DNA from: Singulisphaera sp. GP187
GTDB taxonomy: Bacteria > Planctomycetota > Phycisphaerae > Phycisphaerales > SM1A02
Assembly: GCA_945888705.1 (NCBI GenBank)
Contig: CAMDAQ010000003.1
Location: forward strand, 1-48,858
Length of the DNA: 48,858 bases
Direction of reading: 5' to 3'
Both the position numbers and the translations under genes were made by a program. The notes under the pieces were generated by a model that saw only the letters and a program-made list of their open reading frames with translations, ran no database searches and was not told the origin of the DNA. The first letter of the stretch is position 1; the number at the start of each line of letters is the position of its first letter. Shown here one piece after another: positions 1 to 48,858 of this stretch.

Positions 1-473
1 ACGAAGTTGAGCGTGAGCGCCGCACGTTCGTAACCGCGCAGGAGCAGCTCGGGATCGGGGCGCCGCGCCGCGGCACTGAACTCGCTGCGATTCACATTGT
101 CGCCGCGATAGGCCGGCAGCGAGACGCCGTCACGCACTTCGGCATCGGCCGAGCGGGGCTTGGCGTACTGGCCGGCCAGGCGCGCCAGCCGCACCACGCG
201 ACGCCCCGAGCCGTGCACGAGCACCAGGCTCATCTGCAGCAGGATCTTGAGCTGTGCCGTGATGGCATCGGGCCGGCACTGCGCGAAACTCTCGGCACAG
301 TCCCCCGCCTGCAGCACGAACGCCTCGCCGCGCGTTGCGGCGGCGAGCTGCTGCTTGAGCGCAAGCACCTCGCCGCTGGTGACCAGCGGCGGCAGCGCCG
401 CCAGCTCGGCAAGCACGGTGTCGAGGGCAGCACGGTCCTCGTAGGGAGGCTGCTGCGCGGCCGACTTGGCCAT
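1..473 (-). CDS. Class II 3-deoxy-7-phosphoheptulonate (DAHP) synthase, N-terminal part, truncated by window edge
   Basis: My reverse-strand translation from ATG at 473: MAKSAAQQPPYEDRAALDTVLAELAALPPLVTSGEVLALKQQLAAATRGEAFVLQAGDCAESFAQCRPDAIT...AYRGDNVNRSEF, with class II DAHPS signatures (PPLV..E...L, QAGDCAESF, YRGDNVN). Confidence 0.88.
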   Translation of the reverse strand, partial: MAKSAAQQPPYEDRAALDTVLAELAALPPLVTSGEVLALKQQLAAATRGEAFVLQAGDCAESFAQCRPDAITAQLKILLQMSLVLVHGSGRRVVRLARLAGQYAKPRSADAEVRDGVSLPAYRGDNVNRSEFSAAARRPDPELLLRGYERAALTLNF

Positions 474-504
474 CCACGATGAAGGGGTCCATGCAGTCAT
501 GAAT

Positions 505-587
505 GCGGGCGACAGGACTTGAACCTGCACGGGTGTTACCCCACGGGAACCTAAATCCCGTGCGTCTGCCAATTCCGCCACGCCCGC
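505..587 (-). tRNA. tRNA-Leu (anticodon UAG)
   Basis: Reverse strand GCGGGCG...GGAATTGGCAGACGC...CGGGA-TTTAGGT-TCCCG...GGTTCAAGTCC...CGCCCGC; 7-bp acceptor stem, class II variable arm, anticodon loop TTTAGGT. Confidence 0.95.
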
Positions 588-633
588 GGCGTTCGTAGCA
601 TCCTAAGCCAGCGGCAGCGGCCGCATCGATGCC

Positions 634-1209
634 ATGCGACGCTTCTTCGCCATCTCCCTGATGCCCCTGCTCGCGCGGTTGCTGCTGGCGCTGGCGCTCG
701 CACCGGCGGGCTACCGCGACGCCTTCGGCGTGCGCGTCTTCACGCCGAAGGAAACGGCCCAGCTCGTCGAGCTCGGCTACGACATCGGCCAGGAGGGTGT
801 AGTCCCGGGCACGACCGTCGACCCGGAGTCGCTCGATCCCCTGCAGGCGCCGCGCTGGCTCGGCAAGGCGCTCGACCTGCATGAGCTCAAGGTGGTGCCC
901 GAGCCCCTGCAGGTTGCGCTGTGGGAGTCGGTGGCGCGACTGGTCGCGGGCACGCTGCTGTTGATTGGTTTCCTCAGCCGGCTGTGGGCCGCCGCGATGC
1001 TCGCCGCCATCGGCACGCAGTTCGCGCTCGGGCCCGCGCGAGCGATGGCCGAGAGCCTCTTCTACAGCCTCGAGCCGGGCGAATACCAAGCTGGATTCGT
1101 CTCGCTCGCGCTCTGCACGCTGGCCTTGAATGTGCTGCTCGTGGGCGCGGGCGCGCTGAGCATCGACCGCGCCGTCTTCGGCGGCACGTCGACGAACGAA
1201 GACGCGTGA
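634..1209 (+). CDS. DoxX-like integral membrane protein
   Basis: 191 aa; RLLLALALAPAGYRDAFG N-terminus and several hydrophobic segments, DoxX-like layout. Confidence 0.5.
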   Translation: MRRFFAISLMPLLARLLLALALAPAGYRDAFGVRVFTPKETAQLVELGYDIGQEGVVPGTTVDPESLDPLQAPRWLGKALDLHELKVVPEPLQVALWESVARLVAGTLLLIGFLSRLWAAAMLAAIGTQFALGPARAMAESLFYSLEPGEYQAGFVSLALCTLALNVLLVGAGALSIDRAVFGGTSTNEDA

Positions 1210-1228
1210 TCGCGGCCCGCGCGGGCCG

Positions 1229-1948
1229 TCACTCCTTCATCTGACGGAGCTCGTTGCGCAGGATCGCGGCGAGTTCGTAGTTCTCGCTGACGATCGCCGC
1301 GCGCAGGCGCTCCTCGAGCTCGGCGCGCTGGCTGCTGGGCAACCGCGGCACGAGCATGTCACGCATCGATCGAAGGATCGCCACTTCGGGGCTGGCCTCG
1401 AAGCGGTTGCGCTGGCCGATCATCGTGTACGCATCGCGCACAGCAGCCATGCCCGCGTCGAGTGCAGCAAGCGCCCCGCGATGATCCTTGACCTGCAGGG
1501 CAGCAGCCGCTTCGGCACGCGTGCGGGTCACGACCAGTCCCAGCCGGAGCTGCTCGAACGCAGCGCGATCCTCGGGGCGCGCCGCCCGCTCGCGCACGAC
1601 CTCGATGAGGTCGAGGTTGCGACGGCAATCGCGCGCAGCAAGGCCCGGGAACCCGGCCATCATCAGCGCCGTCGCGCGCTGCTGGTAGAGCCCGGCTTCC
1701 TGGCGGAGCGCTTCGAGGCGTTCGGGCGCCAGCGGTTCGGGCGCGGGATCCTCGCGCAACAGGTCTAGGAGGCTCTCCCGCCCCCCGGGGCGCAGCCCGT
1801 CGGGGCGACCGTCCATCTCCATCTGCAGGATGCCCAGGTCCAGGCGCACCTGCACCTTGTGGCGGCCATCAAGCCCCTGCACCACGCGCACCCGCGGCGT
1901 CGAAGGGTCAAGAGGCCATGAAGACAAGAGACCGGACAGGTCGTCCAT
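1229..1948 (-). CDS. UvrB/UvrC (UVR) motif-containing protein
   Basis: C-terminal LEERLRAAIVSENYELAAILRNELRQMKE matches the UVR motif. Confidence 0.75.
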   Translation of the reverse strand: MDDLSGLLSSWPLDPSTPRVRVVQGLDGRHKVQVRLDLGILQMEMDGRPDGLRPGGRESLLDLLREDPAPEPLAPERLEALRQEAGLYQQRATALMMAGFPGLAARDCRRNLDLIEVVRERAARPEDRAAFEQLRLGLVVTRTRAEAAAALQVKDHRGALAALDAGMAAVRDAYTMIGQRNRFEASPEVAILRSMRDMLVPRLPSSQRAELEERLRAAIVSENYELAAILRNELRQMKE

Positions 1949-2081
1949 GACCTGATCGTAGCCTCGGTGCCCCCGGATCCAAGCGGGTTGCTCCCCATCG
2001 ACAGCCCCGGGACAGGATTGCGTACGCCCCGCCGGAATCTCTTGCCACAGCCCCCGCTCCTGCGCTTAGGATTGTTCATCC

Positions 2082-2942
2082 ATGGCCCGGTCAGAAGTCC
2101 AGTCCGAGCTCCAGTTGTACCTGCGAGAGGTCAACGAGACTGCCCTGCTCACACCAGAGGAGGAGAAGACTCTTGGCTGGCGCATCATCAACGACGGCTG
2201 CCTGCAGTCGAAGGAGCGGATGATCAAGGCGAACCTGCGCCTGGTCATCGCCATCAGCAAGAACTACGTCAACCGCGGGCTCACGCTGCCTGACCTCATC
2301 GAGGAAGGCAACATCGGCCTGATCCGCGCGGTCGAGGGCTTCGATCCCGCGCAGGGCGCGCGCTTCAGCACCTACGCGAGCTGGTGGATCAAGCAGGCGA
2401 TCAAGCGCACGCTGATCAACGCCGTCCAGCCGATCCACATCCCGGCGTACATGGTCGAGCTGATCGCGCGCTGGAAGGACACCTCGCGCAAGTTCGAGGA
2501 GAAGCACGGGCGCAGCCCGAGCCTGCAGGAGCTCTCGAAGGAGATGAAACTCCCGGTCAAGAAGCTCGTCATCATCCGCCGCGCGGTGAAGGCGTACCAG
2601 GCCCCGAGCCAGGCGCCCATCGGCGAGGACGGCGTGGCGATGGACTTCGGGGACCTCTTCGAGGACACCCGCGGCAAGCAACCCGACCGCGAAGCGAGCG
2701 AGAACGAGGACTTCAAGATCATCCTCAAGCTGCTCGACTCGATCGACGAGCGCGATGCGCGCGTCCTGCGCCTGCGCTTTGGCCTCGAAGGCCACGAACC
2801 CCTGACCCTCAAGCAGATCGGCGAGATCGTGGGCCTGACCCGCGAGCGCGTGCGCCAGATCGAGGTCGAGGCCCTGCGGCGGCTCAACCAGCAGCTGCAC
2901 GACGACAAGCCCACGCGGTTCTTCCGCGGGCAGTCGGCGTAA
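2082..2942 (+). CDS. RNA polymerase sigma-70 family factor (RpoD/SigA-like)
   Basis: LRLVIAISKNYVNRGLTLPDLIEEGNIGLIRAVEGFDPAQGARFSTYASWWIKQAI and C-terminal TLKQIGEIVGLTRERVRQIEVEALRRL. Confidence 0.95.
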   Translation: MARSEVQSELQLYLREVNETALLTPEEEKTLGWRIINDGCLQSKERMIKANLRLVIAISKNYVNRGLTLPDLIEEGNIGLIRAVEGFDPAQGARFSTYASWWIKQAIKRTLINAVQPIHIPAYMVELIARWKDTSRKFEEKHGRSPSLQELSKEMKLPVKKLVIIRRAVKAYQAPSQAPIGEDGVAMDFGDLFEDTRGKQPDREASENEDFKIILKLLDSIDERDARVLRLRFGLEGHEPLTLKQIGEIVGLTRERVRQIEVEALRRLNQQLHDDKPTRFFRGQSA

Positions 2943-3068
2943 CGAGATCAATCAACGCAACCCCTGCAACGGGCCGTGATGCGGCGCGAGAGCCGTCTTG
3001 TTCTGCGGCAGCAGCATCAGCAGCAGCCGTGGCCCTGCCCCACCCGTTCGGACACGTCCGCAGGCGGA

Positions 3069-4202
3069 TCAGGACCGCGTCGCCGAGACGAACGGCATCT
3101 TCGTGACCGTGGCGGTGGCGCTCTCGCGGCCCAGGTCCACGCTGAGCGCGGTACCGACCTCGGCCAGCGCAGCATCGACGAACGCCATCGCGATCGGCTT
3201 GTCGAGCGTCGGGCTCAGGCACCCGCTGGTCACGCGGCCGACCACGTCATTGCCGTGCTTGACCTGCATGCCCTGCCGCGCGCTGCGACGGCCGTCGAGC
3301 ACCAGGCCTACGAGCTTGCGCGCAGGACCCGCCGCGGCGATCCGCTGCAACGCATCCTGGCCGATGAAGCGGCCGGCCCGCTCGTCGTCCTGGCCCTTGT
3401 CGAGCTTGACCGCGAAGCCCAGGCCAGCGCTGATGGGATCGGTCTCCTCGTCGATCTCGTGGCCGTACAGCGGCATGCCGGCTTCCATGCGCAGCGTGTC
3501 GCGCGCGCCGAGGCCGATCGGCTTGACCACGCTGTCCGCCTGGCCTGCGTTCTTCAGGAACATGCCCATCGCCAGCTGCGCGGTGCCCGCGCCCAGGATC
3601 ACCTCCACGCCATCCTCGCCCGTGTAGCCGGTACGGCTCACGATGAGCTTGACGACGATCAGGTTCTTCTGCGTGAAGCGATAGCGCTTGAGGTTGGGGA
3701 TCTCGCGGCTCATGCCCGCGATCAGGTCCATCGCCTTGGGCCCCTGCAGCGCGCACATCGCGGTGGATTCGGTCTGGTCATCGAGCTTGAAGACCATGTC
3801 GCCCTTCACGGCGGCGAAGTGCGCCAGGAGCTTGGCGCGGTTGCTCGCGTTGCACACGACAAGGAAATCGCTCTCGTCCATGCAGTAGACGATGATGTCG
3901 TCGAGGCAGCCTCCGCGCTCGTTGCACACGATGCCGTAGCGGCACTGGCCGGGCTCCATGCCCAGGACCTGTCGCGTGCAGACCATGTCGAGGAAGCGAC
4001 GCGCGTGCCGACCGGTGAACCGGAGGCGACCCATGTGGCTCACGTCGAAGAAGCCGGCGCTCGCGCGGCAGTGGCGGTGCTCTTCGATGATGCTGCCGTA
4101 GGAGAGCGGCATCTCCCACCCGGCGAAGTCGACCATCTTGGCCTTGTGCTGCAGGTGGAAGGAATGGAACGGGGTGCGCAGCAACTGGGTCGCGGTGGTC
4201 AT
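3069..4202 (-). CDS. gcvT: Aminomethyltransferase, glycine cleavage system T protein
   Basis: MTTATQLLRTPFHSFHLQHKAKMVDFAGWEMPLSYGSIIEEH...FDVSHMGRLRFTG...SRTGYTGEDGVEV; start reset to 4202 because the listed ORF (to 7085) runs antisense through bamA. Confidence 0.93.
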   Translation of the reverse strand: MTTATQLLRTPFHSFHLQHKAKMVDFAGWEMPLSYGSIIEEHRHCRASAGFFDVSHMGRLRFTGRHARRFLDMVCTRQVLGMEPGQCRYGIVCNERGGCLDDIIVYCMDESDFLVVCNASNRAKLLAHFAAVKGDMVFKLDDQTESTAMCALQGPKAMDLIAGMSREIPNLKRYRFTQKNLIVVKLIVSRTGYTGEDGVEVILGAGTAQLAMGMFLKNAGQADSVVKPIGLGARDTLRMEAGMPLYGHEIDEETDPISAGLGFAVKLDKGQDDERAGRFIGQDALQRIAAAGPARKLVGLVLDGRRSARQGMQVKHGNDVVGRVTSGCLSPTLDKPIAMAFVDAALAEVGTALSVDLGRESATATVTKMPFVSATRS

Positions 4203-4280
4203 GGTGGTCCTCGCTTGGAGAGCGACCATCGTAGACGCGCCGCCCGGCACCGGCCTGCCGCACGGGGGTATGCTCCATCC

Positions 4281-6701
4281 ATGACCGCCCGGAGCGCGCC
4301 CACCCGCCTCGTCCACGCGTTGATGCGCGTGCTCGCGGTGGCGATGCTCCTCCTGGTCTGCCCGCCTACGGCCGCACAATCCATCGACGATGCCACGCTG
4401 ACCGACCGCCCGGTGAGCAAGATCATCTTCGTCGGCCTCGACCGGGTGACCGAGCAGGAAGTGCGCAACAACATTCGCATGGCCTCTGGCCAGCCCTTCG
4501 ATGCCAAGGCCGTGAAGGACGACGTGGCCAACCTCTACCGGCTTGGCCACTTCGACGTGGTGCGCGCCGACGCGGAACTGCAGCCCGATGGCACCGTCCA
4601 CCTGACCTACCGCATGGATGAGCAGCCCCTGGTCTCCGACATCCAGGTGATCGGCAACACGATCCTCAGCGACCAGGAGCTGCGCAAGGAGATCGGGCTC
4701 TACGCCGGCGGACCGCGCGACGACTTCCTCCTCGAGCGCGCCGTGACCAAAATCAAGGAGCTCTACCGCGGCCGCGGCCACTACCTCGCCGAAGTCACGG
4801 TCGACGAAAGCGAGCTCAAGGACAACGGCATCCTGATCTTCCGGATCATCGAGGGCCCACGCACGCGCGTGCGCTCGATCGAGTTCACCGGCAACCGGGC
4901 GTTCCCGGCCAAGCGGCTGCAGGAGGAGATCCAGACGAAGGAATGGGTGTTCCTCTTCGGCAAGGGCGACCTTGACGAGGATCGGCTCGCCGGCGACGTG
5001 GCCGCGCTCGACCGCTTCTACAAGGGACAGGGCTACGTCGACGTACGCGTGGACCGGCGCGTGGACGTGGCGCCCGACGGCAACGAAGCGAAGGTCGTCT
5101 TCGCCGTCGAGGAAGGCCGCCAATATCGGTTGCGCAACGTCACGATCCTCAACCTCGGCGAGGAGAAGGTGCCGGCGCTGACCAGCGAGCAGGCCCTGGG
5201 GCTGCTGCGGATCCGCCCGGGCGATGCGTTCCTCGAAACGCTGGTGAAGGGCTCGGTCGAGGCGGTGAAGGGCGCGTACCAGGTCATGGGCCACGCCGAC
5301 GTCGTGGTGCAGAGCGAGTGGGTGCGTACCGGCGAAAGCCCCGAGGTGGACCTGGTGCTCAAGGTGCGGGAAGGCGGCGAGACGATCGCAGGCATCGTGC
5401 GCATCCAGGGCAACAGCCTGACGCGTGACAACGTCATCCGCCGCGACGTCATGATCGATCCGGGCCGGCCGCTCGATGCCCGGCAGGTCGACGAAGCCAC
5501 CAAGCGACTCGAGCGCACGCGGCTCTTCGGCGACGTACGCGTGACGCTGCAGCAGCCGGATCCCGGGGACCAGGGCGTGCGCGACGTGCTCGTCGAGGTC
5601 AAGGAGCAGAACACGGGCTCGCTGAACTTCGGCGTGGGCGCCAGCACCGACACCGGCCTCTTCGGGCAGATCAGCCTGACCCAGCGCAACTTCGACCTCT
5701 TCGACACGCCCCGCACGCTCGACGAGTTCTTCGCCCAGCGCGCCTTCCGCGGCGCGGGCCAGACCTTCAACGCATCGATCTCGCCCGGCGTCGAGGTGAG
5801 CAACTACACGATCGGCATCAGCGATCCGCGGCTGCTCGACTCCGAATGGGGCGGCGGCATCAACGGCTTCTACCGCACGCGCGTGTACGAGGACTGGACC
5901 GAGGAGCGCTGGGGCCCCAACGTGCAGCTCTCGCGCCGGCTGGGCGAGCTCTGGACCTTCACCAGCCGGCTCAACTGGAACCGCGTCGAGTTGACGGACT
6001 TCGACACCTCGACGCCCACGATCGTCTACGAGGAACAGGGGCCCTACGACCTCGATTCGTTGACGTTCTCGTTCACGCGCACCAACACCGACAACGTGAA
6101 CCGTCCTTCGCGCGGCACGCGCATCGAAGGCAGCGTGCAGCAGTACGGCGTGCTCGGCGGCGAGTACATGTACACCGCGATCAACGGCGAATGGACCGGG
6201 TTCTTCACGCTCGCCGAGGACCTGATCGGCCGCAAGAGCGTGCTCAAGACGACCGTGCAGAGCGGCTACATCTTCGACGACGAGGCCCCGCTCACCGAGC
6301 GCTTCTACCTTGGCGGCCGCACGTTCCGCGGCTTCGAGTTCCGCACGATCAGCCCCAAGAGCGCCAGCTCCGGGCCGCCGGGCTTCGAGACCCCGACGGT
6401 GAACGCCGACGGCCAGGCCGACGGCGACCCGATCGGTGGAACGTTCAAGTTCTTCGCCGGTGCGCAGTACGAGATGCCGCTCATCGACGAGTTCGTCAAC
6501 TGGGTCGCCTTCTGCGACTCGGGCACCGTCGTCGACGAGGTCGCGCTCTCGGAGTACCGCGTCTCCGTCGGCATCGGCCTGCGCCTGTACCTGCCGCAGT
6601 TCGGACCGGTGCCCCTGGCGTTCGACTTCGCGCAGCCGATCGTGAAGGAAGACACCGACCAGACGCAGGTCTTCAGCTTCTCCGCCGACCTGCCCTTCTG
6701 A
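4281..6701 (+). CDS. bamA: Outer membrane protein assembly factor BamA (POTRA plus Omp85 barrel)
   Basis: Signal peptide MTARSAPTRLVHALMRVLAVAMLLLVCPPTAAQ, repeated POTRA segments, barrel motifs FYLGGRTFRGFEF; start reset to 4281. Confidence 0.92.
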   Translation: MTARSAPTRLVHALMRVLAVAMLLLVCPPTAAQSIDDATLTDRPVSKIIFVGLDRVTEQEVRNNIRMASGQPFDAKAVKDDVANLYRLGHFDVVRADAELQPDGTVHLTYRMDEQPLVSDIQVIGNTILSDQELRKEIGLYAGGPRDDFLLERAVTKIKELYRGRGHYLAEVTVDESELKDNGILIFRIIEGPRTRVRSIEFTGNRAFPAKRLQEEIQTKEWVFLFGKGDLDEDRLAGDVAALDRFYKGQGYVDVRVDRRVDVAPDGNEAKVVFAVEEGRQYRLRNVTILNLGEEKVPALTSEQALGLLRIRPGDAFLETLVKGSVEAVKGAYQVMGHADVVVQSEWVRTGESPEVDLVLKVREGGETIAGIVRIQGNSLTRDNVIRRDVMIDPGRPLDARQVDEATKRLERTRLFGDVRVTLQQPDPGDQGVRDVLVEVKEQNTGSLNFGVGASTDTGLFGQISLTQRNFDLFDTPRTLDEFFAQRAFRGAGQTFNASISPGVEVSNYTIGISDPRLLDSEWGGGINGFYRTRVYEDWTEERWGPNVQLSRRLGELWTFTSRLNWNRVELTDFDTSTPTIVYEEQGPYDLDSLTFSFTRTNTDNVNRPSRGTRIEGSVQQYGVLGGEYMYTAINGEWTGFFTLAEDLIGRKSVLKTTVQSGYIFDDEAPLTERFYLGGRTFRGFEFRTISPKSASSGPPGFETPTVNADGQADGDPIGGTFKFFAGAQYEMPLIDEFVNWVAFCDSGTVVDEVALSEYRVSVGIGLRLYLPQFGPVPLAFDFAQPIVKEDTDQTQVFSFSADLPF

Positions 6702-6747
6702 GCGCGCGCCGGGCCGCGCACTCCGGGCATCGCTACCATCCGCGCCC

Positions 6748-7383
6748 ATGAAGCACCGAACGTTCCTGCCTGCCGTGCTGTGCGTCCTGGGCGGCGCCGT
6801 CGTCGCCGCGAGCGCCTTTGCCGCCGGCCGCATCGCCGCGGCCCCGACCGCCGTCGCGAGCATCGACATCCAGAAGGTCCTCGAGAAGATCTCCGCCCGC
6901 GCCGACACCGAGGTCGAGATCTCGCGCCTGGCCGCGGCGTTCGAGAAGGACATCACCGACCGGAGCAAGGACCTCGAGGCCCGCCTGAAGGCGACCGAGG
7001 CCATGACCGATCCGGCGCAGGTGCAGTCCACGCGCGATGCGCTCGCATTGGAAAACCTGCAGCTGCGTGAGTGGACCCAGCTCAAGGGCCAGGAGCTCGA
7101 CCGCGAGCGCGCGCTGCGCTTCGAGGCGCTCTACCGCGAGATCCGCTCCGAGGCGCAGAAGCTCGCGCAGGTCGAGGGCTACGACTATGTGCTGGTCAAC
7201 GACGGCGCCGCCGACATGAAGCGCGATCCCCGCAGCAAGGAGTCGTACTTCGAGCAGGTGCAGCAGCAGATCGCGCGCCGCCGCGTGCTCGTGGCCAGCG
7301 CCAAGGACGACATCACCGACAAGCTCGTGCTGCGCATGAACAACAACCGCGCCGCCGCGACCCAGGCCACCCCCAAGCCCTGA
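6748..7383 (+). CDS. OmpH/Skp-family periplasmic chaperone (copy 1)
   Basis: Signal sequence, VASIDIQKVLEK, coiled-coil helical body, located between bamA and lpxD. Confidence 0.8.
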   Translation: MKHRTFLPAVLCVLGGAVVAASAFAAGRIAAAPTAVASIDIQKVLEKISARADTEVEISRLAAAFEKDITDRSKDLEARLKATEAMTDPAQVQSTRDALALENLQLREWTQLKGQELDRERALRFEALYREIRSEAQKLAQVEGYDYVLVNDGAADMKRDPRSKESYFEQVQQQIARRRVLVASAKDDITDKLVLRMNNNRAAATQATPKP

Positions 7384-7408
7384 CGCCGGACCACGGAAGG
7401 ACCGAACC

Positions 7409-7999
7409 ATGACCATCAAGACCGCCCTCGCCGCCCTCACCCTCGCCGCACTCGCGGTGGTAGCCGCCACCGCCCCCTCGTCCGCCCCGGTGATCGGCAC
7501 CGTCGAACTCGCGCGCGCGCTCAATGGCCTCGATGCCCGCGCCGGCCACGAGCAGCGCATGAACGGCGTGCAGTCGACCTTGAAGGACCAGGCCGAAAAG
7601 ATGCGCGAGGAACTGCGTTCGCTGCAGGACGAACTCGAGTCGTTCCAGCCGGGCAGCCCCAACTTCGCCGAGGCCGAGCGCAAGGCGCAGGAAAAGGTCG
7701 GCCAGATGCGCGCCTTCGAGGAGTACGCCAAGCTCAAGATGGAATCCGAGAGCGCCAACTGGATCCGCGAGGCCTACGCCGAGATGCGTGCGATCGCCGG
7801 GCGGCTTGCGCAGGAGAACAACATCGACATGATCGTGCTCGATGACTCGGGCTCGCCGGTCGAGCCGGGCACTGTGCAGCAGGTGCTCGCGCAGCTCAAT
7901 GTGCGCCGAACGCTGTTCGTGAACGCCAAGCTCGACGTCACCGACATGCTGATCCAGCGGATGAACGCCGAGTTCAAGGCCAAGCAGGCCGGCAAGTGA
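7409..7999 (+). CDS. OmpH/Skp-family periplasmic chaperone (copy 2)
   Basis: VIGTVELARALNGLDARAGHEQRMNGVQSTLKDQAEKMREELRSLQDELESFQPGSPNF...; same architecture as copy 1. Confidence 0.8.
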   Translation: MTIKTALAALTLAALAVVAATAPSSAPVIGTVELARALNGLDARAGHEQRMNGVQSTLKDQAEKMREELRSLQDELESFQPGSPNFAEAERKAQEKVGQMRAFEEYAKLKMESESANWIREAYAEMRAIAGRLAQENNIDMIVLDDSGSPVEPGTVQQVLAQLNVRRTLFVNAKLDVTDMLIQRMNAEFKAKQAGK

Positions 8000-9042
8000 T
8001 GGAGCGCCCCCGCACCAGCGCCGAGGTCGCCGAACTCGTCGGCGGCGAGCTCTGGGGACCGGGCGACGTGACCATCGATGGGCTCGATACGCTCGAGCTG
8101 GCGCAAGCGGACCACCTCACCTTCATCGGCGAGCAGGCGTATGCCGGCCAGTGGGCCACCAGTGCCGCCGGCACAGCGCTCGCCACGCGTGGGCTCACGA
8201 TCGACGGACATGACCCGGCCGTGCGAGCCATCATCTGGGTGAAGGATGCTGACCGTGCGATGGCAGCGGTGCTCGCCGCCTTCGCCCCCGCCGTGCCCGT
8301 GCCGGCGGAAGGCGTGCACCCATCCGCCATCGTCGAGCCCGGCGCGCTGCTCGCCCCGGGATGCCGCATCGGCGCGAACTGCTTCATCGGTCCCGGAGCC
8401 GAGATCGGTGCGGGCGCCGTGCTCCATCATGGCGCACACGTCGCCGCAGGTGCGCGCATCGGTGCGGGCTCGGTCCTGTGGCAGCATGCGGTCGTACGCG
8501 AGCGATGCATCGTCGGCGCGCGATGCTCGGTCGGCGCCAACGCGGTCGTCGGCAGTGATGGCTTCGGGTTCCGTCCGGACGAGCGCGGATCGATCGTGCG
8601 GACGCCGCACATCGGCATCGCCCAGCTCGCCGACGAGGCCGAGATCGGCGCAGGCACCTGCGTCGACCGCGCGAAGTTCGGCGTGACCTTCATCGGGCCG
8701 GGCACGAAGATCGACAACCTCTGCCAGATCGGCCACAACTGCCGGATCGGTAAGGGTTGCGTGATCAGCGGCATGACCGGGCTGGCCGGCAGCGTGATCG
8801 TGGGTGATTGGTGCCAGATCGGCGCGGGTTCGGGCATCGCGGACCATCGCACGATCGGCAACCGCGTCCGCCTGTCCGCGCGCAGCGGCGTGATGCACGA
8901 CATCCCCGATGGCGAGACCTGGGGCGGGCTGCCTGCACAGCCGATGATGGATGCGTTGCGGCAGATTGCCGCCATCCGTACACTCGCACCGATCGCGGGA
9001 CGCCTGAAGCGCCTGGTGGCGGATCCGCCCACGGGTGGCTGA
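7999..9042 (+). CDS. lpxD: UDP-3-O-acylglucosamine N-acyltransferase
   Basis: N-terminal LpxD domain (SAEVAELVGGELWGPGDVTIDGLDTLELAQADHLTFI) and hexapeptide repeats IGANCFIGPGAEIGAGAVLHHGAHVAAGARIG; start 7996 or 7999. Confidence 0.9.
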   Translation: MERPRTSAEVAELVGGELWGPGDVTIDGLDTLELAQADHLTFIGEQAYAGQWATSAAGTALATRGLTIDGHDPAVRAIIWVKDADRAMAAVLAAFAPAVPVPAEGVHPSAIVEPGALLAPGCRIGANCFIGPGAEIGAGAVLHHGAHVAAGARIGAGSVLWQHAVVRERCIVGARCSVGANAVVGSDGFGFRPDERGSIVRTPHIGIAQLADEAEIGAGTCVDRAKFGVTFIGPGTKIDNLCQIGHNCRIGKGCVISGMTGLAGSVIVGDWCQIGAGSGIADHRTIGNRVRLSARSGVMHDIPDGETWGGLPAQPMMDALRQIAAIRTLAPIAGRLKRLVADPPTGG

Positions 9043-10429
9043 GTCGACCGACGGTCGATTCGCCCCCATGGCACCAGCCCAAGCACCAGCCTCCGCATCC
9101 AAGCCCAAGCCGCGCCAGCACACGCTCGCCGGACCCGTGCGCGTGCGCGGCAAGGGCCTGCTTTCGGGCGTCGATGCCGACCTTGAGATCCTGCCCGCAC
9201 CAGCTGGGCACGGCATCGTCTTCGAGCGCTCCGACCTCGATCCTCCGGTGCGCATTCCCGCGCGCGTCGAGAACGTGGTCGTCCGCCCTCGTCGCACCGT
9301 CATCAAGTCGGGCGATGCCTCGATCGAGACGGTCGAGCACTGCATGAGCGCCTTGGCCGGCTTGCGCGTGGACAACGCGCTCCTGCGCCTGCGCGGACCG
9401 GAGCTGCCCGCGGGCGATGGCAGCGCGCTGCCCTTCGCCGAGCCCATGCTCGCCGCGGGCATCGTCGCCCAGGATGCCGAGCGCATCATCCACAGGCTGC
9501 GGGCTCCCGCACTCTGCGAGGATCCCGACGGCGCGATGATCGCCGCGTTCCCCTCCGACGGCGAACTCATGCGCGTGGTCTTCGACCTCGACTACGGCAA
9601 GAACGCGCACCGCATCGGGCGTCAGGGATGGAGCTTCGACCTGGCCACCGGCGACTACATGCGCGAGGTCGCGCCCTCGCGCACCTTCAGCCTGAAGGAA
9701 GAGGCCGAGGCGCTGCTGGCTGCAGGGCTCTGCACGCACCTGACCCCGCGTGACGTGCTCGTGATCGGCGAGGACGGCCCCATCGACAACGCCTTCCGCT
9801 TCGACAACGAGCCGGTGCGCCACAAGGTGCTCGATGCGATCGGCGATCTCTACCTCATCGGCGCGCCCGTCCAGTGCCGCGTGCTCGCCTCGCGCGCGGG
9901 GCACGGCCTCAACCGGCGCCTGGGCCTGGAGATCGTGCAGCGCATCAAGGCCGCGAACCAGGCCGCGAGCCTGGGAACCGGCCGCGCCATGGATGCACGC
10001 GCGATCAGCCGGCTGCTGCCCCACCGCTATCCGATGCTGCTCGTCGATCGCGTGCTCGAGCTCGATGGCTCGCGGCGTGCGGTCGGCGTGAAGAACGTGA
10101 CGATGAACGAACCGTTCTTCCCCGGCCACTACCCGGGCCAGCCGATCATGCCCGGGGTGCTGATCGTTGAAGCGATGGCGCAGCTCAGCGGCTTGCTGCT
10201 CGCGCAGACGCTCGAACACACCGGCAAGGTGGCCGTGCTGCTCTCGCTCGATGGCGTGAAGCTCCGCCGCCAGGTCTCGCCGGGCGACCAGCTTGTGATG
10301 GAGGCCGAGACGGTGACCGCCAACAGCCGCAGCGCGACCGTGCAGTGCCGCGCCTCGGTGGCGGGCATGACCGCAGCCGTGGCCAAGATCCGCTTCATGA
10401 TGGTCGACGCCGACGCAGAGATCGAGTGA
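9035..10429 (+). CDS. lpxC/fabZ: Bifunctional UDP-3-O-acyl-N-acetylglucosamine deacetylase / 3-hydroxyacyl-ACP dehydratase (LpxC-FabZ fusion)
   Basis: LpxC motifs SIETVEHCMSALAGL, RHKVLDAIGDLYL, GHGLNRRL; FabZ motifs ISRLLPHRYPMLLVDRVLE, NEPFFPGHYPGQPIMPGVLIVEAMAQ. Confidence 0.93.
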   Translation: MAESTDGRFAPMAPAQAPASASKPKPRQHTLAGPVRVRGKGLLSGVDADLEILPAPAGHGIVFERSDLDPPVRIPARVENVVVRPRRTVIKSGDASIETVEHCMSALAGLRVDNALLRLRGPELPAGDGSALPFAEPMLAAGIVAQDAERIIHRLRAPALCEDPDGAMIAAFPSDGELMRVVFDLDYGKNAHRIGRQGWSFDLATGDYMREVAPSRTFSLKEEAEALLAAGLCTHLTPRDVLVIGEDGPIDNAFRFDNEPVRHKVLDAIGDLYLIGAPVQCRVLASRAGHGLNRRLGLEIVQRIKAANQAASLGTGRAMDARAISRLLPHRYPMLLVDRVLELDGSRRAVGVKNVTMNEPFFPGHYPGQPIMPGVLIVEAMAQLSGLLLAQTLEHTGKVAVLLSLDGVKLRRQVSPGDQLVMEAETVTANSRSATVQCRASVAGMTAAVAKIRFMMVDADAEIE

Positions 10430-10446
10430 ACGAGCCGGGACACGCC

Positions 10447-11271
10447 ATGCCAAGCATCCATCCAACCGCGATCATCGATCCCTCGGCCGACATCGCGCAG
10501 AGCGCGCAGATCGGCGCGTACTGCGTGGTCGGCGCCCGCGCCCGCATCGGCGAGGACTGCGTGCTCCGACCGCATTCACAGGTCGGTTCGCTCACCGAGC
10601 TTGGCCGCTGCAACGAGCTGCACGCGTACTCGGTCGTCGGCGGCGATCCGCAGGACCTGAAGTTCCGCGGCGAACCCACCTGGCTCGTGATGGGCGACTA
10701 CAACCAGGTGCGCGAGCACGTGACGATCCACCGTGGCACCGGCAACGGCGGCGGCTACACGCGCGTGGGCAACCACAACCTGTTCATGGTCAACGTGCAC
10801 ATCGCGCACGACTGCGTCATCGGCAACCACACGATCATGGCCAACAACGTCATGCTCGCGGGCCATGTGTACGTCGAGGACCACGCGAACCTCGGCGGCG
10901 CGGTGGGCATCCACCACTTCGCGCGCGTGGGCTACTGCAGCTTCGTCGGCGCCATGGCGCGCGTGCCCAAGGACGTGCCGCCGTTCATGCTCGTCGAGGG
11001 CAGTCCCAGCAGCGTGCGCAGCTTCAACCAGATCGGCATGAGCCGGCTGGGCCTTCCCGAAGAGGAGATCGAGGCCGCCAAGGAGGCGTACAAGAAGCTC
11101 TTCCGGCTCAAGGGTGGCTCGATCGTGGCCAAGGCGCAGGCGCTGCGCCAGCAGTTCCCGGGCTCGAAGGTGATCGCACGGATCTGCGACGCCGTGGCCC
11201 AGGCCGGGGATGGCGTCTACGGTCGCGCCATGGAATCCAAGCGCGGCGACGACAAGCGCGCACGTCGCTGA
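10447..11271 (+). CDS. lpxA: UDP-N-acetylglucosamine acyltransferase
   Basis: MPSIHPTAIIDPSADIAQSAQIGAYCVVG..., EHVTIHRGTGNGGGYTRVGNHNLFMVNVHIAHDCVIGNHTIMANNVMLAGHV; start reset to 10447. Confidence 0.93.
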   Translation: MPSIHPTAIIDPSADIAQSAQIGAYCVVGARARIGEDCVLRPHSQVGSLTELGRCNELHAYSVVGGDPQDLKFRGEPTWLVMGDYNQVREHVTIHRGTGNGGGYTRVGNHNLFMVNVHIAHDCVIGNHTIMANNVMLAGHVYVEDHANLGGAVGIHHFARVGYCSFVGAMARVPKDVPPFMLVEGSPSSVRSFNQIGMSRLGLPEEEIEAAKEAYKKLFRLKGGSIVAKAQALRQQFPGSKVIARICDAVAQAGDGVYGRAMESKRGDDKRARR

Positions 11272-11315
11272 ATCGGCTTCCGGCCCTGCTCCGGCACGGC
11301 TAGACTGGGGGTCCG

Positions 11316-12014
11316 ATGTCCACGAACGTCAAGGCAATCCGCGTCGATGAACTGATGCAGAAGGCGATGCAGAGCCTGAAGGCGGCCAAGTGGTTCGACG
11401 CCGAGCAGCTCGCCGTGCGTGCCCTGCAATTCGCGCATGGCGATGCCGACTTCGAGCGCATGGCGCTCATTGTGCCGGCCCTGCAGGAGGCGCGTCGCCA
11501 GCGCTTCCAGCTCGCGCTCGATGCAGCGAAGAAGACGGTCAAGGTCCTCGACGGCGAACTCGGCGAGGAGCCGGTGCTTGCCCCGGGTGCGTACCTGCTC
11601 CAGCCGCCGCTCGTGGGCGCCGATGCCCGGCGCGCGCGCCTGGCAAGCCTGGCCCGCAACAACGCCGTGGCCATCCTCTGCCGCGAACCAACGAACGCCA
11701 TGGGCCTGGTCCCCATCGTGGCGATCGGCGGCGTCACCGTGCGCACGCGCATCAAGGGCTGGGGCAAGGCCACCAAGGTCGACTTCCAGTGGTTCGTCGA
11801 GGCGATCGAGCAGCTTGGTGACAGCGCGATCGAGTCGCTCGATACCGGCCAGGATCCCGATCGCCAGGTCGATGACCTGATGAATGTCCTCGACTCGGTG
11901 CCCGAACACGAAAAGCTCCATCAGACGCTGGTGGCCTGCTGCAAGCTCGCGGCCAAGAGCATGCGCGACCGCCCTGCCACGCTGCCTGACCTCGACGAGT
12001 CCGTCGACGAGTGA
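11316..12014 (+). CDS. Conserved-looking protein of unknown function downstream of lpxA
   Basis: 232 aa ORF with coherent sequence; helical N-terminus (LMQKAMQSLKAAKWFDAEQLAVRALQFA); no family recognised. Confidence 0.6.
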   Translation: MSTNVKAIRVDELMQKAMQSLKAAKWFDAEQLAVRALQFAHGDADFERMALIVPALQEARRQRFQLALDAAKKTVKVLDGELGEEPVLAPGAYLLQPPLVGADARRARLASLARNNAVAILCREPTNAMGLVPIVAIGGVTVRTRIKGWGKATKVDFQWFVEAIEQLGDSAIESLDTGQDPDRQVDDLMNVLDSVPEHEKLHQTLVACCKLAAKSMRDRPATLPDLDESVDE

Positions 12015-12048
12015 TCCCCATACTGCGCGCGGCGGCTAGCCTGCCAGC

Positions 12049-13206
12049 ATGCGCTCCGTCCACGTCCTTGCCGGCATTCCCAGCCTGAACAACGCGCTCT
12101 ACTGGCGCATCCGGTTCCTGGTGGGCGATCCGACCGCGCTCGTCATCGTGCACGATGGCGGCCGCGCCGAGAGCACGCTCATCATCCGTGACATCGAGAT
12201 GGAGCGTGCGCGCAAGCACGCGCGCGCGGATCGCGTGAGCTGCCCCGCCGACTGGACCCCCGCGGGCGGGCTGAGCGGCGACCGCGAGACGGCGACCGCA
12301 CAGGCCCTGGCCGAGTGCGTGCGCCGCATGGGCGCGACGGCCGTGACCTGCGACCGGTCCTTCCCAGCGATCTACGCGCACGAACTGGCACGCGCCGGCA
12401 TCACCTGCACGTGCGATCCCACGCTGGGCGTGAAGGAGCGGCGCAGCAAGGACCCACAGGAGATCGAGTGGATCGCCGCGGCGCAGCAGGCGACCGAGTC
12501 CGCGATGGAGCTGGCGTGCTCGATGATCGCTCGCGCGCGCGCCGGCGCCGATGGCGTGCTCACGCATGACGGAGCGCCGCTGACCGCCGAGCGCGTGAAG
12601 CGCGAGATCGACGTGCACTTGCTTGGGCTGGGCTACGAGAATCCCGAGCCGATCGTGGCGCCGGGTCCGATCGGAGCCGATTGCCACGACCACGGGCATG
12701 GCCTGATCCGCACCGGCGAGCCGGTGATCGTGGACATCTTTCCGCGCAGCCGCAGCACCCGCTACAACGGCGACTGCACACGCACCGTCGTGCATGGCGC
12801 CGTGCAGCCGGAGGTGGTCCGCATGCACGCCGCGGTCGTGGCGGCGAAGGCTGCGGCGACCGTAGCCACGCGCGCCGGCGTCACGGGCGATGCGGTGCAC
12901 GCCGCCACCATCGCGGCTCTAGCCGCGCACGGCTACCCCTGGCACGCGGGCGGTCCGCCCAAGGATGCGCGCGCCGACTGGTGCGGCCTGGTGCATGGCA
13001 CGGGCCACGGACTGGGCTTGGAGGTGCACGAACCACCGCTGCTGGCGCCACTGGGACCCGAGCTCGTCGTGGGTGATGTGCTCACGATCGAGCCGGGGCT
13101 GTACCAAGCCGGCCTGGGCGGCATCCGGGTCGAGGACATGGTCGTGGTCGAGGCCGCCGGCTGCCGCAACCTGAATCGCCTGCACGAAGGGCTCGACTGG
13201 CGCTGA
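12049..13206 (+). CDS. M24-family aminopeptidase (Xaa-Pro peptidase-like)
   Basis: VIVDIFPRSRSTRYNGDCTRTVVHG, GTGHGLGLEVHEPP, LTIEPGLYQAGLGGIRVEDMVVV. Confidence 0.9.
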   Translation: MRSVHVLAGIPSLNNALYWRIRFLVGDPTALVIVHDGGRAESTLIIRDIEMERARKHARADRVSCPADWTPAGGLSGDRETATAQALAECVRRMGATAVTCDRSFPAIYAHELARAGITCTCDPTLGVKERRSKDPQEIEWIAAAQQATESAMELACSMIARARAGADGVLTHDGAPLTAERVKREIDVHLLGLGYENPEPIVAPGPIGADCHDHGHGLIRTGEPVIVDIFPRSRSTRYNGDCTRTVVHGAVQPEVVRMHAAVVAAKAAATVATRAGVTGDAVHAATIAALAAHGYPWHAGGPPKDARADWCGLVHGTGHGLGLEVHEPPLLAPLGPELVVGDVLTIEPGLYQAGLGGIRVEDMVVVEAAGCRNLNRLHEGLDWR

Positions 13207-13284
13207 GCGGCGCAGGACGCCCACGCCCACAGGCGCGGTCCGTGAATGTGGCGACGCGGACCGCGCCCCACGACTCCAGCGCGA

Positions 13285-14988
13285 TCAGTGCGTGAGCCGG
13301 CGGTACTTCACGCCCGCGCCCACGGCATCCTCGCCCAGGCGGCGGCGGCGGTCATCCTCGTACTCGGTGAAGTTGCCGGGGAAGAACGAGACCTTGCCAT
13401 CGCCCTCGAACGAAAGGATGTGCGTGGCGACGCGGTCGAGGAACCACCGATCGTGGCTGATCACGACCGCGGTGCCGGCGAAGTTCTCGATCGCCTCCTC
13501 GAGCGCGCGCATGGTGTTCACGTCGAGGTCGTTGGTCGGTTCGTCGAAGAGGATCACGTTGGCGCCCTGCTTGAGCATGCGCGCCAGGTGCACGCGATTG
13601 CGCTCGCCGCCGGAGAGCACATCGACGCTCTTGGACTGGTCGGTGCCGGTGAAGCCGAAGCGCGCCACGTAGGCGCGGCTGTTCACGGTGACCGGACCGA
13701 GCTTGAGCTCGTGGTCGCCATCGGTGATCGCGTCGAAGATGCTCGCGCCCTGCGGGATCGAGTCGCGCAGCTGCTCGACGTAGCCCGGCACCACCGTGCT
13801 GCCCGCCTCGAGCGTGCCGCCATCGGGCCGCTCGGTGCCGATGAACATTCGGAAGAGCGTGGTCTTGCCGGCACCGTTGGGGCCGATGATGCCCACGACC
13901 GCGCCGGCCGGGATCTCGAAGTCGACCGCATCGAGCAGCGTGCGGCCGCCGATGGCCTTGGTGAGCCCGGTGGCCTTGTAGACGACCTGGCCCAGGCGCG
14001 GCCCGGGCGGGATGAAGATCTCGATCTCGGCGGCTGTTCGGCGCGACTGGTCGTCGCCGAGCATGCGCTCGTAGTTGGCCATGCGCGCCTTGCTCTTGGA
14101 CTGGCGGCCCTTGGGGTTCTGGCGGATCCAGTCGAGCTCGCGCTGCAGCGTCTTCTGCCGCACGCTGGCCTGCTTCTCCTCGGTGGCGAGGCGCTTGGCT
14201 TTTTGGTCGAGCCAGCCTGAGTAGTTGCCTTCATGGGGAATGCCCTGCCCGCGGTCGAGCTCGAGGATCCAGCCCGCGACGTTGTCGAGGAAGTAGCGAT
14301 CGTGCGTGACCGCGATGACCGTGCCCTCGTAGCGGGCCAGGTGCTGCTCGAGCCAGCCCACGCTCTCGGCATCGAGGTGGTTGGTGGGTTCGTCGAGCAG
14401 CAGCACGTCGGGCTTCTGCAGGAGCAGGCGCGTGAGCGCGACGCGGCGGCGCTCACCACCCGAGACCTGATCGAGCGGCTGGTCCGCAGGCGGGCAGCGC
14501 AGGGCTTCCATCGCCATCTCGAGCTGGTTGTCGATCGTCCAGGCGTCGAGCTGGTCCAGGCGCTCCTGCACCTCGGCCTGCCGGTTCATGAGCTTGTCCA
14601 TCTCGTCGGGCTTCAGGTCCTCGCCGAAGCGCGCGTTGATGCGGTCGAACTCCTCGAGCAGGTCGAAGACATGCTTGGCGCCCTCGCGCACGACCTCGAT
14701 GACGGTGCGACTCTCGTTGGCGAGCGGCTCCTGCTCGAGGTAGCCGACCGAGTAGCCCTGCGCGCGCTCGACCTTGCCCTCGAACTCCTTGTCGAGCCCG
14801 GCCATGATGCGCAGCAGCGTGCTCTTGCCGCTGCCGTTCAGGCCCAGCACGCCGATCTTCGCGCCGTAGTAGTACGAGAGCGAGATGTCCTTGAGGATGG
14901 GCTTCTTCTCCACGGTCTTGGAGATCCCAAGCATGGAGCAGATGATGCGGGTGGTGCCCTTCGTGGTGTTGACGGCGTCCTTGGCCAT
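13285..14988 (-). CDS. ettA: Energy-dependent translational throttle EttA-like ABC-F ATPase
   Basis: Two ABC domains (GLNGSGKSTLLRIMAG, VSGGERRRVALTRLLLQKPDVLLLDEPTNHLDAE; GPNGAGKTTLFRMF, LSGGERNRVHLARML, LFDEPTNDLD). Confidence 0.93.
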   Translation of the reverse strand: MAKDAVNTTKGTTRIICSMLGISKTVEKKPILKDISLSYYYGAKIGVLGLNGSGKSTLLRIMAGLDKEFEGKVERAQGYSVGYLEQEPLANESRTVIEVVREGAKHVFDLLEEFDRINARFGEDLKPDEMDKLMNRQAEVQERLDQLDAWTIDNQLEMAMEALRCPPADQPLDQVSGGERRRVALTRLLLQKPDVLLLDEPTNHLDAESVGWLEQHLARYEGTVIAVTHDRYFLDNVAGWILELDRGQGIPHEGNYSGWLDQKAKRLATEEKQASVRQKTLQRELDWIRQNPKGRQSKSKARMANYERMLGDDQSRRTAAEIEIFIPPGPRLGQVVYKATGLTKAIGGRTLLDAVDFEIPAGAVVGIIGPNGAGKTTLFRMFIGTERPDGGTLEAGSTVVPGYVEQLRDSIPQGASIFDAITDGDHELKLGPVTVNSRAYVARFGFTGTDQSKSVDVLSGGERNRVHLARMLKQGANVILFDEPTNDLDVNTMRALEEAIENFAGTAVVISHDRWFLDRVATHILSFEGDGKVSFFPGNFTEYEDDRRRRLGEDAVGAGVKYRRLTH

Positions 14989-15074
14989 GGGACGCGGACT
15001 GTACTGCGGGGGTGGTGGGAATCGGCACGAGTTGCCGCGGGATTCGGGTGCTGGGTGACGTAGACTGCACGGGC

Positions 15075-15284
15075 ATGGAGCGACCCACGACGGACCGACG
15101 ACATTGGCCTGTCACCATCAGGCCGCTGCACGATCCCGCGGCAGACGCGCGCGACCGCGCGTACTGGATGAGTCGCACCCCGGAAGAGCGGCTCGCAGCC
15201 GCCGATCTCTTGAGGCTTCAACATGACGGCCCACCATCCCGATTGGCGCGAGTGGCTCGAGTCATTGAACGCGGCTGGCGCTGA
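15075..15284 (+). CDS. Small protein typically encoded upstream of DUF6036-like nucleotidyltransferases
   Basis: PLHDPAADARDRAYWMSRTPEERLAAADLLR, the characteristic AYWxSRTPEERL segment; overlaps the next remnant. Confidence 0.5.
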   Translation: MERPTTDRRHWPVTIRPLHDPAADARDRAYWMSRTPEERLAAADLLRLQHDGPPSRLARVARVIERGWR

Positions 15285-15468
15285 GTACGTCGTGGTGGGC
15301 GGCGTGGCGCTGGCCGAGGTCGACGAGCGCGCGGTGTCGGGCATGTATGGCGGTGTACCAACGCGATTCATCGCTCGTGAGGATCTGATCCGCAACAATC
15401 GCGCTACCGGCCGCCCTCGAGACCTTGCGGATGTTGCGGAGCTTGATGACGGGTCTGAATCGGCTTGA
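15223..15468 (+). pseudogene. Internally deleted DUF6036/AbiEii-like nucleotidyltransferase (N- and C-terminal ends fused in frame)
   Basis: WREWLESLNAAGAEYVVVGGVALA (N-term) directly joined to VDERAVSGMYGGVPTRFIAREDLIRNNRATGRPRDLADVAEL (C-term); the DID catalytic segment is missing. Confidence 0.7.
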
Positions 15469-15555
15469 AGCGATCGTTGGCTGCTGCAACGTGCCGGGGC
15501 GCGGGAATCGAGCCATCTGCGCGGAACCCGCACGGATGGCGTTCGTACCACGAGC

Positions 15556-15819
15556 ATGGAACGATCGACCATGATGCGCGTGCTGCGTCGGGTTGCCGTG
15601 CTCGTTGGGGGCGGTGCGCTGCTGACGATCGGTGTCGCCATGATCGTGCTACCGGGGCCGGCCGTGGTGGTCATTCCCGCCGCCATTGGGGTGCTGGCGA
15701 TTGAGTTCGAATGGGCGCGGCGATGGCTGCGCTCGATCCGCGCGGGCGCTGCGCGGGCAACGAGCGCGCTCCGTGGGCACCGGGGCCGTGGGGCAGCAGA
15801 CATCGAGGAAGCGCGCTGA
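15556..15819 (+). CDS. PGPGW/TIGR02611-like small membrane protein
   Basis: LLTIGVAMIVLPGPAVVVIPAAIGVLAIEFEWARRWLRSIR. Confidence 0.7.
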   Translation: MERSTMMRVLRRVAVLVGGGALLTIGVAMIVLPGPAVVVIPAAIGVLAIEFEWARRWLRSIRAGAARATSALRGHRGRGAADIEEAR

Positions 15820-15891
15820 TCGCAGCGGGATCGCTTCGTCGACGGTGGCATTGACGGCGAGCGCAATGGTGACTATGCTCTCGATCCGCAT

Positions 15892-15960
<69 letters not shown>

Positions 15961-15965
<5 letters not shown>

Positions 15966-16217
15966 CTTCAAGAGGCGACCGCGAAAGCGGCTCGCCGAAC
16001 GGTTCAGAGTGAACGCCCTGGCCTCACGGCCGGGGCGTTCGCGTTTGGCGGCGTGCGTACGCCGTTTTGCGACAAGGGGTTGCGTGCGCGGAGGTCTCTC
16101 GCGGTGGGCCAGCGGAGTGGCGTGGCGGAGTGCCTAGCCGACGCTCGCGGAGGTCTCGCCGGGTTGTCTCTCGGGGCATCGAGAGACGTTTCCACGGTCG
16201 GGTGTCTCTGGTTAACG
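15961..16217 (+). repeat. tRNA-linked repeat, copy A (double hairpin plus GTCTCT-rich tail)
   Basis: CGCTACTTCAAGAGGCGACCGCGAAAGCGGCTCGCCGAACGGTTCAGAGTGAACGCCCTGGCC...; same sequence recurs at 17609 and 23342. Confidence 0.9.
15974..16046 (+). terminator. Double hairpin downstream of tRNA-fMet: H1 (15974-15996) and terminator-like H2 (16012-16046)
   Basis: H2 AACGCCCTGGCC-TCAC-GGCCGGGGCGTT followed by CGCGTTT. Confidence 0.7.
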
Positions 16218-16585
16218 CTCGCGGCGTGTTTATGTCTCGCGGGTCATAACCGCGGTTTCGGGGGGGCTGAGCCCGATCAATCTTGAAAGGCAGCGAGCTT
16301 CAGAAGAACTGAGGTGGCGGCCTGCACCAGCTCGCCTACCGCCATGATGATCATCGTCTGGAGGGATTTCTGTGCCAAGCGCACATCGGGGTGAAGACCA
16401 AATCGGACGACTACTGCGTAAATTGTGGACTCAATGGCTGGGGAAGGTCGATGATGAACGTTTTAATCGTGCCGCCGAGCCAGGTGCTTGGCTGCGCAGA
16501 TCAGCCCGCGGACCAAGCAGCTCCGCAGGGAGTTCCAACTGTTTCATCTCCTCCTCAACCCCGTTGACAATGAGAGGGCACATGT

Positions 16586-17359
16586 ATGAGCGATCAGTCA
16601 GGTTCACAGGCATCCAATCGTCTTGACGGTCTCGTGCGGCAGGTTCGGGTGTTCCAGGCGCTCACGCTCGGGCTGGCCGGCGCGATCGTCGTGGGCCTCG
16701 TTGCCGGCGCAAGCCAGCCGCCGCGCCCGCGTGTTGAGAGATTCGACGAGATCACCGTCGGGCGTATCAATGTCGCCGGCCCCGACGGTGTCCGCCGCTA
16801 CATCATCAGCCATGAGCTTCCGAAGGCGCCGTTCGCCGGGCAGGAGCTCGAGCGCACGGTGCCGCCGGGAATGGCGGGACTCATCATGCTCGATCCGAAG
16901 GGCAACGAGGTCGGTGGATACGCGGCGAGCGAGAGCCACACGCTGCTGACGCTCGACTACCGCAACTATCCGCTCGAAGCGGCTGGGTTGGTGGCCAGGT
17001 TGGCGCCGGACGGCAGCCAGTCGGCGGGAATGGTGCTGATTCAGCCGCCGAGCGGCCCATTGCTCGACATGGATGCAGTCGATCGCGGCGCAGAGAAGAC
17101 GAAGGCGGCGAAGGATGGCAAGCCTGACCTCAACGATCCCGATGTGAAGGAACTGCAGCGGTTCCAGGCGATGCAGTTCGCGCGCATCGCGGTGTTCGCC
17201 GAGCAGAAGTCTGCAACCATCGGCCTCCAGGACTCACAAGGGCGCCAGCGGCTGCTCCTGCAGGTCGACGAGAACGACAATCCCGCGATCATCCTCTACG
17301 ACGCCGAAGGCAAGGAGACCTGCCGCATGCCGCCGGCCCCGAGTCAGCCGGTCAAATGA
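16586..17359 (+). CDS. Hypothetical single-TM membrane-anchored protein
   Basis: 257 aa; N-terminal hydrophobic segment ALTLGLAGAIVVGLVAGA; repeated short beta-like segments (DPKGNE, DSQGRQ, DAEGKE). Confidence 0.6.
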   Translation: MSDQSGSQASNRLDGLVRQVRVFQALTLGLAGAIVVGLVAGASQPPRPRVERFDEITVGRINVAGPDGVRRYIISHELPKAPFAGQELERTVPPGMAGLIMLDPKGNEVGGYAASESHTLLTLDYRNYPLEAAGLVARLAPDGSQSAGMVLIQPPSGPLLDMDAVDRGAEKTKAAKDGKPDLNDPDVKELQRFQAMQFARIAVFAEQKSATIGLQDSQGRQRLLLQVDENDNPAIILYDAEGKETCRMPPAPSQPVK

Positions 17360-17608
17360 GCGGGCCGGAGCAGACGGGCGGATCGGTTGTGCTCACGGGT
17401 TCGGAGCGGAACACTCGGTTGAATGTCGCCATGACGAATCGAGCCGTAAAGCCCTCCATCCCCCCCGTTGACACTGCCGAGACGGGTCTCGGAGGTCTTG
17501 GCTTTGGCTGGAAGCCAGCATTGCGGTCGGATTGACTTCCCAGACTTTTCGCGCTGCCAATGCGTCTCCAAGGGACATCTGGTCTCGGCGGGAGTCTGCT
17601 ACGCGCCC

Positions 17609-17970
17609 ACTACTTCAAGAGGCGCGCGCGAAACTGGCGCGCCTGCAGGTTCAGAGTGAACGCCCTGGCCTCACGGCCGGGGCGTTCGCGTTTGGCGGCC
17701 TGCGTACGCCGTTTTGCGACAAGGGGTTGCGTGCATGGAGGTCTCTTGGGGTGGGCCAGCGGAGTGGCGCGGCCGAGTGCCTGGCCGACGCTCGCGGGCG
17801 TGCTCGCGGATTGTCTCTCCGCACATCGAGAGACCTCGCGCCCCGAAAGGTCTCTGGTTCACGATTCCCCAGGCCGAAATGCACGAACTCATAAGCAACC
17901 GAGGCGCTTCGGCCAAAATCCAGACGGCGCGGATGGCGCGGAACGCGGAAGTCTCGGGTGATGAGTCGGG
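17609..17970 (+). repeat. tRNA-linked repeat, copy B
   Basis: ACTACTTCAAGAGGCGCGCGCGAAACTGGCGCGCCT...GGAAGTCTCGGGTGATGAGTCGGG; H1 17620-17644, H2 17659-17693. Confidence 0.9.
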
Positions 17971-18059
17971 AAGTCTGTGAGTGCTCAACGCCCCCGTCGG
18001 TCGGAACTCGGGCTGAAAGGCAGATTGGACTCGCCCATCGAGTCTTCACGCCCAAGACT

Positions 18060-18665
18060 TCAGGCCCGTGGCCGCGCCGGACGCAGCATCACCCGGAGCA
18101 GTCCTCCGAGCCCGATGCCCACGGCGGTGGTCACGACGACCACTGGGCCTGCCAAAAGGAACGTGCCTCGAAAGTCTAGCGCCAGGCCAGTGATCGAAGC
18201 GCCTTGCTGCAATTGGTCGATCGCGATCGCGACCAAGGACCAGCCCAAGAAACTCCAGCTACCGATCGCGTAGGCGATCGCCAGTCGGACACGCGGAAGC
18301 CGAGCGCACAACACTGCGGGCACAGCAGCGAGGCCGACGATCGGAACGACCGCATTGAGAATCGGGACCCACTGATTGTGCTTCATCAAGCTTAACCACG
18401 ATCCGAAGGCCAGCAGCCCTCCTGCCGCGACTCCGGCCGCGAGCGCCACCATGAGTTCGACTCGATGTCGCCGATCGCGAAGGTCGCACACGCTTCGTGG
18501 GTTGGTGGTGTCGATCGCGAGCCCGCACTCCGGACAACGGCTCGGTACCGCGCTCCCCAAAGGCTGCAGACAACGGCGGCAGCCGAGATGCAAGGAATGC
18601 ACATCGCGTGCACTCGTCGGATCGGCGGAAGCGGGCTGGGTCGGAGCGGCTTCTCTGCTTTCCAT
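18060..18665 (-). CDS. Zinc-ribbon membrane protein of unknown function
   Basis: CRRCLQPLGSAVPSRCPECGLAID followed by hydrophobic segments. Confidence 0.55.
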   Translation of the reverse strand: MESREAAPTQPASADPTSARDVHSLHLGCRRCLQPLGSAVPSRCPECGLAIDTTNPRSVCDLRDRRHRVELMVALAAGVAAGGLLAFGSWLSLMKHNQWVPILNAVVPIVGLAAVPAVLCARLPRVRLAIAYAIGSWSFLGWSLVAIAIDQLQQGASITGLALDFRGTFLLAGPVVVVTTAVGIGLGGLLRVMLRPARPRA

Positions 18666-18942
18666 GGTGATGCATTCTCCTCGAGGTTCGTCCGCCGGGA
18701 GTTGTATCGCGCGATGGCAGCGCGCACTCCGCCCTTCCATGACCCACCGCCACGAACACGCCGCCGACCCGCGGGGCAGCCGCGCCCCGCTCGGGGCGAT
18801 GACCGCAGGCGAGCTGCTGAGGCGGTACCAGGAGGTCGGCGGCGACGAGGGGCGCTTTCGCTGAAATCCTTGATTCGGCTGCAGGGCCCGCTCTAGTGGA
18901 TCCCAGGTCGGGCGCTCCGCCCGCCATTCCCGAGGTCCACCC

Positions 18943-18996
18943 ATGGAATTCACCATCGAATTCGAGCGCGAGGCCGCGATCATCGGGTCGGCGTGA
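18943..18996 (+). pseudogene. Possible N-terminal remnant of a HicB-family antitoxin
   Basis: MEFTIEFEREAAIIGSA*: the first 11 residues resemble HicB N-termini (M.FTIE.ERE.DGRW..), then a premature stop. Confidence 0.35.
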
Positions 18997-18999
18997 CGG

Positions 19000-19210
19000 T
19001 CAGGCCTCCGCCTGCAGTTGCCAGTCCAGTGGGTCGATCTCCGGCAGCCGATCGCTGATGCCGGGCACGCCGAGGTGCCGCAGCATGTTGAGGCACTGCG
19101 CGCGGCGGTGCATGCCGTGCGTTGTCACGTGGACTCGCGCGTCGCCCACGCGTCGTGACGCAGCAGGATGTCGAGCGGGTCACTGGCAGCGCGCGGCGCA
19201 TCGCCCACGA
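19000..19210 (-). pseudogene. Internally deleted DinB-family gene (N-terminal and C-terminal ends joined out of frame)
   Basis: N-terminal fragment SDPLDILLRHDAWATRE in the frame of the upstream methyltransferase; C-terminal fragment HVTTHGMHRRAQCLNMLRHLGVPGISDRLPEIDPLDWQLQAEA* in another frame. Confidence 0.55.
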
Positions 19211-19880
19211 GTGCAAGCACCATTCCGTCGTAGCCCTTGGCACCCACGGTCTGGATACCCGCCGCCTTCAGCCGCGGATGCCGCCGGATGGCATCCATCA
19301 TCGACCGCACGCCCTCGACGCTCGGTTCGCCGGTCCCCTGCTCGATGACGCGGCCGCGGTGCATGGCGTTGTCGATGATGATCAACGTGCCCGGCCTCGA
19401 CAGCGCGGTCGCGTACTCGAGGTATGTCGGGCACTGCTCCCGGTCTGCATCGATGAAGACGAGGTCGAACGGTGGCACACCCATGGCCCTCAGCGTCTCG
19501 AGCGAATGGGCCGCCGGACCCACCACGATCTCCACGGTCGTTCCGCAACCAGCACGATCAATGTTCTCCCGGGCGATCCGTGCGCGTTCCGGATCGAGTT
19601 CGAGCGTGACGAGCGAACCGCCCGAGACCAGCCCCCTGGCGAGCCAGATCGTGCTGAAGCCCGCGAGCGTGCCGATCTCAAGGATGCGCCGCGCTCCGAT
19701 CGCGAGGGCAAGCACCTCGAGCATTCGGCCCTGTGCGGGCGAGACGGCGATCCGGGGAAGACCGGCGCGCTCGGCCGACATCTGCGCCGCCAGCAGGGCA
19801 TCATCCTGTGGCGACAGCCACTGCTCGAGCGCCCGGTCGACGGCGTCCCATGTCGGCTGCTGCGGGTTGATGGGGTTCAT
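19125..19880 (-). CDS. O-methyltransferase (class I SAM-dependent, CCoAOMT-like)
   Basis: ILEIGTLAGFSTIWLARGL, VTLELDPERARIARENIDRAG, FDLVFIDADREQCPTYLEYA, IIIDNAMHRGRV. Confidence 0.82.
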   Translation of the reverse strand: MNPINPQQPTWDAVDRALEQWLSPQDDALLAAQMSAERAGLPRIAVSPAQGRMLEVLALAIGARRILEIGTLAGFSTIWLARGLVSGGSLVTLELDPERARIARENIDRAGCGTTVEIVVGPAAHSLETLRAMGVPPFDLVFIDADREQCPTYLEYATALSRPGTLIIIDNAMHRGRVIEQGTGEPSVEGVRSMMDAIRRHPRLKAAGIQTVGAKGYDGMVLALVGDAPRAASDPLDILLRHDAWATREST

Positions 19881-20091
19881 GCAGGCAGTCTCCCGGACCG
19901 CGGGTCGCCGCGCTTGGCGTGTTGATGAACTCCTTCCCCGAGATGCCGCGGTTGACTTCCGCAACGCCCGCCGGAGTAGCGACAGATGCCTTGGTCTCGG
20001 CGGTTCCATCGCTCGGGGCCCGGCATGAGGCGGCGAGGAGCGCGGATACCGCGGTGATGGTCAGCGAGACGCGGCGTGAAAGGTTCATCAT
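19801..20091 (-). pseudogene. Lipoprotein N-terminal fragment, probably truncated
   Basis: MMNLSRRVSLTITAVSALLAASC lipobox signal peptide, then the ORF runs into the methyltransferase gene in a different frame. Confidence 0.3.
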
Positions 20092-20097
20092 GTTCGT

Positions 20098-20454
20098 TCA
20101 GAAGTGCGCGACCATGGCGCCGTATCGTGCGGTCAGGTAGTTCACGATCACCTTCGTGTCGGTGGAATGCAGGCGGTCACCGAAGTGGTGGAAGCTTGCC
20201 GCGTCGACGAACTTGTGGTTCGCGGGATCGAGGACCAGATTCGGGCACCCCTGGTGCGCTTCGCCCACGAGCGCAACGATGTCACGCCTCGGGCGTGGGT
20301 ATGCGACGTACCGGATGTCGAGCTGCGTTCGCAATGCGGGACAGCAGCCGAGCACGCCCTCGAGGAAAGCGCAGTCGGGGCAGTAGTACTCCTTGCCTTC
20401 GCCGTCGCGAACGCTGTCTGTGAAGCCGGGCGTGAGCAGGAAGAGAGTGTCCAT
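20098..20454 (-). CDS. DUF3088 domain protein
   Basis: MDTLFLLTPGFTDSVRDGEGKEYYCPDCAFLEGVLGCCPALRTQLDIRYVAYPRPRRDIVALVGEAHQGCPNLVL. Confidence 0.7.
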   Translation of the reverse strand: MDTLFLLTPGFTDSVRDGEGKEYYCPDCAFLEGVLGCCPALRTQLDIRYVAYPRPRRDIVALVGEAHQGCPNLVLDPANHKFVDAASFHHFGDRLHSTDTKVIVNYLTARYGAMVAHF

Positions 20455-20514
20455 GCGAGCGTCGATGCTATCGCTCCAGTGCGAATTCCCGTGGCGCGGC
20501 GCGTGGTCCCCGCT

Positions 20515-20814
20515 TCACTTCATGAGTCCCGCCATCGACTCCAGATACCTGACGAACGCCTTCCGCCCGGGGGCGGTCAACGACACTTCCGTTCGCGGCT
20601 TCCGGCCCTGGAATGTCTTGCGGATGGCCACGTAGCCAGCCTCCTCGAGTTTGCGAAGCTGCACCGAGAGGTTGCCGTCGGAGGCCTGCAGGCGCTCCTT
20701 CAGGGTGGTGAAGTCCGTGGTGCCGGCCCCGACGAGGTAGGCCATCACGCCGAGGCGCATGCGCCCGTGGATCACCTCGTCGATGGCGTTGATGTCGAAG
20801 TCGGCCATGCGCAT
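20515..20814 (-). CDS. Winged-helix transcriptional regulator
   Basis: DEVIHGRMRLGVMAYLVGAGTTDFTTLKERLQASDGNLSVQLRKLEEAGYVAIRKTFQGRKPRTEVSLT. Confidence 0.82.
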   Translation of the reverse strand: MRMADFDINAIDEVIHGRMRLGVMAYLVGAGTTDFTTLKERLQASDGNLSVQLRKLEEAGYVAIRKTFQGRKPRTEVSLTAPGRKAFVRYLESMAGLMK

Positions 20815-21434
20815 CAGTTCCGGCACGCGGCCGAGAGCCGCATGAGATGGGCCCCGGGGAGCACGCCGCTCAGCACGAGCGCCGCCGCGTAGGCAAACCA
20901 GGCGGCGGGCGTATCCATCGTGGCCGCAACCAGGATCATCGAGAGGGCCGTGATCGCCGCGACGGCGAACATCCAGCGCCGCCGAGCGACGAGTGCGGTC
21001 ACCAGCCATGCCGCCCCGTACTGCATCAGCACTGCGAGCGCGATCGAGTCCCCGAGCGAGTCCGTGCCGCTGCGCCACGAGGCCACCTGCACCGCCAGGC
21101 AGTAGAAGAAGATGCCGAGCCCGACCGCGGTCCATGCGGCGCCAACCGCGCGATTGTTGTCGGTCTCCGCTCGACGGGCGTCGCGCTTCAGCAGCACGGC
21201 GAGGCAGACGCCGAATGCGGCCAGCGCTCCGAGAAGCGCCGGGGCGGCCACCGCACGCGCGGTGTAGGGCAGCAGACCGACATCGGCCAAGCCGATGGCG
21301 AAACTCGCAAGCGCGAAGGCGCCACCGCCTGCGAGCAGGTACGGGCCTGCGGAAAGGGGTGCGTTCCTGCCAGCCTCGGCGAGCGAGCGCAGGTAGGAAA
21401 GATCATCGTGGGCCGGACTGTGATCGTGCGACAT
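20814..21434 (-). CDS. Integral membrane protein co-transcribed with the winged-helix regulator
   Basis: Multiple hydrophobic helices; its stop overlaps the ATG of the regulator gene. Confidence 0.7.
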   Translation of the reverse strand: MSHDHSPAHDDLSYLRSLAEAGRNAPLSAGPYLLAGGGAFALASFAIGLADVGLLPYTARAVAAPALLGALAAFGVCLAVLLKRDARRAETDNNRAVGAAWTAVGLGIFFYCLAVQVASWRSGTDSLGDSIALAVLMQYGAAWLVTALVARRRWMFAVAAITALSMILVAATMDTPAAWFAYAAALVLSGVLPGAHLMRLSAACRN

Positions 21435-21627
21435 GGCTGGTCTCCAGAAGCGGGCGGAAGCCGACGTTCGGCTTGATGCAAAGTACTTTACGGCATGAAG
21501 TAGATTTATCAAGCCACTTTGAGCGATTCGGAGCACCGATTCTGACGCGCTGAAGGGGTATCTCGCTCTCGAGGGGAATCGGAAGCCAACTCGCCTGTTC
21601 GAAACCCGTGTCGCTCGCCCTATTGCC

Positions 21628-21704
21628 GGGCCGGTTGCGAAAGCAGCCGGCCCTTTGGTTTTCAGGGAACGCCGCCGAGGTCTCTCGGCGGCGTTTTCGC
21701 GTTT
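21628..21704 (+). terminator. Tandem hairpins (21628-21662 and 21668-21704)
   Basis: GGGCCGGTTGC-GAAA-GCAGCCGGCCC-TTTGGTTTT then AACGCCGCCGAG-GTCT-CTCGGCGGCGTT-TTCGCGTTT. Confidence 0.75.
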
Positions 21705-22119
21705 AAGCCGACGTTCCGAAGGGATCGCGAAAGCCACCAACCGCGGGCCGAGTCTCTGCCGTGCGGCATGTCCATGACCGGAAGGGGCCCCGCAGTTGCG
21801 ATTCTGTCCCAGAGTCTCTCCTGGTCTCTCCCCGCCGGGTGCCCGGGTTAAGAGAGGTTGGTGCCCGGGAGAACGCGACAGGTGAAATCCCTTCTGCAGG
21901 GCGAAGCGTGTGACGTAGCGTGACCAAAGGTGTTTCGGGGTTCGGAGTACGCCCCGTGTCGAAGCGGGCGACCGACGCGTTCGACAGAAAGCTTCGAATC
22001 CGCGACAATGATGCGCCTGCGTGCGAGGCGTGTGGGATCTCTTATCATTGGTCGTAGGGTGCCCGTCTGGTTTCGGTTCATAACTGTTGGATCAGTGCAC
22101 CTGCGGATCGCGCGAGACC

Positions 22120-23037
22120 ATGTCGACGCTTGAAACCGAACTGCAATTCACAATCGCGGCGTTCCCGCCCGCCGCGCGAAGAGAGCTGAGCGCAGCCTCG
22201 GCGATCGCACATCGGCTTCTGCTGTACGTGAGCGTGTTCGCCATGCTCGCGACAACGAACGGATGCCGGAGCGGCCATTCCGCGAGTTCAGCGCCATCGG
22301 TCGTCGCCGCAGGCGCCGACCGACCCGGCGTTGTTCGAATCGACGTGCTACACGGCCCCAACGCGCGGATTCAAGGTTCGATGATCCCTGTTGGTAATGG
22401 CATGGCACTCACGGCGCTGCACATCCTCACACAGCCGGTTGGGCGCGTCGACGGAACGCTGACAGGTCTTGACGCGCAGGTCGCGGGCCGATCCTCGGAT
22501 ACCGGTGCCGAGGACTGGGTGCTGGCGCGAGTCAACGATGCGAGGCTTCCCGACGCGGCACCGCTCGCTGCTGACCACCCAGCGGCCATCGACGACACAA
22601 TCTACCTCTTCGGTTTCCCATCGCGATATGGAGTGCCGGACGACGCGGTGCGTGTAGAAGCTCACGTGGCCGATACACCGTCGGCCGAAGGGGACCACCC
22701 CGAGTTGATCTTCCTGCGCGTTGAGGGCGACCCGGATCTTGGCGGCATGTCCGGAGGCCCCGCGTGTGTGCGCGACCGGGAGGGCCGCTGGGTCGTGGTC
22801 GGCATGTACGTCGGCCGCTGGGAGCGCTGGCCGTGGCGCACCTGCTACGTGGTACGGAGAATCCCACGCGAGGTGCTCGAACGGATCGCGTCAAGTGCAT
22901 CTTCCCATCAACGCGGGCTTCGTCCGCCGGTCGAGAACAACGGCGAGACCCCGTCGCGCGGGCGTGTGACCGCCGAGGAGATCCGCCGCGAAGGCGGGTT
23001 GTTCCGCCGCGTGGACGGGCCCGAGTCCCGCTGGTAA
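22120..23037 (+). CDS. Trypsin-like serine protease domain lipoprotein
   Basis: Catalytic-type segments LTALHIL (His), EDWVLARV (Asp), GGMSGGPACV (Ser); CRSG lipobox-like region. Confidence 0.65.
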   Translation: MSTLETELQFTIAAFPPAARRELSAASAIAHRLLLYVSVFAMLATTNGCRSGHSASSAPSVVAAGADRPGVVRIDVLHGPNARIQGSMIPVGNGMALTALHILTQPVGRVDGTLTGLDAQVAGRSSDTGAEDWVLARVNDARLPDAAPLAADHPAAIDDTIYLFGFPSRYGVPDDAVRVEAHVADTPSAEGDHPELIFLRVEGDPDLGGMSGGPACVRDREGRWVVVGMYVGRWERWPWRTCYVVRRIPREVLERIASSASSHQRGLRPPVENNGETPSRGRVTAEEIRREGGLFRRVDGPESRW

Positions 23038-23341
23038 CTCGTGTGTCGCTGGCCCTTCGCGGGCCCGCGGTTCAACGAGCACCTGATACGCGGCATCAGG
23101 ATCGTGCCCGATCCGGCGGACCCATCGCGGAACGCGATCCTCAGCGGGCTGGAAGACCCGCCACGCGCTGGCGTGCTCGATCGATCAGCTACGCCGCAGT
23201 CGGTTGACCCGGATGGGCGAGTCATCTGAAAGGCCACTGCAGCTTCCAATAAGCCGCGCCGCTCATGAACGTGCCGGCTGACCGCATCTGGCCGCCTTGT
23301 CTCTGGGTTTCGGAAACAACGTTCGTCACACCATCCCTCGT

Positions 23342-23706
23342 CCGCTACTTCAAGAGGCGACCGCGAAAGCGGCTCGCCGAACGGTTCAGAGTGAACGCCC
23401 CGGCCACACGGCCGGGGCGTTCGCGTTTTGCGGCGTGCGTACGCCGTTTTGCGACAAGGGGTTGCGTGCGCGAAGGTCTCTTGGGGTAGGCCAGCGGAGT
23501 GGCGCGGCCGAGTGCCTGGCCGACGCTCGCGGGCGTGCTCGCGGATTGTCTCTCCGCACATCGAGAGACCTCGCGCCCCGAAAGGTCTCTGGTTCACGGT
23601 TCCCGAGGCCGAAATGCACGAACTCATAAGCAACCGAGGCGCTTCGGGCAAAATCCCGACGGCGCTGAGGCCGCGGAACACGGAAGTCTCGGGTGATGAG
23701 TCGGGG
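23342..23706 (+). repeat. tRNA-linked repeat, copy C
   Basis: CCGCTACTTCAAGAGGCGACCGCGAAAGCGGCTCGCCGAACGG...GGAAGTCTCGGGTGATGAGTCGGGG; H1 23356-23378, H2 23394-23429. Confidence 0.92.
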
Positions 23707-23888
23707 TGAGCTCGTGTGGCCGTCCGAGCGACGCCACTGCCCATTCATGGGTTGCCATCGAAGATTCTGACGCCCTCCGCCCAGAAAGCGGAGGGCTTTC
23801 GTTTTAGCTGCGGAGATAGAGGGATGGAGGCGTGGACATCACTCGAACTTCCGCTTGACAGGCGTAGTCCATAGGATACACTTGTGCC

Positions 23889-24179
23889 ATGCGCGTCAGG
23901 ATGACGACCGTCTACCGGGACTGGATCAACGGTTTGCGGGACCGCGTGGCCCGCGCCCGCATCCAGGTCCGCGTCGATCGGCTCGTGCACGGCAACCCTG
24001 GTTCGCATCGCGCCCTGCGCGAGGGCGTGTCCGAACTGAAGATCGACGTCGGTCCTGGCTACCGCGTGTACTTCACGGAGCGGGACGGCGAGTTGATCAT
24101 CCTGCTCGCAGGCGGCGACAAGTCCACCCAGCGTCGCGACATCGAGCGTGCGATCGAGCTCGCCAAGAACATCGCTTGA
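23889..24179 (+). CDS. RelE/HigB-like addiction module killer protein
   Basis: YRDWINGLRDRVARARIQVRVDRLVHGNPGSHRALREGVSELKIDVGPGYRVYFTERDGELIILLAGGDKSTQRRDIERA. Confidence 0.88.
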   Translation: MRVRMTTVYRDWINGLRDRVARARIQVRVDRLVHGNPGSHRALREGVSELKIDVGPGYRVYFTERDGELIILLAGGDKSTQRRDIERAIELAKNIA

Positions 24180-24223
24180 GATCCATCCAGCCAGCCCCCC
24201 GCCTACTCACTCACGAAACCATC

Positions 24224-24577
24224 ATGCCACGAGCCACTACCACCAAGTCGAAGCGCTCACCCGCGAAGTCCTCTCGCCGCGGCTCGAGTCACACCCGCAC
24301 GGTCGTTTACGACGTCGCGAAGCAGCTCCGCACGCCAAAGGAAATGGCCGCCTACCTCGAGGCGTGGCTGGTAGAGGCTCCCGATGACGTGGCAGGCATC
24401 TCGCGTGCGCTCGGCGACATCGCCCGCGCGGTCGGCATGAGCAAAGTCGCGAAGCAGTCTGGCCTCAGCCGCGAGAGCCTCTACAAGGCGCTCAGCGAGG
24501 ATGGCAACCCGAGCCTCGACACGATCCTGCGCGTGGCTCGTGCGGTCGGTGTGCGGTTCCACGCGTCCGCTGCTTGA
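24224..24577 (+). CDS. HTH addiction module antidote protein
   Basis: RTPKEMAAYLEAWLVEAPDDVAGISRALGDIARAVGMSKVAKQSGLSRESLYKALSEDGNPSLDTILRVARAVGVRF. Confidence 0.88.
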   Translation: MPRATTTKSKRSPAKSSRRGSSHTRTVVYDVAKQLRTPKEMAAYLEAWLVEAPDDVAGISRALGDIARAVGMSKVAKQSGLSRESLYKALSEDGNPSLDTILRVARAVGVRFHASAA

Positions 24578-24727
24578 AGCGCGAGCGCTCAAGCGAGCTG
24601 GAACCCTGATTCCAGCTCGCCACGCGGGGCCATCCAGCCCTCTCTGCACCCTGGAACCCACCGGTCGTTCCAAGTCCGTCCAGCCCTGACTACTTCCCAT
24701 CAGCGGCCGAGGGCCGCGTGCGTCTGA

Positions 24728-24785
24728 CGGGCGCGCGCGAAACTGGCGTGCCGAAAGGTTCAGCGTGAAAGCCCTGACCTCGCGG
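24728..24785 (+). repeat. Partial tRNA-linked repeat, copy G
   Basis: GGGCGCGCGCGAAACTGGCGTGCCGAAAGGTTCAGCGTGAAAGCCCTGACCTCGCGGC aligned over about 57 nt with copy B. Confidence 0.75.
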
Positions 24786-24821
24786 CGACGAGGCGCGCAG
24801 CCACTTCTATCATGGGGCCGC

Positions 24822-25145
24822 GTGACCTCCGGCAACGCAGCCATCCTCCCCGAGATCCTTCGGCGCATCGTGGACGTCTACCGTCCGGCGCAGGTGTATC
24901 TCTTTGGATCCGAGGCGCGCGGTGACGCGGGAAGCGACAGCGACATCGACCTCGCGGTGATCGTGCGGGACGATGCGCCGGAGCACCAGTCCACGCCCCG
25001 CATGGCTGCCGAGGCGCTCTGGGGCCTCGAGCGCGGTGCCGACGTCGTGGTGTTCCGCGAGAGCGAGTTCGCCGCCCGTCGCGGGGTGGTCTCCTCGTTG
25101 CCATGGACGATCCGTCGCGAGGGGAAGCTGCTCTTTGGCGGCTGA
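24822..25145 (+). CDS. MNT-type minimal nucleotidyltransferase (antitoxin of an MNT/HEPN pair)
   Basis: VYLFGSEARGDAGSDSDIDLAVIV (GSxxxG...DSDIDL); likely GTG start. Confidence 0.82.
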   Translation: MTSGNAAILPEILRRIVDVYRPAQVYLFGSEARGDAGSDSDIDLAVIVRDDAPEHQSTPRMAAEALWGLERGADVVVFRESEFAARRGVVSSLPWTIRREGKLLFGG

Positions 25146-25560
25146 CGCGCCCGATGTGCGCACCTTGGAGGTACGCGGCTGGCTGCTGCGAGCGTCCGAG
25201 GACTTGCGCGCGGGCCGTCACGACCTGACGGCGGTTCCGCCGCTTCTGAACGACGTGGCGTTCCATGCGCAGCAGTGCGCCGAGAAGGCGATGAAGGCCC
25301 TTCTGGTCCACCGTGAGCAGGCGTTCCGCAAGACGCACAACCTGACCGAGCTGGGCGGGGCTGTTGCGCGCATCGAGCCGCCGCTTGCGGAGCTGATGCG
25401 CACGGCCTCGCTCATGACGGAGTTTGCGTGGCGCTTCCGCTATCCCGGCGACCAGGCAACGGTGTCGCATGCCGATGCGCTGCATGCCATCGAGACGGCG
25501 GAACGCGTGCTGCGGGCGGTTATCGACTCGCTTCCCGCGAACTGCCGGCTGCGAGGCTGA
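25135..25560 (+). CDS. HEPN-domain protein (toxin partner)
   Basis: WLLRASEDLRAGRHDLTAVPPLLNDVAFHAQQCAEKAMKALLVHREQAFRKTHNLTEL; overlaps the 3' end of the MNT gene. Confidence 0.8.
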   Translation: MAADAPDVRTLEVRGWLLRASEDLRAGRHDLTAVPPLLNDVAFHAQQCAEKAMKALLVHREQAFRKTHNLTELGGAVARIEPPLAELMRTASLMTEFAWRFRYPGDQATVSHADALHAIETAERVLRAVIDSLPANCRLRG

Positions 25561-25678
25561 GTCGGTTTCCGGCTTGGAACCCCGTTTCCTACGCGCCAGA
25601 GGGCTATCTCGCTCCCTAAGTGAAACGGAAGCCAACTCGCCTGTTCGAAACCCGTTTCGCTCGCCCTACTTCAAGAGT

Positions 25679-25748
25679 GGTTGCGAACAGCAGCCCTCGC
25701 CAAACGCACGAGAGACGCGTCCTCCATGAGGGCGCGTCTTTCGCTTTG
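25679..25748 (+). terminator. Double hairpin downstream of CTACTTCAAGAG (copy F: H1 25679-25695, H2 25713-25748)
   Basis: GGTTGC-GAACA-GCAGCC; AGACGCGTCCT-CCATG-AGGGCGCGTCT-TTCGCTTTG. Confidence 0.65.
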
Positions 25749-25926
25749 TACGCAGGGATTTCGAGGGGTGGGCCAGGGCGACCGATTCCGTGCGAGCGGG
25801 GCGCGCCAGCAGCACGGGTGTCCGCCACGGACGGTGGTTTTTGCACCGCAGGAACCCCACTCCATGTTGGAGACCGTCCCCTCCCTTTCATTTCAATGCT
25901 GCTCCGGCAGCAGGAGTTCCAACGTC

Positions 25927-26466
25927 ATGAAGTCCCATCACCCGTTCCCTGCACTATCCCTTTGCGTCGTCGCCGTCGCCGGTTTCGCGAGCTCCGCTTC
26001 CGCCGAGCTCATTCGCAACGGCAATTTCAACGGACTCCTCCATTGGGGGGTGTTCGGTCCTTCCAACAATTCCGGTACGAACCCGGGCAACTACTACTAC
26101 AACGGGAATCCTCAAGGCAGCGGCGTCTTCCAGGAATTCGCCACCGAGGCGTACGAGACCTACACCTTCAGTTTCAAACTGCGGAACGACGCGACGGGGA
26201 CTGCGGGCAACAACTCCGCTGTGGTGACGTTCGGAAACCAGACGGTCCTGAACCTCATCAATCAGGGCACCTCAGCCGACTTCACGACTTACTCATTCCA
26301 AGCACAGACCGTAGGCCCGTTCACGACGATTCGGTTTTCCTTTACCAACAGCTCGAGCGAGTGGCACCTCACCAATGTCTCAGTGACCGGTCCCTCCGTC
26401 CCCGCCCCTGGCGCGCTTGCGGTGCTTGGCCTCGCAGGCCTCGCCGGCAGCCGCCGTCGCGCGTGA
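25927..26466 (+). CDS. PEP-CTERM-type secreted protein
   Basis: Signal peptide and C-terminal VPAPGALAVLGLAGLAGSRRRA. Confidence 0.82.
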   Translation: MKSHHPFPALSLCVVAVAGFASSASAELIRNGNFNGLLHWGVFGPSNNSGTNPGNYYYNGNPQGSGVFQEFATEAYETYTFSFKLRNDATGTAGNNSAVVTFGNQTVLNLINQGTSADFTTYSFQAQTVGPFTTIRFSFTNSSSEWHLTNVSVTGPSVPAPGALAVLGLAGLAGSRRRA

Positions 26467-26485
26467 GCGTGGCGTGATGAGAGAT

Positions 26486-26550
26486 GCGGCCGAGTGGCCG
26501 CGATACAGCGACTCGAACGCCCCGGCCGCGAGGCCGGGGCGTTTGCGTTT
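26486..26550 (+). terminator. Double hairpin after the PEP-CTERM gene
   Basis: GCGGCC-GAGT-GGCCGC then AACGCCCCGGCC-GCGA-GGCCGGGGCGTT-TGCGTTT. Confidence 0.75.
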
Positions 26551-26652
26551 GTGGCTCGCGCGTATCATGCCCCGACCGCTCTGATGTCTTGGCACCTGCG
26601 GTTCCGCCGTGATTCGCGCGGGGTGCCGACTCTCGAGCCATAGGAACCTTTC

Positions 26653-27789
26653 GTGCCTGCCTTCCAACTCTCCGCAGCCCCCGCACTGCCGACCGTCCTT
26701 CTCGCGTGCCTGATGGCCACGCAAACTGCCTGCACTCCCGAGAAGGCCACCACCAACCGTGGCGAGGTCGCCGAGGGAGCAGTCGAGGGACCTGAAGCGG
26801 TCGTTGCCCCTCGACCGGTGCGCGCCTCGGACAAGCCTGCCGCCGTTGAGCGCGCTTGGTACTTCCCGGCGACGGCATCGGAGTACGCGAAGATGGTCGA
26901 GCCCGAGCTCGGCGTACCGCCGAAGATCGATCTGTCGGAGGCTGTTGAGATCCCGATCTATGTCGATGGCGTTCAGGTGTACGGCAACCGTCGCCGCGCA
27001 TGCGACAACCCGGGCTTCCTCGGGAAGGACACGGTCTCCGGGTCGACGCTCCAGCGTCACGAGGGCCGGACCGCCGATGGCAAGCCCCTGCCGGATGTCG
27101 TGTGGGTCAGCTTCGGCCGCAATTTGACCCGCGATCCCGCCGACCTCATCGCCTCGGTCCAGATGATCGGCTACCACCGAAAGACCGGTGCGACTGCATT
27201 CTTCGAGAGCTCCGACAAGCTCAAGCCGTGGGTCAAGCTCGACGAAGGCACGCTGCGCATGCGCGGCGTGATGCCGTGGATCGACGACCCCGCGGAGTTC
27301 AACCGTGCTTTCGTGCCGCCCGAACGATCGCGTCTTCAGTGCGTGCAGTGCCACCAGGCGGACCCGTTCATCACGAACGACTTCATCACTGCCGCGAAGA
27401 TGCCGGGCACGGACGAGCCCGTCGTTCCGATCCTCGACGAGAACTCGCCGTTCTACGTCATCGGCGGCGAGAACTGGGACATGCGGACGGTCCATATCCC
27501 CGGCAATGGGTGCCTCGATTGCCACCGCGTGGGCCTGAGCACGATGTCGATGTTCATGGAGAACGGTTGGGATCCGAACGCGCACATGCCTCCAAACGAT
27601 CCGGGAAGCCTCGCCGCCGACGCGGCCCAATTGATCAAGGTCTTGCGCGAAGGACCGGCAAGCGTTGAGGGCGCGACCTGGGTCGTGCCGCCTTCCCGCG
27701 GCGATCCGGCGCAGACGGTGGGCGACGACTATCCGCACAAGGCGCCGTTCAACAATCCGAAGCCCGCGTCAAAGCGCAAGGACAAGTAG
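26653..27789 (+). CDS. Lipoprotein-like protein with c-type haem motifs
   Basis: CVQCH and CLDCH haem-binding motifs; N-terminal hydrophobic signal followed by CTPEKA. Confidence 0.7.
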   Translation: MPAFQLSAAPALPTVLLACLMATQTACTPEKATTNRGEVAEGAVEGPEAVVAPRPVRASDKPAAVERAWYFPATASEYAKMVEPELGVPPKIDLSEAVEIPIYVDGVQVYGNRRRACDNPGFLGKDTVSGSTLQRHEGRTADGKPLPDVVWVSFGRNLTRDPADLIASVQMIGYHRKTGATAFFESSDKLKPWVKLDEGTLRMRGVMPWIDDPAEFNRAFVPPERSRLQCVQCHQADPFITNDFITAAKMPGTDEPVVPILDENSPFYVIGGENWDMRTVHIPGNGCLDCHRVGLSTMSMFMENGWDPNAHMPPNDPGSLAADAAQLIKVLREGPASVEGATWVVPPSRGDPAQTVGDDYPHKAPFNNPKPASKRKDK

Positions 27790-27849
27790 CCGCAGCGGCG
27801 CGCCGAAACCCAAAGAACCCGATGCCCTCCACGGCTTGATCTGGAGGCT

Positions 27850-27946
27850 GCTCCGGCGCGATATGCACCGACTCGCGAGTGCAGCCGTAGGGGCCAAGAT
27901 CCGGACGGCGCCGAGGGCGGAAGTCCCGGGTGATGAGTCGGGTTGA
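27850..27946 (+). repeat. Partial tRNA-linked repeat, 3' end (copy D)
   Basis: GGCGCCGAGGGCGGAAGTCCCGGGTGATGAGTCGGG matches the 3' end of copies B and C. Confidence 0.7.
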
Positions 27947-28283
27947 GTGTTGTCGCTGGGGATACGGAGCGAGCGTGTTTCAGCTTCGCGACGACCCCTC
28001 GGGGCGGTGCCGCCTCATGTTCGGACGCTGCCTCGGAGACTCCTTGCGGCCCCGTGGGCCGTGAAGATCTCTCGTAGTGGGTGGACCTGTTCAGCGCACC
28101 CCTGTCACGCCCCGGCAGGACCTCTCAGTGAAGCCGGGTTCAGGGGGATCCGCATGTCCTTGGGAGCCGCGGGAGTCGTGATCAGGCTACCCTTTCGCAG
28201 CCTGCTCCAGCGTGTCGTTCGGATCACGGGCGGTGGTGCCGACCGCACCCCATGATCACGGGCTGCACTCGACGAGGATCCCG

Positions 28284-30947
28284 ATGTCTTGCAAGCTTCT
28301 CCCGATCAGTGCGATGCTTCTTGCGGCCACTCCAGCGATGGCGCAGCAATTCCTGCATTTTGAGAGCCCGCAGGTCCATCCAATCGAACTTGTATCCGGT
28401 TCAGGGATGCTGCTTGCCGTGAACACCGTCGATGCGCGGCTTGAGGTGCTCGAGGTCCTGTCCGACCCGCCGTACCTCCGGCAGGTCGCAAGCATTCCCA
28501 CTGGCCTCGAACCAGTGAGCGTGCGATCCCGCACCAGCAGCGAAGCATGGGTCGTGAATCACGTCTCGGACTCCATCACCGTCATCGACATCGAGTCGAG
28601 AAGGGTGATCGCGACGATTCTCTGCGACGACGAGCCATGTGATGTGGTGTTCGCCGGAACCCCCCAGCGTGCCTTCGTCACGCTGTCGCAGCGCAACACG
28701 ATCGCCATCTACGACCCAGCGGATCTCACCGCACCGCCGTTGGCGATCCAGGTCGAGGGCGAGGATCCGCGCGCGCTCACGACCGACGGCACAACGGTGT
28801 ATGCGGCGATCTTCGAGTGCGGCAACGATACGACCATCATCGATGCCGCCTTGGTGGGGACCGGGGTGAACCCCTATCCCGGTGCGCCGAATCCCCCGCC
28901 CAACGCACCGGGGGTGCCAGGCGGATTCTCACCACCCATGGCCACGGGACTGCCGGAACCACCGCTCGTCAGCCAGATCGTGCGCAAGTCGCCGGATGGG
29001 CACTGGATCGACGAGAACGGCGGCAACTGGAGCTCGGCGATCACATGGGACCTTCACGGACACGATCTTGCGGCCATCGATGCCGACACGCTCGGCGTGA
29101 GCTATCGCGGCGGGCTCATGACCACGCCGATGGCCATCTCCATGATGCCATCCGGCAGCATCGTTGCCGTCGGGACCGAGTCGCTCAACCACGTCCGCTT
29201 CGAACCGAACCTCAACGGGGTCTTCCTGCGCGTCGAGGGCGCGGTGGTCCATCCTGCGGCTGGCACCGTCGAGCGCTTTGATCTCAATCCGCACCTCGAC
29301 TACTCGACGCGCGTCGTCCCCGAAGCGCAGCGACTGCTCGGTATCGGTGACCCACGCGGCGTGGCGGTGAGCGCCGATGGCACGACGGCCTACATCACTG
29401 GCATGGGATCATCCAATGTCGTCGCTGTATCACTCGTGGATGGAAGCCGCACTGCCGTGGGCACGACTGGCGAGGGGCCGACCGGCATCGCCATCGATGA
29501 CGCGCATGGGCGACTGATGGTGCTGAACCGCTTCGCGGGATCCGTGTCAGTGCTCGATGACGACAGCCTCGCCGAGCTCGGTCGAGTGTCCTTCTTCGAT
29601 CCCACACCCGCCGCACTCAAGGCAGGTCGGCCCTTCCTCTACGACACGCATCGCTCGAGCGGCCTGGGGATCGTGTCATGCGGCAGCTGCCACATCGATG
29701 GACGCATGGACCAGTTGGCTTGGGATCTCGGTGATCCATCAGGTGCACTGCGTGAGATCGACCAGGACTGCAATCTTGGCGGTGGTGGTTGCGATGCATG
29801 GCACCCCATGAAGGGCCCCCTCGTCACCCAGACCCTCCTTGGGCTCGCAGGCGATGCGCCCTTCCACTGGCGCGGGGACCGCGCGACCATCGCGGAGTTC
29901 GGGCACGCTGCCAGCTCGCTGCTCTCCCACCCCGAGGAATTCACGCCAAAGGAGATGGCGCAGCTCGAGGCGTACCTGTTCTCCATCTGGCGCATGCCGA
30001 ACCCGAACCGGAACCTCGACGGCTCGCTCCGCACCTCGATCATGGGTGGCAACGCGGTGGCGGGGCGCGACCTCTTCCTCACCGGCGTGCTCGCAGGCGG
30101 TGCCGACTGCGTGCTCTGCCACTCGAATGCGAAGGGCAGCTTCCCAAGCGTGCTGTCCCCCGCGTTCGCGCAGCAGCAGCAGAACGTCAAGATTCCACAC
30201 CTGACGAACCTCCTCGAGAAGACGGGCTTTGAGAAGGCCTCCCAGGTGAACAACCGCGGCTTCGGCTACGAGCATGACGGGGCGATCGCGACGCTTGTCG
30301 AGTTCCTGGAGAATCCCGGGTTCGACGGATTCAACGCTCCAACGGGCGAGGTCATGCGGAAGGACGTGACGGCGTTCCTAATGTCCTTCGACGAGGGCAC
30401 GCACTCGTCGGTGGGAGCACAGGTGACCCTTGGCGGGATTGCACCGGGCGCGCCCTCGCGCCGGGCGCAGTTCATGACGCTCGCCGATGCGGGTCTCGGC
30501 GAAGTCCTCGTACGCACCTCGTCGCCAGAAGGCTTCCGAAGCTATGCCTACATGCCGCTCACGGCCAGCGGGGCGCACATCCAGTCGGATGTCCTTGCCC
30601 AGACCACCACGCTCGCGGACCTCGACACGCTTGCCGGTCCGGGCACGACAGTGACCTACACCATGATGCCGACAGGCACGGGCATCGGCATGCTGGATCG
30701 GGATCGTGACGGCTTCCTTGATGGCGATGAACGCATCGGGTGCAGCGATCCATCGAACCCCGCCAGCACACCCATGTCGAGCTGCCGCTTCAACCTGTCC
30801 GGCGGTGACGGTTCCATCGATGGCAAGGACCTTGCCATCCTGCTCTCGAACTGGGGCGGTTCTGGCTTGGGCGACCTCGATTGCGATGGGATCATCGGCG
30901 GGGCCGATCTCTCGTTGCTGATCGGCGCCTGGGGCGAGTGCGGGTAG
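28284..30947 (+). CDS. YVTN-type beta-propeller / di-haem peroxidase-like protein with dockerin-like C-terminus
   Basis: Beta-propeller-like N-terminal half; CGSCH and CVLCH motifs; C-terminal GDGSIDGKDLAILLSNWGGSGLGDLDCDGIIGGADLSLLIGAWGECG. Confidence 0.8.
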   Translation: MSCKLLPISAMLLAATPAMAQQFLHFESPQVHPIELVSGSGMLLAVNTVDARLEVLEVLSDPPYLRQVASIPTGLEPVSVRSRTSSEAWVVNHVSDSITVIDIESRRVIATILCDDEPCDVVFAGTPQRAFVTLSQRNTIAIYDPADLTAPPLAIQVEGEDPRALTTDGTTVYAAIFECGNDTTIIDAALVGTGVNPYPGAPNPPPNAPGVPGGFSPPMATGLPEPPLVSQIVRKSPDGHWIDENGGNWSSAITWDLHGHDLAAIDADTLGVSYRGGLMTTPMAISMMPSGSIVAVGTESLNHVRFEPNLNGVFLRVEGAVVHPAAGTVERFDLNPHLDYSTRVVPEAQRLLGIGDPRGVAVSADGTTAYITGMGSSNVVAVSLVDGSRTAVGTTGEGPTGIAIDDAHGRLMVLNRFAGSVSVLDDDSLAELGRVSFFDPTPAALKAGRPFLYDTHRSSGLGIVSCGSCHIDGRMDQLAWDLGDPSGALREIDQDCNLGGGGCDAWHPMKGPLVTQTLLGLAGDAPFHWRGDRATIAEFGHAASSLLSHPEEFTPKEMAQLEAYLFSIWRMPNPNRNLDGSLRTSIMGGNAVAGRDLFLTGVLAGGADCVLCHSNAKGSFPSVLSPAFAQQQQNVKIPHLTNLLEKTGFEKASQVNNRGFGYEHDGAIATLVEFLENPGFDGFNAPTGEVMRKDVTAFLMSFDEGTHSSVGAQVTLGGIAPGAPSRRAQFMTLADAGLGEVLVRTSSPEGFRSYAYMPLTASGAHIQSDVLAQTTTLADLDTLAGPGTTVTYTMMPTGTGIGMLDRDRDGFLDGDERIGCSDPSNPASTPMSSCRFNLSGGDGSIDGKDLAILLSNWGGSGLGDLDCDGIIGGADLSLLIGAWGECG

Positions 30948-31307
30948 GCGGCCATCCTCAAGGGGATTCGAGCACCGGCGCGCACCTGGCCAGCGAAGCG
31001 CTCGGGGGCCTTGCGGTGCTTCGTGCGGTCCGGGGATGCGAGGTAGTCCTGGGCAGCCTTCACGCTGCTTTCGACGAAACCATCCTCGCCCGCGGTCCCG
31101 CGCCAGCACTGCACAAGCAGCGGTGCATTCGTGCAACCCTGCCGCGTCAGGTCAGCCGGCAGCGCCGCCGCATCCTTCGAATCGGCAGGAGCCGGCAGCG
31201 CCGCATGGGGCCGCCATGGTCGGCCACGCCCAGAGTGCCGGTTCTAGACTCACCGCCATGACTCCACACGAGGCAGCAACCGTGTCGCAGGACGCGGGGA
31301 TCCGACG

Positions 31308-32162
31308 GTGAACTCGATCCCTCCGCAGAAGCAGATGACCGGCATGCTTGGCCACCCGGTCGCCGAGAACCCGATCGACCGGATGTTCGATGCGGTGTAC
31401 GCGCACCACGGCCTGCACTGGCAGTTCTGGAAGAACGACATCGCGAACGAGCGCGACCTGGCCCTCGCGGTCGCCGCGTTGCGGCCGCTCGGCTACCGCG
31501 GCATCTGCATCACGGTGCCGTGGAAGGTGGCGGTGATGCCGCTCCTCGACGAACTGGACGATGACGTTCGAGCCATCGGCGCCGCCAACTACATCACCAT
31601 CCGTGACGGCCGGCTGATCGGTCACAACAACGACGGCAAGGGCGTGGTGAAGGCCATCGCCAAGGTCGCCCCGCTGAAGGGGCAGCGCGTGGTGATGCTG
31701 GGGGCGGGCGGCGCGGGACGCGCCATGGCCATCGAGATCGCATGGGCCGGCGCCGCGCACATGACGCTGGTCACGCGCCGCGAGGAACAGGGCCGCGAGG
31801 TGGCCGAGCGCGTACGCAAGGCATCAGGCGTGCCCTGCGAGTGGCAGCCATGGGAATCACCCGTGCGCTTGCCGAAGGGCACCACGGTGCTCATGAACGC
31901 CACGCACCTCGGGTGCGCGCCCGAACTCGAGCCCGTGCCGGTGGACTGGGGAACGGTCACCGCGGGCTGCCTGGCGGTCGACGTGATCACGAACCCGCGG
32001 ATCACGCCCTTCCTGCATGCCGCGCGCGAGCGCGGCTGCCCCGTGGTGGACGGGGTCGAGATGCTCGTGCAGCTCGCGATGCAGATCTTCGAGCAGTGGA
32101 CCGGCATCCAGCCCGAGGAAGCCGTGTTCCAGCAAGCCGTCGCCGAGGCACTCGGCGAGTGA
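31308..32162 (+). CDS. aroE: Shikimate dehydrogenase
   Basis: MTGMLGHPVAENPIDRMFDAVY, GICITVPWKVAVMPLLDEL, HNNDGKGV, VVMLGAGGAGRAMAIEIA; GTG start. Confidence 0.85.
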   Translation: MNSIPPQKQMTGMLGHPVAENPIDRMFDAVYAHHGLHWQFWKNDIANERDLALAVAALRPLGYRGICITVPWKVAVMPLLDELDDDVRAIGAANYITIRDGRLIGHNNDGKGVVKAIAKVAPLKGQRVVMLGAGGAGRAMAIEIAWAGAAHMTLVTRREEQGREVAERVRKASGVPCEWQPWESPVRLPKGTTVLMNATHLGCAPELEPVPVDWGTVTAGCLAVDVITNPRITPFLHAARERGCPVVDGVEMLVQLAMQIFEQWTGIQPEEAVFQQAVAEALGE

Positions 32163-32261
32163 CCGCAGTCGGGATCGCGATTGACGCGGCGATCTTGGGC
32201 TTTGCACACGCGCGAGCGCGTCACATCGCCACGAGCTGACGGCTTCGACGGCGCCCAGCGC

Positions 32262-33251
32262 TCACGGATGCGGCGATCGTTCGCCACGCAGCGCCAACGC
32301 CTCGGCTGTGCGCACGCTCCGCCGCGGCATGATGGCGCTGGTCAGGCCGATGAGCGAGAGCGCGCGGATCTCCCAGTAGGTCAGGTCGAACTCCCACCAG
32401 CGGTGCTGCACCGAGCAGCACGCGGGATCGGCGTGGTGGTTGTTGTGCCACCCCTCGCCCGCCGCGACGAGCGCGACGATCCAATTGTTCTGGCTGTGCT
32501 CGCCGGTCTCGTGATTGCGGTACCCGAAGAGGTGCGTGAGGCTGTTCACGCTCCAGGTGATGTGCCACACGAGCACGGTGCGCAGCAAGACGCCCCACAC
32601 GACCACGCTGGCGGCAAAGAGTGCGGCGCCGGGGACATCGGTCCAGAGGAGCGCAGCAGCGAATCCTGCCCCGGCATAGATCGCACACTGCGCGAGGTAG
32701 ATCCAGAACGGGCTCAGCGGGTGCTTCTCGATCCACATGTAGAAGGGATCGCTCAGGATGTCGCGCGCATAGCGGTGATAGTTGCCCGACTGGTGGATGG
32801 CCTGGTTGCGGATGAGCAGCCAGCCCAGGTGCCCCCACAGCAGCGTGACGAGCGGCGAGTGCGGATCGTCCTCCTCATCAGCATGCGCATGATGCATGCG
32901 GTGCGTGGCGATCCAGCGTGCGGGCGAATCCTCGAGGCAGCACATCGCGCCCACGACGAGCAGGTGCTCGAACCACCGAGGCGTGGCGAAGCTGCGGTGC
33001 GCGAGCAACCGGTGGTAACCCATGGTGATCGTCTGGCCGAAGACATGAATGCCCACCACGCAGAGCACCACGCCAGTCCACGACCAGAGCGCCGGCACGA
33101 AGGCAAGGAGCGCGAGCAGATGGATGGCGAGGATCGGCACGCAATAGCGCAGCAGGATGCGCGAGGGCCGTGTGGTCGAGGGTCGCGCGATCGATGAGCC
33201 GACGGGGCAAGGCAAACGGCTCGGTTCGGCGGGCATGCTGAACCCTACCAC
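32262..33251 (-). CDS. Acyl-CoA/fatty-acid desaturase (copy 1)
   Basis: Histidine boxes GYHRLLAHRSF, HRMHHAHADEEDDPHSP, GEGWHNNHHADP. Confidence 0.92.
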   Translation of the reverse strand: MVGFSMPAEPSRLPCPVGSSIARPSTTRPSRILLRYCVPILAIHLLALLAFVPALWSWTGVVLCVVGIHVFGQTITMGYHRLLAHRSFATPRWFEHLLVVGAMCCLEDSPARWIATHRMHHAHADEEDDPHSPLVTLLWGHLGWLLIRNQAIHQSGNYHRYARDILSDPFYMWIEKHPLSPFWIYLAQCAIYAGAGFAAALLWTDVPGAALFAASVVVWGVLLRTVLVWHITWSVNSLTHLFGYRNHETGEHSQNNWIVALVAAGEGWHNNHHADPACCSVQHRWWEFDLTYWEIRALSLIGLTSAIMPRRSVRTAEALALRGERSPHP

Positions 33252-33302
33252 GCATGGTGGTCAGCCGCCGAGGCTGTAGAACCATGAAGCTCCCTCTGCG
33301 CT

Positions 33303-33779
33303 TCAGGCTGAAATCCCGAGGTTTCGCCGCTTCTGCGCCACGAAGACCAGATGGTGATCGACGTGGTTCGCGTAGATCTGGGCAATCTCGAGCAGCGTGA
33401 CCTTGCCGCGCTGCGTGTGCACCCCCACTCGCGCGAACGCCTCGGCAGGCAGCGAGCGCAGCCAGCGGGCCGTGAACCGCCGATTGGCCTCGAACAGATC
33501 GAGCACGTCGGCCAGATCCGCTTCGCTGCTGGGCAGCTTGGCGATGAACGCGTTCTCGTCGTAGGCGACCAGCAGCGGGCACTCCTCCGCAACGATGCGG
33601 CGCATGCGGTGCGTGGAGGCGAGATCGCTGTCGAGGAGGTGGACCGCGTTCTCCATGATGCTCCACTCGCCCGGGCCGATCCTGCGGTTCAGGCTCGCCG
33701 GGTCGAGCCCGGCGCACGCCGCGCGCAGCTTCGCAGGACCAGACTCATACGACGCGATGGCTGCCTCGATGGGGTGCAT
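33303..33779 (-). CDS. DinB-family protein
   Basis: GEWSIMENAVHLLDSDL...TLLEIAQIYANHVDHHLVFVAQKRRNLG. Confidence 0.85.
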   Translation of the reverse strand: MHPIEAAIASYESGPAKLRAACAGLDPASLNRRIGPGEWSIMENAVHLLDSDLASTHRMRRIVAEECPLLVAYDENAFIAKLPSSEADLADVLDLFEANRRFTARWLRSLPAEAFARVGVHTQRGKVTLLEIAQIYANHVDHHLVFVAQKRRNLGISA

Positions 33780-33850
33780 GATGAAATCCTATGCAGATGC
33801 ATGCATACCGGGGCGGGTGGCGGAGGCTGCACGCCGTAGAGTGCCAGCAC

Positions 33851-34969
33851 ATGGCCTTGCTCACCACCCTGACCAAGGGACGTGCGCCGCTGCTTGTCGC
33901 CACGGTCCTTGCGGGCTGTTCGATGCAGCAGGCTGCGGAACGCGGCGTCGCCGCGCCGGAACTGCTTCCGTTCACGTACGCGCCCATGCGGCCGGGTTTC
34001 CACCACGGCGGCGTGCGCGCGATCTTCGAAGATCGCCACGGCAACCGCTGGATCGGCAGCCATGCCGAGGGCGTCTGCCGGATCGATGCATCCGGCATCA
34101 CGCACTTCACCGAAGCCGACGGACTCAGCAACAACCAAGTCCGTTCGATCCAGGAGTCGGCTGATGGCAGGATCTGGTTCGACTGCGGGTTCGGCATCAG
34201 CAGCTTCGATGGCGCGCGGATGACGCCGCACGCCACGGGCGAGCACGCACTGCTCGCTCCGTGGGCGATTGAACCCGACGATCTGTGGTTCAAGTCGAGC
34301 GAGTCGCACGGGTTCAGTGCGCAGGAGCGTGAGGCTGGCGTCTATCGCCTTCACGAAGGAACGCTCACCTACCTGCCGCTGCCGCTTCCCCCGGCGCTGC
34401 GGACCAACGCCGGCTACTCGGTGACGGCCTTCGCCAAGGGCAAGGGCGGACGGATCTGGATCGCGACCTACGACGCCGTGTTTGGCTTTGATGGCACATC
34501 GTTCACGGTCATCGACGGCACGCGCATGGGATTGCGTCCGGGTGAAGGCGTGCCCCACGCGCGGGGCGTCTTCGAGGACAGTCGGGGCCGGGTCTGGATC
34601 GGCAACAACGGCGTGGGCGTGGTGGTCGTCGATGGCGACCGGACCTTCGGCGTGGCGCCGCTCGTGGGAGAAGGCGACGCCCCCCTGCGCATGGGCTCAC
34701 CGCTGACCGCCTCCAACGCGGCGAATCACGATGGGTCGCTGCAACGCGCCTTCTCGTTCGGCGAGGATCGTGATGGTTCCATTTGGATCGGCACGATCGG
34801 CGGTGGTGCGTGGCGCTACGACGGGCGTGAACTCAGGCAGTTCACCGCGAAGGATGGACTGACCACGCCCGATGTGATGACGATCGCCCGCGACCGGGAT
34901 GGCGAGCTCTGGTTCGGCGGGATCGGCGTGTTCCGCTTCACGGGAACGCGCTTTGAGCGGGTGCATTGA
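33851..34969 (+). CDS. Two-component-regulator-propeller-like lipoprotein
   Basis: Repeats such as VRAIFEDRHGNRWIGSHAEGVCRID, VFEDSRGRVWIGNNGVGVVV, GEDRDGSIWIGTIGGGAWRY; LAGC lipobox. Confidence 0.78.
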   Translation: MALLTTLTKGRAPLLVATVLAGCSMQQAAERGVAAPELLPFTYAPMRPGFHHGGVRAIFEDRHGNRWIGSHAEGVCRIDASGITHFTEADGLSNNQVRSIQESADGRIWFDCGFGISSFDGARMTPHATGEHALLAPWAIEPDDLWFKSSESHGFSAQEREAGVYRLHEGTLTYLPLPLPPALRTNAGYSVTAFAKGKGGRIWIATYDAVFGFDGTSFTVIDGTRMGLRPGEGVPHARGVFEDSRGRVWIGNNGVGVVVVDGDRTFGVAPLVGEGDAPLRMGSPLTASNAANHDGSLQRAFSFGEDRDGSIWIGTIGGGAWRYDGRELRQFTAKDGLTTPDVMTIARDRDGELWFGGIGVFRFTGTRFERVH

Positions 34970-35000
34970 AGGCGCCGCCGTCCGCCAGCACGTCGAGACC

Positions 35001-36545
35001 TCAGCGATCGCGGTATCCAGGTGCGCGTCGCTTCGCCGTCGCCTGCTCGTACGCGAAGGCGAAGCCGAGAAGATCGGCCTCCGTGTAGGCGCGGCCCATC
35101 CAGGTCAGGCCGACAGGAAGGCCATCCACGTCGCCCATGGGCACGGTCAGGCTTGGCGTGCCCGCCACCGCCGCCATCGCGTAGCCCGCGCCCACGAAGT
35201 GATCGCCGAGGATGGGATCGGTCTTCCATGCCGGCGACGTGCTGGGCGCGATCACGGCATCGAGTCGGTCGTTCGCGAGCACGGCGAGCAGGCCGTCCTT
35301 GCCTGCCAGACGCTTTGCCTCGTCGCGCGCTTGGAAGTACGCCGCGTCCGTCAGTGAGCCGGTGGACTGTGCCAGTTCGAACAGCTCCTGGCCGAAGTGC
35401 GGCATGACCTGGTCGGCATGCTCGCGGTTCCAGGCGATGAGCGCTTCGAGCGAGACGACGGGAGCGCCGGACTGCTGCAGGTAACGGTTGAGGCCATCCT
35501 TGAATTCGTAGAGCAGCACCGTGATCTCATGCTCGTTCCATGCGTTGTAGGTCGGCACCGTGATGTCGACCACCTCGGCACCCTGCGCGCGCACGGCGGC
35601 GATGGCGTGCGTCATGAGCAGATCCACACCCGGGTGGTAGCCCATCGCTTGGCGCAGCACGCCAATCCGCTTGCCGGCCAGCGCGTTGGCGTGCAGGGCC
35701 GTCGCGTAGTCGGCGGGCCGCTGCCCCGTGGAGAGAGGGCTCGCAGGATCCGCAGGATCAACCGCCGCCATCACGTTCAGCAGGATCGCCACGTCCGTCA
35801 CCGTTCGGCCCATCGGGCCAGCGGTGTCCTGCGAGATCGAGATCGGGATGATTCCCGCGCGACTCACCAAGCCCACGGTGGGCTTGAGGCCGACCAGGCC
35901 ATTCATCGATGCCGGGCAGATGATGCTGCCATCGGTCTCGGTGCCCACCCCGACCGTGGCCAGGCTCGCGGCGATCGCGGCCCCCGTGCCGGCGCTTGAG
36001 CCGCATGGGCTGCGATCGAGCGCGTAGGGATTCCGCGTCTGCCCGCCATGCGAGCTCCATCCTGACGTGGACCGTGTCGAACGGAAGTTGGCCCACTCGC
36101 TCAAGTTGGTCTTGCCCAGAATCACGGCACCCGCTTCGCGCAGCCGAGCCACGAGGAAGGCATCGGCGACCGGGCGGTGATCCGCGAGCGCGAGCGACCC
36201 CGCCGAGTTCGCAAGACCAACGGCATCGATGTTGTCCTTGAGGAGCACGGGAATCCCGTGCAGCGGGCCTCGCACATGGCCCGCCGCGCGTTTGCGATCG
36301 AGCGTAGTGGCTTCGTCCAGCGCGCGCGGATTCACCTCGATGACGGCATTGAGGGTTGGCCCCGCATCATCGACGCTTGCGATGCGGTCGAGGTAGGCCT
36401 GCGTCAGGGCGCGCGAGGAGCAGGAGCCATCGGCCATGGCGGCTTGCGCCTGAGCCACGCTGAGTTCGACGACCTCCACCCGTTGCGGGGCGGAGCAAGC
36501 GCAGGCGAGGCTGGCCATGAGGAGCAAGGTGGCGAATCGGCACAT
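35001..36545 (-). CDS. Amidase-signature-family protein (lipoprotein)
   Basis: GKTNLSEWANFRS, SPCGSSAGTGAAIAASLATVGVGTETDGSI; N-terminal MASLACACSAP lipobox. Confidence 0.92.
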   Translation of the reverse strand: MCRFATLLLMASLACACSAPQRVEVVELSVAQAQAAMADGSCSSRALTQAYLDRIASVDDAGPTLNAVIEVNPRALDEATTLDRKRAAGHVRGPLHGIPVLLKDNIDAVGLANSAGSLALADHRPVADAFLVARLREAGAVILGKTNLSEWANFRSTRSTSGWSSHGGQTRNPYALDRSPCGSSAGTGAAIAASLATVGVGTETDGSIICPASMNGLVGLKPTVGLVSRAGIIPISISQDTAGPMGRTVTDVAILLNVMAAVDPADPASPLSTGQRPADYATALHANALAGKRIGVLRQAMGYHPGVDLLMTHAIAAVRAQGAEVVDITVPTYNAWNEHEITVLLYEFKDGLNRYLQQSGAPVVSLEALIAWNREHADQVMPHFGQELFELAQSTGSLTDAAYFQARDEAKRLAGKDGLLAVLANDRLDAVIAPSTSPAWKTDPILGDHFVGAGYAMAAVAGTPSLTVPMGDVDGLPVGLTWMGRAYTEADLLGFAFAYEQATAKRRAPGYRDR

Positions 36546-36746
36546 GGGCACATTGAACTGCCGATTCTCGCCTTGTGCCATCCATGGCGGGCGAACCATT
36601 CCGCCTCCCAAACGTAAGACATGGATACCCCGTTCAGTCGCTCACCGCCTACGATCAGCGCAGCGCCCCATGAGCGACCATGCCGCCTCGACGTCATGTC
36701 CCACAGGGATCGGCCGTCCAGCCTGTATCGAACCCTGAAGGAACCC

Positions 36747-37757
36747 ATGACCACGAGCGCACAACCCCGTCCGACCCCCGCAACCGCGGTCGCTCCTGAC
36801 CCCGTGGTGCTTGCTCTTGCGCTCGAGGCACCGCAACTTCCCGACGAGGTGATGCAACGCCCGAGTGTCGCAACACAGGTCGGGAGCCTGATCGCGATCA
36901 CGATTCCCTTTCTTGGGCTCATCGCGGCGATCATCCTGGCGTGGCACACACCGTTCAGCTGGCTCAATCTGGCTCTCTTCTTTGGCGGATACGTGCTCAC
37001 GACGCTCGCCATCACCGCGGGCTACCACCGACTGTTCACCCACAAGTCCTACAAGGCTGCGCCCGTGGTGTCGGTGGTGCTGGGCGTGATCGGTTCGATG
37101 GCGGTGCAGGGCTCGATCCTCAACTGGGTCGCCACGCACAGGCGGCATCATCAGCACACCGATCGACCCGACGACCCGCACTCGCCCCATGCGTTCGGCG
37201 CGGGACTCTGGGGCTCCCTGCGCGGCATGGTGCATTCGCACTTCGGTTGGTTCTTCGCGAAGACGCTGCCGCGCGAGGTCATGGTCAAGTACGTGCCCGA
37301 CCTGCTTGCGGACCGCGTCGTGCCGCGAGTCAGCCGCTGGTTCGGACTGTGGGCAATCCTCGGTCAACTCATCCCTGCCGCAATCGGCTTCGCCGTCACG
37401 GGGACGTGGATGGGCGCGCTCATGGCGTGGATCTGGGGCGGGCTGCTGCGCGTGTTCTTCGTGCACCACGTGACGTGGAGCGTGAACTCGGTCTGCCATC
37501 TGTGGGGCAGCAGACCGTTCGAGAGCCACGACGAGAGCCGCAACAACGCCGTCATGGGCGTGCTCGCGATGGGCGAGGGCTGGCACAACACGCACCATGC
37601 GTTTCCAGCATCGGCGCGCCACGGACTGTCACGGCGTGAACTCGACGTGACGTACTGGTTCATCCGCTTGCTGGCGGCCGTCGGCCTGGCTTCCGAGATC
37701 AAGCTGCCGCCGCGAGCACGCATCGAAGCGAAGCGGCGTCGCGCGCGGGCTTCGTGA
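36747..37757 (+). CDS. Acyl-CoA/fatty-acid desaturase (copy 2)
   Basis: Histidine boxes GYHRLFTHKSY, HRRHHQHTDRPDDPHSP, GEGWHNTHHAFP. Confidence 0.92.
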   Translation: MTTSAQPRPTPATAVAPDPVVLALALEAPQLPDEVMQRPSVATQVGSLIAITIPFLGLIAAIILAWHTPFSWLNLALFFGGYVLTTLAITAGYHRLFTHKSYKAAPVVSVVLGVIGSMAVQGSILNWVATHRRHHQHTDRPDDPHSPHAFGAGLWGSLRGMVHSHFGWFFAKTLPREVMVKYVPDLLADRVVPRVSRWFGLWAILGQLIPAAIGFAVTGTWMGALMAWIWGGLLRVFFVHHVTWSVNSVCHLWGSRPFESHDESRNNAVMGVLAMGEGWHNTHHAFPASARHGLSRRELDVTYWFIRLLAAVGLASEIKLPPRARIEAKRRRARAS

Positions 37758-37828
37758 GAAACCTCGACACCTTGATGACACGGGTCGGCGCCCCAGCCGT
37801 CGGACGTAGGTAGGATTCGCGCCGACCG

Positions 37829-39460
37829 GTGCAGCATTCTTCAAGGCAAAGCATGACCCAACCCAAGCCCTCGATCCTCTTCTCCGGACCGATCACCATG
37901 AGCCGCCTGGCGTGCGCCGTCGTCGCCATCGTGATCGCCGTGCTCTTCCCCGCGATCACCCCGGCCTGCGCCGAGGCCGACTCGCGGCAGAAGCCCGCGC
38001 GCAAGCCCAACATCCTCGTCATCTGGGGTGACGACATCGGGCAGTTCAACATCAGCGCCTACAACCTCGGCATGATGGGCTATCGAACGCCCAACATCGA
38101 CCGCATCGGGCGTGAAGGCGCTGTCTTCACCGATTGGTACGGCCAGCAGAGCTGCACCGCCGGCCGTGCGGCGTTCATCACCGGTCAGTCCCCGATCCGG
38201 ACGGGCCTGACGAAGGTAGGTCTTCCCGGCGCCCCCGAGGGCATGCGCAAGGAAGACCCGACGCTCGCCACGCTGCTCAAGGCGCAGGGCTATGCAACGG
38301 GGCAGTTCGGAAAGAACCATCTTGGCGACCGAGATGACATGCTGCCGACCGCGCATGGCTTCGATGAGTTCTTCGGCAACCTCTATCACCTCAATGCCGA
38401 GGAGGAACCCGAGAACCCCGACTATCCCAAGGATCCAGCGTTCAAGGCACGATTCGGGCCACGCGGGGTCATTCACAGCTTCGGCGATGGCCGCATCACG
38501 GACACTGGACCGCTGACGCGCAAGCGCATGGAGACGATCGACGAGGAAGTCAACGCGAAGGCGATGGACTTCATGGAGCGCGCGACGAAGGACGACAAGC
38601 CCTTCTTCCTCTGGTGGAACTCGACCAAGATGCACATCTTCACCCACCTCCCCCAGGGGGTCGATGGCAGGACCGGACTCGGCATCTATGCCGATGGCAT
38701 GGTCGAGCACGACCGTCAGATCGGTGTGCTGCTGGCGAAGCTCGAAGCGCTCGGCCAGCTCGAGAACACCATCATCATGTACTCGACCGACAACGGCGCC
38801 GAGACCTTCACGTGGCCCGACGGCGGCACCACGATGTTCAAGGGCGAGAAGAACACGCAGTGGGAAGGTGGATACCGCGTGCCGTGCATGATCCGGTGGC
38901 CAGGCACCATCAAGCCCGGATCAGTGGTCAACGACATCGCCGCGCACGAGGACATGCTGCCCACGCTGCTGGCCGCGGCGGGCAACGGCACGGTCGTCGA
39001 CGACCTGCGCAAGGGCCAGCCCGTTGGCCAGAGCACCTACAAGGTGCACCTCGACGGCTACAACCTGATCCCGGCGCTGAAGGGCGAGCAGCCTTGGCCG
39101 CGGCAGGAGTTCATCTACTGGACCGACGACGGCAGCGTGGCTGCGCTGCGCTACGGCAACTGGAAGGCGACCTTCCTCCTGCAGGAAGCCGAGGGCCTTG
39201 AGGTGTGGCAGCAGCCCTTCGTGCAGCTGCGTGCCCCGCTGCTGACCAACCTGCGCATGGATCCCTTCGAGCGCGCTCGCGAGGAAAACGCGATGGGATA
39301 CCAGCGCTGGTACCTCGACCGCATGTTCATGATTGCGCCGGCGGGCGCATACGTCAGCCGGTGGCTGCAGAGCTTCCGCGAGTTCCCGCCGCGACAGAAG
39401 CCCGGCAGCTTCAACCTTGAGCGCGTGATGGAAGCCGTCAGCCGCCCGCAGGGGCAGTGA
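37829..39460 (+). CDS. Arylsulfatase/sulfatase
   Basis: NILVIWGDDIGQFN, GQQSCTAGRAAFITGQSPIRTG (formylglycine-type C-x-A-x-R motif); start 37829 or 37853. Confidence 0.92.
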   Translation: MQHSSRQSMTQPKPSILFSGPITMSRLACAVVAIVIAVLFPAITPACAEADSRQKPARKPNILVIWGDDIGQFNISAYNLGMMGYRTPNIDRIGREGAVFTDWYGQQSCTAGRAAFITGQSPIRTGLTKVGLPGAPEGMRKEDPTLATLLKAQGYATGQFGKNHLGDRDDMLPTAHGFDEFFGNLYHLNAEEEPENPDYPKDPAFKARFGPRGVIHSFGDGRITDTGPLTRKRMETIDEEVNAKAMDFMERATKDDKPFFLWWNSTKMHIFTHLPQGVDGRTGLGIYADGMVEHDRQIGVLLAKLEALGQLENTIIMYSTDNGAETFTWPDGGTTMFKGEKNTQWEGGYRVPCMIRWPGTIKPGSVVNDIAAHEDMLPTLLAAAGNGTVVDDLRKGQPVGQSTYKVHLDGYNLIPALKGEQPWPRQEFIYWTDDGSVAALRYGNWKATFLLQEAEGLEVWQQPFVQLRAPLLTNLRMDPFERAREENAMGYQRWYLDRMFMIAPAGAYVSRWLQSFREFPPRQKPGSFNLERVMEAVSRPQGQ

Positions 39461-39471
39461 GGGCTCGTCAA

Positions 39472-39539
39472 GCCCGATCGATCCGGTAGATCATCCGATC
39501 GCTCGGCACGCCGCCGACGGGCACCTGCTCGCGGCGATC
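39472..39539. repeat. 68-bp direct repeat, copy 1
   Basis: Identical to 40832-40899: GCCCGATCGATCCGGTAGATCATCCGATCGCTCGGCACGCCGCCGACGGGCACCTGCTCGCGGCGATC. Confidence 0.97.
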
Positions 39540-39557
39540 GAGCTGCGGATCCGCAGG

Positions 39558-40751
39558 TCACGATGTGCGTGACCGCTGCAGCGCGCCCGAGAGCGCGTGG
39601 AGCTGCGACACCGGGAGCGCCTCGATGCCGGGTCGAAGCTTGAAGCGAAGATCGCCCCGGTGAACGACCCAAAGCTTGTCCAAGCGCAAATCCTGCAGGG
39701 CGATCTCCATCGAGCGCGTGACGACCGGCGCATCGGTGCACTTGACTTCGATGCCAACTCGGCGGTCACCCCTGACCAGCATCAGGTCCAGTTCGGCACC
39801 CTGCGGGGTCGCCCAATGATGGGCTTCACCGGCACGTGCTCCGGCGATGTGGATGGCCTGCTCGACGACGAATCCCTCGAAGGATGCACCGATCTGTGGT
39901 CGCTCCCGGAGTTCGGCAGCACTGGAGATGCCCAGCAGGGCATGCAGCAATCCCGAGTCACGGATGTACACCTTTGGTGCCTTGACCTGGCGCTTGGCGA
40001 TGGACGCATGCCACGGACGGAGCAGCCGGATCGCGAAGAACCCTTCGAGCGTCTCCAGCCATCGACGCACCGTGGCCTCCGATGAGCCGAAGGCGCGAGC
40101 GAATTCCGATGCATTCCAGCGCTGTCCATGCCAGTGTGCCAGCATCTGCCAGAACCGTCGGAGCTCTGCTGGAGGCATCCGCAGGCCAGCGTCGAGCACG
40201 TCCCGCTCAAGATAGGTCTGCACGAACGACCGCCGCCATTCCATGCTGGCCGCCTCCGATCGTGCCGTGAAGGACCTTGGGAAGCCGCCGCGAAGCCAAA
40301 GGTTCTGCCATCGATCGGCCCCCACCTCATCGAGTCCGAAGCCACCGAGTTCGTGATACGCGATCCGCCCTGCCAGGCTTTCGCTTCCCCACGCTGCAAC
40401 GTCGGGCGAGGCGCTCCCCAGCAGCAGGAACCTGGCAGGCAGCGGCCGGCGATCCAGCAAGGGCCTGAGCGGTCGGAACAAGGCCGGCAGGCGCTGCACT
40501 TCGTCGATCACGACGAGGCCCCGAAGAGGCGCGAGGACCGGCTCCGGATCCTGCAGCAGCCGAAGGTCACGGTCCGTCTCGAGATCGAAGATCCGTGACG
40601 GCTTGCCCTGTGACGCAGCCACCGCCTGGGCCAGCGTGGTCTTGCCCACCTGCCGCGCGCCGAGGATGGCCACGGCCTGGAAGTTCCTCAGCAGCCGGAG
40701 GATGGCGGAACGGTGCGCAGGACGGTCGAGCATGGTGTCGAAGGCTACCAT
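39558..40751 (-). CDS. AAA-type ATPase with DUF4143
   Basis: AVAILGARQVGKTTLAQAVAA (Walker A), LVVIDEVQRLPALFRPLRPLLD, C-terminal IEVKCTDAPVVTRSMEIALQDLRLDKLWVVHRGD. Confidence 0.88.
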   Translation of the reverse strand: MVAFDTMLDRPAHRSAILRLLRNFQAVAILGARQVGKTTLAQAVAASQGKPSRIFDLETDRDLRLLQDPEPVLAPLRGLVVIDEVQRLPALFRPLRPLLDRRPLPARFLLLGSASPDVAAWGSESLAGRIAYHELGGFGLDEVGADRWQNLWLRGGFPRSFTARSEAASMEWRRSFVQTYLERDVLDAGLRMPPAELRRFWQMLAHWHGQRWNASEFARAFGSSEATVRRWLETLEGFFAIRLLRPWHASIAKRQVKAPKVYIRDSGLLHALLGISSAAELRERPQIGASFEGFVVEQAIHIAGARAGEAHHWATPQGAELDLMLVRGDRRVGIEVKCTDAPVVTRSMEIALQDLRLDKLWVVHRGDLRFKLRPGIEALPVSQLHALSGALQRSRTS

Positions 40752-40784
40752 GCAAATTCGTCAACTGATGACGAATCTGCATGG
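40748..40784. promoter_or_regulatory. 16-bp inverted repeat (1 mismatch, 5-nt loop) spanning the DUF4143 start codon
   Basis: CCATGCAAATTCGTCA-ACTGA-TGACGAATCTGCATGG. Confidence 0.8.
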
Positions 40785-40824
40785 TTTCTGTTGCCTGCCG
40801 CCGGTGCGGAGCCGCAAGACGCGC

Positions 40825-41340
40825 CTACCCCGCCCGATCGATCCGGTAGATCATCCGATCGCTCGGCACGCCGCCGACGGGCACCTGCTCGCGGCGATCC
40901 AGCCGCGCGCCGATGCGCTCGAGCGCCCGCTGCGAACGCAGGTTGCCCGGGCTGACATGGAACCACGCGGTCGTGACATGCTCGAACGCGTGGCCGAGCA
41001 TGAGCGCCTTGACCTCGGCATTGGTGCGCCCGCCCCAGTGCGCGCGCTCGAGGAACGTGTAGCCGATCACGACCGACGATCCAGCCTGGTCCCAGTCGTA
41101 GTAACGGCTGGAACCGATGATCCGGCCTCCATCGCGCTCGGCGATGACCAGCCCACCGCCACACTCGAGCGCGCCCTTGAAGAACCGCTCGAAGACCGCG
41201 CGCTCGTGGCGATTGCGCTCCGAGTGCTGCTCCCAGATGAGCGGGTCGCTGGCCGCGGCGTGCAGCCCATCGAGGTCAGCCGCAACGATCGGACGCAGGC
41301 TGACGACGGGTCCGCGGAGGGTGGGTTGCCACGGATTCAT
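40825..41340 (-). CDS. GNAT-family N-acetyltransferase
   Basis: LRGPVVSLRPIVAADLDGLHAAASDPLIWEQ, VSPGNLRSQRALERIGARLD. Confidence 0.88.
   Translation of the reverse strand: MNPWQPTLRGPVVSLRPIVAADLDGLHAAASDPLIWEQHSERNRHERAVFERFFKGALECGGGLVIAERDGGRIIGSSRYYDWDQAGSSVVIGYTFLERAHWGGRTNAEVKALMLGHAFEHVTTAWFHVSPGNLRSQRALERIGARLDRREQVPVGGVPSDRMIYRIDRAG
40832..40899. repeat. 68-bp direct repeat, copy 2 (native GNAT 3' end)
   Basis: Identical to 39472-39539; encodes the GNAT C-terminus REQVPVGGVPSDRMIYRIDRA. Confidence 0.97.
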
Positions 41341-41349
41341 GGGCGATGC

Positions 41350-42978
41350 TCAGCCCGCGATCGCGGCATGGATCGCGCAATACGAGTCGAAGTCCGAGAG
41401 GAAGAGTTGGACGAGTTCCGGGTCGAAGTGCAGTCCAGACATCCGCTCGAACTCATCCCGGACATCAGCCGGGCTCCACGCTTCCTTGTAGGCACGCCGG
41501 GACATCAGGGCATCGAAGACATCGGCGATCGCCACCAGCCGTCCAGCAAGGGGAATGCCCTCGCCCCGGGGCTCTGGCACCCGCGAGCCATCCTCGCCCA
41601 GCTCTTCCAGCACCGCAGCGATCTCGGCGCGCGTGGGGTAACCCGTGCCGTCCCACCGTGCGTGGTGGTAGAGCGTCACGTCCCTGATGGCAGCATCCAG
41701 CGCGGTGCGCTGCCCCTTGAGCGCACTCTTGGCACCGATGACCGTATGCGACTGCATCACCGTGCGCTCCTCGGGGGTCAACGCACCGGGCTTCTTGAGG
41801 ATGACGTCGGAGATGCCCACCTTCCCCACGTCATGCAGCATCGCAGCTGGCCTGAGTGCGTCGAGCTCCTTCAGGATCCGTTCCTCGCTCCAGCCCCGCT
41901 GGCTTGCCCACGCGACGAACAGCCGGGTCGCCACCTGCGACACCCGGCGAATGTGCGCGCCCGTCTCCTTCGGGTCGTGGAGCTCGGCGATGCCCATGAT
42001 GCGCAGCACGAGCGTACGCGTGAGGTTCGACCGCTCGAGCGCCAGCGATGCCAGGCTCGCGAAGTTCATGGCCAGCGCCTGGTCCTGGCCGGAGAACTCC
42101 ATGGGCCGGAGCGTCTCTGGATCTCGGGGGTTGATCAGCTGCAGCACGCCAAGCAGCTCATTGTGGTTGCTGTTGAGCGCCACGGAGACCACCGCACGGG
42201 TGTGGAATCCCATCATGCGGTCCACGGATGGATTGAAGCAGAACGTGGCATCCTCGGGGATGTTGTAGGCATCCGCCACGGCGACGAGGCCATCGAGCGC
42301 AGCTGCGCCCGCCATGCTGGTCCGGTCCAGCGGCAGGCGGACTGGATCACCGGCTCGGACCAGCAGGCGCTCCCGGGACGATGCATCCGCATTCAGTGCA
42401 TGCCGGAAGACCAGCTCCCCCTCCTCAGCCAGCAGGATGCTGCCGGCTTCGCAATGGAAGGCCTGACCCGCCTCCTGCAGGAGCATCACCAGCAGTGTGT
42501 CGACATCCTGCACCGTGCTCAGGGCGAGCGAGAGCCGGTTGAGCGCCGTCGTCTTGTCATGGAGCAGTCGGTAGTTTTCCTCGACAAGCTCTTGATGCGA
42601 CTTGGTCTCAAGCACTGAACGCAGACGGTCCATGATCCCGTGCGGGACCCAGGAGGTTCCTGCATCGAACTGCCGCACCACGCGCCAGTGCATCTCGTCA
42701 TGGCGATCAGCACCCAGCCGGGCGGGCGGCTGGTGCTCCGTCACCATGATGCACTGCAGCGCCCTTGCTTCGCCGATGCGGCCAATCGAGACCTCGACGC
42801 GGACGGTGTCCGAACCCACGAGCGCCCTGGCGACCTCGCTGAAGGCGCTGGCCGCCTGCGACGCACACTGCCGATCGCCGGTCAGCAGCAGCATGCACTC
42901 GTGGATCTTGGCGCGTGCACCATCGACATCGGCTGCCCGACGGAGGTTGAAGTCGGCGAGGTGCATCATGGCTCCCAC
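41350..42978 (-). CDS. GAF plus HD-GYP-type phosphohydrolase
   Basis: GAF-like region (LLQEAGQAFHCEAGSILLAEEGELVF...GVLQLINP), AAMLHDVGKVGISDVILKKPGALTPEERTVMQSHTVIGA, HHARWDGTGYPT, IADVFDALMSRRAYK. Confidence 0.9.
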   Translation of the reverse strand: MGAMMHLADFNLRRAADVDGARAKIHECMLLLTGDRQCASQAASAFSEVARALVGSDTVRVEVSIGRIGEARALQCIMVTEHQPPARLGADRHDEMHWRVVRQFDAGTSWVPHGIMDRLRSVLETKSHQELVEENYRLLHDKTTALNRLSLALSTVQDVDTLLVMLLQEAGQAFHCEAGSILLAEEGELVFRHALNADASSRERLLVRAGDPVRLPLDRTSMAGAAALDGLVAVADAYNIPEDATFCFNPSVDRMMGFHTRAVVSVALNSNHNELLGVLQLINPRDPETLRPMEFSGQDQALAMNFASLASLALERSNLTRTLVLRIMGIAELHDPKETGAHIRRVSQVATRLFVAWASQRGWSEERILKELDALRPAAMLHDVGKVGISDVILKKPGALTPEERTVMQSHTVIGAKSALKGQRTALDAAIRDVTLYHHARWDGTGYPTRAEIAAVLEELGEDGSRVPEPRGEGIPLAGRLVAIADVFDALMSRRAYKEAWSPADVRDEFERMSGLHFDPELVQLFLSDFDSYCAIHAAIAG

Positions 42979-44030
42979 CTCAGCACGATGCAGCCGGCAT
43001 CGTCATGGCTGCGGCCGCGGCTGGCCACGATGTCATCGGCAAGCTCCTGGGCCGGCCGGAACGCATCGCGCACGGTGAGCGCGCCGGGAAGCCCCGAGAC
43101 TCCATCCGTCCACATCACGATCAAGTCACCGCGAGCGAGGGTCGTGGATTGCTCGAAGGGGGTCGGCAGCCGCTCTCCAAGCACACCATCCTTCGAGATG
43201 GGCCGCCATGGCGCCCCAGCGACCCGAGCGGCACCGGTGTTGCCCACCCCGATGTAGCGCGCCGTCCGGTCCGTGGCGCTCACGAAGAGCAGCCCCACCG
43301 CCGCGCCCCGCGAACCCTCGAGGCTCTCGTGGCATGCCTGGAGCAACTTCGGAAGCTCGCTGGCCTCGGCACGATCGAGCCGTGACCGGACCTGCTCGGC
43401 CGCGGCCTTGGCGAAGGAACCGTGACCGCTCGCATCGATCATCGCGAGCAGCACACCATCGTCGAGGCCGATGGCCAAGGCGAGATCACCACCATCATGC
43501 TGGCCGGGCGCCGGCCGCGCGCGCAGCCCGATGTCCCAGAGTGGCGTGGACCGCTCCAGCCCGCGGCTCGCTGCACCGCTTCGGGGCATGGAGCGCATCG
43601 ACGACTCGATCCGGCCGCCCGAGATCCGCTTGCGCGCATGCACGCGGGTGCCGGCGCCGGGTACCGATTCGATGGAGAAGCGGTCCGACATGCGACGCAC
43701 GCCGGGAAGCCCGAGCCCGAGGCTCGTCCCGGTCGTGAAGTGATCCTTGAGGGCCCGTTCGGTGTCGACGATCCCCGGGCCATGGTCCTCGGCCCAGACG
43801 TCGACGTCGACGCCATCGGCTTGGTCGGTCCGCGTCACACGAATCATGCCCCTGCCCGCATACTTCACGATGTTGGTGGCCAGCTCGGAGACGATCGTGA
43901 CGATCATCGCCCGCTGCACCTCGTCGGCCTCGGACAGCACGCCCGAAGCACGAAGTCGCTGGATGCCGACCGTGAGGTCGGCGTGGTCCCGGACGGGGAA
44001 CGACACCGCCGTGGCCGGCAGTTCACGCAC
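42966..44030 (-). CDS. Fused RsbT-like HATPase switch kinase plus RsbX-like PP2C phosphatase
   Basis: ELATNIVKYAGRGMIRV, EDHGPGI, FTTGTSLGLGLPGVRRMSDRFSIESVPGAGTRV; then PP2C GGDLALAIGLDDGVLLAMIDASGHGSFAKAAAEQV, LIVMWTDGV, HDDAGCIVL; GTG start. Confidence 0.88.
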   Translation of the reverse strand: MRELPATAVSFPVRDHADLTVGIQRLRASGVLSEADEVQRAMIVTIVSELATNIVKYAGRGMIRVTRTDQADGVDVDVWAEDHGPGIVDTERALKDHFTTGTSLGLGLPGVRRMSDRFSIESVPGAGTRVHARKRISGGRIESSMRSMPRSGAASRGLERSTPLWDIGLRARPAPGQHDGGDLALAIGLDDGVLLAMIDASGHGSFAKAAAEQVRSRLDRAEASELPKLLQACHESLEGSRGAAVGLLFVSATDRTARYIGVGNTGAARVAGAPWRPISKDGVLGERLPTPFEQSTTLARGDLIVMWTDGVSGLPGALTVRDAFRPAQELADDIVASRGRSHDDAGCIVLRWEP

Positions 44031-44406
44031 CGGTCGCCTCCGGCGTGGAGTCGATCGACTGCAGAGCTTCCTCAAGGCCGAGCATCGCCTGCAGGCCGCT
44101 GGTGTCCGCATCGCAATCCATCAGGTGCATGATGATGCCGGGCTGCAGCCCGACCAGCATCGTCCGTGCACCGAGCAGGCCCGCCATGCGCAGCACCTGT
44201 CGCAGGCCCCGGAACTCGGTCGCATCCATGAACGGGACACCCGACGCATCGACGATGAGCGTGGTGGCACCGCCGTGCTGGACCCCATCGAGCGCCACCT
44301 TGGTCAGCTGCTCCATGGCGGCCCCGCCCAGGTCACGACCGAGGGTCACGACCAGCGCGGGACCGACCCTGGTGCCGGTGACAAGGCTCGCTGCCGCGTC
44401 GGACAT
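44023..44406 (-). CDS. RsbS-like STAS-domain protein
   Basis: TTLIVDASGVPFMDATEFRGLRQVLRMAGLLGARTMLVGLQPGIIMHL, STAS domain in RsbR-RsbS-RsbT order. Confidence 0.85.
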   Translation of the reverse strand: MSDAAASLVTGTRVGPALVVTLGRDLGGAAMEQLTKVALDGVQHGGATTLIVDASGVPFMDATEFRGLRQVLRMAGLLGARTMLVGLQPGIIMHLMDCDADTSGLQAMLGLEEALQSIDSTPEATGA

Positions 44407-44416
44407 GCAGCGAGCC

Positions 44417-45310
44417 TCAGCCGTGCGGTGCCGGGCGGCGGTCGCCGCCGATGGTCTTCAGCGCGAGTTCGAACGAATCGCGCAGGGTTGCGGTGGTGCG
44501 GACCTCGCCGATGTTGACACCCAGCTCAACCAGGGTCCGCGCGATCGCCGGCGACAGGCCGGAGAGGATCGTCTCGCAGCCCATGAGCTGCGTGGCCTTG
44601 GTGATCTTGAGAAGCTGGTTGGCGACCGCGGTGTCCATCGCGCTCACGCCGCTGATGTCGAGGACCAGCGCCTTGGCACGCGTCTCCGCGATCTTCCCCA
44701 GCGTCTTGCTCATCACGTCCTGCGTACGGTGCGAGTCGAGGATGCCCAGCAGCGGCAGCAGCAGGATCCCCTCCCAGATCGGGGTCACCGGGGTCGACAT
44801 CTCCAGAAGCGCCTTCGAGCTGGCGGAGATCTTCTCGCGGTTGATGCGGGCGATCTCCTCGATGACGATGTACGAATCGAGGAACATGAGCTTCGAGATC
44901 GACTTGATGGTCTCCTCGGGCTCGCCGACCTTGCTGCCGAGTCCCCGGATGCGGTCCGCCATCAGGTTGTTCGAGACCGACATGCCCGCGAAGTAGATCT
45001 CGTTGGGCAGGTCGATGTGCGCGTGCACGGCACCGACATGGCGACGGGCATCGATCCACGACTCGTCGATCTCGGCCTGGAGGAAGGTCACCCAGTTGGC
45101 GTGCTGAAGCTTCTTGACCCGCTCCAGGCGTGTGGGGTTCGACGCGAAGAACACCTGGTATTCGCGGTGCTTGGACATCCAGTCGTAGAAGTCAGCGATG
45201 AAGTCGTCGAGCTGCGGCACGAGCATGGGGGCTGCCGCACGGATGCGCCGGAGATCCGCGTCGCGCAGGTCGAACTTCTCGAGGGTTTCCTTGATGGAGC
45301 TGGAAGCCAT
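44417..45310 (-). CDS. RsbR-like stressosome sensor: N-terminal protoglobin plus C-terminal STAS
   Basis: Globin F-helix-type DARRHVGAVHAHIDLPNEIYFAGM; STAS LLPLLGILDSHRTQDVM...LVLDISGVSAMDTAVANQLL...GCETILSGLSPAIARTLVELGVN. Confidence 0.9.
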   Translation of the reverse strand: MASSSIKETLEKFDLRDADLRRIRAAAPMLVPQLDDFIADFYDWMSKHREYQVFFASNPTRLERVKKLQHANWVTFLQAEIDESWIDARRHVGAVHAHIDLPNEIYFAGMSVSNNLMADRIRGLGSKVGEPEETIKSISKLMFLDSYIVIEEIARINREKISASSKALLEMSTPVTPIWEGILLLPLLGILDSHRTQDVMSKTLGKIAETRAKALVLDISGVSAMDTAVANQLLKITKATQLMGCETILSGLSPAIARTLVELGVNIGEVRTTATLRDSFELALKTIGGDRRPAPHG

Positions 45311-45442
45311 GGGGTGGAGTCGCTTTCAGGTTGAGGGCGTGGCGTCTGACATCGACCGAACACAGGAGTGTAACGATGCCCGAACGCCGGGTCTTCCAGA
45401 CGGACCGCCCGCGATCCTGACAGGATCCTGCCTCTCGCCGCA

Positions 45443-47302
45443 TCAGGGCGAACGAACGAGCCGGATCGACCGCACGTTGGCAACGGCCTCGCCAGCCTTG
45501 GTGCTCGCGCGCAGCACCAAGGCATGCGAGCCGCTCGACAAGGCGAGCGATCCAAGGTCCACCGATCGGTAGGACTGCCACCCGCCCGTCGGCGGCACGG
45601 CCACATCGGGTGACGTCGTCGAACTCCCGGCCTGCAGGCGGATCATCGAGCCGGCAGCCGGGTCAGCGCAGGCAAGCTCGGCCTGGACGCGATACGTGCC
45701 GGCCTCAGCGGCACCGATGGCAACCGGCCACGTGGCCGTGGCTGCGGGATCGAGCCAGTAGCCGATGTTGTGGGTCACATCGCCGATCACGCCCACGCGC
45801 TCGACGCGGATCGACGGCCCCTCCAGCGTCGCATCATGCGGCGTGAGGGTGATCGAACCATCAGCCGATGGGAAGATCGCAAACGGCAGTGGATCGATGG
45901 TGCCCTCGTAGCGGACGCGCACCACCGTGCACTGAGGGTCGACCGCCAGCGGGAGCATGAGCATGGTGCCCTCGTCCGCGTCCTTGGCCGCGAAGCTGCA
46001 TGTCGCGCTCGTGCCAAGCACATCGACGCCCTGCACGCAGTTCCGGATCGGCAGCCGCAGGACGCCAGTGGAAGGCCAGTCGAACACCATCAGGTAGAGC
46101 GTGCCGGGCTTCTGCGTCGCTCGCCCCCACGGCAGCCGCTGGAACGGGCTCGCCGTCGTGCCCCTGATCGCCTCGCCGTTCACCTTCATCCATGCACCGA
46201 CTCCCCGGAGCGTCTTCTGCGCCGCCTCAGGCACGCGCCCCTGCGCGTCGGGGCCGATGTTCAGCAGCAGGTTGCCGCCCTTCGACACGATGTCGCACAA
46301 GAGCCGCACGACCGTGCCCGTGTCCTTCCAGTTCATGTCGTGCGCGCTGAATCCGTAGCTCTCGTTGAGCGTATGGTTGACTTCCCAGTCCATGCCGGGC
46401 AGGCCGGTGGGCGGCACGTACTTCTCGGGAGTGCCATAGTCGCCGTTCTTGTTCTCGAGGCCGAAGAAGAGCCTGTTGTTGACGAGGATCGAAGGCTGCT
46501 TGGCCCGCATGTCGGCCATGAGCTGCGCGGCGCCCCAGGCCGCGCCCTGATGCACCTGGTCGGAATAGTCGAACCAGATCGTCGAGAGCGGGCCGTAGTT
46601 CGAGAGCAGCTCCTCGACATGCCCGCGCATGTAGGCCTTGTAGCGCTCGTGGTCGCGGGCGTGGCCATCCTTGGGGTACGCCGGCAGCGCCATCTCGTAG
46701 GCATCCGGATGCTGCCAGTCGAGGAGCGAGTAGTAGAAACCGGCGCGCAGGCCTCGCGCACGCATCGCGTCGGCGAACTCGCGCGCGACATCGCGGCCCT
46801 GGGGCGAGATGTTGGTGCCTCCCGCGACCGGGTTCGCCAGCGAGTACGGCTGCTTCGAGTTGAAGAGCGTGAAGCCGTCGTGGTGCTTCGACGTCATGAC
46901 GGCGTAGGACATGCCCGCTTCCTGCGCGAGCTCGGCCCATCGGTCCGCGAAGCCCGCATCCGGCACGAAGCGCGGCTTCATCTGCCGTGCGTACTCGGCG
47001 CACGGCACCGCGGCCCAGTGCTGGATCCACTCCGCATAGTGCTGCTCGTAGCGCTTGCCATCCCAGAAGCCGCCTGCCGGCGAATAGAGCCCCCAGTGGA
47101 TGAACATGCCGAAGCGCGCATCGCGCCACCACGCCATGCGCGCGTCGCGGTCACTGGCCCAGAGCGCCACCTGCTCGGCTTCGGTCGGCGGCGCGGCGTG
47201 GGCGGGCGCAGCCAGGGCGAGCACGATCGATGCAGCGACAGGCGGAGCAAGCACTCCAACAACGGAGATGGCAAGAGTCGACGCGAGGCTCGTGGCGATC
47301 AT
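45443..47302 (-). CDS. GH29 alpha-L-fucosidase with C-terminal carbohydrate-binding-like region
   Basis: WWRDARFGMFIHWGLYSPAGG, SYAVMTSKHHDGFTLFNSKQP, AGFYYSLLDWQHPD, NYGPLSTIWFDYSD; start could be 47338. Confidence 0.93.
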   Translation of the reverse strand: MIATSLASTLAISVVGVLAPPVAASIVLALAAPAHAAPPTEAEQVALWASDRDARMAWWRDARFGMFIHWGLYSPAGGFWDGKRYEQHYAEWIQHWAAVPCAEYARQMKPRFVPDAGFADRWAELAQEAGMSYAVMTSKHHDGFTLFNSKQPYSLANPVAGGTNISPQGRDVAREFADAMRARGLRAGFYYSLLDWQHPDAYEMALPAYPKDGHARDHERYKAYMRGHVEELLSNYGPLSTIWFDYSDQVHQGAAWGAAQLMADMRAKQPSILVNNRLFFGLENKNGDYGTPEKYVPPTGLPGMDWEVNHTLNESYGFSAHDMNWKDTGTVVRLLCDIVSKGGNLLLNIGPDAQGRVPEAAQKTLRGVGAWMKVNGEAIRGTTASPFQRLPWGRATQKPGTLYLMVFDWPSTGVLRLPIRNCVQGVDVLGTSATCSFAAKDADEGTMLMLPLAVDPQCTVVRVRYEGTIDPLPFAIFPSADGSITLTPHDATLEGPSIRVERVGVIGDVTHNIGYWLDPAATATWPVAIGAAEAGTYRVQAELACADPAAGSMIRLQAGSSTTSPDVAVPPTGGWQSYRSVDLGSLALSSGSHALVLRASTKAGEAVANVRSIRLVRSP

Positions 47303-47344
47303 GCGCACACGGTAGCGCGAGGCGTGGATCGGACGCATCCGGAC

Positions 47345-48007
47345 TTACTGCGCCGCTGCACCGTACTGCGCGCGGTACGCAGCGATGCGGCTGCGGTCGG
47401 CATCGGTCAGGCGCGAACCCAGATGCTCCACCACCTCGTCGATGGTGACGATCGCCGCAGTCGGCATGCCGAATTCGTGGCCGACCTCGGCGAGTGCCGT
47501 GCGAGTCGATGACTCGCTCGCTCGCTCCTGCCGGTCGACCGAGACCACCAGGCCCGCCAGCGACACGCGCGCCGCCGCGCGCAGCACGGGCACGGTTTCG
47601 CGGATCGACGTGCCGGCGGTGGTGACATCCTCGACGATCAGCACGCGGTCCCCGTCCTTCAGGCTCCGGCCCACGAGCACGCCACCCTCACCGTGGTCCT
47701 TCGCTTCCTTGCGGTTGAAGCAGAACTCGACCTCGCGGCCGCGCTCGGCGAAGGCCATCGCCACGGCCACGACCAAGGGAATGCCCTTGTACGCAGGACC
47801 GAACAGGCAATCGAACCCGCCCGGGAACGAGCGCTCGATCGCATCGGCGTAGGCCCGACCGAGCTCGACCAGGTGCACGCCGGACCGGTAGCGGCCCGTG
47901 TTGACGAAGTACGGCGTCTTGCGACCGCTCTTGGTGGTGAAGTCGCCGAAGGTGAGCACCCCGGCATCAACCATGAAGTCAATGAAGCGCCGCTGGCTGT
48001 CGTGCAT
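47345..48007 (-). CDS. pyrE: Orotate phosphoribosyltransferase
   Basis: TTKSGRKTPYFVNTGRY, GPAYKGIPLVVAVAMAFAERG, RVLIVEDVTTAGTSIRETVPVL. Confidence 0.94.
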   Translation of the reverse strand: MHDSQRRFIDFMVDAGVLTFGDFTTKSGRKTPYFVNTGRYRSGVHLVELGRAYADAIERSFPGGFDCLFGPAYKGIPLVVAVAMAFAERGREVEFCFNRKEAKDHGEGGVLVGRSLKDGDRVLIVEDVTTAGTSIRETVPVLRAAARVSLAGLVVSVDRQERASESSTRTALAEVGHEFGMPTAAIVTIDEVVEHLGSRLTDADRSRIAAYRAQYGAAAQ

Positions 48008-48027
48008 GGGGACGATGCTAGCCGCGG

Positions 48028-48858
48028 CTACCGCACGACCACCGGGCAGGACTTCTCCCACGCGAGCATGCCGCCGGCCATGTTCGTGCAGTCGTAGCCA
48101 TGGCGCGCGAGCAGCGAGCACGCCCGCGCCGAGCGCGCCCCGCTGCGGCAGTGCACCAGGATGTGGCGATCGCGTGGCACCTCGGCAAGCCGCGAGAGCA
48201 AGCGCGTGTGCGCGATGTTCAGCGCACCATCGATCGCGCCCTCGCGGTGCTCGGCGGCGCGACGCACATCCAGCACGAACGGTTGCTGCCCACCGATCAT
48301 GCGCTGTGCCTGGTCGACGCTGACCTCCTTGGTCGTCGCGAGCGCACCGCCGGCGGCAGCGAAGGCCTCGATGTCCTTGGGTTCGCACCAGCCGTGGAAG
48401 CGGTCGAGGCCGACGCGGATCAGGTCGCGCACCGCCTCGTCGAGCCGAGCGGCCTCGACGATGAGCAGCATCGGCTCGTCCTCGGCGATCAGGGAGCCCG
48501 CATCGGTGTTGAAGGTCGAGGCCAGCGGCAGGTGCAGCGCACCCGGCAGGTGCCCGGCCTTGAACGCCGTCCAAGCCCGGGTGTCGATGATCGCCACCTT
48601 GGAGCCATCGATGGCCTTGAGCCCATCAAGCCCGATACGTGCAGGCTTGGGGATGCCGCCCCCGCCAGCGATGCCAAGCACGCGCGGGCCAATCTTGTTG
48701 TCGCGCTTCATGCGGGCGAAGTAGAGCGGCGGCTCCGGCTGCGCATCGAGGATGAAGTCGACGAAGCCCTGCTCGGTCTTCGCTGCGAGCACCGAGGGAT
48801 TGAACATCTTCTCGTAGCCGACCGTCGTCGTGGGCACCGCGCCAAGCGCCTTGCCGCA
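48028..48858 (-). CDS. Rhodanese-domain protein, C-terminal part of an MBL-fold/double-rhodanese protein, truncated by window edge
   Basis: VAIIDTRAWTAFKAGHLPGALHLPL and FVLDVRRAAEHREGAIDGALNIAHTRL...ILVHCRSGARSARACSLLARHGYDCTNMAGGMLAWEKS. Confidence 0.85.
   Translation of the reverse strand, partial: CGKALGAVPTTTVGYEKMFNPSVLAAKTEQGFVDFILDAQPEPPLYFARMKRDNKIGPRVLGIAGGGGIPKPARIGLDGLKAIDGSKVAIIDTRAWTAFKAGHLPGALHLPLASTFNTDAGSLIAEDEPMLLIVEAARLDEAVRDLIRVGLDRFHGWCEPKDIEAFAAAGGALATTKEVSVDQAQRMIGGQQPFVLDVRRAAEHREGAIDGALNIAHTRLLSRLAEVPRDRHILVHCRSGARSARACSLLARHGYDCTNMAGGMLAWEKSCPVVVR

Follow-up and report, generated by a model that had tools for sequence, protein, structure and literature searches.

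A probable four-gene globin-type stressosome module with an RsbT-RsbX fusion and a predicted HD-GYP output in a planctomycete genome

How might a globin-type stressosome pass its signal to an enzyme of c-di-GMP turnover when its kinase and its reset phosphatase are built as one polypeptide? The question is raised by a four-gene operon on the minus strand (positions 41350-45310) of a 48,858-nucleotide stretch of DNA from a Planctomycetota MAG, referred to here as the window. In order, the genes encode a protoglobin-STAS protein resembling RsbR, a STAS protein resembling RsbS, a fusion of an RsbT-like kinase with a PP2C phosphatase of the RsbX type and, last, a GAF/HD-GYP protein. A first-pass annotation had proposed four same-strand genes with these domains, and all of them were recovered as Pfam matches above the cut-offs. 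Two gene junctions were also as described: the gap between rsbR and rsbS is short (10 nt, 44407-44416), and the third and fourth genes share an ATGA-type overlap (42966-42969). The overlap claimed at the start of the fusion gene is absent; its GTG start at 44006 leaves a 16-nt gap past the rsbS stop.

The rsbR-like gene (44417..45310, minus strand) encodes a protoglobin domain (44855-45301) and a C-terminal STAS domain (44513-44788). Both HMM matches, on which the annotation had staked its reading of this gene, were found with Pfam (Protoglobin, 6.6e-24; STAS, 1.5e-15). Among solved structures, Vibrio vulnificus RsbR (7o0i_B, E 1.2e-83) is the nearest and matches over nearly the full length. 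As expected of a globin-type RsbR, the protein has a histidine, His96 (codon 45023..45025, minus strand), that aligns with the proximal haem-ligand histidine of globin-coupled sensors (HemAT, AfGcHK and V. vulnificus RsbR), and it probably binds haem. In a comparison of 11 globin-RsbR proteins, none departs from His96, Tyr42 (within an FYDW motif), Thr173 or Thr227; both STAS threonine sites, Thr173 and Thr227, are thus kept.

The rsbS-like gene (44023..44406, minus strand) encodes a single STAS domain (Pfam STAS, 8.7e-8) whose best PDB matches are RsbS structures. By column comparison, the position of RsbS Ser59 is occupied by Ala62 (codon 44221-44223, minus strand), and the phosphorylatable Ser/Thr of the Bacillus type is therefore absent from this site in the window. 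The site is Ala in 3/3 genomes of the window genus with rsbS available and Ser or Thr in five sister-genus operons; four globin stressosomes from other groups carry Ala, Arg or Ile there. Because the canonical phosphoacceptor serine is replaced, which the first-pass annotation had missed, the switch known from textbook RsbS cannot be carried over unchanged; the globin-RsbR, the RsbS-like scaffold and genuine RsbT and RsbX halves all stood. In B. subtilis, the RsbS S59A substitution cancels activating RsbR mutations (PMC9237128). Since the RsbS-like partner cannot be phosphorylated at the usual site in this genus, phosphorylation of RsbR is probably the main switch, and its threonines are likelier than RsbS to serve as such. 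The natural alanine offers a way to ask if the switch can be driven by phosphorylation of RsbR alone.

The rsbTX gene (42966..44006, minus strand) specifies 346 aa, with an RsbT-like GHKL kinase half (about 43620-44006; HATPase_c, 7.6e-11), a poorly conserved variable linker (about 43542-43619) and, in the same frame, an RsbX-like PP2C half (about 42969-43541; SpoIIE/PP2C, 9.4e-9). The frame is open throughout, with no frameshift between HATPase and PP2C, which confirms the claim that kinase and phosphatase lie on one chain; the RsbT and RsbX functions adjoin downstream of rsbS, but as one polypeptide. The longest ORF, which starts at ATG 44111 and overlaps rsbS, was rejected as the coding region on the grounds that its first 35 codons are unconserved (dN/dS ~1 between relatives). 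The ATG start of rsbTX in relatives falls exactly at the window codon GTG 44006. The fused frame is intact in five further genomes of the same genus and a sister genus (G498/L014, G500/L015, G486, G487 and G488), and this conservation in two genera rules out an assembly or frameshift origin or a chance join. Comparison of the window with its genus relatives gave a dN/dS of 0.14-0.16, which indicates purifying selection on the gene. A divergent rsbS-rsbTX block (43095..44395, minus strand), which the first-pass annotation had also missed, is 76% identical to L015 between flanks that are 98-100% identical, and from its sequence it seems to behave as an exchangeable cassette.

Both halves of the fusion have the active-site motifs of their families. 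The kinase motifs SELATN, DHGPG and GTSLGLGLPG and the PP2C motifs GGD, DASGHG, WTDG and SHDDA are present in the window and largely kept in the family. The kinase half has the GHKL N box and G1/G2 boxes and clusters with RsbT, and the phosphatase half is a short SpoIIE/PP2C domain with metal-binding Asp that clusters with RsbX. In the trees, the T half falls with RsbT proteins that are encoded on their own in globin operons (95*), the X half falls with RsbX proteins that likewise stand alone, and neither joins the other HATPase-PP2C fusions. The AlphaFold model of the whole protein is of no more than moderate quality (pLDDT 68). In Foldseek, the kinase half was matched by SpoIIAB, and the best fold matches of the PP2C half include the Moorella stressosome phosphatase 3zt9, its best sequence match and second-best fold match. 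By its place in the trees, rsbTX is a true RsbT joined to a true RsbX of the globin-stressosome lineage, and its active-site motifs suggest that it carries out phosphotransfer. It is a naturally occurring case in which to ask if the kinase has to detach from the core, and what a fixed 1:1 ratio of kinase to reset enzyme does.

The output gene (41350..42969, minus strand) has the GAF/HD-GYP identity first assigned to it, with Pfam matches to GAF (7.5e-11), HD_5 (1e-18) and HD (3.7e-14) and with the HD-GYP metal ligands present. The GAF domain (about 42037-42507) is followed by the HD-GYP domain (about 41365-42012), which matches PmGH with E 2.6e-37. E335, H339, H379, D380, H408, H435, H436 and D483 align with the metal ligands of PmGH, and the protein is predicted to hydrolyse c-di-GMP. 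Its motif reads HHARWDGTGYP against the HHExxDGxGYP pattern, and one metal-ligand His is replaced by Gln in the relative G482; this activity could therefore be altered or lost. Among the other HD-GYP proteins of the same genome, HHE is found in 3/5 and HHQ in 2/5. In total, the genome encodes 2 GGDEF and 6 HD-GYP proteins.

Pfam gave no RsbU_N match in the output protein. Its first ~122 residues (about 42604-42969) instead form a domain of the RsbT/RsbW fold without the ATP-site residues, here called pseudo-GHKL, which is joined to the GAF domain by a helical linker (about 42523-42603). The first-pass annotation had overlooked this degenerate RsbT-like domain. AlphaFold modelled it with a pLDDT of 88, and its best-probability PDB matches in Foldseek are RsbW/SpoIIAB/UsfX (prob 0.97-0.99), with weak E-values (best 0.015) and high probability and consistency. 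Comparison with an RsbT profile by hhalign gave 94% (E 1e-7), and a profile built from the domain's counterparts in three other globin operons matched RsbT proteins with E 2e-10 to 1e-7; the best of 20,000 shuffled decoys reached about 0.03.

In other globin stressosomes too, including operons of other families, the first effector gene opens with this domain, which there precedes a PP2C or histidine-kinase output. It was found in four planctomycete families, to which sequence comparison adds Flammeovirga; the Vibrio D1-like protein matched it with E 1.1e-5 when the linker was included, with no support from the globular part alone. G090, a relative from the same order, encodes globin-RsbR, RsbS, RsbT, RsbX and pseudo-GHKL-PP2C, followed by an EAL phosphodiesterase, by sequence a different c-di-GMP-degrading output at the equivalent place. 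Because it starts the first effectors of other globin stressosomes, the pseudo-GHKL domain may be an input module, and it is the best candidate for the link between the stressosome and the HD-GYP domain. Heinz et al. noted that most proteins downstream of globin stressosomes are without RsbU_N (PMC9237108). Tentatively, and with a little less than even confidence, we suggest a general design in which the first effector after rsbX consists of a pseudo-GHKL domain, a helical KSRxELxEE linker and interchangeable outputs (PP2C, histidine kinase or HD-GYP). The pseudo-GHKL domain would then take the place of RsbU_N as the missing input module and link the effector either to the STAS core or to RsbT; the window lineage would add an RsbT-RsbX fusion that resets itself and an RsbS with no phosphorylatable residue at the usual site. 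This domain is a concrete, testable candidate for how the signal leaves globin stressosomes.

We consider it reasonably probable that the locus is a four-gene globin-type stressosome module working as follows. RsbR would bind haem through His96, sense a gas, most likely O2, and form the STAS core with the RsbS-like protein. The RsbT half would dock on this core and phosphorylate RsbR at Thr173/Thr227 when no ligand is bound (low O2); the O2-sensing Vibrio stressosome, in which kinase activity is higher with Fe(II) RsbR, provides a precedent (PMC4976288). The RsbX half would strip the phosphates, and because it is tethered to the kinase's chain each module would have its own reset. The output protein may join through its pseudo-GHKL domain, whose fold and homology are supported, by binding either the STAS core or, in exchange with the kinase, the RsbT half; the conserved order of the genes and the fold that they share suggest this tie between HD-GYP protein and kinase. 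A signal passing through the helical linker and GAF domain would then change the HD-GYP domain, with oxygen-dependent c-di-GMP turnover as the net effect.

Other explanations fit parts of these data. A canonical stressosome, in which phosphorylation of RsbS frees an RsbT merely fused to RsbX to bind and activate the HD-GYP protein, as RsbT does RsbU in Bacillus, would account for the presence and order of all components and for the Ser/Thr at the RsbS site in the sister genus, and in Moorella, as reported in PMC4976288 and PMC12143880, RsbT controls a diguanylate cyclase. We regard it as unlikely given the alanine at the phosphosite in all three genomes of the window genus with rsbS available, the Ala/Arg/Ile there in four globin stressosomes elsewhere and the lack of an RsbU_N match in the output protein; release of RsbT would also be constrained by its covalent join to RsbX. 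Alternatively, the HD-GYP protein might share only a promoter and a condition with the stressosome and make no contact with it. The GAF domain might indeed respond to a ligand of its own, but the ATGA coupling, the adjacency of fusion and HD-GYP genes in both genera and the degenerate kinase homologue at the start of the output protein, as in first effectors of other families, make this quite improbable.

Two further readings we think very unlikely. Gene 3 could be an ordinary ATP-binding SpoIIE family phosphatase, common downstream of RsbT genes, with the true RsbT lost or elsewhere; such HATPase-PP2C fusions are frequent beside rsbRST (L021, L083, L052, L058, L059, L087 and L105), but they adjoin a separate RsbT in every case examined, and the trees and the lack of a separate RsbT in this operon rule out that identity for rsbTX. 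The operon could also be decaying, as its altered RsbS site and HHE motif and its patchy presence might suggest: a deletion in G155 fuses the STAS domain to the HD-GYP end, the frame is broken within the PP2C half in G482, and the operon is absent between the flanking genes in G496 and G497. Against decay, members of the genus show dN/dS values of 0.05-0.23 across the four genes, and catalytic motifs and frames are intact in five other genomes.

The favoured module belongs to a known kind of system. Globin-RsbR RSTX modules with c-di-GMP outputs, with HDc and GAF among the downstream domains, have already been surveyed (PMC9237108), so the novelty is narrower than the first-pass annotation implied. 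In the open-access literature searched, we found no report of an RsbT-RsbX fusion or of the pseudo-kinase input domain, nor a description of a stressosome with HD-GYP in the window's arrangement. The globin stressosomes of Vibrio vulnificus and V. brasiliensis (PMC9237108, PMC4976288) share the globin-STAS RsbR, RsbT, RsbX, c-di-GMP-type proteins downstream and an RsbS without the B. subtilis phosphosite, and in the Vibrio relative L118 a REC-HD-GYP gene lies two genes past rsbX. There, however, RsbT and RsbX are two proteins, a hybrid histidine kinase is encoded as the first effector and the HD-GYP protein is a response regulator, whereas in the window the HD-GYP protein is the direct neighbour and itself bears the pseudo-GHKL domain. 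The Moorella thermoacetica system (MtR/MtS/MtT/MtX and MtG), as the work of Quin 2012 is related in PMC4976288 and PMC12143880, also couples a stressosome to c-di-GMP, but MtG is a diguanylate cyclase that makes c-di-GMP rather than degrading it, the input domain is RsbU_N, and the kinase is not joined to the phosphatase. Mycobacterium tuberculosis Rv1364c (3ke6, RsbU-RsbW), which was matched by rsbTX, likewise carries a partner-switching phosphatase and a GHKL kinase on one polypeptide, but in reverse domain order, with RsbU/RsbW-type anti-sigma logic and no RsbT-RsbX stressosome pair. ATP-binding SpoIIE phosphatases beside rsbRST (Phaeobacter L087, G976 L105 and G807 L083) likewise have a HATPase followed by PP2C within a single frame of a stressosome operon and are a commoner HATPase-PP2C type than the RsbT-RsbX fusion; they differ in that a separate RsbT is always there in the cases examined and in that both halves are phylogenetically distinct. 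The globin-coupled HD-GYP sensor of Vibrio fluvialis (PMC10882959) links globin input to HD-GYP output within one protein, whereas the globin in the window would act through a stressosome. With its on-kinase and reset phosphatase fused, the module appears to be a familiar kind of sensor in a new arrangement, one in which a haem-type O2 sensor would control a c-di-GMP-destroying enzyme.

The module proposed by the first-pass annotation runs from 45310 to 41350 on the minus strand of the window, part of contig C3 in a source genome of 2.36 Mb that is 93% complete. Its four same-strand genes encode a protoglobin-STAS protein (rsbR), a STAS protein (rsbS), a 346-residue HATPase-PP2C protein (rsbTX) and a GAF-HD-GYP output protein, with all of the claimed domains scoring above Pfam cut-offs. 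The short gap between the first two genes (10 nt) and the ATGA overlap at the last junction were found as described. The overlap reported at the start of rsbTX arises from taking the longest ORF. Its 35 leading codons are unconserved with a dN/dS of ~1, which argues against a start upstream of the GTG at 44006. Conservation begins at this codon, where relatives have ATG, and rsbS and rsbTX are spaced by 16 nt.

The RsbT-RsbX fusion is real and predates the genus. As originally read, the HATPase and PP2C domains share a single frame, and the fusion is unbroken in two relatives from the genus (G498 and G500, loci L014 and L015) and three sister-genus genomes (G486, G487 and G488). Further copies are partial and located at contig ends, and the fusion or a recognisable part of it was detected in 10 of 181 family genomes. 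The G482 copy has a frame break within the PP2C half. All that is left in G155 is a remnant (L017, 7403-8899), created by an in-frame deletion that fused the STAS domain of RsbR with the C-terminal portion of the HD-GYP protein; two GGDEF-EAL genes are found nearby. Samples taken outside the family, one order-wide (301 genomes) and one phylum-wide (393 genomes), yielded no fusion; a look-alike in G976, from the same order, is of the common type and has its own RsbT.

Phylogenies, one with 49 kinase domains and one with 28 phosphatase domains, identify the halves as RsbT and RsbX. The kinase half groups with stand-alone RsbT proteins, mostly from globin-RsbR operons (95*), and the phosphatase half with stand-alone RsbX; the remaining HATPase-PP2C fusions of stressosome operons branch elsewhere. 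Active-site residues of both enzymes are retained. The AlphaFold model called for at the outset has two domains and a low-confidence linker (overall pLDDT 68), with SpoIIAB as the best fold match of the kinase half; those of the phosphatase half are SpoIIE phosphatases, among them the one from the Moorella stressosome (3zt9).

The RsbR-like protein is matched by Vibrio vulnificus RsbR over nearly its whole length. In alignments, His96 falls in the column of the proximal haem ligand in HemAT, AfGcHK and Vibrio RsbR. Tyr42 and STAS threonines 173 and 227 are invariant in 11/11 globin-RsbR proteins. The protein presumably binds haem and O2. A second RsbR of the PAS-PAS-STAS type with its own RsbT occurs in the sister-genus genomes G487 (L082, 5847-7202) and G482 (L042, where the contig holds the STAS part only). 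At L019 (G333, 4136-6833), RsbT and RsbX come immediately after such an RsbR, and no intervening RsbS gene was seen. In the window's RsbS-like protein, Ala62 takes the place of B. subtilis Ser59, and both genus relatives with rsbS available have Ala there too, so the usual RsbS switch would be unable to work at this residue in the genus. RsbR phosphorylation is the likelier signalling route. Globin stressosomes vary at this position: Ala occurs in the window genus and G598, Arg in G741 and Vibrio THAF64, Ile in Flammeovirga, and Ser or Thr in the sister genus and G090. It is Ser or Thr in every non-globin stressosome compared. Lack of conservation of the B. subtilis RsbS sites in V. brasiliensis had been noted earlier (Jia et al., PMC4976288).

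The output protein keeps all HD-GYP metal ligands when aligned with PmGH. Activity is likely but not assured, because the motif is HHA, not HHE, and one ligand His is Gln in G482. The source genome encodes 2 GGDEF and 6 HD-GYP proteins. The N-terminal ~122 residues of the output protein have no match in Pfam. Their AlphaFold model (pLDDT 88) has RsbW, SpoIIAB and UsfX as top-probability PDB matches (0.97-0.99, E 0.015-0.06), and in hhalign they match an RsbT profile at 94% (E 1e-7). The N-box SE is retained, and the Asn and DxGxG box are lost. By sequence and model, this appears to be a pseudo-GHKL domain, an RsbT/RsbW fold without ATP-site residues. This domain, with a helical KSRxELxEE linker behind it, also opens the gene directly after rsbX in three other globin stressosome operons, with PP2C (G090, EAL gene next; G741) or histidine kinase-REC (G598) outputs. 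A profile built only from these three finds RsbT proteins (E 2e-10 to 1e-7; best shuffled decoy ~0.03). A Flammeovirga SpoIIE protein carries it too (E 3e-8, or 3.5e-6 with the linker excluded), the evidence for a Vibrio D1-like protein is only suggestive, and the stressosome operons L105, L052 and L021 have an intact GHKL domain in its place. Heinz et al. (PMC9237108) detected no RsbU_N in the majority of downstream proteins, and the pseudo-GHKL domain is a candidate input domain of globin-stressosome effectors.

The module appears to be mobile: G496 and G497 lack the operon, and its flanking fucosidase and GNAT genes adjoin there. Between the window and L015, rsbR shares 98-100% identity, as does most of the HD-GYP gene. 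Identity drops to 76% across the stretch 44395 (rsbS codon 4) to 43095 (late in rsbTX), where L015 instead resembles L014/L016 (93-99%). This pattern argues that rsbS and rsbTX were probably swapped together as a single block, suggesting co-adapted partners. Chimeric assembly of MAGs is a possible source of the same mosaic. A second short patch, 41254-41437 (HD-GYP gene end and GNAT gene start), is 77% identical to L015 with near-identical DNA on either side. Nearby, an AAA_14/DUF4143 ATPase gene (39558-40751) lies between the two units of a 76-bp direct repeat (39472-39547 and 40832-40907, 97% identical) that copies the GNAT gene 3' end, as though the ATPase gene had entered with a duplication; L014/L015 have an extra gene at this site.

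The main claim of the first-pass annotation is correct, with haem binding, phosphotransfer and c-di-GMP hydrolysis as the predicted activities of the module. A globin stressosome linked to c-di-GMP is an already-known frame; what is new within it is the RsbT-RsbX fusion, the candidate pseudo-GHKL input domain, the missing RsbS phosphosite in the genus and the exchangeable rsbS-rsbTX block.
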